Both the position numbers and the translations under genes were made by a program. A stretch of 64,000 bases of DNA, from assembly GCF_001005315.1 (NCBI RefSeq), contig NZ_LBMG01000001.1:1-64000 (forward strand), given 5' to 3'. The stretch comes from Kordia jejudonensis (GTDB taxonomy: Bacteria > Bacteroidota > Bacteroidia > Flavobacteriales > Flavobacteriaceae). This document shows, piece by piece, positions 1 through 64,000 of this stretch (position 1 is its first letter; every line of letters starts with the position of its first letter). The notes beneath the pieces were generated by a model. It had not been told where the DNA came from and made no database searches. It saw only the letters and a list, made by a program, of their open reading frames with translations.

Positions 1-23
1 GGAAACCACTCGCTTTTGCACTG

Positions 24-53
24 CAAATATAGAACGAGAATTATATTATGCAA
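24..53 (-). promoter_or_regulatory. Bacteroidetes-type promoter reading out of the left edge
   Basis: On the minus strand there is TTG (51-53), exactly 19 bases, then TATATTTG (24-31), a full match to the flavobacterial consensus TTG-N19-TAnnTTTG. Transcription would run leftwards, so a gene divergent from the tryptophan dioxygenase probably lies just outside the window. The match is seen directly; activity is inferred. Confidence 0.65.
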
Positions 54-191
54 GCATAGTATTTTACTTTAACAGTATTTTTATGATCACAAGTGTAGTT
101 TGTTGGTGTTTCTTAACAACTCTTCAATAAACTTGATGTTTTATTGAAAAGTATGCAACATTATATCACTTCATTGGCTTCCAACTATTGG

Positions 192-1136
192 CTAATGCAT
201 TGTTTTATAGCCATCTAAATTGGTAATTCCCCAGTTTTCCAACTCTTCTTCACTCCAAAGTTCTGGAAAAAAGATTCTTCGTTGGTATTTTGGATGCATG
301 TACTTCTGCCAGTCACTTCCACCAGTAGCTTCTGCATTTCCTTCTTGAGAGTTTATATATTTTGCCGCCGCATTGTAATGATGCATTACCCAACTTATGT
401 TTACTGTATGGTCATAATGACGCATTGCATTGATCAACGCTGTATCATTTTGATAGTTTCTTGGCAATTGCTTAAATTTTGTCCACAAGTTGATGGTATT
501 GTATTCTTTCATCCATGCAATGAGTTCTTTTTTGTATTTCTCATCAAAATTGACCATTAATTTACTGCGTTTCCCTGTTTTATGATCGTTTCCTGCCACT
601 TGCCAATACATATTGTTATACGCATGTAAGTATGGAGTTTCACGATCAATAGTAGTTCTAAATCTGTAATCGATTAGATTGATTAATTCCGTAGAAGCGA
701 TTTCAATTTTTCGGTATTGCGCAGATTGAAAACCACTTGCAGGCGTTAACGTATCGCGGAATTTCATGTATTGCGTTACTTCCATTCCATCGCCCATAAT
801 GTCGAAAGAATTAGATAGTAAGTCAAAATAACGACTGATTCGCATTAAATGCATGATAAATTTTTCAGGTTGAATGTTCTCTGTGTGTGCTATTTGTTGC
901 ATTTCCCACAGAATCATTTTAAATATCAATTCATTGACTTGATGATATATTAAAAAAACCATTTCATCAGGCAGTTGCGTACGTTGCGTTTGCAATCCTA
1001 AAAGCGCGTCTACTTGAATAAAATCCCAGTATTTCATGGGTTCTGCATGCAATAATCCTGAAAGATGCACATCAGGATCTTGTCCCATATCCAAATATTT
1101 TTTGTCTATAGCGGCTAGTAATTCTTCTCTAGTCAT
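192..1136 (-). CDS. kynA: Tryptophan 2,3-dioxygenase
   Basis: A heme enzyme that opens the indole ring of L-tryptophan to N-formylkynurenine, the first step of the kynurenine route; cytosolic and usually tetrameric. Family marks are the segment around YHQVNE (about residues 64-69, with the active-site His), FRDTLTPASGFQS (about 126-138), the paired His at WVMHHY (about 249-254, where the proximal heme ligand is expected) and ATGGSDW (about 270-276), a variant of the usual GTGGS loop. The length of 314 is normal for bacterial members. It lies downstream of hppD and hmgA on the same strand, separated by about 180 bases that carry an inverted repeat. Together they form an aromatic amino acid catabolic cluster. 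No kynurenine formamidase or kynureninase is in the window. Confidence 0.93.
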   Translation of the reverse strand: MTREELLAAIDKKYLDMGQDPDVHLSGLLHAEPMKYWDFIQVDALLGLQTQRTQLPDEMVFLIYHQVNELIFKMILWEMQQIAHTENIQPEKFIMHLMRISRYFDLLSNSFDIMGDGMEVTQYMKFRDTLTPASGFQSAQYRKIEIASTELINLIDYRFRTTIDRETPYLHAYNNMYWQVAGNDHKTGKRSKLMVNFDEKYKKELIAWMKEYNTINLWTKFKQLPRNYQNDTALINAMRHYDHTVNISWVMHHYNAAAKYINSQEGNAEATGGSDWQKYMHPKYQRRIFFPELWSEEELENWGITNLDGYKTMH

Positions 1137-1182
1137 GTTGTTATTTTTAGGGAAAGAAAGGTATTTTTAGTGTTGAACTGTG

Positions 1183-1253
1183 TCCTATTGAGCGCAGTCG
1201 AAATAGCTTTAAAAACTAGAGTTTCTAAGTTCTCGACTGCGCTCGAAATGACA
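1183..1253. repeat. Inverted pair of TCGACTGCGCTCGA-type dispersed repeats
   Basis: Between hppD and kynA, TGAGCGCAGTCGAAA (about 1189-1203) and its inverse TCTCGACTGCGCTCGAAA (1231-1248) face each other and can form a long stem. The same core occurs at 42571, 46776 and 58742. A related degenerate repeat containing TTCGCAATGACA follows at about 1272-1298. In RNA the stem could act as a terminator or stabiliser between the two genes. Confidence 0.7.
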
Positions 1254-1317
1254 TTATAGTAAATAATTGAAAGATTGCTTTACTTCATTCGCAATGACAC
1301 ATCATTTGTGTTTCATT

Positions 1318-2481
1318 TTATAACGTTCCGCGTGCGGCTTGCTCTCTTTCAATCGCTTCAAATAGTGCTTTGAAGTTTCCTACTCCGAATGATTGTGCTC
1401 CTTTACGTTGAATGACTTCAAAAAACATTGTTGGTCGGTCTACAATGGTTTTGGTAAAAATTTGCAACAAATATCCTTCTTCATCTCTATCAATTAAGAT
1501 TCCGTGTTTTCTGAGTTCGTCTACATCTTCATCAATATCGCCAACACGTTCTAATAAGTCATCATAGTACGTTTCTGGAACATATAAAAATTCTACGCCA
1601 CGTTCGCGCATTTGCGAAACCGTCTCAATAATATTGTCTGTAGCAACTGCAATGTGTTGCACACCAGGTCCGTTGTAAAAGTCTAGATATTCTTCTATTT
1701 GCGATTTCTTTTTCCCTTCAGCTGGTTCATTTATTGGAAATTTTATACGACCGTTTCCGTTACTCATTACTTTACTCATCAGCGCGGTAAAATCTGTAGA
1801 AATGTCATCATCCGTAAACGAGATAATTTGTGCAAAGCCCATTACTTTTGCATAGAATTCACACCATTCTTTCATTTCTCCCCAACCTACATTTCCAACC
1901 ATATGGTCAATAAATTTTAGTCCAACTGGCGTTGGATTGTAGTGAGATTCCCATTTTTGATATCCTGGTAAAAAGATACCGTTGTAGTTTTTACGTTCTA
2001 CAAAGATGTGAACCGTTTCTCCGTAGGTATAAATTCCCGAACGCACTACATATCCATGTTCATCTTCTTCTTTGGTAGGTTCCATGTACGGTTTTGCACC
2101 TCTTTTTGTCGTTTCTTCAAAGGCTTTTGTAGCATCTTCAACCCAAAGTGCCACAACTTTTACGCCATCGCCATGAAGATCAATATGTTCGTTGATTTCG
2201 CCACCTTTTCCTAATGGAGTTGTTAAGACCAATCGGATTTTATCTTGCTTTAATACATACGAAACTCTGTCGGTTAATCCTGTTTCTAAACCTGCATAGG
2301 CTTCCGATTGAAATCCGAAAGCTGTTTTGTAGAAGTGTGCCGATTGTTTGGCATTTCCAACATATAATTCTACATAATCTGTTCCTAAGAGTGGAAGAAA
2401 ATCTTCTGCGTCATCAAATAATTTTTTGAGTCCGTATTCTGTATTTTGTAAATCTTTTAAGTTTTTTATTTCTGCTGCCAT
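1318..2481 (-). CDS. hppD: 4-hydroxyphenylpyruvate dioxygenase
   Basis: A non-heme Fe(II) enzyme converting 4-hydroxyphenylpyruvate to homogentisate in tyrosine breakdown. It has two vicinal-oxygen-chelate halves. The metal triad is visible as the His in FIDHMVGNV (about residue 193), the His in GVQHIAVATDN (about 276) and the Glu in FFEVIQR (about 355). The C-terminal gate helix segment GVGNFKALFEAIE is also present. The length of 387 is standard. The next gene upstream on the strand is hmgA, which uses its product, with a gap of about 200 bases. A short palindrome lies 15 bases before the start codon. Confidence 0.96.
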   Translation of the reverse strand: MAAEIKNLKDLQNTEYGLKKLFDDAEDFLPLLGTDYVELYVGNAKQSAHFYKTAFGFQSEAYAGLETGLTDRVSYVLKQDKIRLVLTTPLGKGGEINEHIDLHGDGVKVVALWVEDATKAFEETTKRGAKPYMEPTKEEDEHGYVVRSGIYTYGETVHIFVERKNYNGIFLPGYQKWESHYNPTPVGLKFIDHMVGNVGWGEMKEWCEFYAKVMGFAQIISFTDDDISTDFTALMSKVMSNGNGRIKFPINEPAEGKKKSQIEEYLDFYNGPGVQHIAVATDNIIETVSQMRERGVEFLYVPETYYDDLLERVGDIDEDVDELRKHGILIDRDEEGYLLQIFTKTIVDRPTMFFEVIQRKGAQSFGVGNFKALFEAIEREQAARGTL

Positions 2482-2495
2482 CTTTTTATTTTTTA

Positions 2496-2508
2496 CTCGA
2501 TAATCGAG
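2496..2508. promoter_or_regulatory. Short palindrome before hppD, possible operator
   Basis: CTCGAT-A-ATCGAG is a perfect 6+6 palindrome 15 bases upstream of the hppD start. It may be an operator or a chance palindrome; no second copy was seen before kynA or hmgA. Confidence 0.2.
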
Positions 2509-2678
2509 ATTTAATATTTCAACGCTTGGTCGAAATGTTTTTTAATGTTTCCTCTAAATATCTCATTAACTCCCTACGACGTAGTTCATTATTTCTTTTT
2601 TAATTCATTGTATTCTTTATGAATTGAGTTACCACATAGCTCTGATATGCGTTGCAATATTAGTTGTGAGTCGTTTCA

Positions 2679-3848
2679 TTAGTGATCGCCGTTTTCTAAC
2701 CAAGATTTATAATAGTCTTCATCCGCAATTTTCATGGCTTCTTCCGTTACTTGTAATGGTTTGAATGTATCTACCATAACTGCCAATTCTTCGGTTTCTG
2801 TTTTTCCGATGCTTCGTTCTACAGCACCAGGATGTGGTCCGTGTGGAATTCCTGCTGGATGCAACGAAATGTGTCCTGCTTCTATGTCGTTTCTACTCAT
2901 GAAATCGCCATCAACATAGTACAACACTTCATCACTGTCAATGTTACTATGATTGTACGGTGCTGGAATGCTTTGTGGATGGTAATCGTACAGTCGTGGT
3001 ACAAATGAGCAAACGACAAATGCGTCTGTTTCAAAAGTTTGATGTACTGGTGGCGGTTGATGAATTCGTCCTGTTATAGGTTCAAAATCGTGAATTGAAA
3101 ACGCGTATGGATAGTTGTAACCATCGTATCCAACTACATCAAAAGGATGCGTTGCGTAGACCATTTCAAAGATATCGCCTTGCTTTTTTACTTTGATTAA
3201 AAAATCTCCTTTTTCGTCATGAGTTTCTAATTCTTCAGGTCGTCTAAGATCGCGTTCGCAAAATGGCGAATGTTCTAAGAGTTGACCAAACCAGTTTCTA
3301 TAGCGTTTTGGTGTGTATATTGGGCGATACGATTCTACAATGAATAATCGATTGTCGTCTGTATCAAAATCTAGTTTGTATATGATTCCGCGTGGCACTA
3401 ATAAGTAATCTCCATATTTGAAATCGAGATTTCCAAGCATCGTTCGGAGTTTTCCTGTTCCTTTGTGAATAAAGATTAATTCGTCTGCATCTGTGTTTTT
3501 GTAGAAATATTCTCGTGTTGATTCTTTTGGTGCTGCTAAAATAATATTGCAATCGCTGTTGGTTAAGACTATTTTTCTACTGTCTAAATAATCTTGTTCT
3601 GGTGCTACTTGAAATCCGCGCAAGCGATATGATTGAATGTTATTGGTTTTTGCGATTTTTGGTGCAACACTGTATTGTTTGCGTATTTCTTTGACTTGTG
3701 TTGGTCGATGTTCGTGATAACTGTTTGTGGACATTCCGTCGAAACCGATCGTTCCAAAAAGCTGTTCGTAATACAAATCGCCATTTGGCTTTCTAAAAAT
3801 CGTGTGTCTTTTGGGTGGAATGTTTCCTAATTTATGATAAAAAGGCAT
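2679..3848 (-). CDS. hmgA: Homogentisate 1,2-dioxygenase
   Basis: A cupin-fold Fe(II) enzyme that cleaves the ring of homogentisate to maleylacetoacetate, the step after HPPD. The C-terminal half contains the expected iron-binding surroundings: PYNHSNIDSDEVLYYVDG (about residues 296-313) and HPAGIPHGPHPG (about 330-341). The N-terminal half is a bicupin arm. The length of 389 is close to the compact bacterial form. It is the first gene of the leftward hmgA-hppD-kynA series. About 286 bases before the next gene upstream on this strand (the end of the patatin gene) hold no recognised element. Confidence 0.94.
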   Translation of the reverse strand: MPFYHKLGNIPPKRHTIFRKPNGDLYYEQLFGTIGFDGMSTNSYHEHRPTQVKEIRKQYSVAPKIAKTNNIQSYRLRGFQVAPEQDYLDSRKIVLTNSDCNIILAAPKESTREYFYKNTDADELIFIHKGTGKLRTMLGNLDFKYGDYLLVPRGIIYKLDFDTDDNRLFIVESYRPIYTPKRYRNWFGQLLEHSPFCERDLRRPEELETHDEKGDFLIKVKKQGDIFEMVYATHPFDVVGYDGYNYPYAFSIHDFEPITGRIHQPPPVHQTFETDAFVVCSFVPRLYDYHPQSIPAPYNHSNIDSDEVLYYVDGDFMSRNDIEAGHISLHPAGIPHGPHPGAVERSIGKTETEELAVMVDTFKPLQVTEEAMKIADEDYYKSWLENGDH

Positions 3849-4134
3849 GTTGATTAATTTAAATGATTAAAAAATTAAACGATTAAAAAAATGCACCTTC
3901 TTATTCAGGATTTCGTTTGATAAGATAGTGTAAGTGCGCTAGTAAGTCGTTCCAAAAAGGTTTCACTTGTATAATTTTAGTAGCTGATTTTGTAACAGCT
4001 ATACACAAATATCGGAATTATTTGGAGATTTTTAATGATTGAAGTCATGTTTGACTTTTATTTTGATGATTTCGTGAGATATAACAGCGTTTACAACCAA
4101 AAAATCCTACGATTGAAAAGGTATTTTTATCGAA

Positions 4135-6369
4135 CTAAAACCAAAATCCAATACTGAAGTGTAGTGTATCTTTTTCAATATCTGGTGACCAAGCGTATTT
4201 TACTTGCAACGGACCGAAAAAAGTTTCCAATCCATAACCAACAGCATATCCATTAAAATCTGGTGTTGAGAACCATTCGCCATTGTCAAAGATATTTTGC
4301 CCTGCATTGGCGTAATTTGCCGTAAGGTTTATATGGTGTTTTTCATAAAAGTTATAATCTAAAATAAAACTTGCTTTGACAAAACTATCGCCTGTAAAAC
4401 TTAAAAAATCGTACCCTAAAAAAGGCGTATAGTTGTTGATGAAGTTATTTCCAAATCCACCAAGCACAAAATCTAATGAATTGACATTTGTATCACCCAG
4501 TTTGAATCCGCCTTCTGTCGAAATGTTTAAGGAAAGATTGTCCATAATTGGTGTTGCATATCCTATTTTAGCTTTTGCTATTGAAAAGAGATCAAAGTTT
4601 TTTCGGTAATCTGATGAATAGAGATACCAATGAAAGTCTCCTGAAAAGAATACTCCTTTTGATGGGAAGTATTTGTTGTTGTACGTATCAAGTTTTAAAA
4701 ATCCAAATGTGCTCAGAATATCGCTTCGTTCAAAAATAGTTTCTTCTTCATTTTCGTCACTGATGGTTTCTGAAGCGATTTTTAAGCGCTTGTGTTCGGC
4801 ACCAATTCCAAATACAAACTCTTCACGAACAACAGTTTGCAAGTACAATTGATTGGTAAAGTCTGAAACTTCAATGTCTATTCGATTTAAGTCGGGATTT
4901 GACTGATCGTCACTGATTAAATCAAAACTTACGCCTCTTTCAAACGTATTGAAACGTGATTTGATTCCAATACTCCAATAATATCCTTTGTCTATGTAAT
5001 ATTCAAAGTTGTACCGAATGTTATCTCCAATGATAAAATCAAACGAAGCTACATCGTTATTAAATAATACATTTTTCTTTGTCACATTTATTAATCCTGC
5101 TGTTTTGTATACGTCGTCATAATGCGCTGCTAAACGTAGAAACATTTTACTAGGTCTTTCTCGCAAATTGAGCACAATATCTTCCGTTCCATCTTCATTT
5201 TTTAATGCTTTGTAACGAATTCCCGTAAAGTTTCCAGTTGCTGCCAAATTGCTAATTCCTTCCTGAAATTTTTGAAATGATACTTTCTTAGGTGTTTTAA
5301 ATCGCAATTTACCACGTACATATGAACGTGTATATTTTTTGTTTCCACGTAAGTGAATGTAGTTTATGTTTAATGAATCTTTTACTTTTACAGGTTTTAA
5401 GATTCTTTTTTCACGTTGTTGAGCCGCTATTTTTTGCAATACGTTTAGTTGATTTCTTGCTGCTTCCTCACCTCGTATGATTAACTCGCTGCCTTTATCG
5501 AACGACATCACTGAAAATCCTAAAATATCTGGACGAATGTAGATATCCGTTTTTTTACTTTTTACTTTCATATCATTGATCGTTTGAAAGTTGTTGATTT
5601 GAGAAAGAATACTCATCGCAGAACGCAATCGCTCGCGAGTAGCCAAACCATCTTGCACATCTACACCAATGATGATATCTACATTTTTTGCTCTTATTTC
5701 ATCAATGGGATAGTTATTGGTTACGCCACCATCAATTAATAACCGATCTTCTATAGGAATTGGTTCAAATAGGGAAGGAAATGCACCACTTGCCGTAATT
5801 GCTTCTGGCAAATATCCTTTGTCTAAAATGATTTGCTCGCCTTTTTCAATATCTGAGGCAATGCATAAAAACGGAATGGGCAATTTGCTAAAATCATCAA
5901 TATGATCAACGTGCATGAGCAATTTTGCAAGCTTGTTATATACGTTTTGTCCTTTAGAAATTGCAGAAGGGAACGCAACTTTGAAGTTATCAAAAGGTAA
6001 TGTAATTGCGTACCGTTCGGCATCTTCTTTTTCATAAAATGTTTTTACCGAACGCGGCAATTCGTCCTGTATTAATTTTTCAAAATCGGTAACTCGAAAG
6101 ATGGAATCTATCTGGTTTCCTGAATATCCTGAAGCGTATAGTGAACCAATTATTGCGCCCATACTTGTTCCGCCAATATAATCGACTCTGATCCCTAGAC
6201 TGTCTATAATTTTTAGGGTGCCAATATGTGCCAATCCTTTTGCACCACCACCACTTAGGACCAAACCTACGGTAAAGTCTTGCTTCTTTTTGTTAGTTTC
6301 TGTCGTATTTTGTGCAAAAACGAGAGAAGTACTTAGTAATAGTATGGCGATGTAAATCCACTTTTTCAT
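4135..6369 (-). CDS. Patatin-like phospholipase fused to an Omp85-type beta-barrel
   Basis: This is a predicted surface or outer membrane lipid hydrolase. In order it has a signal peptide ending near AQN (about residue 20), a patatin domain with the oxyanion loop SGGGAKG (about 39-45), the nucleophile motif GTSMG (about 68-72) and the catalytic DGG (about 213-215), a POTRA-like stretch around YIHLRGNKKYTRSYVRGK (about 337-354), and a C-terminal barrel ending in a terminal Phe (HFSIGFWF). This architecture matches type Vd (PlpD-like) autotransporters, with the patatin domain as passenger. In Bacteroidetes the barrel may instead anchor it. The start lies 11 bases after the uvrC stop, so it is probably co-transcribed with uvrC. 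Substrate unknown. Confidence 0.88.
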   Translation of the reverse strand: MKKWIYIAILLLSTSLVFAQNTTETNKKKQDFTVGLVLSGGGAKGLAHIGTLKIIDSLGIRVDYIGGTSMGAIIGSLYASGYSGNQIDSIFRVTDFEKLIQDELPRSVKTFYEKEDAERYAITLPFDNFKVAFPSAISKGQNVYNKLAKLLMHVDHIDDFSKLPIPFLCIASDIEKGEQIILDKGYLPEAITASGAFPSLFEPIPIEDRLLIDGGVTNNYPIDEIRAKNVDIIIGVDVQDGLATRERLRSAMSILSQINNFQTINDMKVKSKKTDIYIRPDILGFSVMSFDKGSELIIRGEEAARNQLNVLQKIAAQQREKRILKPVKVKDSLNINYIHLRGNKKYTRSYVRGKLRFKTPKKVSFQKFQEGISNLAATGNFTGIRYKALKNEDGTEDIVLNLRERPSKMFLRLAAHYDDVYKTAGLINVTKKNVLFNNDVASFDFIIGDNIRYNFEYYIDKGYYWSIGIKSRFNTFERGVSFDLISDDQSNPDLNRIDIEVSDFTNQLYLQTVVREEFVFGIGAEHKRLKIASETISDENEEETIFERSDILSTFGFLKLDTYNNKYFPSKGVFFSGDFHWYLYSSDYRKNFDLFSIAKAKIGYATPIMDNLSLNISTEGGFKLGDTNVNSLDFVLGGFGNNFINNYTPFLGYDFLSFTGDSFVKASFILDYNFYEKHHINLTANYANAGQNIFDNGEWFSTPDFNGYAVGYGLETFFGPLQVKYAWSPDIEKDTLHFSIGFWF

Positions 6370-6380
6370 TGGTAGGCGAC

Positions 6381-8171
6381 TTATTTTTTATGAAAGTTAT
6401 CGTATATTTTTTTTGCTCTGCTATCGCCAACAACTGTGGCAATTTCTTCACGTGAAGCAGCGGCAATACGTTTGACAGATTTGAATTTTTTTAGCAATTC
6501 TACAATGGTTTTTTCGCCAATTCCAGCAATGGTTTCTAGCTCTGAGTTTAACGCTTTATTACTTCTTTTATTTCTATGAAACGTAATTCCGAATCGATGT
6601 GCTTCGTTTCGCAAGTGCTGAATGATTTTGAGCGATTCACTTTTTTTGTCTAAATATAATGGAATTGAATCACCTGGATAATAAATTTCTTCCAAGCGTT
6701 TCGCAATTCCGATGATCGCAATTTTTCCACGTAAATTTAAGGCATCTAAACTTTTTAATGCAGAAGATAGTTGTCCTTTTCCACCGTCAATGACAATTAA
6801 TTGTGGCAATGGTTGTTCTTCTGCCAGCAAACGTTTGTATCGGCGATAGACAACTTCTTCCATTGAAGCAAAATCATCTGGTCCAACCACCGTTTTTATG
6901 TTGTAATGTCGGTATTCTTTTTTGCTTGGCTTTCCGTTTTTAAACACCACACACGCCGCCACAGGATTTGTTCCTTGAATGTTAGAGTTGTCAAAACATT
7001 CAATATGTCTTGGCTCTTCGGATAGACGTAAATCTTTTTTCATTTGCATCATTATGCGATTTACATGCTTGTCAGGGTCGGTAAGTTTTATTTGCTTGAA
7101 CCGTTCTTGTCGAAAGTATTTTGCATTTCGCAATGACAGATCGAGGATCCGTTTTTTGTCTCCTAGTTTTGGAATGGTAATTTTATATTTTTCGCCAACT
7201 TCTACTTTGAAAGGCACATATAGTTCTTTGCAATTGGTTTGAAAACGTTGATGAATTTCTGTAATAGCAAGTTCGAGTAATTCTTTGTCTGTTTCGTCAA
7301 GTTTCTTTTTTATTTCCATCGTATGCGAACGAACAATAGAACCTAACGAAAGTTGCAAATAGTTGATATAACCGAAACTTTCGTCTGAAATGATAGAGAA
7401 TACGTCAACATTACTGATTTTAGGATTTACAATTGTTGATTTTACTTGATAGTTTTCTAAGATCTCTATTTTTTCTTTGACTTTTTGTGCCGCTTCAAAT
7501 TCCATAGCTTCTGCTAGCGTTTTCATTTGTGCTTTGAATTGCTGTAAAGAATCTTTGAAGTTTCCTTTTATAATTTCGCGAATCGCTTTGATATCTTCAT
7601 CATAACTATGTACTGTTTGATAGCCTTCACACGCGCCTTTGCAGTTTCCTAAGTGATATTCTAAACAGACTTTGTATTTGCCTGAATTTATTTTTTCTTG
7701 TGATAAATCGTAGTTACATGTACGTAACGGGTATAGTCCTTTGATTAAGTCTAATAGTGTCCGAACCGTTTTCATACTCGTATATGGACCAAAGTATTCT
7801 GAACCGTCTTTGATCATTCTCCGTGTGGGAAATACACGCGGAAAACGTTCATTTTTGATACAAATCCACGGATACGATTTGTCGTCTTTTAGTAATACAT
7901 TGTACCGCGGTTGGTATTTTTTTATGAGATTATTTTCTAGTAATAACGCATCTGTTTCCGAAGCAACTACGATGTGTTTTATGGACGCAATTTTTTTGAC
8001 TAAAACCCTTGTCTTACCATATTCATGATTTTTGGTAAAGTAGGATGCAACCCTTTTTTTTAGATTTTTAGCTTTCCCTACATACAACAATTTCCCTTCC
8101 TTATCATAGTATTGATACACGCCAGGATTGGTTGGTAATGTTTTGAGTTGTAGTTCTAGTGCTTCGGTCAT
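6381..8171 (-). CDS. uvrC: Excinuclease ABC subunit C
   Basis: The nuclease subunit of nucleotide excision repair, making both incisions around a lesion. It shows the N-terminal GIY-YIG domain (PGVYQYYD ... LLYVGKAKNLKKRV, about residues 16-45), a cysteine cluster (CNYDL ... CLEYHLGNCKGAC, about 153-182), a UVR motif that binds UvrB (about 205-240), the RNase H-like endonuclease core with ECFDNSNIQG and VIDGGKGQL, and a C-terminal helix-hairpin-helix region (IAGIGEKTIVELLKKF). The 596 residues are full length. The patatin gene follows directly. Its 160-base upstream region has a short heptamer repeat and no clear promoter. Confidence 0.97.
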   Translation of the reverse strand: MTEALELQLKTLPTNPGVYQYYDKEGKLLYVGKAKNLKKRVASYFTKNHEYGKTRVLVKKIASIKHIVVASETDALLLENNLIKKYQPRYNVLLKDDKSYPWICIKNERFPRVFPTRRMIKDGSEYFGPYTSMKTVRTLLDLIKGLYPLRTCNYDLSQEKINSGKYKVCLEYHLGNCKGACEGYQTVHSYDEDIKAIREIIKGNFKDSLQQFKAQMKTLAEAMEFEAAQKVKEKIEILENYQVKSTIVNPKISNVDVFSIISDESFGYINYLQLSLGSIVRSHTMEIKKKLDETDKELLELAITEIHQRFQTNCKELYVPFKVEVGEKYKITIPKLGDKKRILDLSLRNAKYFRQERFKQIKLTDPDKHVNRIMMQMKKDLRLSEEPRHIECFDNSNIQGTNPVAACVVFKNGKPSKKEYRHYNIKTVVGPDDFASMEEVVYRRYKRLLAEEQPLPQLIVIDGGKGQLSSALKSLDALNLRGKIAIIGIAKRLEEIYYPGDSIPLYLDKKSESLKIIQHLRNEAHRFGITFHRNKRSNKALNSELETIAGIGEKTIVELLKKFKSVKRIAAASREEIATVVGDSRAKKIYDNFHKK

Positions 8172-8225
8172 TGGGTAGTATTGAGTACTGAGATGTTAGT
8201 ATTGAGATGTAGTGTTTCGCTTTTG

Positions 8226-8249
8226 GTTGTTTGTTGTTTGTTGTTTGTT
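8226..8249. repeat. Short (GTTGTTT)n heptamer tract upstream of uvrC
   Basis: About 3.4 units of GTTGTTT lie 55 bases before the uvrC start. The same unit makes a 74-base tract in the ilv leader (49971-50044). Just before it are degenerate AGTATTGAGAT-like repeats that also occur near 29262-29285. Confidence 0.85.
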
Positions 8250-8331
8250 ATTCGAAAATACTTTTATGTTTTGAAGTTGGAAATTGAATTCACAAGTGTA
8301 AAATAATCGAATTATTACGTATCACTTTGAC

Positions 8332-9681
8332 TCAATAACTTTTATTTTTATTGGAGTTTTTGGAGTTTTCTTTTTTTGAAATGATTTTTTCAATGTAGTT
8401 TTTATGCACTTTAATGGTTTTATTAACTATTTGATTGATTTCACTTTCACTTAGTTCCGTCCTGTAGTTCTTCTCTAATAGGACTCTTGAAATCAATTCC
8501 TTTTCAGTTTTTTCATTAAAAAGTATAGAGTAATTTTCTGGTTTAAAAATAAATTTCACATCAAAACCAAAACTTTCTTTAACTGAAGCTATATTAATTT
8601 CGCTTGTTATTAATGAAATTATGAATTCGCTCACTATAGGTTTTGATTGATTATTCATTGATGGAAATGTACGTGTAGCTCCTACTACGTTTACATCAGC
8701 GTAAAAGTTTTTGAAAAGTTTCTTTTGTTTTAATTTAATTTCCTCTAAAAGTCTATGTCCAGATTTTTTTAAAATATTATTTACTATTTGAGAGTTTATA
8801 TTTATAGTATCATTACTATTAATAAACGCTAATCGCTGCTCCAACAAAGCCAATTCCTTCCCCACATCATCATCTTCCTCAACACTTTCTCCTTTCGCAC
8901 CAGAAATCATCAATTCTAACGAATACACTAAATTTTGTGCAATATAATTGATGAATGCTTCAATATTTCCTGCATCTGCTAATTGTAATGCGGCAAAATA
9001 GTTTTCTTTGTCTTCGGTTTTGATAATGGTTGGTGGGAAGCCGTATTTCATCAATATAAAGTTCATGATGATTCGTGCGGTTCGTCCGTTTCCATCATCA
9101 AACGGATGAATTCGTATAAACCTATAGTGAAATTCTGCCGCAACTAATATTGGATTTATCGTTTCTTCTTTTGTCCTATTTCTATACCAATTGAGTAAAT
9201 CAGTCATTTTTGCAGGTGTTTCTTCAGGTGCTGCAAAACGCAATATTTCTCCTGTAACCGTTTCTACATGGTTTGGTGTTTTTTTGTATTCGCCAACATG
9301 CACTTTCTTTTTTGTTGGTTTTCCATCAGCAGTTTTTGCATCAACTTCGTACGGCTCTTTTAGTAGTAATTGATGAATTTGTCGAATAAAACTTTCGCTC
9401 AATGGACGATCGCCTTTAACTAAATCCAAAACCCAATTGATAGCTTCATTATGTCCTGTGACTTCAATATGATCTTTGAGTGGTTTTCCTTGCGCCGTAA
9501 TGTTAAACAACAATAATGCTTTTGTTTCTCCGTACGTCAACGAGTTTCCTTCTAAATGATTTGAATGGTAATTCCAATCTAAACGAAATTTCTGTATGAT
9601 GATTGCTTCCTTTTCAGGATCAATTGGTCGCAATGAATCTAATTCTTTCTTGAGTTTTAATGCCTTTTCTAATTCTTTCAT
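8332..9681 (-). CDS. Fic domain protein (class II, N-terminal inhibitory helix)
   Basis: Fic enzymes transfer AMP or another nucleotide part to protein side chains. The core motif HPFDDGNGRTAR is at about residues 194-205, with all catalytic residues present (His, Asp, Gly-Asn-Gly-Arg). The N-terminal SNHLEGN (about 37-43) fits the inhibitory motif (S/T)xxxE(G/N), marking class II, in which the inhibitory helix is on the same chain. After the Fic core the protein continues for about 170 residues with a Lys/Asn-rich tail that I do not recognise. The last lines (KKENSKNSNKNKSY) are low-complexity. The gene stands alone with its own consensus promoter. No antitoxin partner is adjacent, as expected for class II. 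The target is unknown. Confidence 0.9.
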   Translation of the reverse strand: MKELEKALKLKKELDSLRPIDPEKEAIIIQKFRLDWNYHSNHLEGNSLTYGETKALLLFNITAQGKPLKDHIEVTGHNEAINWVLDLVKGDRPLSESFIRQIHQLLLKEPYEVDAKTADGKPTKKKVHVGEYKKTPNHVETVTGEILRFAAPEETPAKMTDLLNWYRNRTKEETINPILVAAEFHYRFIRIHPFDDGNGRTARIIMNFILMKYGFPPTIIKTEDKENYFAALQLADAGNIEAFINYIAQNLVYSLELMISGAKGESVEEDDDVGKELALLEQRLAFINSNDTININSQIVNNILKKSGHRLLEEIKLKQKKLFKNFYADVNVVGATRTFPSMNNQSKPIVSEFIISLITSEINIASVKESFGFDVKFIFKPENYSILFNEKTEKELISRVLLEKNYRTELSESEINQIVNKTIKVHKNYIEKIISKKENSKNSNKNKSY

Positions 9682-9698
9682 AATACGCCTATTCCAAA

Positions 9699-9728
9699 CA
9701 AAGTTACTCGCAATTATTCCAAAAACAA
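9699..9728 (-). promoter_or_regulatory. Consensus promoter of the Fic gene
   Basis: On the minus strand there is TTG (9726-9728), a spacer of exactly 19 bases, then TAACTTTG (9699-9706): a full TTG-N19-TAnnTTTG match. The -7 box ends 17 bases before the start codon, giving a very short untranslated leader. Confidence 0.7.
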
Positions 9729-9751
9729 AGTAATAGCATTTCTACATTTTC

Positions 9752-9759
9752 TATTTTTG
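9752..9759 (+). promoter_or_regulatory. -7 box (TATTTTTG) before the 5-formyl-THF ligase gene
   Basis: TATTTTTG fits TAnnTTTG. It ends 17 bases before the ATG at 9777 and overlaps the only upstream in-frame ATG, which supports the downstream start. No TTG was found at the ideal 19-base spacing. Confidence 0.45.
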
Positions 9760-9776
9760 TGTTAAATATTGTATTC

Positions 9777-10340
9777 ATGTCAAAATCTGCCTTGCGAAAG
9801 CATTATAAAAATAAGCGAAATGCACTAACTCCTGAACAGTTGGACAATTTTAGTTTGGCAATTGCCAATAATGTGTTGCAACTTCCCATTTGGGAACATC
9901 GTTATTATCATTTGTTTTTGACGATTGCCGAACAGAAAGAGGTTGATACCGAGTTTATTTTGAATATTTTGGCTGGAAAAGATAAAGATATCATTTTGTC
10001 TAAAAGTAATTTTGAAGATAGTTCGTTGACACATTTTCTCCTTACAGATAACACTGTAATTAAGAAAAACGCATACAACATTCCTGAACCTATTGATGGT
10101 ATTGAAGTTCCTTCCAATAAGATTGATGTGGTTTTTGTGCCTTTGTTGGCATATGATACCAATGGAAATAGAATTGGCTATGGAAAAGGTTTTTACGATC
10201 GGTTTTTAGCCGATTGCAAACCCGATGTGATCAAAGTTGGTTTGTCCTTTTTTCCTCCTGAAGCAACTTTATTTACAGCAGATGCAACAGATATTGGTTT
10301 GGATTTTTGTGTTACTCCAGAAGAAGTTTTTGAGTTTTAA
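9777..10340 (+). CDS. 5-formyltetrahydrofolate cyclo-ligase
   Basis: ATP-dependent conversion of 5-formyl-THF to 5,10-methenyl-THF in one-carbon metabolism. The N-terminus SKSALRKHYKNKRNAL resembles the nucleotide-binding start of the family. The C-terminal signature RIGYGKGFYDRFL (about residues 133-145 from the chosen start) is diagnostic. The start at MSKSALRK is preferred over an ATG six codons upstream because that one falls on a probable -7 box and adds residues not typical of the family. The chosen product is 187 residues, a normal length. The gene is convergent with lspA. Confidence 0.93.
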   Translation: MSKSALRKHYKNKRNALTPEQLDNFSLAIANNVLQLPIWEHRYYHLFLTIAEQKEVDTEFILNILAGKDKDIILSKSNFEDSSLTHFLLTDNTVIKKNAYNIPEPIDGIEVPSNKIDVVFVPLLAYDTNGNRIGYGKGFYDRFLADCKPDVIKVGLSFFPPEATLFTADATDIGLDFCVTPEEVFEF

Positions 10341-10415
10341 CTTGTTTCTCGATACTATTTTTCATGTTTTTGACTTTCGTCAAACAAGAAAAATCACTCG
10401 AAATGACAAGAATTT

Positions 10416-11069
10416 TTATTCTGAAGCTATTTCTTCTTCAACCACAATTTCTTTTACGTTTTTCGGTTGCTTCGGAAACGCTCTCTTATTAAAGATAATC
10501 AACAACAAAACACCAATGGTAATTGCTGAATCTGCAATATTGAATACTGGATCAAAGAAGGTAAAACGGTCGCCACCAACCCACGGCATCCATTCTGGCA
10601 ATGTCGTATCAACCATAGGGAAATAGAGCATGTCTACAACGTGTCCGTGAAATACGGAAGCATAACCGCCAGCTTCAGGCATAAATGTAGCCAATCCGCT
10701 ATCAAGTGTACTTTCACTGAATAGAATTCCATAGAATACCGAATCGATAATGTTTCCAAACGCACCTGCAAAGATTAATGCTATGGCTACAATGAGTACG
10801 CGTGATGCTTTTTTCTTTACTTCTGTGTGCAACCAATATCCGATAGCTGTGATGGCAAATAATCGGAAAAGAGTTAGGAAGAGTTTTCCGTAATTTCCAG
10901 GCAATTCAACGCCCCAAGCCATTCCTCTGTTTTCTACAAAGAGAATTTTGAACCAGCCAAATACGTTTACTGATTCGCCTAAAGTGAAGTTTGTTTTGAT
11001 GTATATTTTACTGATTTGGTCAATGAGTAAGACCAAAATAATGATTCCAATAGCTTTTTTTAATGACAT
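10416..11069 (-). CDS. lspA: Lipoprotein signal peptidase (SPase II)
   Basis: An inner membrane aspartic peptidase that removes the signal peptide from prolipoproteins. There are four hydrophobic segments. The conserved blocks are VENRGMAWG (about residues 45-53), GAFGNIIDSVFYG with the first catalytic Asp (about 101-113), and FNIADSAITIG with the second (about 180-190). At 217 residues it is longer than the E. coli enzyme because of an inserted loop, common in Bacteroidetes. The acidic tail EIVVEEEIASE is cytosolic. It is the last gene of the leftward ileS-dksA region. Confidence 0.95.
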   Translation of the reverse strand: MSLKKAIGIIILVLLIDQISKIYIKTNFTLGESVNVFGWFKILFVENRGMAWGVELPGNYGKLFLTLFRLFAITAIGYWLHTEVKKKASRVLIVAIALIFAGAFGNIIDSVFYGILFSESTLDSGLATFMPEAGGYASVFHGHVVDMLYFPMVDTTLPEWMPWVGGDRFTFFDPVFNIADSAITIGVLLLIIFNKRAFPKQPKNVKEIVVEEEIASE

Positions 11070-11129
11070 GTGTCGTGTAATTTCCGATTGAATTTGAAAA
11101 CCCTAATTGTTGGCTAAAATAAGAATATT

Positions 11130-11750
11130 TTACGCTTTTTCAGCAGAATATGTAATCTTTCCATTGTTTGCTTTTAATTCTATTTTTTTTCCGCTTTTGT
11201 AAAATATGACATGATGATCTGTATGCGTTTCTAAAGTTGGCATTTTTGCGTCAATGTATTGAATGTTTCCTTTTTTGGTTTGAATTTTCGCTTCACTACG
11301 AAAGTTGCTTAACGTAAAGTTTCCTGAGATGAGTATTGCCAAAAACCGTTTGTAATTTCCTTGAATGTGAACTTGCGTTCCGTCGCCTTCTAGCTGCACT
11401 TTTAGTTGATTAGGAATGTAGATATTCATGACTACAGAAAAGACTTTGTGCGCGCTTAGTTTGTCATTTGGAATTTCGAAATCTTCTGCCAATTCACACG
11501 AAACCTGAATTTGCTTGTTTTTGGTTGACGTAATGATGTTTAAATCGCGATAGTATTCACCTTCCATTTTGGTTTCAATGGTAATGACTTTATCATTTGT
11601 ACTGATGATGTTGAGTTGAAATATTTTATCGGCATCAATTCTGATTTCATCAATTTCGTAGATGGAAAAGGTTTGTTGTGTTATTTTTTGGGCAACGCAC
11701 ATGGTATTTACACAGAAGAGAAAACAGAGTATGTATAGCGTTTTTTTCAT
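11130..11750 (-). CDS. Secreted beta-rich protein of unknown function
   Basis: The product starts MKKTLYILCFLFCVNTMCVAQ, a clear signal peptide. A start six codons further upstream (MWYSKK) would spoil it, so the internal ATG is chosen. The mature part (about 185 residues) is made of alternating short beta strands with repeated turns such as GNYKRF, SGNFTLSNF and KKGNIQYIDAK. This suggests a small beta-helix or a DUF2807-like (putative auto-transporter adhesin head) fold, but I see no diagnostic motif. It lies between dksA and lspA, with a terminator separating it from dksA. The location should be periplasm or outer membrane. Confidence 0.7.
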   Translation of the reverse strand: MKKTLYILCFLFCVNTMCVAQKITQQTFSIYEIDEIRIDADKIFQLNIISTNDKVITIETKMEGEYYRDLNIITSTKNKQIQVSCELAEDFEIPNDKLSAHKVFSVVMNIYIPNQLKVQLEGDGTQVHIQGNYKRFLAILISGNFTLSNFRSEAKIQTKKGNIQYIDAKMPTLETHTDHHVIFYKSGKKIELKANNGKITYSAEKA

Positions 11751-11820
11751 TTTTTTTGAATACCACAAGCTTTTTGAGTGCTTCTTACAGACTACTCAAT
11801 ATTAAGTTTCACTAAACACA

Positions 11821-11845
11821 AAAAGCGCTCAAATAGAGCGCTTTT
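11821..11845 (-). terminator. Intrinsic terminator after the dksA-like gene
   Basis: The stem AAAAGCGCTC / GAGCGCTTTT is a perfect 10 bp with a 5-base loop, and is flanked by A and T runs so it could work in both directions. It lies 18 bases after the stop of the dksA-like gene. Confidence 0.85.
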
Positions 11846-11862
11846 TGTACAGTATATAGTTT

Positions 11863-12243
11863 TTATTTTTGCATGTTTTTTGCTTCAATGCTTAAGGTAG
11901 CATGTGGAACTAATTTAAGACGCTCAGGATTGATTAATTTCCCCGTAACTCTACAAATTCCGTATGTTTTGTTTTCAATACGAATGATTGCATTTTTTAA
12001 GTCGCGGATAAATTTTTCTTGACGAATGGCCAACTGCATGTTTTTTTCTTTGGACATGGTTGTAGAACCTTCTTCAAATGCTTTGAATGTTGGCGACGTA
12101 TCGTCCGTACCATTGTTGTGGTCGTTCATATACGCACTTTTTAACAATTCTAAGTCTTTTTTTGCTTGATCAATTTTGTTCTGAATGATTACTTTGAATT
12201 CTTCAAGCTGCTTGTCTGAGTATCTTATTTTAGTGTCTTCCAT
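11863..12243 (-). CDS. TraR/DksA family protein with a degenerate zinc finger
   Basis: DksA-like proteins bind RNA polymerase through its secondary channel and tune transcription together with ppGpp. The N-terminal half is a coiled coil (about residues 8-80). The C-terminal finger block reads YGICRVTGKLINPERLKLVPHATLSIEAK, with one Cys (GICRVTG) where the classical C4 finger has four. Metal binding is therefore doubtful, but the conserved turn sequence remains. This loss is common in flavobacterial homologues, so I do not call it a pseudogene. The start is 6 bases after the ileS stop, so the two genes are probably one transcript, ended by the terminator just downstream. Confidence 0.85.
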   Translation of the reverse strand: MEDTKIRYSDKQLEEFKVIIQNKIDQAKKDLELLKSAYMNDHNNGTDDTSPTFKAFEEGSTTMSKEKNMQLAIRQEKFIRDLKNAIIRIENKTYGICRVTGKLINPERLKLVPHATLSIEAKNMQK

Positions 12244-12249
12244 GATGTG

Positions 12250-15200
12250 TTACATTTTTTTAATAAATAATCTGGTATTTACCTCATCGAAAGCAATTTC
12301 TATTCCATTTTCTAGTTGGTCTACAAATACGAGCTCTTCTGTTAGTGTTTCAAGCTTTATGTATTCTTTATTTGTTTGTATTGCATCAACTAAATGTTCA
12401 TCTTTTTGTAGTGATACATGTATTTTGTCTGTGACTTCAAATCCTGAATCTTTACGTACATTTTGAATTCTATTGACAAGTTCTCTTGCAATTCCTTCTT
12501 TACGTAATTCATCCGTAATTGTTACATCTAGCGCTACAGTTATTCCTCCCGAATTGGCTACTAACCAACCTTCAATATCTTGAGAAGTTATTTCTACTTC
12601 TGTTATGTCTAATGTACTATTTTTTCCGTTAATTTCTACAGGTATTTTTCCTGTTTTTTCAATTTCGGCAATTTCTTCTTGTCCAAACTGCATTATTACT
12701 GCCGCAGCAGCTTTCATATCTTTCCCAAATTTTGGTCCTAAGACTTTAAAATTAGGCTTTATTTGCTTTACTAATATGCCTGAAGCGTCGTCTAATAATT
12801 CTACTTCTTTTACGTTGACTTCAGATTTTATTAATTCGGCTACAGCCAAAATTTCCTCTTTGGTTTGCGCATCTAATACAGGAATCATGATTCGTTGCAA
12901 TGGTTGACGCACTTTGATCTTTTCTTTAGCTCTTAACGATAATACTAAGGAAGATATTGTTTGCGCGTTTTCCATTTTACGTTCTAATGACTTGTCAATG
13001 AATGCTTCATCATACGTTGGAAACTTAGCCAAATGTACACTTTCAAAGTTTTCTGTAGTTGTCGCTTCCGTTAAATCTTTGTAAAGTCTGTCCATATAGA
13101 AAGGTGCAATTGGCGCTCCTAACTTGGCAACATTTAACATACATGTGTATAATGTTTGGTACGCAGATATTTTATCGTGTTGGTAATCGCCTTTCCAGAA
13201 TCTTCTTCTGCTCAATCTCACAAACCAGTTGCTTAGGTTTTCTTGAACAAATTCTGAGATGGCTCTTGCGGCACGAGTTGGTTCATATTCCGCGTAGAAT
13301 TGATCAACATTTTTGATGAGTGTGTGCAATTCTGAAAGTATCCAACGATCGATTTCTGGACGTTCTGCTAACGGAATTTCTGCTTCGCTGTAGCTAAAAT
13401 TGTCAATGTTTGCATATAAACAGAAGAACGAATAGGTGTTGTATAGTGTTCCAAAGAATTTACGACGCACTTCTGCAATTCCTTCTAAGTCAAATTTTAG
13501 ATTGTCCCAAGGATTTGCATTTGAAATCATGTACCAACGTGTTGCATCGGCTCCGTATGTGTCTAAGGTTTTAAATGGATCAACGGCATTTCCGAGACGT
13601 TTGGACATTTTTTGTCCGTCTTTGTCTAATACCAAACCGTTTGATACTACATTTTTGTAAGCAACCGAATCGAATACCATGCTTCCTATCGCGTGAAGTG
13701 TGTAGAACCAACCACGTGTTTGATCGACACCTTCGGCAATAAAGTTTGCTGGATAGCTTTCGTTATTGTCGATGAGTTCTTTGTTTTCAAACGGATAGTG
13801 CCATTGTGCATATGGCATGGAACCAGAATCGAACCAAACATCAATGAGATCACTTTCGCGCTTCATTGGCTTCCCAGAAGGTGAAACTAATGTGATTCCA
13901 TCAACGATATGTTTGTGTAAGTCTACTTTGTCATAGTTTTCTTCTGACATGTTTCCGACTTCAAAATCAGCATAGACATCTTTCGTTTCTACACCAGCTT
14001 CAATGGCTTTTTGGATTTCAGATTTTAATTCGGCTAACGAACCAATGATGAGTTCTTCTTTACCGTCTTCTGTACGCCATATTGGCAATGGAATTCCCCA
14101 GAAACGTGAACGTGATAGGTTCCAGTCGTTTGCACCAGCAATCCAGTTTCCAAAACGTCCTTCCCCAGTAGATTTTGGTTTCCAGTTTATGGTTTGATTT
14201 AAGTCGTACATTTTGTCTTTTACATCCGTGATTTTGATAAACCAAGAATCTAGTGGATAGTATAAGATTGGTTTGTCCGTACGCCAGCAATTTGGGTAAC
14301 TATGGACATATTTTTCTACTTTGAATGCTTTGTTTTCTGTTTTTAGTTTGATTGCCAACTCGACATCAACTGATTTTTTAGGTGCTTCTCCGTCTGTGTA
14401 GTATTCATTTTTTACATATTTACCTCCAAACTCGCCTAATTCTGGTCTAAATTTACCTTGCAAATCGACTAAAGGCACAGGATTTCCATTGTCATCTAAA
14501 ACTAATAATGGTGGAATTTCTGGTGTTGCTTGTTTGGCAACTAAGGCATCATCTGCTCCAAATGTTGGCGCCGTGTGTACAATTCCTGTTCCGTCTTCTG
14601 TAGTTACGAAATCTCCAGAGATGACTCTGAAGGCATGTTCTGCATTTTCGTATGGCAACGCATAGTCTAATAGTTGTTCATATTTGATGCCTACTAAGTC
14701 GTTTCCTTTGTGCTCACTCGTAATTAGGTATGGTATTTTTTTGTCTCCTTCCTTGTAAGCGGCTACTTCTTCTTGTGTTGCTACTTGCGTGAATTTTTTA
14801 CCTGCAAATTGTTTTCCAACCAAATTTTTTGCTAACACCACGTTTATTGGCTCAAACGTGTATTGATTGTATGTTTTTACAACTACATAATCGATTTTTG
14901 GCCCAACTGTTAGTGCCGTGTTTGATGGTAATGTCCACGGAGTTGTTGTCCATGCTAAGAAATGCAAGTCACCTTCTACGTTTTGTAATGCTTCAGGCAG
15001 TGTTTCTTTGATGGTTTTGAATTGAGCAACAATCGTTGTATCCGTAACATCTTGATAGGTTCCAGGTTGGTTTAATTCGTGCGAACTTAAACCTGTTCCT
15101 GCTTTTGGCGAATAAGGTTGAATAGTATATCCTTTGTACATTAAATCTTTGTCATAGATTTGTTTTAGCAACCACCAAACGCTTTCCATGTATTTTGATT

Positions 15201-15660
15201 TGTACGTGATATACGGATCGTCCATATTTACCCAATATCCTGTACGGCGCGTCATGTTGTTCCAGATATCTGTGTAACGCATGACTGCTTTTTTACACGC
15301 TTCGTTGTATTCTTCTATGGTAATTTTTTTACCAATGTCTTCTTTGGTAATTTGCAGTTCTTTTTCAACGCCCAATTCTATTGGAAGTCCGTGTGTATCC
15401 CAACCTGCTTTACGTTTTACTTGGAATCCTTTTTGTGTTTTGTAGCGGCAAAAAATATCTTTTATCGCTCTGGCTAATACGTGATGAATTCCTGGTAATC
15501 CGTTTGCTGACGGTGGTCCTTCGAAAAATACGAATGATTCAGCGCCTTCTCTTGAACTTATGCTTTTTTCAAAGATGTTGTTTTCTTCCCAATAGTTTAG
15601 TATTTCGTCTGCAACTACTGGTAAGTCTAGTCCTTTATATTCTGTAAATTTATTAGCCAT
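12250..15660 (-). CDS. ileS: Isoleucyl-tRNA synthetase
   Basis: Charges tRNA-Ile and hydrolyses Val-tRNA-Ile by editing. The HIGH-type motif appears in GLPGIHHVLAR (about residues 54-64), the editing-domain signature in TTPWTLPSNTAL (about 239-250), and the KMSKS loop as KMSKRLGNAVDP (about 680-691). An anticodon-binding helical domain and a long C-terminal extension follow. The length of 1136 fits the bacterial/eukaryotic-like long form found in Bacteroidetes. It is first in the ileS-dksA pair. I saw no T-box or leader peptide in its 116-base upstream space, which instead holds the terminator of the next gene. Confidence 0.97.
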   Translation of the reverse strand: MANKFTEYKGLDLPVVADEILNYWEENNIFEKSISSREGAESFVFFEGPPSANGLPGIHHVLARAIKDIFCRYKTQKGFQVKRKAGWDTHGLPIELGVEKELQITKEDIGKKITIEEYNEACKKAVMRYTDIWNNMTRRTGYWVNMDDPYITYKSKYMESVWWLLKQIYDKDLMYKGYTIQPYSPKAGTGLSSHELNQPGTYQDVTDTTIVAQFKTIKETLPEALQNVEGDLHFLAWTTTPWTLPSNTALTVGPKIDYVVVKTYNQYTFEPINVVLAKNLVGKQFAGKKFTQVATQEEVAAYKEGDKKIPYLITSEHKGNDLVGIKYEQLLDYALPYENAEHAFRVISGDFVTTEDGTGIVHTAPTFGADDALVAKQATPEIPPLLVLDDNGNPVPLVDLQGKFRPELGEFGGKYVKNEYYTDGEAPKKSVDVELAIKLKTENKAFKVEKYVHSYPNCWRTDKPILYYPLDSWFIKITDVKDKMYDLNQTINWKPKSTGEGRFGNWIAGANDWNLSRSRFWGIPLPIWRTEDGKEELIIGSLAELKSEIQKAIEAGVETKDVYADFEVGNMSEENYDKVDLHKHIVDGITLVSPSGKPMKRESDLIDVWFDSGSMPYAQWHYPFENKELIDNNESYPANFIAEGVDQTRGWFYTLHAIGSMVFDSVAYKNVVSNGLVLDKDGQKMSKRLGNAVDPFKTLDTYGADATRWYMISNANPWDNLKFDLEGIAEVRRKFFGTLYNTYSFFCLYANIDNFSYSEAEIPLAERPEIDRWILSELHTLIKNVDQFYAEYEPTRAARAISEFVQENLSNWFVRLSRRRFWKGDYQHDKISAYQTLYTCMLNVAKLGAPIAPFYMDRLYKDLTEATTTENFESVHLAKFPTYDEAFIDKSLERKMENAQTISSLVLSLRAKEKIKVRQPLQRIMIPVLDAQTKEEILAVAELIKSEVNVKEVELLDDASGILVKQIKPNFKVLGPKFGKDMKAAAAVIMQFGQEEIAEIEKTGKIPVEINGKNSTLDITEVEITSQDIEGWLVANSGGITVALDVTITDELRKEGIARELVNRIQNVRKDSGFEVTDKIHVSLQKDEHLVDAIQTNKEYIKLETLTEELVFVDQLENGIEIAFDEVNTRLFIKKM

Positions 15661-15725
15661 TTTTTATGCTGTATATTGAATTTGCGAAATTAATGAATTT
15701 CATTGAATTGTAATGTGTTAAACAA

Positions 15726-15758
15726 AAAAAGACCACTTGAAAATCAAGTGGTCTTTTT
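15726..15758 (-). terminator. Intrinsic terminator after the large T9SS cargo gene
   Basis: A 15-bp perfect stem (AAAAAGACCACTTGA with its complement), a 3-base loop and a T run, 19 bases beyond the stop codon of the leftward 1640-residue gene. Confidence 0.92.
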
Positions 15759-15776
15759 ATATATATGTTTTCTGTG

Positions 15777-18700
15777 TTATTGGATGACTAGTTTTTTACT
15801 AATTTTTCCTTTTTCAGAATAGATTCCTATGATATATATACCACTTGCTTTGTCTTTGATAGGAATTCGAATAATGTTTTGATTCATTCCTTCTTTTGTA
15901 GACATTATTTTTTGTCCTAGAATGGAATGCATGTCAATCCCTGTTAGCGGAATATCCGTATTGTTTGTAATAACAATTTCTTCTGTTTCCGTATCTGTAT
16001 ATACTGTAATTCCATTTTGAAGAATTTCTTCATTGATGCTTAGTGTGTTTTCTGGTTGGAAAACCAATGCATAACGATCGTTTGTTTCTCCAGCAGGCAG
16101 CGTTATACTAAAGTCACTTGCACGTAAATCGTGCGTTGTTCCCGTGATAAGGTCTTTTATGTAGATTTCTAGGTTACTATCAATATTTTCTAATTGATCA
16201 ATATTGATGGTACCAACACCACCATTTTCAGAGATAAAACCAAGTGCAATTTCTCTACTATCGTGGAATTTATGAAGCGTTTGAATTACATATTCTTCAC
16301 TTTGTAAGTACCAATACATATCATCATTAGCGACATAGATAGATTTTCCTTCTTCACCTCTTACAACAGCATCTGAAGCTCTTCTATCAGATACAACTAC
16401 TATTTGTCTGTGAAAGCCTTGAGGATTTGTATATCCTAAACGAATTTTTTCTCTAGTGTCTTTTGGAATATTGTATTGTTCGTAAATGTCATCTAGTGTC
16501 GGATCGTTTTCTGGACTCGCATCTGTATCAGTTGTTTCAGGTTCATTTTCAGGTTCATTTTCAGGATTTACAAATATCCCTGGATTTGTTGGATCGTTAT
16601 CGTTTGTTCCTCGTACAAATGTTGCAAATTCAAAAGTGAATATGTATTCAGGTAAAAATAATCGTTGCGCGTTGTTGAATTCTACAGTGGTAGTTAATCC
16701 GTTTCCAGCAATATTATCTCCTTGCACAAAGAAACCTTGTCCTACAGGAATGTATCTTTTTGGCGTTTTTGCCCCAGAACCTGTGGAGCTTACTGATGGA
16801 TGTGACATTGCAGGCACACCAACACCTGATCCTGGTCCTGTAGATGAATATGTTGCATAACCACCTTGATAATCTAATAGTGTATGCGTTCCGCCTCCCC
16901 AATGTTCCCAGAAGTATATTGTTCCTTCCATGTCTGGGTTATCTTGTATAAAGAGATCCGCATCTAATGAACTTGGATAAGGATTTCCTACTAGGTATAA
17001 GTTTGTATCGCCAAGTGGACCTACTGAAATGTCTCCGTTGTTTGGCTTTCCTCTAAATACGTAGTTTTGTTCTTCTCGTTCATCGGCAATTGGAGAGGTT
17101 CCTTTCATTGTAAACCCTTCTCCTGGTGATATTGCTCCCGTATTTCTTACAAATTGCCAAGCATTGTAATCTTCGTCGGCACCATTTACAAATTTATAAA
17201 TCCATCGTGTACTAATTGTAATTGGAGGGCCAACGGCTCCGTTTTCATTAGGTGTCCAAGTGATGGTAGCTGGCGAAGCTGGTGTTGTTCCGTCTAAAAA
17301 TACACCACCAAGTGTAAAGTCTTGGTTATTAACCGATGTGTTTATGTTACTTACAGGAGACGACCAATAGTTGTATGTATATCTACTCGCTGTTCCTTGT
17401 TGATCTTTTTCAATGAATCCTGCACTTGAAGTTGCTAATTCACTACTGGTTTGTTGGATAAATTGACTTTCTCCGTTTAGATCCAGTATACCATCTAATT
17501 CAGCATACCAAGTATTCGTTAATCCAAATCCTGTACCTGCCGTAAAAGCAAATGGTGAAGGATTCGTAATTACAGGGTTTGTTCCTGATACTGTTAGTTT
17601 GTTTCCTGAATTGACAAATAAGCCAAGTGTTGTGTAACTTGCATTTGCTACAACATCATTTTGTACTCTTACGATGGACCAATTTTTCAAATCTGATGAT
17701 GGCGTATCCCAAACTGTTCCATGTACCCATGTAGCATCGTCTTCCCAGTTTCCATCTGCTGTAGAAATGTATGGCATTGGAGCTGTTTGCGCTTCTAAAG
17801 ACGCTATATTTTTCATGTACGCAGAGTTTCCATTCCCTGTTTGATCTTCTATACGATTTCCTTTGATATCAGACATGTTGTAGTAACATATTAAGGATGA
17901 CCAAGGAACATTGGCATTTGTTGTAAAGTCTTCAATGTCTTTTGGAATTACAGTTCCTCTTACATTGAGTCCATTTTGTTCTACTTCTTGATAAATCATT
18001 TCTCGCATTTGATCTTGGGTAAGTGCTACATCAAATATTTTTACCTCATCAATAGAACCTCTAAAGTAGTTGGTTCCTACAACAGTTCCCATTCGGAAAG
18101 GATTAGGATTAGGCGTTAGTGGATCAATGGTACTAGCTCCTAAAACTTTACCGTCGATATAAAGAGTTGCAAAACCAGTAGCCGTATTGGATATGATTGC
18201 AAAGTGTACCCAATTAGTATTCGATGCTGAACCTGGTTGTGAGAAACCACCATTTTGTCCTTCTGTAATTGCTAAACGCACTGCATTGTCAAGGAAAAAT
18301 TCATATTGATCTGTTACTCCTAAAATTCTTTTTACAGCTACTGATAACTGACCTGGATTTTTTACCCAAGCCATCACGGAATAGTCTGTTAATCCATCAG
18401 TTGTAGGAGTTTTATCTTCCACGAAGTCATCTACTCCATCAAAGAATAAAGCATTTGAACCTGTTAATTGTTGTGGCTCTGCTAATGTGAAGTATTCGCC
18501 ATCAGAAAGATTTATGCCTGTAAATGTTAATACACCTCCAACATTGGTTCCTGTATAGTTTTCATAGTTTGTAAAGCCAGTATTGTCAGCTATGTATAAT
18601 TCTAAATCATCAAGATTTGCAATTCCACTAGCACTCATATCAAACTCTAATGTTACTGCACCTACGTCAGCACTACTTTCACGAGCTAACCAAATTTTGT

Positions 18701-20699
18701 TTAACATTCCAAATGTTCTTTCTGGTAATGTCGAGGTTTGAATTGTTTCTGCAAGTCCATTGTTACCAACAATTAGGTAACTTTGGTTAGACGGAAAACT
18801 TCCACTTTCTACTTCCATTGTTAATACGTCTGCAGGACTAACATTGACACTTTTAGATTTGGTTTGCATTAGCGCAGAATTGTCATCTCGTGCTATTCCA
18901 AATACGTTGAAGCCATATCCTGCATTTACGCTACCGTCCCAAATTATGTTTCCACTTGAATCGATATAGTCTTTACTTGTTCCTGCATATCCAAAAGGAG
19001 TAGCTGTATTACTTGGTGTATCCCAGAAAGCATCGTTAGAACCTAGTGTAATTCCATATTTAATTGCTAAATACGATTCTACTTTTTCAAGTTCTGCAGT
19101 AGATAAGTCTCTATCATATATGATAACTTCTGCGATTTCGCCACTGTATCTGTAACCTGAACCGTTATTTCCACCACCATTTCTTCGAGCTCCAATTAGG
19201 ACATCGACACCTGTTGCATCTCCAGATTGCACTCCATCATTACGATCGTCAGGATCTAACACTCCATTTACATATGGTGTTAATCTTGTCAGTGGATCTC
19301 CTGTATCAGCAACAACTCCAGCAGTTAATTTAGGTTCATTTAGCGCATATATTGTTCCCCAGCGCACTGCTTGCTGAGTTCCTCCACCGCCAGTTCTACC
19401 TAAAGTATGATGTAATACTCTATCAGTACCTCCGAACCAAACTTGGTAGTTTCTAATATTGTTATTTCCTTTACATAATACGGTTCCTGTAGATGTTCCA
19501 TTGGTAATTACCATCGTTATAATGGTCATTTCATCTGTAAGTGGTTGCAAATCTAATTCGGGCTGATCTCCTAAATTGAGAAATTGAGATCCTGTAAATT
19601 GTAGTACAGGATTAAAATTTAATCCATCGGTAATAAGTTGTGCATCCGAAGAACCTTGTGAAACAGCAGTAAATGAGTTTGCAGATTGATCTGTCCAACT
19701 GTCTACATCAGTTCCTGTGAGTGAAGTTCCTGCATCGGCTTTTAACCACAGTTGTAAATTTGATGAAACGTTTCCAGGACTTATAAAAGGTAGCGCTCCA
19801 TTTCCTGAGATAGCGAAGGAGAAAGACTGTTCTGAAATATCAGGATCGTTGTTTGATATTATGATTTCTGCTACAGCTATTCCTACTAATGTAGGTGAAA
19901 ACGTGACTTGAAATGTTGTGGTTTCGCCTGTGGATAACGTTAGATCAGATGGTTGTGACGTAATTGTAAAAGCAGGATTGCTTCCAACACCAAAACTTAC
20001 TGCTGGGTTTGAAAGTAATAAATCTGTTGATGATGTTCCTGTATTTTCAATCGTGAATGTTCTGGTTATCATATCGGAACTTATGGTTCCACTACCAAAG
20101 TCTGTATCATCTGTTGTAGATGTTGTGAGTGTACCGTCAGTTATTTCTACTCCATTTCCACTCACAAAAATGTCTGGTGGTGTCAAAGGGATAATAATAT
20201 TTACGGTATAATCTTCTACTTCTCCAAAATCAAAAGTTCCACAAGGTCCGCCTGTTAAAGTTCCAGGTGTGTTGGAATATTCCATGCGTACACGCATCCG
20301 TGTATTTCCAGGTAATGCTGATAGTGGAGCTACAAAGTTTCCAGAAACTGTTGGCACTACACTAGCTCCGCTTGCAAAGACACGTTCACTAGCTTCAAAT
20401 GCATCATTTTGATTGTAATCAATCCATACACTCACTCCTTCATCGTAAATAGTACCAACCCAAAATTTTGTAACCGCAACTGAAGTGGAAACTCCGGCTG
20501 TTATGTTACCAGGCGTTAGCCCTGTTAAGTTAGTATATCCGATTCCTGGTGAGGAAGTGTCAAAATTTAATGATGTACCATTTAGAACAACTTCACTTAT
20601 GTATTCGTCAACAACACTATTACCTTGAGAGGCGCAATATTGTGCTTTTACAAAAGTAAAGCATAGCAAAAATGCTATGAGTGTGTAAGTTTTTTTCAT
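15777..20699 (-). CDS. Giant T9SS-exported surface protein (GEVED, anchor-D, LamG-like domains)
   Basis: A 1640-residue exported protein. In order it has a signal peptide MKKTYTLIAFLLCFTFVKAQ, a GEVED domain ending FDFGEVEDYTV (about 155-165), a choice-of-anchor D/HYDIN-like Ig module (about 175-302), a concanavalin/LamG-type lectin region (about 312-550), a VESYLAIKYGITLG segment typical of DUF8202 proteins (about 540-553), a second LamG-like domain beginning LFFDGVDDFVED (about 750-910), a long beta-rich region, an acidic Pro/Glu/Thr-rich linker (ENEPENEPETTDTD), and a C-terminal T9SS type A sorting domain ending KKLVIQ. It is likely cell-surface attached or released, perhaps adhesive or glycan-binding. 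It is monocistronic, with its own terminator. Confidence 0.88.
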   Translation of the reverse strand: MKKTYTLIAFLLCFTFVKAQYCASQGNSVVDEYISEVVLNGTSLNFDTSSPGIGYTNLTGLTPGNITAGVSTSVAVTKFWVGTIYDEGVSVWIDYNQNDAFEASERVFASGASVVPTVSGNFVAPLSALPGNTRMRVRMEYSNTPGTLTGGPCGTFDFGEVEDYTVNIIIPLTPPDIFVSGNGVEITDGTLTTSTTDDTDFGSGTISSDMITRTFTIENTGTSSTDLLLSNPAVSFGVGSNPAFTITSQPSDLTLSTGETTTFQVTFSPTLVGIAVAEIIISNNDPDISEQSFSFAISGNGALPFISPGNVSSNLQLWLKADAGTSLTGTDVDSWTDQSANSFTAVSQGSSDAQLITDGLNFNPVLQFTGSQFLNLGDQPELDLQPLTDEMTIITMVITNGTSTGTVLCKGNNNIRNYQVWFGGTDRVLHHTLGRTGGGGTQQAVRWGTIYALNEPKLTAGVVADTGDPLTRLTPYVNGVLDPDDRNDGVQSGDATGVDVLIGARRNGGGNNGSGYRYSGEIAEVIIYDRDLSTAELEKVESYLAIKYGITLGSNDAFWDTPSNTATPFGYAGTSKDYIDSSGNIIWDGSVNAGYGFNVFGIARDDNSALMQTKSKSVNVSPADVLTMEVESGSFPSNQSYLIVGNNGLAETIQTSTLPERTFGMLNKIWLARESSADVGAVTLEFDMSASGIANLDDLELYIADNTGFTNYENYTGTNVGGVLTFTGINLSDGEYFTLAEPQQLTGSNALFFDGVDDFVEDKTPTTDGLTDYSVMAWVKNPGQLSVAVKRILGVTDQYEFFLDNAVRLAITEGQNGGFSQPGSASNTNWVHFAIISNTATGFATLYIDGKVLGASTIDPLTPNPNPFRMGTVVGTNYFRGSIDEVKIFDVALTQDQMREMIYQEVEQNGLNVRGTVIPKDIEDFTTNANVPWSSLICYYNMSDIKGNRIEDQTGNGNSAYMKNIASLEAQTAPMPYISTADGNWEDDATWVHGTVWDTPSSDLKNWSIVRVQNDVVANASYTTLGLFVNSGNKLTVSGTNPVITNPSPFAFTAGTGFGLTNTWYAELDGILDLNGESQFIQQTSSELATSSAGFIEKDQQGTASRYTYNYWSSPVSNINTSVNNQDFTLGGVFLDGTTPASPATITWTPNENGAVGPPITISTRWIYKFVNGADEDYNAWQFVRNTGAISPGEGFTMKGTSPIADEREEQNYVFRGKPNNGDISVGPLGDTNLYLVGNPYPSSLDADLFIQDNPDMEGTIYFWEHWGGGTHTLLDYQGGYATYSSTGPGSGVGVPAMSHPSVSSTGSGAKTPKRYIPVGQGFFVQGDNIAGNGLTTTVEFNNAQRLFLPEYIFTFEFATFVRGTNDNDPTNPGIFVNPENEPENEPETTDTDASPENDPTLDDIYEQYNIPKDTREKIRLGYTNPQGFHRQIVVVSDRRASDAVVRGEEGKSIYVANDDMYWYLQSEEYVIQTLHKFHDSREIALGFISENGGVGTINIDQLENIDSNLEIYIKDLITGTTHDLRASDFSITLPAGETNDRYALVFQPENTLSINEEILQNGITVYTDTETEEIVITNNTDIPLTGIDMHSILGQKIMSTKEGMNQNIIRIPIKDKASGIYIIGIYSEKGKISKKLVIQ

Positions 20700-20868
20700 G
20701 AGATTAAGAATTAAGGCGCAATAAAAATACTTTTTTTACCGTAAACTAACTAATATTGATGTCTTTACTATTAATTAATTTAGATAAAATCGCTTAAATA
20801 GTCGACGAATGAGTACATAAATTACACTTAAGCATCTATTTAATAATCTTTTTCTTTATTCTTTCTTT

Positions 20869-23289
20869 TTAAAAGGAGTAATTAAGTCCTACTATTATAT
20901 TTCTACCTGGAGCTGAAATTCCTGAAGAGTACGATCTGTATCGTTGATCTGTTATGTTTTCCAAAGAAGCCGTTATGTTTATTGTTTTAGTAATTTCTAT
21001 ACTCGATCTGGCATTAAGTGTAAGCCATGAAGGTGCATATGGATCTCCATTTTCGTCCAATGCATATAGGTATGCTTTGCTTCGTTCTGAAGGCGCTAAG
21101 TTTTCAAATGTGATGGAACCGTTGTAGTTTGTAAATACGTCAAATTTTAGTTTTTCATTTTTGTATATGAAGTGAAAGTTTCCAAATATTGGTGAAACGT
21201 GTCGCAACGGAACTTTTGTTCCATCAGCTTGTTGTTCTTCTCCTCTTGGAATTGTTAAGTCTGCCGTGAGCTTGATGTTTTTGGCCATTTTTGCTTTGAT
21301 TCCAAATTCAAATCCATACGTAAATACTTTTGAAGCATTTTGTATGGCTTGTACATTGCTCAATTCGCCATTGTACACAATTTCTGTTTCGCCATTGAGA
21401 TTGAAATCTTCACGAATTAGAGCATCGTCCAATAAGGTATAGAAAGCTGCAAAACTAAAGTCTAATTTGTCGCTTACTCGTTTTTGAATTCCTATTTCGG
21501 CACTATAAGCATATTCGGGCATTAAGTTCGGATTTGGAACTACTACAGAACCAGGTTCAGAGTCAAACACTTTGCCAATGTCATCAATGTTTGGCGCTCT
21601 AAAAGCGGTTCCTAAGTTTGCTGTAATTTGCCAATTATTTGGAACCCAACTAAATCCTATACTCCCTGTGAAAGCTCCTGTATTTGTCTTGGCTTCCGAG
21701 AATGGAAACGGGAAAAATGTTGTGTCAAAATCTGTTTCTATGAGTATGTGGTTGTACCGCAATCCTGACTGAATGGTAAATTTTGGATGCAATCGATATT
21801 CGGCACTCATGTACGCCGCCATTGATTGCCAAGTTGCTCCATCAGGATAACGCGATGGCGCATCTGTAATTGTATTTGTTTCAATGTTTCTATCATGTCC
21901 GTCAGAGTGTACTTTGTTGTATACATATTCCAGACCGTAGAATATTTTCATTCTTGGATTGAATCGTTTTTCAAAGTCTAAGTTTGAAGAAATTGCATCT
22001 ACTTTTTCTTCCGTTACATTTAAGATATCATCTTGAAATAAACGACTGTTTCTGCTTTCTTCAAAACGCTGAAATGCATTGGTAAATTTTACATTGTCAT
22101 AAAACGTATTGTTTCCTTTTTTCTGAGTTTGTAAATTTCCCATGAACCATTTTTGCGGTCCGTAAAACCAATCTCCGTAGCGTAATGTTTCGTTTCTGTA
22201 TTGAATGAGTCTATCGTAACGCGGATAATTGGAAGTTTTGGAATAATGCAATCCTAGATCGAATTCCCAAATATCATCAGGAATTAGTTTTACTTTTTGA
22301 GAAATATTGAGCTGACTGTATCCTGTAAATCGCTGAATTAAAGGATCTTCATTTGGAATTACGGTGTCTTCTCCGTTGACTTGTGTAACCAATTCTGGTC
22401 GTAAGTATCGATCTTTTCCATTGCTTCCCATGCGCAAATCGTCAAAATCAGAATATGTGACACTGGTGTGAAATCCCCATTTTTTTATGCCGACATTAAA
22501 ATCTGCATGCGTTGTTTTTTCTGTATTTGCAGAAGCGTATCGTACTGCGGCATTTCCAGAAATGATGGTTTTTTCGTTCCACGATAGTTGTGGCGATTTT
22601 GTATAAAAGTTCATGACTCCACCAATGGCGTCACTTCCGTAAATTACCGAACCTGGCCCTAGAATTACTTCCGTGTTACTGATGTTGAAAGGATCAATAG
22701 CGATGACATTTTGAATGTTTCCGCCTCTAAATATGGCATTGTTCATTCGGACACCATCAACAGAAAGAAGCAATCGGTTTGTAGAAAATCCTCTAATCAT
22801 TGGACTTCCACCACCAAGTTGACTTTTTTGCACAAATATTTTTCCGCTTTTTTCTAGTAAGTCAGCTGCTGTTTGTGGAGCTGTGTATGCAATATCTTTG
22901 GTATTGATACTTACAATTTTTTTAGGAACTTCTTCTTTGTCTTGTTCCCATTTTGATACAGAAATAACTATTTTGGATAGTTCTTCGGTTTCTTTGATGA
23001 GATATACTTTGTTTTTGTTTTGAAGTATTTCTGTTTTGGTAAGTGTTAATGATTGATAGGAAATATGTTGAAACGTAATTTTTTCATCTGCTCCAAAAGA
23101 AGATATGTCAATCTTTCCTCTAGAATTGGTAATTCCGCCTTTCGATTGATCAGCGTTATATACATCAACACTAGAGATGTTTCTATCGTTAGTAATGTCT
23201 TTTACTTGAATTTCTTGACCAAAAAGAGCTGTAGAAAAAATAAAAGAAACTAAAAACGAAATACCTTTTATTTTATTTAAATACTTCAT
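20869..23289 (-). CDS. TonB-dependent outer membrane receptor
   Basis: Energy-dependent uptake receptor in the outer membrane. It has a signal peptide (about residues 1-24 from the chosen start), a short carboxypeptidase-D-like N-terminal extension, a plug domain with the conserved GGGSPMIRGF and YGSDAIGGVMNF, and a 22-strand barrel ending GLNYSF. The barrel carries FRAP (in AFRAPNIDD) and NPNL boxes like heme receptors of the HmuR type, but I see no His between them, so the ligand is uncertain. The start at MKYLNKIKG is chosen because an ATG 27 codons upstream gives no signal peptide. The chosen start overlaps the end of recO by 17 bases, implying translational coupling. Confidence 0.9.
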   Translation of the reverse strand: MKYLNKIKGISFLVSFIFSTALFGQEIQVKDITNDRNISSVDVYNADQSKGGITNSRGKIDISSFGADEKITFQHISYQSLTLTKTEILQNKNKVYLIKETEELSKIVISVSKWEQDKEEVPKKIVSINTKDIAYTAPQTAADLLEKSGKIFVQKSQLGGGSPMIRGFSTNRLLLSVDGVRMNNAIFRGGNIQNVIAIDPFNISNTEVILGPGSVIYGSDAIGGVMNFYTKSPQLSWNEKTIISGNAAVRYASANTEKTTHADFNVGIKKWGFHTSVTYSDFDDLRMGSNGKDRYLRPELVTQVNGEDTVIPNEDPLIQRFTGYSQLNISQKVKLIPDDIWEFDLGLHYSKTSNYPRYDRLIQYRNETLRYGDWFYGPQKWFMGNLQTQKKGNNTFYDNVKFTNAFQRFEESRNSRLFQDDILNVTEEKVDAISSNLDFEKRFNPRMKIFYGLEYVYNKVHSDGHDRNIETNTITDAPSRYPDGATWQSMAAYMSAEYRLHPKFTIQSGLRYNHILIETDFDTTFFPFPFSEAKTNTGAFTGSIGFSWVPNNWQITANLGTAFRAPNIDDIGKVFDSEPGSVVVPNPNLMPEYAYSAEIGIQKRVSDKLDFSFAAFYTLLDDALIREDFNLNGETEIVYNGELSNVQAIQNASKVFTYGFEFGIKAKMAKNIKLTADLTIPRGEEQQADGTKVPLRHVSPIFGNFHFIYKNEKLKFDVFTNYNGSITFENLAPSERSKAYLYALDENGDPYAPSWLTLNARSSIEITKTINITASLENITDQRYRSYSSGISAPGRNIIVGLNYSF

Positions 23290-23992
23290 GTAACACATCC
23301 ATTGATTTCGGTTGCCTAAATCCTTGCAAATGTAATTTAAAATATTGAATGAATATTGCAAGAATTTCATTTCTTCTGTGAGAAGACAACTTTATGGTGT
23401 GTTGTGCATCAAATTTTGTGCCTAAAAGCTGTTTGAAATGTGTTAAATTTTCTCCTGTGATGCATTCATTTAGCGTGATTTCATCAAAAAATTGCCCTTC
23501 GTGTAAATCGAAATAATTTTTATGCATATTTTCTGTTTCAGGATAGAAACCAAAATATTTGGTCAGTTGCACTAAAAATAACAAGTGAAAGTTTGCGATT
23601 TCATCATGAATATCCAGCCACTGTAGTGCATTTTCTACAAACTTGAATAAACCGTCATTTTTTTCTTCTTCTTGAATGGAATAATTCAATACTTCTGATA
23701 GAAATAAAACAATGGAACTCTTGAAAATATTGGTGTGAATGGAAGCGTACGGATAGACTGATTTTACATCTTTTATGTATTCTAAACTCCCTTTGTTTTT
23801 ATGATTTGCTACAATTTCTAACTGCATCAGCGGTTGAAAATACGCTATTTTTAGTTTTCCTTTTTTTGATTTGAGAATTCCGCGCAATAAGTAACTTTTG
23901 ATTCCGTCAGAAGCTGTAAAACATTTGACAATAACGCCTGCATCGCCATATTTTAGCGTTGATATTACAATTGCTTTTGTGGTAACTAACAT
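23273..23992 (-). CDS. recO: DNA repair protein RecO
   Basis: Recombination mediator that works with RecF and RecR to load RecA on gapped DNA. The N-terminal OB fold is seen as TTKAIVISTLKYGDAGVIVKCFT...SYLLRGILKSKKGKL (about residues 4-48), followed by a helical domain. The zinc-finger cysteines of some RecO proteins are not evident, as in many Bacteroidetes. The 239 residues are a normal length. It sits 5 bases after porZ, and its end overlaps the TonB receptor start. Confidence 0.92.
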   Translation of the reverse strand: MLVTTKAIVISTLKYGDAGVIVKCFTASDGIKSYLLRGILKSKKGKLKIAYFQPLMQLEIVANHKNKGSLEYIKDVKSVYPYASIHTNIFKSSIVLFLSEVLNYSIQEEEKNDGLFKFVENALQWLDIHDEIANFHLLFLVQLTKYFGFYPETENMHKNYFDLHEGQFFDEITLNECITGENLTHFKQLLGTKFDAQHTIKLSSHRRNEILAIFIQYFKLHLQGFRQPKSMDVLHEVFK

Positions 23993-23997
23993 ATTTT

Positions 23998-26304
23998 TTA
24001 GCGAACAACCATCACTTTGGTCACTTTCGTTTCCGAACCATCTTCACTAGCAATTAAAATGAGATATACACCAGAAGCAACTTTGTGTCGTCCAAAAGCT
24101 TTTAAATCCCATAATAATGTTCCGCCTTCTGCGGTAGCTTCATAGACCAAATTTCCTTCAATGTCGGTAATTTTTACAACTGCATTGTTTGTTAATCCTG
24201 CTATAGATAGGTTTCCATTGAATCCAGGTCGCACAGGATTTGGAAACGCATATACGTTTTCTAAAGTTTCTTTTGGCGCTGTAGCAGTTCCTTGGAAAGA
24301 TACAATTCCTTTTGAAGTTCCCATGTATACACGTCCTGATTCTGAGTCTATTTCAATGTCAGTAATGGTATTGCTTGGCAGTGGTGAATTGTCTTTGGTA
24401 AAGTGTGCTAGCGTTTCTGTAGCATCAGGTGACATGTAAAATACACCTGAAGACGAAGTTCCAATCCATTTGTTATTAGAACCATCAACTTCAATATCGG
24501 TTAATTGCTGTTGAAATAGTAATTCTTTTGGCACACCATCTTCTTCAACAATAATGATGTCGTTGGTTTGCGGATTGCTATCATTAAAGATGTTGTCCGC
24601 ACCAAAATATACACGTATTCCGTTTGTTGTTCCAATCCAGAGATTTCCTGTTTTGTCTAGCGCTAAGGCTCTGACATCTGTAGATGGCAAGTTTCCTTGT
24701 TCTTCTTCTACCATTGAAATGAAACGAGAACCTTGACTGCGAGTTTCATCAAAAGCTAAGACTCCGTGTGATTGTGTAGCGATGAATTTTATGCCACCAT
24801 CGGTAATTTCTAGTTTTGATAATCCGTTTTCGCCATTTAGAAAATCGCCAATGATTTCAGATACAGAGAAAGATTCCCATTGTCCGCCACTTCGAAGCAC
24901 TTTTACACCATTTTCTACTTTAGATGTCAACACCCATAAATCGCCATTGATATCGTATTTTGTTTCTCCAATTCGGATGTCGATATATGTCGGAACGCCA
25001 ATATCGAGTGATTCTAACCCACTATTTGTTGTATTTAGGATGTTTACAGGTTCATTGTCTTCTATTTGAAGAATTCCTGAAAAGAACGAACTTACAAATA
25101 CTTGATTTGTATTGGAAGGATTTACGGTAACATGCACTAAACTTTTAGCATCAAATTCTTGTGTGTACGGAATGTTTACCCAAGCCATATCTTGCAAGTG
25201 GCTCACACCTCTATTATCTAACGGATACGGATTGTACCCAGTATCGTAGTCTCCGTAAACAACCCATAATTCATTTGGTATTGCTTTTAGTGCAAACGTA
25301 TTGTTTAGCAAAGGACCATCTGGTAGTATTTGATTTGCCGTTACAGGCATTGGAAACGTTGTTTCTAGCATTCCTTCAGCTTCTGTTCCTAAATATAAAT
25401 CGTTGTTGAGCAGCAATGCAGTATTGAATTCAATATTAGGAAACTCGTCTAAGGTATCTACAACTAATACTTCCGTAAGTTGATTGTCGTACAGATGCAC
25501 TTTTGTATCGTTTACTACCAACATGTACGCTCCATTTACTTTTAGGTCTTCTAAAGCAGTTTCGTATTGTGGTATTTGCGACTCTAAAACAAAAGTAGTT
25601 CCATTGTATTTGTAAAGTCTTCTTCCTAAGCTCACTGTGTATAAATCATCGCCAAAAGCAGTAATTCCCATCCAACTACTACCTACGATTGATTCCCATT
25701 GGTCAAAATCAATTAGGTTATCATTACTGACCGTTGCTCTAAAAATTCCTGAATCTGTTGCAGCATAGATATACTCGCCAAGTATTGTGGTTTGTCTTAC
25801 TTCTATTTGACTACCGTTTGGGCCAATAAAATACGTGTCGCCAAATTCTAAAGCGTCAATGTTATAAAGTGAAATTCCGAAGTTTGTAGAAATGTACAGA
25901 ATACCATTATATTCAAGAATATGATTTAGTTTTTTTCTGTTTGGTGGAATTGTTGGTTTGTTGACAATATCCACAACTTTCTGTACTTGTTTTGTATCTT
26001 CAAAGTATACTTCTATGAGACCGTTTTCATAGCCAAGAATATACTTTTGAGCAGCTTCACTAAAGTAAGCAGTACTTATTGTTTCTCCTGAAAGTCCATT
26101 GATAGTTGATACTTTTCCTATTTCATTGGTTTGCAAGTCATACGTGAAAAAGGCATTTTCAGAAGCGGCATATATTTTTTCGGAACTAAATGAGAGGTCA
26201 ATTACATTGTTGTAAGAATAATGTCCTTGCCAAGAATTTTCAAAAGATTGTCCATATACTGATATATAACACAGCAGTACTAACAAATACAAACTTCTTT
26301 TCAT
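23998..26304 (-). CDS. porZ: PorZ-like component of the type IX secretion system
   Basis: PorZ is a surface protein of the T9SS attachment complex that presents anionic LPS to the sortase PorU. The product has a signal peptide MKRSLYLLVLLCYISVYGQ, two beta-propeller regions with repeated NLWIGTTNGI / NKWIGTSSSGV-type blades (about residues 40-650), and a C-terminal T9SS domain (AFPNPVRPGFNG ... ASGVYLILI ... KVMVVR, about 685-768). The length of 768 is close to the P. gingivalis protein. The position next to recO, as I recall it for flavobacterial genomes, supports the name. Alternatively it is a two-component-propeller cargo protein. The adjacent large T9SS substrate fits the role. Confidence 0.78.
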   Translation of the reverse strand: MKRSLYLLVLLCYISVYGQSFENSWQGHYSYNNVIDLSFSSEKIYAASENAFFTYDLQTNEIGKVSTINGLSGETISTAYFSEAAQKYILGYENGLIEVYFEDTKQVQKVVDIVNKPTIPPNRKKLNHILEYNGILYISTNFGISLYNIDALEFGDTYFIGPNGSQIEVRQTTILGEYIYAATDSGIFRATVSNDNLIDFDQWESIVGSSWMGITAFGDDLYTVSLGRRLYKYNGTTFVLESQIPQYETALEDLKVNGAYMLVVNDTKVHLYDNQLTEVLVVDTLDEFPNIEFNTALLLNNDLYLGTEAEGMLETTFPMPVTANQILPDGPLLNNTFALKAIPNELWVVYGDYDTGYNPYPLDNRGVSHLQDMAWVNIPYTQEFDAKSLVHVTVNPSNTNQVFVSSFFSGILQIEDNEPVNILNTTNSGLESLDIGVPTYIDIRIGETKYDINGDLWVLTSKVENGVKVLRSGGQWESFSVSEIIGDFLNGENGLSKLEITDGGIKFIATQSHGVLAFDETRSQGSRFISMVEEEQGNLPSTDVRALALDKTGNLWIGTTNGIRVYFGADNIFNDSNPQTNDIIIVEEDGVPKELLFQQQLTDIEVDGSNNKWIGTSSSGVFYMSPDATETLAHFTKDNSPLPSNTITDIEIDSESGRVYMGTSKGIVSFQGTATAPKETLENVYAFPNPVRPGFNGNLSIAGLTNNAVVKITDIEGNLVYEATAEGGTLLWDLKAFGRHKVASGVYLILIASEDGSETKVTKVMVVR

Positions 26305-26406
26305 CTATTGTTTATTTTTTAATTCAGTTTGAACGAAACAAGCAGTTAATCAGTCGATTACGACACATTGTTAACTGCAAGTTTGACGCATTGAGCATAT
26401 TTTATT

Positions 26407-26414
26407 CAAATATA
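26407..26414 (-). promoter_or_regulatory. -7 box (TATATTTG) upstream of porZ
   Basis: The minus strand reads TATATTTG about 103 bases before the porZ start. No TTG lies at the ideal spacing. An inverted repeat, GCAGTTAA (26342-26349) and TTAACTGC (26371-26378), lies between it and the gene and could be an operator. Confidence 0.35.
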
Positions 26415-26462
26415 TTTAATAATAACGTAAATGAATTGCTTATCATATATTATTGTCATAAA

Positions 26463-26490
26463 AAAAGCTTCCTGCAAACAGGAAGCTTTT
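26463..26490 (-). terminator. Intrinsic terminator after gdhA
   Basis: A 12-bp perfect stem (AAAAGCTTCCTG with its complement), loop CAAA and T run, 28 bases beyond the gdhA stop. Confidence 0.92.
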
Positions 26491-26518
26491 TATTTTATGT
26501 AGGATGAAATGATTCAGA

Positions 26519-27886
<1,368 letters not shown>

Positions 27887-27911
27887 TTATTTATATCATT
27901 ATTTGATAGTA

Positions 27912-27919
27912 CAAATATA
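27912..27919 (-). promoter_or_regulatory. -7 box (TATATTTG) upstream of gdhA
   Basis: Perfect TAnnTTTG on the minus strand 50 bases before the gdhA start. The spacing to a -33 TTG is not met, so it is only a partial promoter call. Confidence 0.45.
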
Positions 27920-28072
27920 CATTTAATTAAAAAAAAACACTCTTTTTTTTACAATTTGATAATACGAATACGTTTTCGCTTGATATCACGTTATTTTACT
28001 ATACAAAACCTCAACCAGCAGTAATAAACAATACTTAATACACTTTTTATTTTTTTGTTTTAAGGGTTTTTA

Positions 28073-28080
28073 TATATTTG
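28073..28080 (+). promoter_or_regulatory. -7 box (TATATTTG) upstream of the outer membrane protein gene
   Basis: TATATTTG lies 30 bases before the ATG at 28111. A TTG is present only at shorter spacing (15 bases), so the -33 element is weak. Confidence 0.45.
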
Positions 28081-28110
28081 CTGAGTAGCCTCAAAAATCT
28101 TGGTTAGAAC

Positions 28111-28899
28111 ATGTTAAAAAAAATCTATCCTACTTTCCTTCTTCTGTTGCTAGCATTTGTTAGTACAGCCAACGCCCAATTCGGATTTTCTCACGAAATA
28201 GGGTTTATTGTTGGGCCTAATGCTTTTCAGTCAGATTATGGTGAACGTAGTGATTTTGAGACTAATATAGGGAATGTCGGATTGGAATTCGGAATTGTAC
28301 ACTACCTCAACTTTTCGTATCGTGCCGAGTGTAATTGTTTTACGCGATATACGTATTTTAACGATCATTTTAAAGTTAGAAATGAATTAACGTATACAAC
28401 TGTTAATTTAGAACATTTTGGGCGTTTTGTTGGCGATGATAAAGTTTCTTTAACTGCCGATCAATTACGAGCTATGAGTGGAAGCACGCGAGTATTAAAC
28501 TTAGGAACACAGTTAGAGTTTTTTCCAAGAAGTATTCGTGAGTTTGAAAGTGGTGGCTATTTATTAGCACCGTATGCTGCTTTAGGAGTTCAGTACAATT
28601 ACTTTACGCCAAGCGTAGAATCTGATTTGGGACGACTTACAGATCCTGGCGTACTTCCTGTTAAGTATCAAGATGCTTACAGAAACGAATCGGGCTCAAC
28701 GTGGTCCATTGTGGCAAGTGTAGGAACACGTTATAAATTTACAGAAACATCCGATTTATTATTCGATTTACGTTGGAGATATTACTTTTCAAACTGGGTT
28801 GACGGATTGAATCCTGATGAAAATATTTATCCTGAAAATAGAGCAAACGACTGGGGATTCATTATTAATGTAGGATACATTTATTACTTGAATTTCTAA
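28111..28899 (+). CDS. Outer membrane protein, THC0290_0291-like
   Basis: The signal peptide is MLKKIYPTFLLLLLAFVSTANAQ. The mature part begins with FGFSHEIGFIVGPNAFQSDYGER and has alternating amphipathic strands ending in VGYIYYLNF, with a terminal Phe. This looks like a small beta-barrel of about 240 residues. It resembles the flavobacterial outer membrane family I know as THC0290_0291, whose function is not established; the assignment is from memory. It is divergent from gdhA and followed by its own terminator. It is not an OmpA, as no peptidoglycan-binding domain is present. Confidence 0.72.
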   Translation: MLKKIYPTFLLLLLAFVSTANAQFGFSHEIGFIVGPNAFQSDYGERSDFETNIGNVGLEFGIVHYLNFSYRAECNCFTRYTYFNDHFKVRNELTYTTVNLEHFGRFVGDDKVSLTADQLRAMSGSTRVLNLGTQLEFFPRSIREFESGGYLLAPYAALGVQYNYFTPSVESDLGRLTDPGVLPVKYQDAYRNESGSTWSIVASVGTRYKFTETSDLLFDLRWRYYFSNWVDGLNPDENIYPENRANDWGFIINVGYIYYLNF

Positions 28900-28920
28900 A
28901 TAAAAAATATTTCATGAAAG

Positions 28921-28948
28921 AGCCATTCCTAAAAGAATGGCTTTTTTT
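28921..28948 (+). terminator. Intrinsic terminator after the outer membrane protein gene
   Basis: Stem AGCCATTC / GAATGGCT with a 6-base loop and seven T residues, 21 bases after the stop. Confidence 0.9.
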
Positions 28949-29283
28949 ATGGTAATTTTACAGCTGTGTAGTACATTTTTTGCACAGCAGCAGAGAATCT
29001 AAGCACTTGTGCACAGTAAATTGTGTTCATGTACTCAGATTTTGAGCTAAGGAGTAACGTGTTGTTACCTCAGTTTGCGATTCCGAACTGTTTTTTCTTT
29101 GAATTTTAAACTCGTGATCTCTGGATTTTTCGAAGTAAATTAATTATTAAAGTACTGATTATTAAAAATTTAAACTTGGATACTTTTTACTATAAAATAG
29201 ACTTCCATATGTAAATTGTTGTCTTTTTTCTTGATAAAAAGCAACAAGAAGTCTTCTTAATTCTCAATACTCACATCTCAATA
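28949..29283. other. Intergenic region without a recognised gene
   Basis: The region lies between the terminator above and the end of the cystathionine synthase gene. I see no ORF, RNA gene or promoter. The right end (about 29262-29285) carries a degenerate TCTCAATACTCACATCTCAATATT element related to the one before uvrC. Confidence 0.5.
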
Positions 29284-30423
29284 TTAACCTAATGCCTGCG
29301 CCAAATCTTCCAATAAGTCGTCAATATCTTCAATTCCGACACTGAGTCTAATTAGCGAATCGACCACACCAACTTTTTCGCGTTCCGCTTTTGGAATACT
29401 ACCATGCGTCATACTTGCTGGATGACCTGCCAACGATTCTACACCGCCTAAAGATTCTGCCAACGTAAATACTTTTAAGTTTTCTACAATTTTAATGGCT
29501 TCTTCATAGTTATTTCCCTTTGCTACAAATGAAATCATTCCTCCAAAATCGTCCATTTGTTGTTTCGTAATATCATGATTTGGATGGTCTTCAAAACCTG
29601 GCCAATACACTTTTTCTACTTTTGGATGCTTCGCCAAATATTCAGCCACAGCTTTTCCGTTTTCACAATGACGTTGCATACGTACATGCAAGGTTTTCAT
29701 TCCTCTTAACGCTAAAAAACTATCCATAGGTCCGCAAATAGCGCCACTTGCTTTTTGAATAAAGTAGAGTTTGTCTGCAATTTCTTTGTCTTTTACCACC
29801 AAAGCTCCTAAAACGATGTCACTATGTCCGCCAATGTATTTAGTGGCCGAATGCATTACAATGTCTGCACCCAAATCTAAAGGTCTTTGCAGGTACGGTG
29901 TTGCAAATGTATTATCCACTGCTAACATCAACAGATGCTTTTGAGCAATAATTGCAGTTGCTTCAATATCAATAATATTCATCATGGGATTCGTTGGCGT
30001 TTCTACCCAAATTAACTTTGTATTTTCATTGATATACGCTTCAATATTCGAGGCATTTTCCATTCCTATAAAATGAAATTTTACACCATAGTTTTCAAAT
30101 ATTTTGGTAAAAAGCCGATATGTTCCTCCGTATAAATCGTTGGTCGTAATTACCTCATCGCCAAATTTTAAAAGTTTTAAAACCGCATCAATTGCCGCCA
30201 AACCCGATCCGAATGCCAATCCGTAGTTTCCGTTTTCAATACTTGCCAAACCATTTTCTAAAGCCGTTCGTGTAGGATTTTGCGACCGTGAGTATTCAAA
30301 ACCTTTGTGTCCGCCTGGCGTACTTTGTGCGTAGGTTGATGTTTGGTAAATTGGTGGCATCACGGCTCCATAAGCTTCATCAGGCTTTTGTCCTCCGTGA
30401 ATAGTTTTGGTGTTGAATTTCAT
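29284..30423 (-). CDS. Cystathionine gamma-synthase / gamma-lyase family PLP enzyme
   Basis: A Cys/Met-metabolism PLP enzyme of fold type I. The N-terminal [27 protein letters not shown] and the PLP-lysine block [13 protein letters not shown] (about residues 196-208) are diagnostic. ETPTNPMM and [19 protein letters not shown] are also conserved. The length of 379 matches both the synthase (cystathionine from O-acyl-homoserine and Cys) and the lyase (cystathionine to Cys). Sequence alone does not separate these well. No other sulfur genes are adjacent, except the unusual PLP enzyme at 32836. Confidence 0.9.
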
Positions 30424-30448
30424 ATGTTTTTCTTATGCTAGTAGGATA

Positions 30449-30479
30449 CAAATTTTCGTTTCACTTGTTCATTTTCCAA
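30449..30479 (-). promoter_or_regulatory. Probable promoter of the cystathionine synthase gene
   Basis: The minus strand has TTG (30477-30479), 20 bases, then AAAATTTG (30449-30456), 7 of 8 to the consensus. It overlaps the divergent promoter of the M1 peptidase. Confidence 0.45.
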
Positions 30480-30496
30480 TTATAAATGTACCTTTA
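30465..30496 (+). promoter_or_regulatory. Probable promoter of the M1 peptidase gene
   Basis: TTG (30465-30467), 21 bases, then TACCTTTA (30489-30496), 7 of 8 to TAnnTTTG. The box ends 24 bases before the start codon. Confidence 0.4.
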
Positions 30497-30520
30497 TAAA
30501 TACTTAATTTTTTAGTGTAA

Positions 30521-32167
30521 ATGATGTATAAAAATAACAATTCTATTACACTTCTTGTGGGTTTACTACTTTTAGTTTGCACGCAAGTAGTTGCACAAAA
30601 TTTTACGAAGCAAGATACTTTGCGTGGTTCTATAACGCCCGAACGCGCTTGGTGGGATTTGACACATTATCATTTGGATATTGAAGTAAAACCAAGTGAA
30701 CAAACAATTTCAGGAAGCAATACAATTCAATATAAAGTACTTTCGTCGCACAACGAGACGCTTCAAATAGATCTGCAACCGCCTTTACAAATAACAAAAG
30801 TAGTTCAGAATGGTACCGAATTAGAAGTTACACATGATGGAAATGCACACTTTATCCATCTCGCGGAAGCGCAAAAAATAGGAGAATTATATAGTGTAAA
30901 AGTATTCTACGAAGGAAAACCCAAAGTAGCGAAACGTCCACCTTGGGATGGCGGTATTACGTGGAAAGAAGATGCTAACGGATTGCCGTTTATAGCTTCG
31001 TCCTGTCAAGGATTGGGCGCAAGTATTTGGTGGCCGTGTAAAGATCATATGTATGATGAAGTAGATAGTATGAAGATGAGCGTAACGGTTCCGAAAAATT
31101 TGATGAATGTGTCAAATGGTCGTTTGGTAAAGGTTGAAGAACGCAACGCAACCACGAAAACCTATCATTGGAATGTGCAAAACCCGATAAATAATTATGG
31201 CGTAAATATTAATATTGGCGATTATGTACATTTTGGCGAAGAATACAAAGGCGAAAACGGTATATTGGATATGGATTATTATGTGTTACGCGATAACTTA
31301 GCCAAAGCAAAAGTACAGTTTGCAGATGCCAAACGCACGATGGAAGCTTTTGAATATTGGTTTGGTCCGTATCCGTTTTATGAAGATAGTTACAAGTTGG
31401 TGGAAGCACCTTATTTGGGTATGGAACATCAAAGTTCGGTAACCTATGGTAATGGATATAAAAACGGGTACAGAGGTTCTGATTTGAGCAAAACAGGTTG
31501 GGGAATGAAGTTCGATTTTATTATTGTACACGAATCGGGTCATGAATGGTTTGCCAATAATATTACCAATATTGATATTGCTGATATGTGGATTCATGAG
31601 AGTTTTACGGCGTATTCTGAGAATTTGTTTTTGGATTATTTTTATGGCACAGCAGCAAGTGCGGAATATGTTATTGGAACCCGTAGAAGTATTCAAAATA
31701 ACACACCAATTATCGGAGTTTATAATGTAAATAAAGCAGGTTCGGGCGATATGTATTATAAAGGTGCAAATATGTTACATACTATTCGTCAGATTATTGA
31801 TAACGATAGAACATGGCGAACTATTTTGCGTGGACTGAACAAAGATTTTTACCATCAAACGGTCACGACGGCACAGATTGAGAATTATATTTCTGAGAAA
31901 TCAGGGATAGACTTGTCTTCTGTGTTTGATCAGTATTTGCGAGCGACAACGATTCCTATTTTATCGTATACTATTGAAAATAATGTATTAAAATACCGTT
32001 GGCGAAATTGTGTAGATCATTTTGACATGAAGGTAAACGTATTGATTAACGGACAAGCAACATGGTTAACACCAACGACTTCGTGGCAAACAAAAACGGT
32101 AAATTCTGAGATTAGTTCTGTTGAAATTGATGAAGATTTTTATGTGAAATCGGAACAGAATTTTTAG
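30521..32167 (+). CDS. M1 family metallopeptidase, short form, exported
   Basis: A zinc aminopeptidase. There is a signal peptide ending at QVVAQ (about residue 26), then an N-terminal beta domain (about 45-240), then the catalytic domain with HESGHEWFANN (HExxH, about 337-341) and the downstream WIHESF Glu (about 360). The substrate motif, usually GxMEN, reads GMEHQS (about 303), as in a Bacteroidetes subgroup. A conserved YYKGANML follows. At 548 residues it lacks the large C-terminal helical domain of ERAP/PepN proteins. It has no T9SS domain and no lipobox, so it should be periplasmic or carried by another route. Confidence 0.92.
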   Translation: MMYKNNNSITLLVGLLLLVCTQVVAQNFTKQDTLRGSITPERAWWDLTHYHLDIEVKPSEQTISGSNTIQYKVLSSHNETLQIDLQPPLQITKVVQNGTELEVTHDGNAHFIHLAEAQKIGELYSVKVFYEGKPKVAKRPPWDGGITWKEDANGLPFIASSCQGLGASIWWPCKDHMYDEVDSMKMSVTVPKNLMNVSNGRLVKVEERNATTKTYHWNVQNPINNYGVNINIGDYVHFGEEYKGENGILDMDYYVLRDNLAKAKVQFADAKRTMEAFEYWFGPYPFYEDSYKLVEAPYLGMEHQSSVTYGNGYKNGYRGSDLSKTGWGMKFDFIIVHESGHEWFANNITNIDIADMWIHESFTAYSENLFLDYFYGTAASAEYVIGTRRSIQNNTPIIGVYNVNKAGSGDMYYKGANMLHTIRQIIDNDRTWRTILRGLNKDFYHQTVTTAQIENYISEKSGIDLSSVFDQYLRATTIPILSYTIENNVLKYRWRNCVDHFDMKVNVLINGQATWLTPTTSWQTKTVNSEISSVEIDEDFYVKSEQNF

Positions 32168-32180
32168 CCTGTTGAATTTA

Positions 32181-32632
32181 CAGCTAGCGCGCGTTTGTAA
32201 CGCGTGCCAATACAAAAACTAAAAACATTTATAAATTTCTAGCGTAAATTACAAACTCGCATTAGCGATAAGAAGATAATTCGAAATAGTTTAGCTTGTT
32301 TGACGGCACTCGTTGCAAACTTGCGCTAGCGATGCGACGGTTTGGGCATTTGAAAATAGGTTTATACCTTCTCAAACTTACGCTAGCAATGTATATTACT
32401 TCGTCACAGCTAGCGCGCGTTTGTAACGCGTGCCAATGCATAAATTAAAAACATTTATAAATTTCTAGCGTAAACTACAAACTCGTGTTAGCGATAAGAA
32501 GATAATTCGAAATAGTTTAGCTTGTTTGACGGCACAAGTTGCAAACTTGCGCTAGCGATGCGACGGTTTGGGCATTTGAAAATAGGTTTATACCTTCTCA
32601 AAATTCCGCTAGCAATGTATATTACTTCGTCA
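32181..32632. repeat. Two tandem 226-bp REP-like units
   Basis: Unit 1 is 32181-32406 and unit 2 is 32407-32632, in direct tandem and differing at only a few positions. Each begins with GCTAGCGCGCGTTTGTAACG, ending at GTGCC (32183-32208), and has an inverted imperfect match, GGCACTCG ... GCGCTAGC, at 32305-32330 (second unit 32409-32434 and 32531-32556). Related motifs lie inside (CTAGCGTAA ... TTAGCGA at 32239-32268). There is no coding potential. It resembles repetitive extragenic palindromes, possibly spread by a RAYT-type transposase encoded elsewhere. That is inference, as no transposase is in the window. Confidence 0.9.
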
Positions 32633-32700
32633 CCCTGAACTTTATTCAGGGTCTCACATATATTTTCTTACTGTTATGTGAAACTGAATCAAGTTCAGTT
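32632..32700. repeat. Two small hairpins after the tandem array
   Basis: ACCCTGAA-CTTTA-TTCAGGGT (32632-32652) and AACTGAA-TCAAG-TTCAGTT (32682-32700). They share the sense of a CCTGAA/TTCAGG element and may also stop transcription coming from the M1 gene, though no long T run follows. Confidence 0.65.
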
Positions 32701-32736
32701 TGACGTTAACTCGTTAATTTATCATCACTTCCACTG

Positions 32737-32823
32737 CCAGCGCGCGTTTGTAACGCGTGCCAATGAATAATTTAAAAACATTTATAAATTCTAGCGTAAG
32801 TTATAAGCTTGCGCTAGCGATAG
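32737..32823. repeat. Third, partial copy of the REP-like unit
   Basis: CCAGCGCGCGTTTGTAACGC and the following stretch match the first 80 or so bases of the 226-bp unit, ending GCTTGCGCTAGCGATAG. The copy is truncated just before the stop codon of the PLP enzyme gene at 32836. Confidence 0.8.
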
Positions 32824-32835
32824 AATTTTAGTTTT

Positions 32836-34692
32836 TTAAATACTTTTTACAAAATCATTAAAAACGGCTTTGTGTTTTTCTAAATCCATATTTGCAGAAA
32901 GTGATACGCGGGCAATGTAATCTTTATCGCCTTCTTTTGTCGTTCCTTGTGTAGACGTTGCAGGAATTGTCCAATAGCAACCTTTTAGTTGCCCGTAACT
33001 TACACAATATTTGCTTTCTTCAGGAATTTCCGTAATCATTAACTTGATGAGTTTATGATTTAGTTTTCGCTTGTACGCTTCTTTTTCTTCTTCAGTATCG
33101 CCTTTCGTTGGAAGGTCTAATGAAAAAACCGATGGCGTAAATCCTTGACTTGCCAATGCTGAAGAAACAAAGTTAATTTTCGCTTCTGGCAATACTTCTT
33201 GAATGTAATTTACAAATTCGCGTGTGTTTACATATGCATCGTGAATACGCTGATTCATAGAAGGCAATTGCTGCGCTAAGATTTCATACTGTGCTATCGT
33301 AGCTTCGTTATCACAAAGTGTCAAATGGACTTCGATCTTTTCCACTAAAGAAGTTGCTTTTTCGTTTCCTATACAATAACCTGCGGTACACAATCCGCCA
33401 CTTGGAAATTTTGATCCGCTTGCATACGAAATGGCACGAATTCCCGCAAATGTTTTGCCTTCTCCCAAGAAATGTACATTAGGACAAAAGGTTTGATCTA
33501 AGATAAATACAGGAGCAATTGCTGTTTCGCCCGTTGCTGTTTTTCGTTCTTGTTCCAACGCTTCTTTTAGTTTTTCTAATTCTGGAACTTCTACGCGTGG
33601 ATTTGTTGGAATTTCCGCAATGATGTATGGAATAGCATCTTCTTGTGCTACGTTTTGTAACACATTGTGTACACTTTTTACCATATCATTATCGCCATCA
33701 ACCGGTAAATCGACAATGGCTACATTTTCAATACAAGCAGCAACACGTCGTGCCTGATCGTTTGTACCACCGTAACAATTTGGAGGAACAATAAATTTGA
33801 TATCTTTTCCTGGATGATTTTCAAGCGCGTCATGCACCAATCCCATCATAATGGCATATTGAATAGATAATCCACTAGAACCTACTAAAGCTTTCGTTTG
33901 CACACCATTAATTGTTTTGATTAAATCGACAACTTGTGCTTTGTCGGCTTCCACATTGTTTTTTTCAATTATAAAAGAAGCTGTTGTTGCCAGCGATTTT
34001 AAAGCTGTCAAACAGTTTATAGGTGTCATTGCAACCGTTTCTCTTCGTCGTACATGTTGAATAGCAGAAATATAACTTTCATTGTGTGTGCCATTGACAA
34101 GTAATACACTTCCCAGGTTTCCGTGTGTATTGATTAAAAAGTCAATGTTTGAATGTAGCGGATAGTTAGCAATACTTTCTCGTGCTGAAACCAAAATTGT
34201 GCTTCCATCAAATTCAGGGATTGCCGTGATATTTTCTATTTTTTTTAGTTCAAATGTATATCCGTATACTTTTTTGATGGTTTCCGCATCAAAAGAAGCT
34301 GGCAATGTATCTGTATATACGATTTGTGTTTGTTTGCCATCTAACAGATTTTTTCGTAAAACTGCTAAAATCGGTGTCACTTTGGAAGCAAAACTAATTA
34401 CATTTTCAGGTTTTAAGTTGTGCATTTTTGCAATTCCCCATTCTAACACGCACGATAAAGGATGTCCCAATCGGATATAGTCGTATGCAGTTGGCAATTC
34501 GCTCAAAGCGGAAGCATCTGAATTGTTGGCTTTATATAAGTTTTCAAAAGCTTCTAAAAATTCAGTTTTTGCTAGTTTTTCTGTGTAAATATCTAAACGA
34601 TGCGTCGTTAGACCTATCCAATTATTTGGTATGTTTTCTAGTACAGCTTTTATATAATTGAGCACGTTAGCTTCTTGCATAAGTTCCTTCAT
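32836..34692 (-). CDS. Large PLP-dependent enzyme related to Cys/Met metabolism enzymes
   Basis: A 618-residue protein. Its C-terminal two thirds resemble fold type I Cys/Met PLP enzymes: GSSGLSIQYAIMMGL, PPNCYGGTNDQARR, ILDQTFCPN, and SYASGSKFPSGGLCTAGY, in which the Lys of GSKFPSGG (about residue 430) is the likely PLP lysine. The first 200 residues are an extra domain I do not recognise. It is about 200 residues longer than cystathionine synthases. The true start may be the Met at residue 5. No neighbour gives the substrate. A role in sulfur amino acid chemistry is an inference from the fold only. Confidence 0.7.
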   Translation of the reverse strand: MKELMQEANVLNYIKAVLENIPNNWIGLTTHRLDIYTEKLAKTEFLEAFENLYKANNSDASALSELPTAYDYIRLGHPLSCVLEWGIAKMHNLKPENVISFASKVTPILAVLRKNLLDGKQTQIVYTDTLPASFDAETIKKVYGYTFELKKIENITAIPEFDGSTILVSARESIANYPLHSNIDFLINTHGNLGSVLLVNGTHNESYISAIQHVRRRETVAMTPINCLTALKSLATTASFIIEKNNVEADKAQVVDLIKTINGVQTKALVGSSGLSIQYAIMMGLVHDALENHPGKDIKFIVPPNCYGGTNDQARRVAACIENVAIVDLPVDGDNDMVKSVHNVLQNVAQEDAIPYIIAEIPTNPRVEVPELEKLKEALEQERKTATGETAIAPVFILDQTFCPNVHFLGEGKTFAGIRAISYASGSKFPSGGLCTAGYCIGNEKATSLVEKIEVHLTLCDNEATIAQYEILAQQLPSMNQRIHDAYVNTREFVNYIQEVLPEAKINFVSSALASQGFTPSVFSLDLPTKGDTEEEKEAYKRKLNHKLIKLMITEIPEESKYCVSYGQLKGCYWTIPATSTQGTTKEGDKDYIARVSLSANMDLEKHKAVFNDFVKSI

Positions 34693-34792
34693 TTAATAAG
34701 TTGGCAAGTTACATTAATTCACTATTTTTTGAAAGTATTGCCGAGCGTTTTGTCGTTTTGTGTGATTGGTTCTTACATTGTAACTATTGTTC

Positions 34793-34832
34793 ATAAAAAA
34801 AGTGACATTAGTTAAATTCTCTAAGTCACCTT
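34793..34832 (-). terminator. Probable terminator after the HAD gene
   Basis: On the minus strand, GGTGACTTAG pairs with CTAATGTCAC (stem with one bulge), followed by seven T residues. It lies just past the end of the antiporter/ParB-like/HAD transcript. Confidence 0.7.
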
Positions 34833-34859
34833 TTTAGTATTTTGAAACAGAATATGTAG

Positions 34860-35330
34860 TTAATTCGTAGTTAATTCTAGTTTTTGGATCTTATCTAGTG
34901 CTTCATCTGCTAAATAGTCTGTTAAGCCAACAGAACCACTAGTTTGTATTAACTTTTCTTTTAGATTTTTGGGCAATGCGTTTAACGATTTATCATCATC
35001 AATTATTATAAATTTATCTTTTGATCGAGAAGCATTAAACCAGCGTATCAATTCGTCTTTTCTGTTTAAATGATTTGTGTTTTTTGGAAGTCTACCTATC
35101 TCCTGAATAGAAATATCTCTTCGATTAAAAATAGTACACCATTCATTTAAAGAATATGTATGCTTATGCGAAGTCGTTAGAACAATAGTAGCACTTGTAT
35201 TAGAAATAATTTTATTGAGAGATTTTATAGCCATAGTACTAAACGCTGGAAAACCATCTTCTAATATTTCAGGTTTTCTCCAAGAGTTCGCAGGAACCAT
35301 TACGCCATCTATGTCTAAATACAGTAACAT
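34860..35330 (-). CDS. HAD-superfamily phosphatase-like protein (Swiss Army Knife HAD type)
   Basis: A 156-residue single-domain protein. Motif I is LYLDIDGVMVP (Asp at about 6 and 8), motif II is LTTSHKH (about 51-57), and motif IV is IIIDDDKSLN (about 113-122), so the catalytic set looks intact. The overall form (LDIDGV near the N-terminus, about 150 residues, C-terminal QTSGSVGLT) fits the HAD domain family linked to RNA-repair 'Swiss Army Knife' proteins. That assignment is from memory and only moderately sure. It follows the ParB-like gene by 17 bases and was probably acquired with it. The substrate is unknown. Confidence 0.7.
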   Translation of the reverse strand: MLLYLDIDGVMVPANSWRKPEILEDGFPAFSTMAIKSLNKIISNTSATIVLTTSHKHTYSLNEWCTIFNRRDISIQEIGRLPKNTNHLNRKDELIRWFNASRSKDKFIIIDDDKSLNALPKNLKEKLIQTSGSVGLTDYLADEALDKIQKLELTTN

Positions 35331-35347
35331 ATTGTAAATTTACTTAA

Positions 35348-35737
35348 TTATTTTATAATTTCCGTTATTTCCTCAATGGACATGTTATTAAAGTCAGCAT
35401 CTAACTCATTCAACTGCTTAATTTTATCTTCCGTATCCCATTCTTCTTCGACAAACTCTACATCTTGCCAATTGAAAGCAACTGTTGCACTTGTTTTTGA
35501 AGATTTAGCACGATCTATATCTATATTTACTAGAAGTGAACATATATATCTATGATGTCCATCAATAACTAATGCGCCACATACCTTTATATCATCAAAT
35601 TTAATTCCATATTTCATTTTTTGATAAATTCTATTGATAATTGGAAGACAAACCTTCTTTTGCGTTGCTAGTAAAACAGTATCTTTTTTTTCAATTATAG
35701 CCAATATGGATTCTTTCGTTAAATTTTTCATCATCAA
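35348..35737 (-). CDS. Small ParB/sulfiredoxin-like protein
   Basis: A 129-residue protein. Its only recognisable motif is ALVIDGHHRYICSLLVN (about residues 55-71), which fits the ParB-N/sulfiredoxin-like DGxHR box used for nucleotide binding or hydrolysis. The C-terminal third is acidic (VEFVEEEWDTEDKIKQLNELDADF). There is no helix-turn-helix, so it is not a chromosomal ParB. It sits 30 bases after the antiporter stop and 17 before the HAD gene, so the three genes are probably co-transcribed. The start could be the third Met. Function unknown; a nucleotide-handling partner of the HAD protein is an inference. Confidence 0.65.
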   Translation of the reverse strand: MMMKNLTKESILAIIEKKDTVLLATQKKVCLPIINRIYQKMKYGIKFDDIKVCGALVIDGHHRYICSLLVNIDIDRAKSSKTSATVAFNWQDVEFVEEEWDTEDKIKQLNELDADFNNMSIEEITEIIK

Positions 35738-35767
35738 TTTTTTAATTTACATATTGAATGTTTATTA

Positions 35768-37009
35768 TCAATCTCCCTTTACCTTCTTCACCAACGTTCC
35801 AACCGTTAATCCTTGTACGAGAATTGAAAACACAACTACAACATAGGTAATTACTAGAAATAAATCACGATGCATTTCAGCAGTGAGTCCTAACGCTAAT
35901 GCGATGGAAATTCCGCCACGCAATCCGCCCCACGTCATGATAAGATTGGTTTTCGGGACAAAATCGAGTCGTTTTTCAAAGAATTTGATTGGAAATAGCA
36001 ACGATACGTATCTGCATGCCAATACAATCGGAATGGCAATTAATCCTGCAATAATATAGGTTGCTTCAAATGCAATGACTAGCATTTCCATTCCTATTAA
36101 TACAAATAAAACAGTGTTGAGTAAGATGTCGATGAGTTCCCAAAATTTGTCTACGTAGGTTTCTGTGACTTCTGACATTGCCGATCCGCGTACTGTGTCG
36201 TTTCCAACAATTAATCCAGCAGTAACCATGGCTAAAGGTGCTGAAACATGCAGTTTGTGTGCAATTGCCGTTCCTGCCATTACGGTTGCCAAGGTAATGA
36301 TCACTTCTATATCGTAATCATCAATTGATTTTAATAATCGGTAGGTTATCCAACCTAAAAAACCTCCTAAAGCAATGCCGCCAAGTACTTCTAAACCGAA
36401 TAGTTTTGCAACATCTGCCACACTTACATTTCCCGATCCTGATGAAGCAATTTGAAATATGGTTAAGAAAATAACCACGCCGACACCATCATTAAATAGC
36501 GATTCGCCTACAATTTTTACTTCTAGTTTTTTGGGAACGCCTGCTTTTTTCAAGATTCCTAATACTGCAATTGGATCTGTCGGGGAAATCAACGCTCCAA
36601 AAAGCAAACAATAGATAAAGTTTACTTCTAATCCTGTGAGTAGTAATACATAATACATGACTATTCCGACCAAAAATGTAGATGCCAACACACCTAATGT
36701 TGCAAAGATTAATACCGGCCAACGTTGTACTTTCAATTGTTCAAAATTGGTGTGCAATGCGCCTGCAAAGAGCAGAAAACTCAGCATTACGTCTAGTAAA
36801 ACACTTTTAAAATCTATTTGTGTAATGATGTATTTTTCAGCATTTAACAGCGTATCATCAATATAACTCAATCCAAATACCGCAAGTGTAAATACAATGG
36901 TAATTAGCATTAAACCAATTGTATTGGGAAGTTTTAGAAAGCGTACATTAATGTAGCCAAAACCTGCCGCTAGTGAAACAAGTATTGTGGTAATTAGAAA
37001 ATAGTCCAT
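35768..37009 (-). CDS. Na+/H+ antiporter (CPA1 family)
   Basis: A cation:proton antiporter of the inner membrane with about 12 hydrophobic segments over 413 residues. The conserved core includes [20 protein letters not shown] (about residues 141-160) and the ion-binding [15 protein letters not shown] (about 168-182, with the essential Asp), followed by [17 protein letters not shown]. It lacks the long cytoplasmic tail of NhaP/NHE relatives. It is relevant to salt and pH balance in a marine organism. It is transcribed ahead of the ParB-like and HAD genes, which are otherwise unrelated to ion transport. Confidence 0.92.
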
Positions 37010-37141
37010 AGTGAGATGTTTGCTAGAAAGGGCGAATGTAATTGTTTTATTTTTCTTAAAAGTAGTATTTTTTAGTCGAAATGAATTTTCTTTGTAGCAA
37101 TTTTACAACACATTCATTTTATCTTTTTAAATTTTAAATCT

Positions 37142-37492
37142 GTGAAGAAAATATATCATTTACAAACGTGTAATACGTGTCAGCGCATTTTAAAGGAAAT
37201 TCAACCTACTTCAGATGTTATTCTTCAAGGAATTAAGGAAGAAGCCATTACTGAAAAACAATTGGAAGAAATGCACGCACTTGCGGGAAGTTATGAAGCA
37301 TTGTTTAGCAAACGTGCGCGTTTGTACAAGGAAAAAGATTTAAAGAATCAGAACTTAACGGAAGAAGATTATAAAAAGTATATTTTAGAACATTATACGT
37401 TTTTGAAGCGTCCTGTGATGATTGTTGATGATAAAATTTTCATTGGAAACTCCGCTAAAACAGTTGCAGCCGCCAAAGAAGCCATTTCGTAA
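37142..37492 (+). CDS. ArsC/Spx-family reductase-like protein
   Basis: A thioredoxin-fold protein of 116 residues starting with GTG. LQTCNTCQRIL (about residues 6-16) gives the CxxC site. PVMIVDDKIFIG (about 91-102) matches the ArsC/Spx/YffB fold; the Arg of KRPVM is also conserved. It is probably a glutathione- or thiol-dependent arsenate reductase homologue or a YffB-like protein, and no arsenic genes are nearby. The stop overlaps the start of the EamA gene by one base (TAATG), so the two are co-transcribed. Confidence 0.82.
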   Translation: MKKIYHLQTCNTCQRILKEIQPTSDVILQGIKEEAITEKQLEEMHALAGSYEALFSKRARLYKEKDLKNQNLTEEDYKKYILEHYTFLKRPVMIVDDKIFIGNSAKTVAAAKEAIS

Positions 37493-38391
37493 TGATGCCT
37501 AAAAAAAGTTTTGCGTTTGTTGCTGCCTTTATGGTGCAAGTCTTTTATGGCGTTACCTTTACGTTTGCATCCGATGTTTTGAAAGGTGGTTATATAAAAC
37601 CTTTCGGATTCATCTTATTACGCGTTGTTGGAGCTGCCATTTTATTTTGGGTATTTAGCATTTTTGCTCCTAAAGAAAAAATAGATCGAAAAGATTATCT
37701 CACGTTCTTTTTTGCAGCTATTTTCGGAATTGCGCTCAACATGCTTACCTTTTTTAAAGGACTCAAATATACAACACCAATTCACGCTTCGGTAATTATG
37801 GTAGTTGTGCCAATTTTGGTTTTGATTATGTCTGCCATTTTTCTCAAAGAAAAAATTATTCCTAAAAAAGTAGTTGGAATTATCTTAGGACTTTCGGGCG
37901 CTGTTGTGCTGAGCGTGTATGGAAAATCTGCTGGAGGTTCAGACAATATTTTGCTTGGAAATTTTCTCGTATTCATCAATGCCGTTTCGTATAGTATTTA
38001 CATCATTATCATTAAAAAATTAAGTGTAAAATATCATCCGTTTACCTTTATCAAGTGGTTATTTTTGTTTGGAAGTTTCTTGGTATTGCCGTTTGGATTT
38101 TCAGAATTAGAAGCTGTCGATTGGACTCTATTTTCACCGTATATTATTTTTGAAGTAGTATTTGTAATTATAGGGGCTACTTTTGCGACCTACTTACTAA
38201 ATCCGTTAGCATTGCGACAGTTAAAAGCGTCTACAGTGAGTACATTTTTGTACATTCAACCTGTAATTGCAGGAATTTTTGCTGTAATTATGGGGAGCGA
38301 TTCCCTAAATTTCATTAAAATTGTAGCGGCTTCGTTGATTTTTGCAGGAGTCTATCTCGTTTCAATGAACAAAGCCAAAGTGACTACATGA
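37492..38391 (+). CDS. EamA-family (DMT) transporter
   Basis: An inner membrane permease with ten hydrophobic segments, in two EamA halves (about residues 5-140 and 150-290). The second half has the usual LNPLALRQLKASTVSTFLYIQPVIA stretch near the end. The substrate is unknown; family members move amino acids or metabolites. The start is ATGATG, so either of two Met is possible. It overlaps the upstream arsC-like gene and the downstream GNAT gene (ATGA), forming a tight three-gene operon. Confidence 0.9.
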   Translation: MMPKKSFAFVAAFMVQVFYGVTFTFASDVLKGGYIKPFGFILLRVVGAAILFWVFSIFAPKEKIDRKDYLTFFFAAIFGIALNMLTFFKGLKYTTPIHASVIMVVVPILVLIMSAIFLKEKIIPKKVVGIILGLSGAVVLSVYGKSAGGSDNILLGNFLVFINAVSYSIYIIIIKKLSVKYHPFTFIKWLFLFGSFLVLPFGFSELEAVDWTLFSPYIIFEVVFVIIGATFATYLLNPLALRQLKASTVSTFLYIQPVIAGIFAVIMGSDSLNFIKIVAASLIFAGVYLVSMNKAKVTT

Positions 38392-39530
38392 GTACTACAA
38401 AAGCACTTTTTTTTAATGCCGTAAACGATATTCCAAAAGAATATTGGCAACAATTACATTGTACAAAAAACACCTATTATACACCTGAATTTTTGCATGC
38501 TTACGAAATTGCAAATGATGATATTGTATGCAGATATATTGTGATTGTCAACGAAAAACAAGAAGCGACTGCCTTTGCCATTACACAATTGGTAACGATT
38601 CCAATAGAAACCATTACACAAAATATTAAGATTTCTGATACGTTTAAAAAACGAATTAATAGTTTGTTTTGCAATAGTACGCCGCGAATTATGTTTTGTG
38701 GAAATGTATTTTTGAGTGGCGAATACGGAACGTTTATCAAAGAAGGCGAAGATTTGAATGAGATGTTTCACGCATTGGCAAAAGCTTTGAAAAAGTTGAT
38801 GAAAGAAACGAAAAAGTTACAAGCTGTTTTTGTGAAAGACTTTAAAAAATCGTCCTTACAACTTACCGATCAATTACAAGATTATAAGTATATACCCATG
38901 AACGTGGAGCCCAATATGATTATTACGCTGCAACCTGAATGGAAATCTTTTGATGATTATAAAAATGCTTTAAAATCGAAATATAGAGTCAAAGCGAACA
39001 AAGCGGATAGTAAAAGTGAAAAGTTAGTCGTAAAACGATTTACAGCACAAGAAGTTGAGCATTACAAAAGTGAATTGCAAGCCTTGTATGAAAACACGAT
39101 TGCAAACGCAAATTTCAATGCGCAAGTATTAAATTTAAATACATACACACATTTAAAAGAAAGCTACGGCGATCAATTTATTGTAAAAGGATATTTCTTA
39201 GACGACAAATTAGTAGGTTTCTTGTCAGCTATGGTAAATCAGGAAAACTTTGATGCACATTTTATTGGGTTAGATTATTCACTGAATAAACAATACGGTA
39301 TTTATCCGCGCATTTTAAATGATTATGTACGAATCGGAATTGAGCATGGTGCAAAACGGATCAATTTGGGAAGAACAGCTTCTGAAATTAAAAGTACGCT
39401 TGGCGCGAAACCACAAGATTTGACCTGCTACATTCGTCACAAAAAACCACTTTTGAACGCTGCAATGCGACCTTTCATTAAAAATATCAAGATAAAATCT
39501 TTTAAAGAACATTCTCCTTTTAAAAAGTAA
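38388..39530 (+). CDS. GNAT-fold acyltransferase, FemAB-like
   Basis: A 380-residue protein. The middle and end (ALKSKYRVKANKADSK at about 196-211; KGYFLDDKLVGFLSAMVN; and the C-terminal GIEHGAKRINLGRTASEIKSTLGAKP) match peptidoglycan/lipid FemAB-like or BioF2-like N-acyltransferases. The INLGRTASEIK motif is typical of this family. There is no signal peptide or membrane segment. The substrate is unknown. It starts within the stop codon region of the EamA gene (four-base overlap). Confidence 0.78.
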   Translation: MSTTKALFFNAVNDIPKEYWQQLHCTKNTYYTPEFLHAYEIANDDIVCRYIVIVNEKQEATAFAITQLVTIPIETITQNIKISDTFKKRINSLFCNSTPRIMFCGNVFLSGEYGTFIKEGEDLNEMFHALAKALKKLMKETKKLQAVFVKDFKKSSLQLTDQLQDYKYIPMNVEPNMIITLQPEWKSFDDYKNALKSKYRVKANKADSKSEKLVVKRFTAQEVEHYKSELQALYENTIANANFNAQVLNLNTYTHLKESYGDQFIVKGYFLDDKLVGFLSAMVNQENFDAHFIGLDYSLNKQYGIYPRILNDYVRIGIEHGAKRINLGRTASEIKSTLGAKPQDLTCYIRHKKPLLNAAMRPFIKNIKIKSFKEHSPFKK

Positions 39531-39622
39531 TTTGGACTTGCTTGGAGTATTGGAGTATTGGATTGTTGGATTATTAGATTTTTAGACATTTACGGTTGAT
39601 TTCATATTGAATTACGCTCTGT

Positions 39623-41200
39623 CTACAGAATATAATCCGTACTTACAAAATTGGAAGCTCTAGTTTGTAATAATTCCGTTAAAATTGCATTGTTATACTC
39701 GTTGTCTTTTGAAGCCACAAAGGTTCTGATTGAAAACGAACGCAACGCATCATGCACACTTAATGTGGCTACCGCAGAATCTTTTCTTCCCGTAAACGGA
39801 TATACATCTGGTCCACGCTGACACGAACTGTTTAAGTTTACACGACATACCAAGTTGACCAATGTATCAATCAACGGCGCTAAGGTATTTACATCTTTTC
39901 CAAACAAACTTACTTGCTGACCGTAGTTGGAAGCTGCCATATCATCCAAAGGTTCTTCAATATCTGAAAAAGAAATGACTGGAATGACAGGTCCAAATTG
40001 CTCTTCTTCGTACACACGCATATCTTTTGTAACAGGATATAAAACTGCTGGAAAAATATAGTTTTCGGTTGTTTCTCCGCCTTTTTTATTAATGATTTTT
40101 GCACCTTTTTCGGTAGCATCATCAATCAATTCTTGTATGTATGCAGGTTTATCAGGTTCAGGCAATGGTGTTAATTTTGCGCCAGCTTCCCAAGGATTTC
40201 CAAATTGCAACGCATCTACTTTTTCAGAAAAACGCTTGTTAAATTCGTCCACAATTGCTTCATGCACATATAATACTTTCAACGCCGTACAACGTTGCCC
40301 ATTGAACGAAGTGGTTCCTGCAATACATTCGCTAATAGCTAAATCTAAATCGGCATCTTTCAGTACAATTGCCGGATTTTTCGCTTCCAAACCTAATACC
40401 ATTCGCAAACGGTTACTTTTTGGATGCACACTTTGCAAAGCATTGGCAGATTTACTGTTTCCTATTAAAGCCAAAACATCTACACGACCATCTTTCATAA
40501 TGGGCGACGCAACGGTTCTTCCACGTCCGTAGATAATATTGACAACGCCTTTTGGAAAGCTATTTTGAAACGCTTCCAATAATGGAGAAAGTAATAAAAC
40601 TCCAAATTTTGCAGGCTTGAAAATGGTAGTATTTCCCATAATAATGGCAGGAATCAACAAGGCAAAAGTTTCGTTTAGCGGATAATTATAAGGTCCGAGA
40701 CATAATACAACGCCTAATGGTCCACGACGAATATGCGCATTTACGCCACCATGTTTTTCAAACTTAGCACTATCACGATCCATTTGTGTGTAATCTTCGA
40801 TGGTGTCGTAAATGTATTCAACAGTTCTATCAAATTCTTTTTCAGAATCGGCTAAGTTTTTCCCTATTTCCCACATTAAAAGCTTTACAATTGCATCGCG
40901 TTTGGTTTTCATTTGTTCCACAAACTTTTCCATGCATGCAATTCGGTCTACAACTTTCATCGTTGGCCACAAACCTTGTCCTTTGTTATAGGCATTAACG
41001 GCAGAATTTAACGCTTCTAGCGCTTCATTTTCTCCTAACGTTGGAATGGTTCCGAGTAATGTTGGTTGATAGGTTTCAGTAGAAGAAATGAAAGAATATA
41101 CTTCGGATGTTGCACCTGTCCATTCTTTTAATTTACCGTCTACTAAATATGTATTTTGAGTAATGGTTTCTTTAATTTGATACTGTTCGGGAATGTTCAT
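39623..41200 (-). CDS. gapN: NADP-dependent glyceraldehyde-3-phosphate dehydrogenase (GapN type)
   Basis: An aldehyde dehydrogenase superfamily enzyme that oxidises glyceraldehyde-3-phosphate to 3-phosphoglycerate without phosphorylation, making NADPH. The catalytic Cys is in [12 protein letters not shown] (about residue 303) and the general base Glu in LGLEAKNPA (about 271). The NAD(P) binding region [18 protein letters not shown] (about 169-186) is well conserved. At 525 residues it is a little longer than typical aldehyde dehydrogenases, as the GapN branch is. It follows ilvA by 10 bases and is therefore probably part of the ilv transcript. Confidence 0.88.
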
Positions 41201-41210
41201 AACGTTTTTT

Positions 41211-42533
41211 TTAAACTAAGAATTGAAATAAATCGGGTTTGTCATTTAAATAGTCGCCATAAAAGTTACGCAATTTCATTTTTGTGATCAAGGCATCTAA
41301 ATCATCCGCATGTTTCAATTGCAATCCTACAACTGCGGCACCGTTTTCACGATTGGTTTTTTTGGTATATTCAAAATGTGTAATGTCGTCGGTTGGTCCT
41401 AAAATTTCCACTACAAATTCGCGCAAAGCACCTGCACGTTGTGGAAATTTGATAATGAAGTAATGTTTTAAATTGGCATATAATAATGCGCGTTCTTTTA
41501 TTTCGGCAGTTCGGGTAATATCATTGTTGCTTCCACTGATGACACATACTACATTTTTACCTTTAATTTCATCAGTATATTGCGATAATGCACTTATACT
41601 TAATGCTCCAGCAGGCTCAACCACAATTGCTTGCCGATTGTATAAATCTAAAATTATTTGACACACATTGCCTTCGTCAACCGTACTCATTTGGTGTAAA
41701 TTTTCTTTACAGATGGCAAAATTCAAATCGCCAACACGTTTTACAGCAGCGCCGTCCACAAAGTTTTCAATACTTTTTAACGTTGTATTTCTATCTTTTT
41801 CAATTGATGTAGACATCGAAGGTGCACCTTTTGGTTCTACACCAATTATTTTTGTGTTTGGAGATAACATTTTGAACACTGAAGACAATCCTGCAGATAA
41901 TCCGCCACCGCCAACAGGAACAAATACATAATCAATTGGAGTTTCAAGCTGATTTAGTATTTCTAAACCAATAGTTGCTTGTCCTTCAATCACTTTTTCG
42001 TCATTAAATGGGTGAATAAACGTTTTGTTCAACCGTTCTGATTGTTCCAGTGCCGCATGATACGAATCGTCAAATGTATCGCCAATCAATACCACCTCAA
42101 CGTAGTTTTCGCCAAACATTTTAACTTGTTCAATCTTCTGATTTGGCGTTGGTGTTGGCATAAATATCGTGCCTTTTATTTGTAATAATTTACACGACAA
42201 CGCTACACCTTGCGCATGATTTCCAGCACTTGCACATACAATCTCGTTTTCAACTTGTGCAGAAGTCAACGAAGCCATTTTATTATATGCACCACGTATT
42301 TTATACGAACGCACTTGTTGTAAATCTTCCCGTTTTAAATAGAGATTACAATCATATTGTTTTGAATAGTAATCGTTGTAACTCAAAGGCGTTACCGAAG
42401 CAATACCTTTGAGTGTTTTAGCAGCGTTTTGAATGGCTGCCAACGTTGGAGCGTATGTTTTTGTGGTGGTTTGCAAAGTATGTTTTATAATTATTTTTAA
42501 TTGTTCTTGATATAATTTTTCTCCAAAAACCAC
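41211..42533 (-). CDS. ilvA: Threonine ammonia-lyase (threonine deaminase)
   Basis: A PLP enzyme turning threonine into 2-oxobutyrate, the entry step of isoleucine synthesis. The PLP lysine is in [11 protein letters not shown] (about residue 78), the glycine loop is [11 protein letters not shown] (about 204-214), and the C-terminal ACT-like regulatory domain (single; from about 345, [18 protein letters not shown]) indicates feedback control. The 440-residue ORF begins with GTG and has no ATG near the start. A TTG 19 codons later (42476) precedes the well conserved [10 protein letters not shown] and is an equally likely start. It follows ilvC after a 171-base spacer holding repeats. Confidence 0.94.
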
Positions 42534-42570
42534 TCGAACTGACGATTGTATATCTTAAATTTTAAAGATA

Positions 42571-42700
42571 TCTCGACTGCGCTCGATATGACATCATTAT
42601 TCTAATTGTCATTTAGATGTATGCTTTGTCATTCCTGCGCAGGCAGGAATCTATAGTGTTCCAAAATAGATTCTGCATCAAGTGCGAAATGACAATCGTA
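42571..42700. repeat. Dispersed repeats in the ilvC-ilvA spacer
   Basis: One copy of TCTCGACTGCGCTCGA followed by TATGACA (42571-42593), a hairpin ATTCCTGC-GCAG-GCAGGAAT (42631-42650), and a degenerate GATTCTGCATCAAGTGCGAA element (about 42670). No gene is present. Confidence 0.8.
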
Positions 42701-42704
42701 CAAT

Positions 42705-44207
42705 CTACACCGCAACAGGGTTTTCCGTTTTTACAGTTGTTTTAATCGTTTTCATCGCCGTCATTGCTGCTCTGAGTCGTTTTCCAACAGCTTCAATTGG
42801 GTGATTTCGAATGGCATCATTTACGGTAATTAAATCTAAATTGTCAACTGCATTTGAACTTGAAAATGGTTTTCCAATTACTTCCGTAGAAACGTCTTTC
42901 ATAAAATCTTCAAGTAACGGTTTGCACGCATGATCAAATAAGTAACAACCGTATTCTGCCGTATCTGAAATTACGCGATTCATTTCAAATAGTTTTTTAC
43001 GCGCAATCGTATTGGCAATTAATGGCAATTCGTGCAACGATTCGTAATAAGCAGAATCTTCAATAATTCCGGCACTTACCATGGTTTCAAATGCTAATTC
43101 TACGCCCGATTTTACAAAAGCGACTAATAAGGTTCCGTGATCAAAGTATTCTTGTTCCGAAATATGATCCGTTGTCAACGCCGTTTTTTCAAAAGCAGTT
43201 TCTCCTGTTGCAGCACGCCATTTGAGTAAGTTTTTATCATCATTTGCCCAATCTTCCATCATGGTTTTTGAAAAATGTCCCGAAATGATATCGTCCATAT
43301 GTTTTTCAAATAATGGTTTCATGATGGTTTTTAATTCTTCTGAAAGTTCAAAAGCTTTTAGTTTTGCAGGATTTGATAAACGATCCATCATATTGGTAAT
43401 TCCGCCATGTTTCAACGCTTCCGTAATGGTTTCCCAACCTAGTTGAATCAATTTTGCAGCATAATCAGCATCAATTCCATCAGCGACCATTTTGTCAAAA
43501 GCTAAAATTGAACCTGTTTGCAACACACCACAAAGTATAGTTTGTTCGCCCATTAAATCACTTTTTACTTCAGCTATAAACGACGATGCTAACACACCAG
43601 CTCTGTGTCCACCTGTTGCAACTGCATACGCTTTTGCTTGTGCCCAACCTTTGTTTTCTGGATCATTTTCTGGATGTACCGCAATAAGTGTTGGCACTCC
43701 AAAACCACGTTTGTATTCTTCACGCACTTCCGTTCCTGGACATTTTGGCGCAACCATAATGACCGTGATATCTTCACGAATTTGCGTGCCTTCTTCTACA
43801 ATATTGAAACCGTGCGAATAACTTAAGGTTGCTCCTTTTTTTAGTAACGGCATCACCGCTTTTACCACATTTGTATGTTGCTTGTCTGGTGTAAGATTTA
43901 AGACTAGATCTGCCGTTGGAATCAACTGTTTATAGGTTCCAACTTTGAAACCGTGTGAAGTTGCATTTTGATATGAATTGCGTTCTTCATCAATAGCTGC
44001 TTGACGTAATGCGTATGAAATATCTAAGCCTGAATCGCGCATGTTTAATCCTTGATTCAATCCTTGTGCGCCACAACCAACGATGACTATTTTTTTGTCT
44101 TTCAATGCATTGACGCCGTTTTCAAATTCGGAAGCGTCCATAAATCTACATTTTCCTAGTTGTGCGAGTTGTTCTCGTAATGATAGTGTATTGAAATAGT
44201 TTGACAT
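42705..44207 (-). CDS. ilvC: Ketol-acid reductoisomerase, class II
   Basis: Converts 2-acetolactate or 2-aceto-2-hydroxybutyrate with NADPH to the dihydroxy acids. The Rossmann motif [19 protein letters not shown] is at about residues 41-59, and it has two KARI-C knotted domains, making it the long class II enzyme (500 residues, as in enterobacteria and Bacteroidetes) rather than the 330-residue class I. The catalytic [19 protein letters not shown] segment is present (about 215-233). It follows ilvN by about 125 bases. NADPH demand here may relate to the downstream gapN. Confidence 0.97.
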
Positions 44208-44331
44208 GATTTTTATTTTTAGAGTCTGGAGCCAAGATTAAAAGAATCAAGATTTTCGCTCACTATGACTATTTTATATGTTTGACTTTGATTTATCTAT
44301 ATTCTTGACTCTATGATCTTGAGTCTTTTTA

Positions 44332-44862
44332 TTAATGATTGATTGCTTTGAGCATATTTGAAATTTTCATTTCTTCTTTGGAAACTGCAATGCGTCCTGA
44401 ACGTGTAAATTGCATGATTCCGAAAACGCTGAGTTCTCTGTATAATAGTTCGATTTCTTCTTTGCGACCTGATTTTTCTATGACAAAAAATTGTTTGTTT
44501 ACCGTGACGATTCGCGCATTGCTGTCTTTGATGATATTTTGAATTTGGCGTTCATCAAACAATAAATCAGATTTCATTTTAAAGATGCTTGATTCTTGAT
44601 AAATGATTTCTTCTTCTGTATGATAATACGCTTTGATGACTTCAACTTGTTTTTCAATCTGACCGATGATTTTTTTCATTCGTTCTTCCGAAAGATTGAC
44701 CACAATTGTCCATTTTGAAACGTTTTCAATTTCTGAAACAGACGAATTGATACTTTCAATATTGATATGTCTTCGTTGGAATATTGCTGAAATTCTATTC
44801 AACAATCCGATATTATTTTCAGTGTATACCGAAACCGTAAATTGTTTGCTTTCTTGTTCCAT
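44332..44862 (-). CDS. ilvN: Acetolactate synthase small (regulatory) subunit
   Basis: Regulatory subunit that gives feedback inhibition by valine to IlvB. The ACT domain begins FTVSVYTENNIGLLNRISAIFQRRHINIESI (about residues 8-38). A second ALS_ss_C-like half follows (LLFDERQIQNIIKDSNARI). An ATG 8 codons upstream exists, but the chosen start (MEQESKQ) fits the family. At 176 residues it is typical. It lies about 105 bases after ilvB, so co-transcription is likely. Confidence 0.92.
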   Translation of the reverse strand: MEQESKQFTVSVYTENNIGLLNRISAIFQRRHINIESINSSVSEIENVSKWTIVVNLSEERMKKIIGQIEKQVEVIKAYYHTEEEIIYQESSIFKMKSDLLFDERQIQNIIKDSNARIVTVNKQFFVIEKSGRKEEIELLYRELSVFGIMQFTRSGRIAVSKEEMKISNMLKAINH

Positions 44863-44967
44863 ATTTTTTAAAGGATTACAGAGCATAGAAAAAAGAGAAT
44901 AGACTTATTTCAGTTAAAAAAATCATCTTTGTTCTTTATTCTATTTTCTAAGTTCTTTTCATCTTTA

Positions 44968-46701
44968 CTAACTCAATCGTATGTCTGAAACCGATGCTCC
45001 TGTTGGAATCATTGGAAATACGTTGTCTTCTTTTTCTACACAAACTTCTAGGAAATACGCCTGTTTGCTTTGCATCATTTCGGCAACTGCTTCCGCTAAT
45101 TCTTCTCGTTTGGTTACACGTCGTGCATTTAAATGATATCCTTTTGCAATGGCGACAAAATCTGGGTTTGTCATTTCGGTTGATGCGTAACGTTTGTCAA
45201 AAAATAATTGTTGCCACTGACGTACCATTCCTAAGAAATCGTTATTTAATACCACAATTTTTACGGCTGCTTTTTGCTGAAAGATGGTTCCTAATTCTTG
45301 AATCGTCATTTGATAACCACCATCGCCACACACACAAACTACTTCGCGTTCAGGTTTTGCCATTTTTGCGCCAATTGCGGCTGGCAATCCAAATCCCATT
45401 GTTCCTAAACCGCCAGAAGTAATGTTGCTTTTTGTTTGGTTAAAATTGGCGTAACGACAAGCAATCATTTGATGTTGACCAACATCTGAAACAATGGCTG
45501 CTTCGCCTTTGCTTTGGATGTTGATTTCGTTCATCACTTCGCCCATTGTCAATCCTTCTTTCGTTGGATGTAAATCGTTTTTGATGACTTTTTCATATTC
45601 AATAGCATATAAATCCTTGAATTTTTGATGCCATTCTGTATGTGATTTTTTATCAATTAAAGATAGAATTGCTTTTAAACTTGCTTTTGCATCGCCAAGA
45701 ACAGCAACATCTGTTTTTACATTTTTATCAACTTCCGCAGGATCTATTTCAAAATGAATCACTTTTGCTTGTTTGGCATATGTTGCAAGATTTCCCGTTA
45801 CACGATCGTCAAAACGCATTCCGATAGCGATTAATACATCACATTCGTTTGTGAGTACATTTGGTGCATAGTTTCCGTGCATTCCTACCATTCCGACATT
45901 TAGCGGGTGTTCGGTTGGAATTGCAGAAACTCCTAAAATGGTCCATGCAGACGGAATTCCTGCTTTTTCTATAAAGGCTTTAAATTCTTGTTCGGCTTCA
46001 CTCAAAATCACGCCTTGTCCCCAAACTACGAATGGTTTTTTTGCGTTATTTATTAATTCTGCAGCAGCGCTAAGAGCATTTTTATCCGTATCAGGAATTG
46101 CTTTGTAACTCCGAACATGTGTACATTTTTCATATGAAAAGTCAAATTCTTCAAATTGCGCATCTTTTGTAATGTCTATTAAAACTGGCCCTGGACGACC
46201 ACTTTTGGCAATGTAAAATGCTTTTGCCATGACTTCTGGAATTTCAGAAGCTTTCGTAATTTGATGGTTCCATTTGGTCACTGGCGTTGAAATTCCGACA
46301 ATATCCGTTTCTTGAAATGCATCACTTCCTAACAAATGTGAAGCGACTTGCCCTGTGATACACACCATTGGTGTAGAATCGATTTGTGCATCGGCAATTC
46401 CTGTGATTAGGTTTGTTGCGCCAGGACCTGAAGTTGCCATTGCGACACCGACTTCTCCTGAAATTCTTGCGTATCCTTGTGCCGCATGTGTTGCACCTTG
46501 TTCGTGGCGTGTGAGTACATGATGAATTTTGTCTTGATATTTGTATAATTCGTCATATACAGGCATGATTGCGCCGCCAGGATAACCGTATAATGTTTTT
46601 ACACCTTCTGCTAATAGACATCGTACGATAGCTTCGCTTCCTGAGATGCGTTCTGTTTTTTGAAGTGTTTGTTTTGTTCTTTGTATGGTGTTTGTTTCCA
46701 T
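44968..46701 (-). CDS. ilvB: Acetolactate synthase large (catalytic) subunit
   Basis: A ThDP enzyme joining two pyruvates, or pyruvate and 2-oxobutyrate. The N-terminal YGYPGGAIMPVYDEL, the active-site Glu of HEQGATHAAQGYAR (about residue 70), and the ThDP motif CGDGGYQMTIQELGT ... NNDFLGMVRQW (about 445-480) are all present. The start METNTIQRT is preferred. An in-frame ATG 10 codons upstream (46731) lies within a REP-like hairpin whose sequence gives the residues MRNDN, so it is not a credible start. The length from the chosen start is 577. Confidence 0.95.
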   Translation of the reverse strand: METNTIQRTKQTLQKTERISGSEAIVRCLLAEGVKTLYGYPGGAIMPVYDELYKYQDKIHHVLTRHEQGATHAAQGYARISGEVGVAMATSGPGATNLITGIADAQIDSTPMVCITGQVASHLLGSDAFQETDIVGISTPVTKWNHQITKASEIPEVMAKAFYIAKSGRPGPVLIDITKDAQFEEFDFSYEKCTHVRSYKAIPDTDKNALSAAAELINNAKKPFVVWGQGVILSEAEQEFKAFIEKAGIPSAWTILGVSAIPTEHPLNVGMVGMHGNYAPNVLTNECDVLIAIGMRFDDRVTGNLATYAKQAKVIHFEIDPAEVDKNVKTDVAVLGDAKASLKAILSLIDKKSHTEWHQKFKDLYAIEYEKVIKNDLHPTKEGLTMGEVMNEINIQSKGEAAIVSDVGQHQMIACRYANFNQTKSNITSGGLGTMGFGLPAAIGAKMAKPEREVVCVCGDGGYQMTIQELGTIFQQKAAVKIVVLNNDFLGMVRQWQQLFFDKRYASTEMTNPDFVAIAKGYHLNARRVTKREELAEAVAEMMQSKQAYFLEVCVEKEDNVFPMIPTGASVSDIRLS

Positions 46702-46719
46702 AGTGTTTGTTTTTTTATT

Positions 46720-46892
46720 GTCATTCCGCACTTGATGCGGAATCCATTTTGAAACTTTAGAGCTTCCTATTTATATCTCGACTGCGCTTGATGTTACAAA
46801 CGTGGTTCTTTGAGATTCCTCTGATGAGATTCCTGCCTACGCAGGAATGACAAATCGTTTTTTATGAGATTCCCACTTTCGTGGGAATGATG
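46720..46892. repeat. Mosaic of dispersed hairpin repeats between ilvD and ilvB
   Basis: Three perfect 8-bp hairpins: ATTCCGCA-CTTGA-TGCGGAAT (46723-46743), ATTCCTGC-CTAC-GCAGGAAT (46829-46848), and ATTCCCAC-TTTC-GTGGGAAT (46869-46888). A copy of the TCTCGACTGCGCT element with a TTGATG tail (46776-46798) sits among them. The outer bases (ATTCC/GGAAT) are fixed while the inner stem differs with matched changes. They lie inside the ilv operon. Confidence 0.88.
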
Positions 46893-46900
46893 AATTCTAA

Positions 46901-48580
46901 TTAGAATTCATCAGTTACGCAACCTTTGGATGCCGATGAAACTGTTTTTGCATATTTGTATAGTACACCGCGTTCAAATTTGAGTTCTGGTGCTTTCCAT
47001 TGTTTTCTTCGTTCTTGAAGTACTGAATCAGAGACTTCAAGTTGTATTGAGTTCGTTTCTGCGTCAATTGTAATTATGTCTCCATCTTTTACTAATGCGA
47101 GTGTTCCACCTTCTTGTGCTTCGGGTGTAATGTGTCCGACCACAAAACCATGTGTTCCTCCTGAAAAGCGTCCGTCTGTAATGAGTGCGACATCTTCTCC
47201 TAAACCTGCGCCCATAATTGCCGCTGTTGGTTTTAGCATTTCTGGCATTCCTGGTCCACCTTTTGGTCCTTCGTAGCGAATGACAACGACATCGCCTTTT
47301 TCTACTTTTCCATCACGGATTCCGTCATTTGCTTCGTATTCTCCTTCAAAAACTTTGGCTTTTCCAGAGAATTTTAATCCTTCTTTTCCTGTTATTTTTG
47401 CCACACTTCCATCACTTGCTAAGTTTCCGTACAACATGCGTAAATGACCAGATATTTTGATTGGATTTTCAATGGGTTTGATCACATCTTGACCTTCCGT
47501 TAAATCATCAACATCTAATAAGTTTTCAGCAATCGTTTTTCCTGTAACCGTCATACAATCGCCGTGTAGTAATCCTTTTTTAAGGAGATATTTTAATACG
47601 GCAGGAATTCCACCAACCGCATGAACATCTTCCATTAAGTATTTTCCACTAGGTTTTAAGTCTGCTAGAAAAGGCGTTGTATCACTTATTTCTTGAAAGT
47701 CTTTGAGTGTGAAATCAATTTGTGCAGCTCTCGCAATTGCTAAGAAATGCAATACTGCATTGGTTGATCCTCCAAGAATTGTGACCAATCGAACTGCATT
47801 TTCAAGTGATTTTCGCGTGATGATATCCGATGGTTTGATATCTTTTTCTAGGAGTACTCGCATCGCTTCTCCCGCTGCAACAGATTCTTGTTTTTTGGCA
47901 TCGCTCAACGCTGGATTTGACGAATTGAAAGGCAAGGTCATTCCTAACGCTTCTATTGCAGAAGCCATAGTATTTGCGGTGTACATTCCGCCGCAAGCGC
48001 CAGCACCAGGACATGCTTTTTCAACAATGTTTTGATATTCTGTTTCGTCCATAGTTCCAGCCACTTTGCTTCCCCAAGCTTCAAACGCAGAAACAACATC
48101 CAATTTTTTTCCATTGTGACAGCCAGAATCGATTGTTCCGCCATAAACTAAAATACTTGGACGATTTAGACGAATCATTGCCATTAATGCACCAGGCATA
48201 TTTTTGTCACAACCAACAACTGTGATTAATCCGTCGTAACTCATGGCTTGCACAACCGTTTCCATGGAATCGGCAATGATGTCTCGCGAAGGCAACGAAT
48301 AACGCATTCCTGGTGTTCCCATGGAGATTCCGTCACTTACACCAATCGTATTAAAGATGAGTCCGACAATATCTTCATTTTTAGTTCCTTGTTTTGCCAG
48401 TTTTGCCAAATCGTTTAAGTGCATGTTACACGGATTTCCTTCGTAACCTGTACTTGCAATTCCGATAATGGGTTTGAAAAAGTCTTCTTTCGTCAAACCA
48501 ATTGCATGCAACATAGCTTGCGCCGCTGGTTGCGTAGGATCTTGCGTGACTGTTTTACTGTATTTGTTCAAGTTGTTCAT
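46901..48580 (-). CDS. ilvD: Dihydroxy-acid dehydratase
   Basis: An Fe-S enzyme converting 2,3-dihydroxy-3-methylbutanoate (and -pentanoate) to the oxo acid in valine and isoleucine synthesis. Cluster cysteines are visible in [14 protein letters not shown] (about residue 52), [14 protein letters not shown] (about 124) and [18 protein letters not shown] (about 190-207). The 559 residues are full length. Its start overlaps the ilvE stop (four bases), so the two are translationally coupled. Confidence 0.97.
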
Positions 48581-49470
48581 CCTGCTTTTGATAGTTTTTT
48601 AGCGCGTTCGCAAAGCACTTCTTGTTTGTATAGTTTCATAAGTTGGTAACCCAGAGACGATTCCCACGAAAGTGGAAATGTATATTCGTCTAAAGACGCC
48701 AATCCAACTACTTCTGCGGCAGTTCCTGTGAAAAATGCGCTATCTGCTTGTTTTAATTCGTTTAGTGTGAATTGTTTTTCTTCTACTGATAAACCTACTT
48801 CTTTGCAAATTTCAATGATGGTGGAACGTGTAATTCCTGCCATGATGTGTCCGCGTTTTGGCGTGTAGAGTTTTCCATCTTTTTCCATGAATATATTGGC
48901 ACCTGAACATTCGGCTACGTTTCCGTTCATATCTAAGAGTAAGGCTTCATCGTATCCCGCATTTTTAGCTTCGTTTGTTGATAGAATTGAGTTTGTATAG
49001 TGTCCTGTAATTTTTGCTTCTACAAAACACGATTTTGGATTTGGACGCTCAAAGCGAGACGTTTTTACTTTGAGAAGTTTGTCGCCCATGTATTTTCCCC
49101 ATTCCCAACATTGGATGGTAAGTGTTGATTCGTCCGAAGTTAGAAGACTCATGTTTGCTCCGGTTGTCAGTATTGGACGAATGTATGCGTCTTGCAGCTT
49201 ATTTTTTTCTAGTAATTTATAGGTAATGTCAACTAATTCTTCAATTGTGTGATTGAACGGAATTCCCATAACTTCAGCGCCATATTTTAGGCGTTCGTAA
49301 TGTTCGGTTGCTTTGAAGATTTTTGCACCAAATTTAGTTTTGTACGCTCTGATTCCTTCAAAAACACCATTTCCGTAGTGTAATGCCTGACTGTATAGGT
49401 TTCCAGAGGCCTTTTCTGGATGCATAAATGTACCGTTGTGGTAGATGATACTGTCTTTTGTATAATACAT
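48577..49470 (-). CDS. ilvE: Branched-chain amino acid aminotransferase
   Basis: A fold type IV PLP transaminase catalysing the last step to Ile, Val and Leu. Marks are the N-terminal [12 protein letters not shown] (about residues 33-44), the PLP-lysine region [12 protein letters not shown] (about 151-162, Lys in [10 protein letters not shown]), and the glycine/threonine-rich phosphate loop [22 protein letters not shown]. The 297 residues are typical. It is the first gene of the leftward ilv operon; the long leader with attenuators lies upstream. The start Met is right for the family ([13 protein letters not shown]). Confidence 0.94.
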
Positions 49471-49841
49471 GTTTATTGTTATTATGATTCGAATTTAATT
49501 TTATTGTCCTTTTTTGTGTGTTCTGTTTTGATATTCTCCCTAAAACCAATTGTTAATTTATTTGTTTATTAAACTGATTTTTAACTATTTACATTTTATC
49601 AAATACAATGTTCAACTTGCTTTTTTTACTGTGTTTTTTGTTATTTGTTCGTTATTTTTCATCTTTTCGATTGATTTTTGGTTTTTTATGGGATTCCGCT
49701 CTTCAGTGGGAATAATTTAACTTATAGTTTTTTCTCCAACCTTAAATATTCTCAAAACGAGATCCCGTTCTTCAACGGGATTAGTTCAACTTGCAACTTT
49801 GAGTGCGCCTTTTGGGCTTCTCAAAATTGAGTTTCACTAAA
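49471..49841. other. ilvE 5' region between attenuator 2 and the start codon
   Basis: There is no ORF. It holds two REP-like hairpins, an imperfect one at 49693-49713 (ATTCCGCT ... GTGGGAAT) and a perfect one at 49762-49781 (ATCCCGTT-CTTC-AACGGGAT), plus a T-rich stretch (about 49620-49690). No full promoter match was found here, so read-through from upstream is expected. Confidence 0.6.
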
Positions 49842-49871
49842 AAAGCCTGTATCGCAATTGATACAGGCTTT
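49842..49871 (-). terminator. Attenuator terminator 2 of the ilv operon
   Basis: On the minus strand, AAAGCCTGTATC-AATTGC-GATACAGGCTTT is a 12-bp stem followed by a run of T residues (six in all, three of them in the stem). It follows leader peptide 2 (stop at 49900-49902) by 28 bases. The 5' arm and loop (49856-49864) can instead pair with bases at the leader stop codon (GAGTTGATAC, 49892-49901), giving a mutually exclusive antiterminator. Confidence 0.85.
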
Positions 49872-49899
49872 CTATTTTTATACAGCAAATCGTATCAAC

Positions 49900-49953
49900 T
49901 CAGGTGGAGTTTATAATGATAATGACGATAATGCTGATTATGGTTTTGTTCAT
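49900..49953 (-). CDS. Ile/Val-rich ilv leader peptide 2
   Basis: The ORF encodes MNKTIISIIVIIIINST and then stops (TGA): 17 residues with 8 Ile and 1 Val, too short for standard gene callers. Codons 5-14 are almost all Ile or Val (mostly ATT and ATC, with two ATA). The upstream sequence is A-rich, as usual for translation starts in this phylum. It precedes terminator 2 and then the ilv operon. Stalling of the ribosome on the Ile run when charged tRNA-Ile is scarce would leave the post-stop segment free to block the terminator. The peptide itself need have no function. The sequence is read directly; the mechanism is inferred from classical attenuation. Confidence 0.85.
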   Translation of the reverse strand: MNKTIISIIVIIIINST

Positions 49954-49970
49954 TTTTTTGTTTATTTTTC

Positions 49971-50044
49971 GTTGTTTGTTGTTTGTTGTTTGTTGTTTGT
50001 TGTTTGTTGTTTGTTGTTTGTTGTTTGTTGTTTGTTGTTTGTTG
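49971..50044. repeat. Heptamer microsatellite (GTTGTTT)x10.5 in the ilv leader
   Basis: Seventy-four bases of perfect GTTGTTT repeats (AAACAAC on the transcribed RNA) lie between terminator 1 and leader peptide 2. Only 17 bases separate the tract from leader 2. The tract is expected to change length by slippage. A short version of the same unit lies upstream of uvrC. Confidence 0.95.
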
Positions 50045-50048
50045 AAAT

Positions 50049-50079
50049 AAAAAAAGCTTTCCGTTTATAGGAAAGCTTT
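50049..50079 (-). terminator. Attenuator terminator 1 of the ilv operon
   Basis: On the minus strand, AAAGCTTTCC-TATAAAC-GGAAAGCTTT is a perfect 10-bp stem followed by more T residues. It lies 32 bases after the stop of leader peptide 1. The alternative pairing seen here is weaker (AGGAA near the leader stop with TTCCT of the stem). It could instead end the HNH transcript, but that gene stops about 385 bases earlier. Confidence 0.75.
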
Positions 50080-50111
50080 ACAATTTATAGTTAAATTTTT
50101 ATACACATTCC

Positions 50112-50174
50112 TTATCGTTGTGAGCGAATCACAATGACATTAATAGAAATGATATTTATAATTTGTTTGTTCAT
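50112..50174 (-). CDS. Ile/Val-rich ilv leader peptide 1
   Basis: The ORF encodes MNKQIINIISINVIVIRSQR and then stops (TAA): 20 residues with 7 Ile and 2 Val. It begins in a context (GGTATAACAA before ATGAACAAACAA) nearly repeated at 50330. A -7-like box AATATTTG (minus strand, 50184-50191; 7 of 8 to the consensus) ends nine bases before the ATG. It is followed by terminator 1. Its 3' half overlaps a repeat-like hairpin (TTGTGAGCGAATCACAA), so chance enrichment is a little more possible than for leader 2. Confidence 0.65.
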   Translation of the reverse strand: MNKQIINIISINVIVIRSQR

Positions 50175-50270
50175 TTGTTATACCAAATATTGTAAAAGTT
50201 TTTTTAGATTCCTAATGTATTGTTGAAAAATGTTGTTGGTTTTTTCTGTGTTTGCAGGGAATTTAGTTGA

Positions 50271-50330
50271 TTAACTCAACCACGGATAAGAGTCAATGTA
50301 GATATTGCCTAGTATCTTTCGTTTGTTCAT
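50271..50330 (-). CDS. Third MNK-type small ORF upstream of the ilv leaders
   Basis: The ORF encodes MNKRKILGNIYIDSYPWLS and then stops: 19 residues. Its start region (GGTAATAACAAATGAACAAACGAA) closely matches that of leader 1, suggesting duplication. It has only 3 Ile and 1 Leu clustered early, and the sequence after the stop shows only a weak GTTGA/TCAAC hairpin without a T run. It may be a decayed leader unit or a leader with altered sensing. Kept as low confidence. Confidence 0.35.
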   Translation of the reverse strand: MNKRKILGNIYIDSYPWLS

Positions 50331-50463
50331 TTGTTATTACCATTTTCGAATTTATTAATAATTAACGCATACTTCGTTTAGCAAAAAATTACAAACCTGA
50401 GGAAGATTATATATAATCGCTTATCATTACAAATACCACTAAATGTTGTTTTGTTAGCGTTTT

Positions 50464-51183
50464 TTAGTCAGAATATAATTTTCGTCTTGCTAATTTTATT
50501 AGAGATTCATAATTCTTTGAAATGATAGGTGTTATTCTTTGAAAGTCTAAAATAGCATTCTCTAGCTTTTCTGGAAATTTCATTTCCCATTCTCTAGGAA
50601 TAGATTGTCTATTTGGGCCTGCAGTAAATGTGTACTTTGAGATTAAATTATCTAATAATTTAAAATCATCATAAAGTTCTGATTTGATTCCTTCCAAATC
50701 TGCATCAATAAACTCAAATTCAGGCAAATCACATTCAAGTATAAATTTGTAAACATCAGTATATATTTTATCAGGAAATGGTCCAGAAATGAAACCATTA
50801 TTTTTTATAAACCACATCAGACTTTTGCTATCTAAAAGTTCATTTAACCTTTCAAATGTTTTCATATCTAGATTTAAATAATTAGATTTAGTAACCTTTG
50901 TTCCTTCACTAAATTTAACTTTATCATACCAATTTGCCCTATGTCGTTTTAACTCCGAAAAAGTATATTTTTTTCCTTTTGGATGATCAGGATTATAAGT
51001 CATAACATCTGAATGACAATCAAAACACAATGGTAAACAATTATCGAAAGAATCATCTCCACCATGCTTTTTCTGGTTTATATGATGGAGTTCCATTTTA
51101 GTCCCACAAAATTTATGACATAGACAACAATGCCTACCACAAGATATTAGAGCGTTCTCTGCTACAGTTTTATCAAATCCCAT
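50464..51183 (-). CDS. HNH endonuclease domain protein
   Basis: A 239-residue protein. The N-terminal part has a zinc-coordinating HNH fold: CGRHCCLCHKFCG (about residues 14-26), the catalytic ELHHINQKKHGGDD (about 32-45), then NCLPLCFDCHSDV with further Cys/His (about 48-60). The rest (from about 95) is mixed helical and not recognised. It stands between the ilv leader and gltD with its own good promoter, no partner gene and no sign of a restriction methylase. It could be a solitary homing-like or defence nuclease. The gene is not known to be part of nitrogen metabolism. Confidence 0.8.
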   Translation of the reverse strand: MGFDKTVAENALISCGRHCCLCHKFCGTKMELHHINQKKHGGDDSFDNCLPLCFDCHSDVMTYNPDHPKGKKYTFSELKRHRANWYDKVKFSEGTKVTKSNYLNLDMKTFERLNELLDSKSLMWFIKNNGFISGPFPDKIYTDVYKFILECDLPEFEFIDADLEGIKSELYDDFKLLDNLISKYTFTAGPNRQSIPREWEMKFPEKLENAILDFQRITPIISKNYESLIKLARRKLYSD

Positions 51184-51226
51184 AGTTTATTTTAATGTTG
51201 CACAACGTATTCATAATAAAAATTTC

Positions 51227-51256
51227 CAAATTCATTTTTCACATGAATTTAGTCAA
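51227..51256 (-). promoter_or_regulatory. Promoter of the HNH gene
   Basis: On the minus strand there is TTG (51254-51256), exactly 19 bases, then TGAATTTG (51227-51234), 7 of 8 to TAnnTTTG. The box ends 43 bases before the start codon and lies in the spacer after gltD, so the HNH gene need not be co-transcribed with gltBD. Confidence 0.55.
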
Positions 51257-51333
51257 ATTGAAAACTAAAACAATCTCTTATGAAATCAAAGAAAAAAGTA
51301 AGATTTATATGTCTTTTCTATATTATTTAATAA

Positions 51334-52800
51334 TCATACTCTCGGCAAATCACTATCATCTTTCAATGGCAAATTCGATTTCCCCATTAGAAAAGCGTCT
51401 ACATGATGTGCCGCTTGGCGACCTTCTGAGATTGCCCAAACGATGAGCGATTGTCCTCTGCGCATGTCGCCAGCCGTGAATATTCCTGACTGGTTGGTGG
51501 CATAGTTTTTTGTAGTCGCTTTGATATTACTTCTAAAATCCATGTCGAGTTCAAAAGCTTCTGCCAATGTTTTTTCTGCGCCTGCAAAACCTAAAGCGAG
51601 CAATACTAAATCGCACTCCCAATGTTGTTCAGTGTTTGGAATTTCGTTGAGTTGTGGACGTTCGCCGTCTTTGAAAATCCATTCGACCTCAACGGTTTTT
51701 AGACCTGTGAGATTTCCGTTAGCATCACTGATAAATTTCTTAGTGGAAATGCTAAAAAAACGTTCGACACCTTCTTGATGTGATGATGTTTCTTTGAGTT
51801 TCATGGGCCAATATGGCCACGGTTGATGCGCAGGACGACCAATTGTTGGTTTGTTTAAGATTTCAAAATTTGTAACCGAAATTGCACCGTGACGATTGCT
51901 CGTTCCGATACAATCTGAACCTGTATCGCCACCACCAATGACAATTACTTTTTTGCCCTTTGCAGAAATGATATCTTCAAAGTTTCGCAAACCGTCTACA
52001 TATTGATTGTTTTGTTTTAGGAAATCCATTGCTTGGTAAACGCCTTTTGCGTCAATTCCATCAATGGGAATGGTTTTTTTGATCGTTGCGCCGCCGCAAA
52101 GTAAAATGGCATCAAAGTCTTCTTTGAGTTGAGTTGCTTGAACGTTTACACCAACATGCGCGTTTGTTTTAAACGTAATTCCTTCTTCTTGTAAAACTTG
52201 TACACGTCTGTCAATGATGTGTTTTTCCATTTTGAAATCTGGAATTCCGTAGCGCAATAGTCCGCCAACTTTTTCATCACGTTCAAAAACAGTGACTGAA
52301 TGACCTGTACGATTGAGTTGCTGTGCTGCTGCCAAACCTGCTGGACCTGAACCGATAATTGCCACCGTTTTTTCAGTGCGTACTTTTGGTGGTTTTGCAA
52401 TAATCCAGCCTTCTGTGAAAGCGGTTTCTACAATGTTTTTTTCAATATTTTCAATACTTACTGGATCTGAGTTAATACCTAACACACAGGCTTCTTCGCA
52501 TGGCGCAGGACATAAACGACCTGTAAATTCTGGGAAGTTATTGGTTGCATGCAATATTTCTGCTGCTTCTTTCCATTTCCCCTTGTAAACTTTGTCATTA
52601 AAGTCTGGAATGAGATTTCCGAGTGGACAACCACTGTGACAAAACGGAATGCCACAATCCATACAACGTGCACCTTGGTTTTTAAGTTCAGTTTCTTTTA
52701 ATGGTGTTGTAAATTCTTTATAGTTTTTGATACGTTCTGCTGGAACTTTATATGCTTCATCCTGACGTTTGTATTCTAAAAATCCTGTTGTTTTTCCCAT
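51334..52800 (-). CDS. gltD: Glutamate synthase small subunit
   Basis: The NADPH-binding FAD subunit that feeds electrons to GltB. The N-terminal 4Fe-4S cysteines are in CMDCGIPFCHSGCPLGNLIPDFND (about residues 41-64) and LCPAPCEEACVLGIN (about 95-109). The FAD site is IIGSGPAGLAAAQQL (about 148-162), the NADPH site VIGGGDTGSDCIGTS (about 288-302), and the C-terminal FAD loop FTAGDMRRGQSLIVWAI. The 488 residues are complete. It starts 3 bases after the gltB stop, so the two are one transcript. Confidence 0.97.
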   Translation of the reverse strand: MGKTTGFLEYKRQDEAYKVPAERIKNYKEFTTPLKETELKNQGARCMDCGIPFCHSGCPLGNLIPDFNDKVYKGKWKEAAEILHATNNFPEFTGRLCPAPCEEACVLGINSDPVSIENIEKNIVETAFTEGWIIAKPPKVRTEKTVAIIGSGPAGLAAAQQLNRTGHSVTVFERDEKVGGLLRYGIPDFKMEKHIIDRRVQVLQEEGITFKTNAHVGVNVQATQLKEDFDAILLCGGATIKKTIPIDGIDAKGVYQAMDFLKQNNQYVDGLRNFEDIISAKGKKVIVIGGGDTGSDCIGTSNRHGAISVTNFEILNKPTIGRPAHQPWPYWPMKLKETSSHQEGVERFFSISTKKFISDANGNLTGLKTVEVEWIFKDGERPQLNEIPNTEQHWECDLVLLALGFAGAEKTLAEAFELDMDFRSNIKATTKNYATNQSGIFTAGDMRRGQSLIVWAISEGRQAAHHVDAFLMGKSNLPLKDDSDLPRV

Positions 52801-52803
52801 GAG

Positions 52804-55800
52804 TTAAGCTGTTTGAAGTTCTTCTTGTGCTAATCGTACTAATGCTTTTCTGTATTCTTCTGGCAATACTTTTATGAATTTTGGTAGATAGTTTTCCCAG
52901 TTTTCAAGGATGCGTTTTGCTAACGGACTTGAAGTCGTTACATGATGATTTTTGATAAGTTGTTTTAGTTGTGTTTCATCTTCTTTTAAAGTAATAGGAT
53001 CAAGATTTAAAGTTTCCGAATTACAGTTTTGTATAAATGTTTCATCCATATCTAATACATAGGCAATTCCGCCGCTCATTCCAGCGCCAAAATTGCGTCC
53101 TACTTTTCCAAGAATTACGGCAATTCCACCTGTCATATATTCGCATCCGTGATCTCCAATTCCTTCTACAACGGCTTTTGCTCCTGAGTTTCGCACGCAG
53201 AAACGTTCTCCTGCTTTCCCATTGATGTATACTTCTCCTGAGGTTGCGCCGTACAACGTTACGTTTCCAGTAATGATATTATCTTCTGGAATAATAGTTG
53301 CTACTTCAGGAACTTTGATAATGAGTTTTCCACCTGATAATCCTTTGCCCAAATAATCGTTTGTATTTCCGTGAACTGTCATCCGAATTCCTTTGGTGAC
53401 AAACGCGCCAAAACTTTGTCCAGCCGAACCTTTGAAATCGATATTGATCGTATCTTCTGGCAAGCCTTCTGCGCCATATATTTTTGAGATTTCATTGCTT
53501 ATAATCGCACCAACAGCTCTGTCAATATTTGTGATATTCAGCTTCAAATCCGTTTTTTGTCTTCTGAATAATGCTTGATGTGCTTGCTTGATGATTTTGA
53601 AATCTAGGTGTGTTTCTAAGTTATGATTTTGTGTTTCTGTATTGTATAGTTTTACATCATTGGCAACTTCTACTTTGTGTAGAATTGGTGTTAAATCGAT
53701 TCCAGATGTTTTGTAATGTTCAATGGCTTTGTTTCTGTTGAGTTTTTGCACTTGTCCTACCATTTCATTGACCGTTTTGAATCCGAGTTTCGCCATGATT
53801 TCTCGTAGTTCTTGCGCCACGAAATACATGTAATTGACCACATGTTCTGGTTTTCCTTTGAATTTTTTTCGTAGTTCTGGATTCTGCGTGGCAATTCCGA
53901 CAGGACAGGTATTTAAGTGACACACGCGCATCATGATACAACCGGAAGCTACTAATGGCGATGTTGCAAAGCCAAATTCTTCCGCGCCCAACAAACATGC
54001 AATGGCAACATCGCGCCCTGTTTTTAGTTGTCCGTCACATTCCAAGATCACTCGATTGCGCAAATCGTTCATGACTAAGGTTTGTTGTGCTTCTGCAATT
54101 CCTAATTCCCAAGGTAATCCTGCATGTTTTAGTGATGTTAGTGGGGAAGCTCCTGTTCCGCCGTCAAAGCCAGAGATAAGTATGACATCGGCTTTTGCTT
54201 TGGCAACTCCAGCTGCGACTGTTCCGACACCGACTTCTGAGACCAATTTTACATTGATACGTGCTTCTCGGTTTGCAGATTTTACATCATAAATTAATTG
54301 CGATAAGTCTTCAATAGAATAGATATCGTGATGTGGCGGCGGCGAAATGAGTCCGACATACGGTGTAGAATTTCGAGTTTTTGCAATTTGCGGATTTACT
54401 TTTGCGCCTGGCAATTGTCCGCCTTCTCCTGGTTTCGCACCTTGAGCTATTTTGATTTGAATTTCATTGGCACTTGTGAGATAGTTTGACGTGACACCAA
54501 AACGTCCTGAAGCTACTTGCTTGATGGCAGAATTTTTCCAATCGCCTTGTGAGCTTTTGTAGAAACGTTCTTGATCTTCGCCACCTTCGCCAGAATTTGA
54601 TTTTCCACCAATTCGGTTCATAGCAATTGCTAAGTTTTCATGTGCTTCTTTGCTGATAGATCCGTACGACATGGCACCTGTTTTGAAGCGTTTTACAATT
54701 GCTGTCCACGGTTCAACTTCTTCAATGGGAATTGGATCGTATTGGTCAAATTCGAATAAACCACGAATAGTCATCAAGCTTTTCGATTGGTCGTTTACCA
54801 ATTTTGAATATTCCTTAAAAGTAGACGCTTTATTGGTACGTACCGATTCTTGCAATTTGGCTACCGTTAACGGATTGAATACATGTTTTTCTTGCCCGCG
54901 TCGCCATCGGTATTCGCCACCAACTTCAATGTCGGCATTGACTTCATTGACTTGAAATGCTTTTTTATGACGTTTTACGATTTCTTGTTCTATTTCGCGC
55001 AAGCCAATTCCTTGAATACGTGTTGGTGTGTTTGGGAAGTATTTTTTGACTGTCGTCGAATTGATTCCGATACATTCAAATAGTTGCGATCCTCGATAGG
55101 AATTTAGCGTTGAGATTCCAATTTTGTTCATCACTTTTAGAATTCCTTTTCCAACCGCTTTGTTGTAGTTTTTGATTGCCGCCAAGTATTCTAATTCTGT
55201 AATATCGCCATCAAGCACTTGCTTTTCTACAATTTCATTTACGATATACGGATTTACAGCACTTGCGCCGAAACCAAATAGCAAAGCAAAGTGATGTACT
55301 TCACGTGGTTCGGCAGATTCAATAATCAAACTTACTTTTGAACGTTTTTTGAGTTTGTGCAATGCATGATTTAGGTACGAACATGCTAATAATGCTGGAA
55401 TTGGCGCATGTTTTTCATCTACATATCTATCTGATAGAATGATGATATTTGCGCCATTGTCTATTGCTTTTGACGCTTTGTGCATGAGGTTTTCTAGAGC
55501 AATTTCTAGTTCGTTCAGTCCGCGATTTACTTCGTATAACATGGAAATAGATTCTACTTTGAAATTAGGATTGCTGTCGTAGTTTCTAATTTTGTCTAAA
55601 TCGTGTTTTGAGATGACAGGATTTTGAATTTTTAGCTTTTTACAGTGTTCGGCATTGATATCGAATAGATTGATATCGCTTCCAAGCGTCAAACTTATAT
55701 CTGTGATTAATTCTTCTCGAACTCCATCTAATGGCGGATTTGTAACCTGCGCAAATAGTTGTTTGAAGTAGTTGTAGATAAGTTGTGGTCGTTCCGAAAG

Positions 55801-57309
55801 AATGGCAATTGGCGTATCGCTTCCCATAGAACCAATAGGTTCTTTTGCCAATTGTGCCATTGGGCGAATAATAGTGTTTAGATCTTCTTGTGTATACCCA
55901 AAAACAACTTCCCGTTTTTTGAGTTCAATTTCGTTGTATTTGATCGGTCCTTTTTTGGCTGAAATATCACGTAAATGCACCAAGTTTTCGTTCAACCATT
56001 TTCTGTATGGATGTTTTGCAGCAATGGTTTCCTTGATTTCTTCATCGTTTACAATGCGACCTTCATTCATGTTTACTAAAAACATTTTTCCAGGTTCTAA
56101 CCGACCGTGAAAGGCTACGTTTTCAGGTTTTATATCTACGACACCTGTTTCTGAAGACATGATTACGTTTCCGTGTTTTGTTACCGTATATCGCGATGGA
56201 CGCAATCCGTTTCTGTCTAATACGGCTCCGATATAATTACCATCTGTAAACGGAATTGAAGCAGGTCCGTCCCACGGTTCCATGACACAAGAATTGTATT
56301 CATAAAACGCTTTTTTAGCCGCTGACATGTTTGGGTTTTTCTCCCACGCTTCTGGCACTAACATCATCATTGCTTCTGGTAATGAGCGACCTGACATGAG
56401 TAATAATTCGACGACCATATCTAAGGTTGCAGAATCTGATTTTCCTTTTAAAATTGTTGGAATTATTTTTTTGATATCGTTTCCAAATAGAGGACTTTCC
56501 ATGATTTCTTCCCGAGAAAACATTCGTGAGACATTTCCACGAAGTGTATTTATTTCTCCGTTATGACAGATATATCTGAAAGGTTGTGCTAAATCCCATG
56601 TTGGAAATGTATTGGTAGAAAATCGTTGGTGTACTAATGCCAAGCGTGTATCTAAATCGGCATCAAATAAATCTAGATAGTATTCATTGATATGTTCTGG
56701 CTTTAGCAAACCTTTGAAGATGATAATTTTCGTTGATAAGCTTGGTACATAAAAGAACTTTTGCTCTGATAATTTGGAATTATATATGGTATGTTCTGTA
56801 ATTTTTCGAGCTGCAAATAGTTTCAGGTTGAATTCCTGATTCGATTGTTTTTTGTCAGATTTCCCAATAAATAGTTGTTTTACGAATGGTTCTGTTTCTT
56901 TGGCAATTTTACCTAAAACGTCACTATTTACAGGTACATTTCGCCAACCAATTAATTGTAACCCTTGTTTTTTTATTTCGTTTTCAAAAATTTCAATACA
57001 GTATTCGCGTTGATTTATTTTTTGCGGAAGAAATACATTACTTACCGCATATTCGCCTGCATTTGGCAATTTGAAATCACAAAATTTTTTGAAGAATGTA
57101 TGCGGAATGTCTATTAAAATCCCAGCGCCATCACCTGTAACTCCATCTGCGCTTACTGCACCACGATGTTCTAATTTTACTAAAATTTCAAGTGCTTTAT
57201 GAATGATATCATTTGAACGTTTCCCTGTTAGACTACATATGAATCCTGCGCCACAATTATCGTGTTCAAATTCTGGTAAGTATAGACCTTGTTTTTTCAG
57301 CATCATCAA
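52804..57309 (-). CDS. gltB: Glutamate synthase large subunit
   Basis: Transfers the amide of glutamine to 2-oxoglutarate, giving two glutamates. The N-terminal class II amidotransferase domain starts at the nucleophile Cys in HDNCGAGFICS (about residue 19), so a short propeptide is cleaved. The central and FMN-binding domains follow, with GGKSNSGEGGED and ISGFDGGTGASPLTSLKHAG. The 3Fe-4S cysteines are in GCIMMRVCHLNTCPVGIATQ (about 1117-1136), and the C-terminal GXGXG beta-helix is present (LSGGKLIIK ... GGIAVILG). The 1501 residues are full length. It starts MMML, so the exact Met is uncertain by two residues. The gene is divergent from the tectonin-like gene. Confidence 0.97.
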   Translation of the reverse strand: MMMLKKQGLYLPEFEHDNCGAGFICSLTGKRSNDIIHKALEILVKLEHRGAVSADGVTGDGAGILIDIPHTFFKKFCDFKLPNAGEYAVSNVFLPQKINQREYCIEIFENEIKKQGLQLIGWRNVPVNSDVLGKIAKETEPFVKQLFIGKSDKKQSNQEFNLKLFAARKITEHTIYNSKLSEQKFFYVPSLSTKIIIFKGLLKPEHINEYYLDLFDADLDTRLALVHQRFSTNTFPTWDLAQPFRYICHNGEINTLRGNVSRMFSREEIMESPLFGNDIKKIIPTILKGKSDSATLDMVVELLLMSGRSLPEAMMMLVPEAWEKNPNMSAAKKAFYEYNSCVMEPWDGPASIPFTDGNYIGAVLDRNGLRPSRYTVTKHGNVIMSSETGVVDIKPENVAFHGRLEPGKMFLVNMNEGRIVNDEEIKETIAAKHPYRKWLNENLVHLRDISAKKGPIKYNEIELKKREVVFGYTQEDLNTIIRPMAQLAKEPIGSMGSDTPIAILSERPQLIYNYFKQLFAQVTNPPLDGVREELITDISLTLGSDINLFDINAEHCKKLKIQNPVISKHDLDKIRNYDSNPNFKVESISMLYEVNRGLNELEIALENLMHKASKAIDNGANIIILSDRYVDEKHAPIPALLACSYLNHALHKLKKRSKVSLIIESAEPREVHHFALLFGFGASAVNPYIVNEIVEKQVLDGDITELEYLAAIKNYNKAVGKGILKVMNKIGISTLNSYRGSQLFECIGINSTTVKKYFPNTPTRIQGIGLREIEQEIVKRHKKAFQVNEVNADIEVGGEYRWRRGQEKHVFNPLTVAKLQESVRTNKASTFKEYSKLVNDQSKSLMTIRGLFEFDQYDPIPIEEVEPWTAIVKRFKTGAMSYGSISKEAHENLAIAMNRIGGKSNSGEGGEDQERFYKSSQGDWKNSAIKQVASGRFGVTSNYLTSANEIQIKIAQGAKPGEGGQLPGAKVNPQIAKTRNSTPYVGLISPPPHHDIYSIEDLSQLIYDVKSANREARINVKLVSEVGVGTVAAGVAKAKADVILISGFDGGTGASPLTSLKHAGLPWELGIAEAQQTLVMNDLRNRVILECDGQLKTGRDVAIACLLGAEEFGFATSPLVASGCIMMRVCHLNTCPVGIATQNPELRKKFKGKPEHVVNYMYFVAQELREIMAKLGFKTVNEMVGQVQKLNRNKAIEHYKTSGIDLTPILHKVEVANDVKLYNTETQNHNLETHLDFKIIKQAHQALFRRQKTDLKLNITNIDRAVGAIISNEISKIYGAEGLPEDTINIDFKGSAGQSFGAFVTKGIRMTVHGNTNDYLGKGLSGGKLIIKVPEVATIIPEDNIITGNVTLYGATSGEVYINGKAGERFCVRNSGAKAVVEGIGDHGCEYMTGGIAVILGKVGRNFGAGMSGGIAYVLDMDETFIQNCNSETLNLDPITLKEDETQLKQLIKNHHVTTSSPLAKRILENWENYLPKFIKVLPEEYRKALVRLAQEELQTA

Positions 57310-57664
57310 ATTGTTTAGGGGTTTTTAGACCATATTTAATCTACTAAGATAGAAGCAAGGATTGTATCCTGAAAACAGGAGAGCCATTTTTCTCATATCA
57401 GTAATTAAATGTGTTTTTAATTGATATTTGACAATTTTTGACACTTATTTTATTAAAAACGCAATTCAATTATTTTTAAAATTATATAGCAATTATTACG
57501 AAAACGTTTTCTTTTGTTTTTTTAAAACCGAACTTACTTTATGTTTTTAACTAATTTTTTAAAAATTTACCAATATCGAATGTTTCTGTTTTAAAGATTG
57601 AATGTAATGATTTCCAAATGGCATTAAATTTGTATTTTTAGACTTATTATTTAACATTTTTATT
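57310..57664. other. Divergent intergenic region gltB / tectonin-like gene
   Basis: 355 A+T-rich bases with no ORF. A small hairpin TCCTG-AAAA-CAGGA lies near 57367-57380 in the gltB leader. A -7 box TAAATTTG for the rightward gene is listed separately. No gltB promoter matching the consensus was found. Confidence 0.5.
57625..57632 (+). promoter_or_regulatory. -7 box (TAAATTTG) of the tectonin-like gene
   Basis: Perfect TAnnTTTG 32 bases before the ATG. The nearest TTG (57598-57600) is at a long 24-base spacing. Confidence 0.45.
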
Positions 57665-58372
57665 ATGAAAAAATTTACGTGTGCTTTAGTATTCTTTCTT
57701 TTTTGTGTGACTTTGGGAAATGCCCAAACTTGGCAACAATTGCGCGGTGGCGGACAAGGAACTGCAATTTGCAATGACAACGGAACCGTTTGGGTTATTG
57801 GCGTGCGCAATAGTGTGTTTTCATATAATGGTCGAAAATGGCAAGAATATCCTGGTCGTGGAAAAGCGATTGATATTACCGTACATAATGGCACACCGTA
57901 TATTATAGGATTGAATAATGGTATTTGGAAAGGAACTGGTTCTGGTTGGGTTCCGATGCCTGGAAATGGACTTGGAAAACGAATTTATAGTGATAATGGG
58001 CAATTGTGGCTTATTGGCGTAAATAATAATGTGTTTTCATTTGATGGTCGCAATTGGAATTTGTATCCTGGTTATGGCAAAGCGATTGATATTGCTGCAC
58101 ATCGAGGGATTCCTTATATTGTTGCAGAAGATGGAAGTATTTGGCGCGGAAATGGAATGGGCTGGATAGAACTTCGTGGTGGAGGAATTGGACAAAATAT
58201 AACTTGCGATCAAGATGGAACCGTTTGGGTTATTGGAATTAATAACGGAATTTTTCGTTACAGATTTAATCGTTGGGTAGCGTATGGTCGTGGTGGAAAA
58301 GGAATAGATATTTCCGTGTTTCGTGGCATTCCTTATATTATTGGATTGAATAATGGAATTTGGAAAGGATAG
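57665..58372 (+). CDS. Secreted tectonin-type six-bladed beta-propeller
   Basis: The signal peptide is MKKFTCALVFFLFCVTLGNAQ. The rest is six repeats of about 37 residues, each opening with a Trp followed by a Pro/Gly-rich turn: W-QQLRGGGQG (about 23), W-QEYPGRGK (about 59), W-VPMPGNGL (about 97), W-NLYPGYGK (about 132), W-IELRGGGI (about 168), and W-VAYGRGGK (about 204). Each continues with a V-W-V-I-G or P-Y-I-I-G strand and ends GIW/VF. This matches the tectonin repeat of tachylectin-1, fish-egg lectin and TECPR proteins, which form a closed propeller and bind glycans or lipopolysaccharide. There is no T9SS domain or lipobox. The ligand is unknown. Confidence 0.82.
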   Translation: MKKFTCALVFFLFCVTLGNAQTWQQLRGGGQGTAICNDNGTVWVIGVRNSVFSYNGRKWQEYPGRGKAIDITVHNGTPYIIGLNNGIWKGTGSGWVPMPGNGLGKRIYSDNGQLWLIGVNNNVFSFDGRNWNLYPGYGKAIDIAAHRGIPYIVAEDGSIWRGNGMGWIELRGGGIGQNITCDQDGTVWVIGINNGIFRYRFNRWVAYGRGGKGIDISVFRGIPYIIGLNNGIWKG

Positions 58373-58829
58373 CAATGTAAAAATCAACACTTGTCGCTTC
58401 AAGCACTGTCGATAATTGTAGAAAATTTCTTATCTTAACTTAAATTCGATATAAATGTTATTTAAATAAAATATAGTAAACTCTTTCCATATGAAATTTA
58501 AAATACTGAAAATCATATTTTATTTTCATTTTCTTTGCTTACCCAAAGAAAAGAAACAAAAGAAAGGGAACTTTTCCAGAGGTATTTTTAGTTTTCCTTT
58601 TTGGGAAAAACTAAAACCGCATGAATTTTTCTAAATTTTTTCCAAGGATTCAAAAATTCTTAACGAAAAATCCATGCTATACTGCGGAAAAGAACAAACG
58701 TACTATTGATTTTTAAATTGAACTAACGTTACTTTATTGAATCTCGACTGCGCTCGATTTGACATGTTTAGCTAATAAGCTATTCTATATTTTATAGTTA
58801 AAGTTCTCTCGAACTTCTATTTTTTTACA
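58373..58829. other. Intergenic region with dispersed repeat fragments
   Basis: No ORF of note. It contains a CTTACCCAAAGAAAAGAAAC-type stretch (about 58537-58572) with a nearby hairpin TAGTTTTCC ... GGGAAAAACTA (about 58590-58615), and a copy of the TCTCGACTGCGCTCGA element followed by TTTGACA (58742-58764). It looks like a graveyard of small repeats. Confidence 0.55.
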
Positions 58830-59267
58830 TTATGTCCACGCATTGACAATGCCGCCCATAATGGCAAAAGTAACTATCCAATAGCCAACATTGATCAACA
58901 TGTATTTGAATGATTTTTGCTCAAATAAAGCATTGGTTACCAAAGCTGGCATTACAATGAAAAGTGATACTATGATTCCGTGAACAACTCCGTGACCAAA
59001 TGTGAGGAATTTTTCTTGTCCATGCGGATCATTTGGTTCGCCACCTGTAACAACAGATGTCATGTAAATAAAAACTACTGCTACGAAAGCAAGTAGTACG
59101 CTTAGTCCAAATCGTACTGGCATGCCTTTTTGTGCTTGCGCTTCGGTAATTCCTGTTTCTTTCATCCAAGCTTTTCCAAATAGCGGTCCGTACCACAGAA
59201 ATCCTACTACGAGTGTTGACAAAGCAGCTGCGATAAGCGCTAGCCAATTAATTTCAATGTTTTCCAT
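58830..59267 (-). CDS. DUF1761-family membrane protein
   Basis: A small integral membrane protein of 145 residues from the chosen start MENIEINWLALIAAAL. It has four hydrophobic segments. The N-terminal segment LSTLVVGFLWYGPLFGKAWMKETG is the hallmark of DUF1761. An ORF of 34 more codons upstream runs into a repeat element and is not credible. The function of the family is not known. It is monocistronic. Confidence 0.8.
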   Translation of the reverse strand: MENIEINWLALIAAALSTLVVGFLWYGPLFGKAWMKETGITEAQAQKGMPVRFGLSVLLAFVAVVFIYMTSVVTGGEPNDPHGQEKFLTFGHGVVHGIIVSLFIVMPALVTNALFEQKSFKYMLINVGYWIVTFAIMGGIVNAWT

Positions 59268-59278
59268 AATTTTGATGT

Positions 59279-59442
59279 TATACCAAATCAACTTTAAAAT
59301 GCAACATATAAGCTCGTTCATTTGGCGTCCTAGTTCCTTGCAAAAACTTTCCGTAGCGATGCTATGCAAAGTGTTTACAGCGTTCTATGTCACCAAAGCA
59401 ACTTCGCTTTTAAAGTCGCATTTTAGAGTAGATTTGGTGTTA
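59279..59442. mobile_element. 164-bp MITE-like element
   Basis: The ends are inverted repeats of about 24 bases: ACCAAATCAACTTTAAAATG on the left (within 59279-59302) and its imperfect complement GCATTTTAGAGTAGATTTGG on the right (59418-59442). The 115 bases between are non-coding. The element abuts the start of the DUF1761 gene. A 12-base piece of its end (GTTATACCAAAT) also occurs at 50178-50189. It is likely a non-autonomous miniature element, but no transposase or second full copy is in the window. Confidence 0.6.
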
Positions 59443-59771
59443 GTTTATAAAAGTTAGCATTTTAAATGTACTCTTTTTTGACTAACAATCAAATAGTTAC
59501 CTATTTTTTTTGAAGATATAGGGTTCGTGTTTCACCATTGTCAGACAAAAGATTATAGACCGCTGCGCTGTTAGATCATAGACTCATTTCGCAACTGATT
59601 GAAAAACAAAGCTTGTAATTATATGTACTTTACACTTACCAATAATACTTTCATTTCTAATGAAGATTGATTAAAAGCATGCTTGTTCATCAATGCTTTT
59701 CTAGAAAATCATTGACAGTAAGGTTTTGAGAAGAAAATGTCAAAAATTTTATCGGACACTAATTTTATTAC
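59443..59771. other. Intergenic region after the MITE-like element
   Basis: No ORF. A terminator-like hairpin AAAAGCAT ... ATGCTTTT (59673-59700, 12-base loop) lies beyond the stop of the leftward lipoprotein gene. A degenerate repeat-like segment ATAGACCGCTGCGCTGTTAG is near 59557. Confidence 0.45.
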
Positions 59772-60584
59772 TTAGAAGATATTATTTCTCTCAAGAAGGT
59801 TTACAAAATGTTCAATTTCATTAATATTTGGCAAATCTGATCTGTATTTATCTAAGATAAAATCATGTAAGTCCTTATTATTAAATTTTATCAATTCCTC
59901 CAAAAGTTTATAGTATATTGATGAATTTCTACCTTTAAATTTTGTTGTTTTTAATTCATTTATGATGAACGATTGCAATTCATCACTATATGCTGACCTG
60001 TGCCAATTACACAAGTAAAATATTGCATCAATGTATTCTTTTTTAAATCCTAATGTATAAATTGTTTCGTTTAAATCGTCATCATATATTCTATTTTCCA
60101 AAGCTCTACTCAACAATGACTTACTTGGGTTTTCTGATGTTATTATTATTTTATCTAGCTCATAAAGGACTTCATCTTTTGCCTTTTTCATGTTCACTAA
60201 ATTCCAGTATCTATGATAAAATTCGCTCGACAATTTATCTTTATTAAGTAGACAACCGGAAAATGTTTCAACAATTCTACCGTCTTTAATTAGCGTTTTA
60301 AAGATTTTAGGTAAGTCTTCGTATTCCTGTTCAATCAATGCCCAACTTGCATAACAGACAACTACAGGATTTTTATGTTCTAGTAATTCTAATAACTGAT
60401 TGGTATTTGCACTTTTACTTAATTCTTTAAATTTTACATAATTTTGTCCTTTCCAACCTCCAATTCCGACATGTTCATATTCAACAATATTTTTATCTGA
60501 AATTTCAGAGACTAGCTTATCTACATTTTGACTACAAGATGTTATTGAAGTTAAAATAAAAATTGCAAATAGTATTTTTCTCAT
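59772..60584 (-). CDS. Lipoprotein of unknown function, helical-repeat-like
   Basis: The signal peptide MRKILFAIFILTSITSCSQN has a lipobox (SITSC) with Cys at residue 17, so the product should be a lipid-anchored envelope protein. The mature 250 residues are helical, with repeated NPVVVCYASWALIEQEYEDLP and IINELKTTKFKGRNSS-type segments that recall HEAT-like repeats. No enzyme motif is seen. The base composition is even more A+T-rich than the neighbours. There is no operon partner. Confidence 0.65.
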   Translation of the reverse strand: MRKILFAIFILTSITSCSQNVDKLVSEISDKNIVEYEHVGIGGWKGQNYVKFKELSKSANTNQLLELLEHKNPVVVCYASWALIEQEYEDLPKIFKTLIKDGRIVETFSGCLLNKDKLSSEFYHRYWNLVNMKKAKDEVLYELDKIIITSENPSKSLLSRALENRIYDDDLNETIYTLGFKKEYIDAIFYLCNWHRSAYSDELQSFIINELKTTKFKGRNSSIYYKLLEELIKFNNKDLHDFILDKYRSDLPNINEIEHFVNLLERNNIF

Positions 60585-60686
60585 AATTACATGTAATAGT
60601 AGCTTTAATAGGAATTCCTGGTATTTATATTATAGTAAAACCTATTTTTTCTTGTAAAAGTATAATTATCGATCAAAATCAAATAG

Positions 60687-61163
60687 TTACTCCAAATTTT
60701 CAGGCTTCTTTCCGAATTTTCGTGTATCTTCTTTTGTCAATATTTTGAAGGTTTTTGCACGAGGTACATTGCGTAAAGCATCATTGAATCCTTCTGGTAA
60801 ACCGATGAGTTGGCGTGTTTTTAAATCGATCCAAGCGCCCATCATTTCACAACTGGCGAAGTTTTTTCCGTTTGTATCATAGAAGTTATGGAGAAATTCG
60901 AAGAACATTCCGTCTTCACTTAAACCTGCAATTTCCAAGGATACTTTTACAGGTTTCCCTGGAAATGCTTCTTTGAAGTAATACATGTGTTCGTAAAATA
61001 CAACAGGACCAATGTTGTTTTTGGCTAATTCTTTTTGTGTGAAACCGTTTTCAATGAGAAATCCCATACGTGTATGACTCATGAAATTTATGTAGGCAGC
61101 GTTCGCTAAATGTCGATTTGCATCTAAATCACTCCAACGGATGTCAAATTCTTTAAAATACAT
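60687..61163 (-). CDS. Acyl-CoA thioesterase (hotdog fold)
   Basis: A 4HBT-type thioesterase. The start MYFKEFDIRWSDLDANRHLANAAYINFMSHTR shows the conserved Asp of RWSDLDANRHLAN (about residues 9-21) and the following Asn/His. The later DTNGKNFASCEMMGAWIDLKTRQLIGLP is typical. The ORF extends 16 codons upstream, but the chosen Met fits the hotdog start. The length is 158. The substrate is unknown. It is divergent from the hydrolase gene with only about 31 bases between starts. Confidence 0.85.
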   Translation of the reverse strand: MYFKEFDIRWSDLDANRHLANAAYINFMSHTRMGFLIENGFTQKELAKNNIGPVVFYEHMYYFKEAFPGKPVKVSLEIAGLSEDGMFFEFLHNFYDTNGKNFASCEMMGAWIDLKTRQLIGLPEGFNDALRNVPRAKTFKILTKEDTRKFGKKPENLE

Positions 61164-61194
61164 TGTATATTTATTTTTTTTTATCAAAAATAGC

Positions 61195-62157
61195 ATGCCA
61201 ATATTAAACACGTATTACGATCCGCCACTTATTTTTAAAAATGGTCATATTTCCACAGTATATTCTGGTTTGTTTAGAACTGGTGCAAAGATTGAACAGA
61301 AAAGAGAGCGACTTACCTTGAGTGATAGTGATTTTGTGGATTTGGATTGGAGTTTCGCAAAGAAAAAAACTAATAAGTTGATTATTCTACTTCACGGTTT
61401 GGAAGGAAATGCACAACGCGCCTATATTACCCGATCTGCCAAGTTGTTTAATGACAATAGTTATGACGCATTGGCGATGAATTTTAGAAGTTGTAGTGGC
61501 GAACCCAATCGTTTGTATCGTTCTTACAATGCTGGTGCCACAGAAGATTTGCGTGAAGTTGTTTTGCATGTGTTGAACAATCATACTCAGTACAATCATA
61601 TTGTGATTAAAGGATTTAGCTTGGGCGGAAATATGTTGTTGAAGTATTTAGGTGAACCTATTCGCGTTCCGAAAGAAGTGAAAGCCGGAATCGCCATTTC
61701 TGTTCCCTGTTCTTTACACGGTTCATTGCAACAGATGGACAGACTTGAAAATCGTTTGTATACCAATCGTTTTATTAAACATTTGCAAGGAAAGTTACTA
61801 GAAAAACAACGCGCATTTCCATCGTTATTGAAGTTAGAAGCTATTAAAAAAGCGGATACTTTGTTAAAGATTGACGATTTGTATTCGTCCAAAGCACATG
61901 GTTATAAAGATGCTATTGATTATTATACCAAATGTTCTTCGTTGCAGTTTTTGCCTTATATTAAAACACCAACATTGATCATTAACGCTTTGAATGATTC
62001 TTTTTTGTCACAAGATTGTTATCCGATTAAAGAAGCTGAAGCCAATAATGATTTGTATTTAGAAATGCCAAAGTACGGCGGGCATGTTGGTTTTTTTGAA
62101 TTTGGTCAAATTTATCACACGGAAGCACAAGCGTTGAGTTTTGCTACTTCGGTTTAA
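61195..62157 (+). CDS. YheT-family alpha/beta hydrolase
   Basis: An esterase-like enzyme of 320 residues from the start MPILNTYYDPPL. It shows the oxyanion HGLEGNAQRAY (about 69-79), the nucleophile elbow KGFSLGGNMLLKYLG (about 141-155, Ser), the Asp in NALNDSFLSQ (about 264), and the His in KYGGHVGFFEFG (about 292). The N-terminal PPLIFKNGHISTVYSGLFR is characteristic of YheT. The in-frame Met 18 codons upstream overlaps the divergent thioesterase start and is disfavoured. The end overlaps the convergent PrsW gene by 14 bases. Confidence 0.9.
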   Translation: MPILNTYYDPPLIFKNGHISTVYSGLFRTGAKIEQKRERLTLSDSDFVDLDWSFAKKKTNKLIILLHGLEGNAQRAYITRSAKLFNDNSYDALAMNFRSCSGEPNRLYRSYNAGATEDLREVVLHVLNNHTQYNHIVIKGFSLGGNMLLKYLGEPIRVPKEVKAGIAISVPCSLHGSLQQMDRLENRLYTNRFIKHLQGKLLEKQRAFPSLLKLEAIKKADTLLKIDDLYSSKAHGYKDAIDYYTKCSSLQFLPYIKTPTLIINALNDSFLSQDCYPIKEAEANNDLYLEMPKYGGHVGFFEFGQIYHTEAQALSFATSV

Positions 62158-62821
62158 AGTGTGAGTTTTGTTGATGAATCCGAATGGCTTTTTGTGATAA
62201 TAATATTCCAACAGCTAACGATAGAAACGCTCCAATAGAGATTCCTGGAATGTAATTGATGAATAAGAAGAAATCGTATATTCCGTGAAAACAGGTTGCT
62301 AACGCCAATCCGAGTAAGTTGTATTTTACTCTGTTTCTGGAAAATTTAGCTTTTCCCATGTAATATCCCATGATGATTCCGAAGGTTGCATGTGCTGGAA
62401 CTGCTGTAAATGCTCGGTACAAGGCAACTTCAATGCCACCTTGAAATGCGTATGCTAAGTTTTCGGTCACGGCAAATCCCATAGAAACCATAACGGCGTA
62501 CATAATGCCATCGTAGGGTTCGTCAAATTCTTTATGTCGCTGCGCAAAATAGCGTACAAATATGTATTTGCTGAATTCTTCAACTAAGGCAACAACGATA
62601 AATGCTTTGCAAAATTGAACCCAAATAATTTGATCGTCTATTCCTGGATAATACTGAGAGACAAATAAATGTGAGACAGAAGCTAGTAAGATACTACCAA
62701 TTGCACCTAATAAAAAGCAGATAAATAACAAGTGCTTCGGTTCCTTATCATATTTATCGCTGTAATAAATATAAATTATAATCAAGAGCGCTGGTGCAAT
62801 GGATAATAATATTAAAGGCAT
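62144..62821 (-). CDS. PrsW-family membrane protease
   Basis: A predicted intramembrane protease of 225 residues with about seven hydrophobic segments. It shows the family motif EEFSKYIFVRYF (about residues 81-92, EExxK) and a later FHGIYDFF (about 183-190, HxxxD), the expected catalytic residues. A related protein in Bacillus activates anti-sigma factor cleavage; here the target is unknown. A -7-like box (CAAAAATA on the plus strand, 62835-62842) lies 14 bases before the start. The 3' end overlaps the YheT gene. Confidence 0.85.
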   Translation of the reverse strand: MPLILLSIAPALLIIIYIYYSDKYDKEPKHLLFICFLLGAIGSILLASVSHLFVSQYYPGIDDQIIWVQFCKAFIVVALVEEFSKYIFVRYFAQRHKEFDEPYDGIMYAVMVSMGFAVTENLAYAFQGGIEVALYRAFTAVPAHATFGIIMGYYMGKAKFSRNRVKYNLLGLALATCFHGIYDFFLFINYIPGISIGAFLSLAVGILLSQKAIRIHQQNSHFKPK

Positions 62822-62972
62822 TCGGTAGTTTTGTCAAAAATAAAAAAACGAAAGATATAATGAAGGATTTAGCGGTGTTTATCGTTAGATTTTTTTGTAA
62901 AAATTTCGGCGAAAGTCAAAAAATAATTTTACAAAATGTCCTGAAAACATACAGAATAGCTTTTGATAAATC

Positions 62973-63002
62973 TTAGCAATGTCGGTAATTTTACTATTTT
63001 TG
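62973..63002 (+). promoter_or_regulatory. Promoter of the yicC-gmk transcript
   Basis: TTA (62973-62975), 19 bases, then TATTTTTG (62995-63002): the full -7 consensus with one mismatch in -33. The box ends only four bases before the ATG at 63007, so the mRNA would be nearly leaderless if this promoter is used. Confidence 0.5.
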
Positions 63003-63006
63003 CCGT

Positions 63007-63867
63007 ATGATAAAGTCTATGACCGGTTTCGGAAAGTCTGTAGAACAACTTCCGTCAAAAAAAATTACCATTGAATTAAAGTCGCTGAATAGTAAGAGTT
63101 TGGATTTGAATGCTCGAATTCCTTCTTATTATAGAGAAAAAGAACTGTCGATGCGAAAGTTAATTGCTTCTTCTTTGTTGAGAGGAAAGATTGATTTTTC
63201 ATTGTATGTAGAAGTGACTGCAGAAGAAACGTCTACCGTAGTTAACAAAGCGGTTGTTACCGAATATATGAACCAAATGCGCCAAATAGAGCCAAGCGCT
63301 TCAGCAGTGGAGCTGTTACAAATGGCGGTTCGTATGCCTGATGCACTCAAAACCGAACGTGAAGAAATTGACGAACGCGAATATGAAGTTATTTTGAAAG
63401 CATTGCAACATGCAATTCAAGAACTAAACAATTATAGAACTGCGGAAGGAAAAGTACTCGAAGAAGATTTTTTGCTACGTGTGCGAAATATTTCAGGCTT
63501 GTTGAATGATGTTATTGAAATTGATGATGAACGAATGGCTTCTGTAAAACAGCGTCTTCGTAAAGCATTGGATGATTTGAAAGAACAGGTTGATGAAAAT
63601 CGTTTTGAGCAGGAATTGATTTATTATTTAGAGAAGTTTGACATTACGGAAGAAAAAGTTCGTTTGGCAAATCACTTGGATTATTTTTCAAAGTCATTAC
63701 ATTCAAAAGATTCTAACGGAAAAAAATTAGGTTTCATTACACAAGAAATTGGTCGTGAAATTAATACTATTGGTTCAAAATCTAATTATGCGCCAATGCA
63801 ACAATTGGTTGTTCAAATGAAGGACGAATTGGAAAAAATTAAAGAACAATTGTTAAACGTTCTGTAA
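63007..63867 (+). CDS. YicC/YloC-family endoribonuclease
   Basis: A small RNA-decay endoribonuclease; E. coli YicC (RnYJ) acts in sRNA turnover. The N-terminus [12 protein letters not shown] (about residues 1-12) is the family signature. The C-terminal half has [38 protein letters not shown] and [17 protein letters not shown] (about 238-254). The 286 residues are standard. It overlaps the gmk start by one base (TAATG), and the yicC-gmk pairing is a widespread conserved neighbourhood. Confidence 0.93.
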
Positions 63868-64000
63868 TGAAAAGAGGGAAATTAATCGTATTTGCGGCGC
63901 CATCTGGTGCTGGAAAAACCACCATTGTACATCATTTATTAGGAATTCCTGAGCTCAATTTAGAATTTTCAATTTCGGCAGCTTCCCGCGAAAAACGTGG
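63867..64000 (+). CDS. gmk: Guanylate kinase (partial, cut by window end)
   Basis: Phosphorylates GMP to GDP. The first 44 codons are present: [20 protein letters not shown] has the P-loop APSGAGKTT, followed by [16 protein letters not shown] and AASREKRG, which begins the GMP-binding TR/SREKR region. It starts within the yicC stop codon. The gene continues past the window. Confidence 0.95.

Follow-up and report, generated by a model that had tools for sequence, protein, structure and literature searches.

The window analysed here, 64,000 nt from contig NZ_LBMG01000001.1 of Kordia jejudonensis, carries a complete set of ilv genes, and upstream of them are two short open reading frames (ORFs) rich in isoleucine and valine, each followed by an intrinsic terminator. 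Textbook attenuation normally uses one attenuator per operon. Why, then, does one ilv operon have two? We consider it quite probable that these are two complete ribosome-mediated attenuators that act one after the other, each responding to charged tRNA-Ile and tRNA-Val, and that together they control one ilv transcript.

Two leader-terminator units upstream of the ilv genes

Six ilv genes were identified on the minus strand in the order ilvE-D-B-N-C-A: ilvE (branched-chain amino acid transaminase, 48577..49470), ilvD (dihydroxy-acid dehydratase, 46901..48580), ilvB (acetolactate synthase large subunit, 44968..46731), ilvN (acetolactate synthase small subunit, 44332..44886), ilvC (ketol-acid reductoisomerase, 42705..44207) and ilvA (threonine ammonia-lyase, 41211..42533). 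All six passed the NCBIfam cut-offs, and the initial annotation was right to place ilvE and then the complete ilv set behind the units. Both units sit between ilvE and a minus-strand gene at 51183-50464 which has no NCBIfam match.

The leader 1 ORF (50112..50174, minus strand) encodes MNKQIINIISINVIVIRSQR followed by a stop codon, and the leader 2 ORF (49900..49953, minus strand) encodes MNKTIISIIVIIIINST followed by a stop codon; both were read from the sequence and are conserved in the genus. Leader 2 has eight Ile and one Val among 17 residues, which agrees with the nine of 17 counted previously. The terminator hairpins (regions 3:4) were detected by pattern scan, folding and covariation on the same strand, at 50053..50079 in unit 1 with a T run to about 50046, and at 49842..49871 in unit 2, also followed by a T run. 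The positions first given for the two ORFs and terminators are correct by sequence and terminator scan, and the observation of two Ile/Val-rich ORFs, each with a terminator, upstream of the ilv genes is confirmed.

The first description did not mention a further element of both units, an alternative strand for pairing that lies around the stop codon. In unit 1, hairpin 1:2 occupies the last part of the leader 1 ORF (50113..50139, minus strand; folding and covariation), and region 2, GATAAGGAA (50108..50116, minus strand), covers the stop codon and is predicted by folding to serve as antiterminator strand. In unit 2, hairpin 1:2 spans the stop codon by pairing AACTC with GAGTT (49893..49915, minus strand; covariation), and folding predicts region 2, GTTGATAC (49892..49899, minus strand), as antiterminator strand. 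Region 2 lies at the stop codon; the 5' arm of the terminator is region 3. Both leader-terminator stretches fold better than 200 of 200 shuffles (z -4.2 and -4.7). A TTTG (50184..50187, minus strand) precedes the start codon of leader 1 by 9 nt; it is conserved in the alignment of 11 loci, and we take it for the core of the -7 element in a Bacteroidetes-type promoter.

The combination of such an ORF with a terminator is rare in the window. Its two strands contain 396 ORFs of 15-25 aa that start with ATG; 12 of these have a terminator no more than 120 nt away, and leaders 1 and 2 alone (2/396) combine a terminator with at least 45% Ile+Val. Their Ile+Val fractions of 0.56 and 0.47 are the highest and, with rounding, a tie for second place.

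The spacer between the units (49954..50044, minus strand) consists of 13 copies of a 7-bp repeat and is not conserved; shorter runs of this repeat occur at the same place in some relatives. A hairpin at 49781-49762 was considered as a third terminator and rejected, being part of a dispersed repeat with 22 genome matches. This REP-like element (window 49759-49790, minus strand; matches with at most 3 mismatches) is in some places arrayed at 81-84 nt spacing, and similar elements occur between the two units in several relatives. The ORF at 50275-50331 (minus strand, MNKRKILGNIYIDSYPWLS) was set aside as a further leader; it is not Ile/Val-rich, has no T-run terminator, and no counterpart was seen in the same-genus upstream regions compared. 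It shares the start context ACAAATGAACAAAC with leader 1 and is possibly a fragment of a further unit copy. Elsewhere, at 32180-32633, the window has a 226-bp unit that occurs twice in tandem with a 95% match.

Conservation within the genus

The initial annotation had proposed conservation in relatives as a check on its reading. Both ORFs and both terminators are kept in 10 of the 10 other same-genus genomes searched. Nine of these ten have an orthologous ilvE (86-93% identity), with both leaders and terminators upstream in all nine; the tenth (G004) is without a close ilvE and has both units upstream of its ilvD. A genome of another genus (L011, G023) also has both units, and in L012 (G019) neither is present.

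What is conserved across the genus is the leaders, the stems and the stretch 5' of leader 1. The DNA between the units differs, with heptamer repeats in the window and REP-like elements or other DNA elsewhere. Ile or Val at codons 8, 9 and 13-16 of leader 1 is kept in 11 of 11 same-genus sequences. Variability at the three codon positions of leader 1 (7, 7, 10) is weakly protein-like, and such a bias is too weak to be taken as proof of leader translation.

Covariation of the stems

Stem alignments were drawn from 38 (unit 1) and 30 (unit 2) loci chosen for having matches. In unit 1, both partners vary at 17 of the 29 pairs among 37 relatives (36 distinct), and the covariation score was reached by 0/500 shuffles; helices 4 and 5 correspond to hairpin 1:2 and helix 6 to the terminator. 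In unit 2, 8 of 21 pairs change on both sides among 30 relatives; the score was reached by 0/500 shuffles and the number of pair types by 9/500, with helix 1 corresponding to hairpin 1:2 and helix 2 to the terminator. Stem cells are paired in 91 and 94% of cases against 29-55% in slid controls, figures that come from alignments fitted to the tested structures, which favours those structures.

The alignments were not fitted to the antiterminator, and its cells are paired in 81% of cases in unit 1 (slid controls 40-76%) and 90% in unit 2 (19-53%). Covariation of the antiterminator is small, shuffles reaching its score in 13/500 (unit 1) and 78/500 (unit 2). At the level of sequence comparison, then, the anatomy of the units, the conservation of both and the covariation of the 1:2 and 3:4 stems are established.

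Predicted dependence on ribosome position

Folding of the nascent RNA was computed for 22 units in 11 loci, 10 of them same-genus and one from another genus, with the RNA ending where the terminator's 3' arm begins and a ribosome footprint set on every codon in turn. With the A site on the last Ile/Val codon, 6.2-14.7 base pairs between regions 2 and 3 are expected across the 22 units, and with the ribosome at the stop codon only 0.01-3.8. Loss of the antiterminator within a few codons after the last Ile/Val codon is predicted in 22/22 units. Without a ribosome the expected number ranges from 0.05 to 15.6, so the free RNA is not uniformly terminating. In unit 1 the antiterminator is at its weakest in the genome of the window, with 7.7 pairs expected in the stalled state, and in a few others.

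In a wider set, at least 5 pairs when stalled and at most half that number at the stop codon were predicted for 18/23 first, 18/23 second and 50/73 single units, and just 12/23, 15/23 and 40/73, respectively, did better than 19 or more of 20 region 2 shuffles. The calculation, and only the calculation, thus gives a switch governed by ribosome position. Together with the leader/terminator anatomy and the covarying stems, this predicted switch supports the classical attenuator reading made at first sight.

Occurrence in other genomes

The ilvD search covered 249 genomes of the family and gave matches in 195, with 150 places among the matches listed. From these, a family set of 119 loci was formed of 100 of the first 102 listed places plus 20 chosen from the other 48, minus L188. 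The window, G023 and L188 (21 bases) were left out, the short L187 and L231 were included, and one same-genus locus (L149) is inside the set. A second set held 80 loci with named organisms; it shares species with the first, so the two are not independent, and the MAG labels Ignavibacteriae, Thalassovita and Planktophila may be wrong. The strict detector looked for an ORF with at least 35% Ile+Val and a strong terminator 12-46 nt behind it, and two strict units within 450 nt were called a close pair.

At least one strict unit was found in 52 of the 119 family loci on the sense strand against one on the antisense strand, and in 42 of the 80 named loci against one. Close pairs occurred in 21 of 199 loci in sense (15/119 and 6/80) and in none in antisense. 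The strict scan gave no unit at all in 67/119 and 38/80 loci, and the tandem arrangement is a minority state among ilvD loci. With relaxed criteria, one or more units appeared in 54/80 and 69/119 loci in sense, and also in 15/80 and 27/119 in antisense; because of these antisense matches we relied on the strict scan, which does miss units (L073 has two in the relaxed scan and one in the strict). Two units in series for one operon had been thought unusual in a flavobacterium. The series is present, and the tandem in 21 of 199 other loci means that it is not peculiar to this organism.

Named tandem cases include Tenacibaculum caenipelagi, an uncultured Aquimarina, an uncultured Lutibacter, Chryseobacterium lathyri, a Cyclobacteriaceae MAG and a contig labelled Ignavibacteriae. 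The window and G126 bring the tandem loci to 23. In G126 (L271, G126:C40:12500-18500, about 2654-3045) there are three consecutive units upstream of ilvE. Its last two leaders, MTTYTNSIIISIIIRSTE and MPTYTNSIIISIIIRSIE, are near-identical and the DNA behind them is almost the same, so these two units look like a recent tandem duplication.

Model searches in 90 of the 119 loci showed that some genomes match a unit 1-like or a unit 2-like element alone. The unit 2 covariance model matched 51 of the 249 family genomes at E <=1e-3, and the best 30 loci of this search all adjoin ilvE or ilvD. Two of its matches in the window's own genome, C152 and C174, were rejected as leaders; they are plain terminators without leader ORFs, and therefore matches near E 1e-4 to 1e-3 are not all leaders. 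At L213, unit 1-like (1056-1199) and unit 2-like (1880-2001) matches lie upstream of ilvD about 700 nt apart, wider than elsewhere. An ilvD tree built from the window and the 80 named rows shows no clustering of the two-unit state (7 changes for 7 rows, a count as low in 500/500 shuffles). ilvD is not a species marker, and the strict detector misses units.

Serial action, the signal sensed and alternative readings

A TTTG lies 4-25 nt before the first leader in 18/23 tandem loci and before the second in 5/23 (Fisher p 3e-4), and the distance from hairpin 1 to start codon 2 is at most 20 nt in 16/23. The bias of TTTG to first leaders and the tight spacing in relatives point to one promoter and two successive decisions; serial action of both units on a single RNA is therefore probable.

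Pooled first and second leaders are alike in Ile (0.34 vs 0.38), Val (0.12 vs 0.12) and Leu (0.05 vs 0.05), and one shared signal for both units, the supply of charged tRNA-Ile and tRNA-Val, is favoured. In the same genome, hisG (L274) has a single leader MTFTQLHHHHFHTCHQAS with four consecutive His codons (HHHH) and then a terminator, and a trpE-like gene (L275) has a single leader MNTNLVNTWWWNLRTSTIVS with three consecutive Trp codons (WWW) and then a terminator. No such leader was found upstream of a leuA-like gene and a second trpE-like gene. The single his and trp leaders suggest that leader-peptide attenuation is probably in use in this organism. Among the ilv, hisG, trpE-like and leuA-like places examined, the leader is doubled at ilv only.

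Instead, each unit might have a signal of its own, with one responding mainly to Val, or to the overall speed of translation, and the other to Ile, forming a logic gate like that of Salmonella mgtCBR. We regard this as unlikely, but of the alternatives it survives best. First and second leaders are distinct types, each also found solitary in other genomes, and types which occur alone may differ in sensitivity or specificity. The similar pooled Ile/Val/Leu content speaks against it, comparing composition and not response, and so do the two G126 units that are near-identical copies.

It is likewise unlikely, and slightly less to be expected, that one unit works and the other is a relic, or that each has its own promoter, so that there is no serial action. 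Many genomes do have one unit only, a TTTG stands close before five of the 23 second leaders, and the spacer in the window is long. Against this reading stand the presence of leader and stems in both units of 11/11 same-genus genomes, with the predicted switch in the 10 computed, the short distance between the units in most tandem loci, and the bias of TTTG to the first leader.

A riboswitch or T-box with incidental ORFs would also present as a conserved structured leader with terminators upstream of an amino-acid operon, and we hold it to be very improbable. The window has 0 Rfam matches at the gathering threshold, both ORFs stay rich in Ile/Val from one locus to the next, and the folding predicts a switch that follows codon position. 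Eight sub-threshold Rfam matches over the leader region include no riboswitch or T-box; the best over the units are amino-acid leaders, Thr_leader (34.5 bits) and Phe_leader (29.3 bits), with a cut-off of 55, which favours the attenuator reading. Chance ORFs next to ordinary terminators are scarcely credible: terminator-like sites alone show no excess in a simple scan (9 in 11 kb vs 8.4 expected), but the ORF-terminator combination is rare in the window, both units are conserved in the same-genus genomes, the stems covary and close pairs are confined to the sense strand.

Proposed mechanism

For two serial attenuators sensing Ile and Val supply, we infer leader translation, its coupling to transcription, termination, a single promoter and a multiplicative output. 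The ilv transcript would start just 5' of leader 1, and in each unit a ribosome would trail RNA polymerase. When Ile or Val is scarce, the ribosome would stall on an Ile/Val codon and open hairpin 1:2; the freed region 2 would pair with region 3, the terminator would be blocked and polymerase would continue. When both amino acids are plentiful, the ribosome would reach the stop codon and mask region 2, and the 3:4 terminator would form. Because polymerase must clear both terminators, read-through would be about p1 x p2, with a lower leak in plenty and a steeper response.

More broadly, we lean to the view that same-signal ilv attenuators with two stages, and in at least one case three, arose repeatedly in Bacteroidota, partly by unit duplication, and give a near-digital multiplicative response to Ile and Val supply. 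A conserved and once, it seems, freshly duplicated series of attenuators suggests a route to a sharper switch without a protein regulator, and the natural one-, two- and three-unit operons are test material for such sharpening. The results also lend comparative support to the idea that ilv, his and trp are controlled through ribosome sensing in Bacteroidota, a mode of control of which we found only brief mentions in print (open-licence PMC).

Comparison with known systems

The classical leader-peptide attenuators are those of the enterobacterial trp, his and ilvGMEDA operons. With these and with Corynebacterium ilvBNC the window shares a short ORF rich in the regulated amino acids, alternative hairpins (1:2, 3:4 and, by prediction, 2:3), and a terminator before the operon. 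It differs in having two complete serial units (three in G126), in the lack of Leu richness and in belonging to a different phylum.

In the same phylum, transcript maps led to the suggestion of leader-peptide attenuation upstream of amino-acid biosynthesis operons in Flavobacterium psychrophilum (PMC9723704) and revealed leader-like ORFs in Bacteroides thetaiotaomicron (PMC7366714); the sections cited here mention neither ilv nor tandem units. A survey of premature terminators describes a second tandem terminator in some rimP leaders (PMC2965389), and tandem amino-acid leaders were not found in the sections searched of PMC1262725 and PMC8632094. Searches of open-licence PMC full text gave no report of same-signal tandem amino-acid attenuators, which does not settle priority. 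What the compared loci support, and what would be new, is a probable same-signal serial leader-peptide attenuator, kept across the sampled genus and recurring in other genera.

The tandem attenuators of Salmonella mgtCBR sense different signals, ATP and proline, and their authors call them a singular example and contrast them with leaders that have two intrinsic terminators (PMC3641672). As far as that account goes, the likeness is two short ORFs before one operon, with one RNA suggested in the window by TTTG bias and spacing. Unlike mgtCBR, the units of the window are alike in composition, each has its own terminator, and they lie upstream of an amino-acid operon.

Tandem homologous riboswitches, for which a steeper, 'digital' and pseudo-cooperative response has been argued (PMC9481103), resemble the arrangement proposed here, in the features described there, as two serial terminator switches for the same signal. 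The proposed sensor in the window is a translating ribosome and not an aptamer, and no Rfam family was found at threshold. By analogy, the steeper response expected from multiplying two read-through probabilities would parallel the argument made for those riboswitches, and homotypic serial attenuation, if true, would be their ribosome-mediated counterpart.
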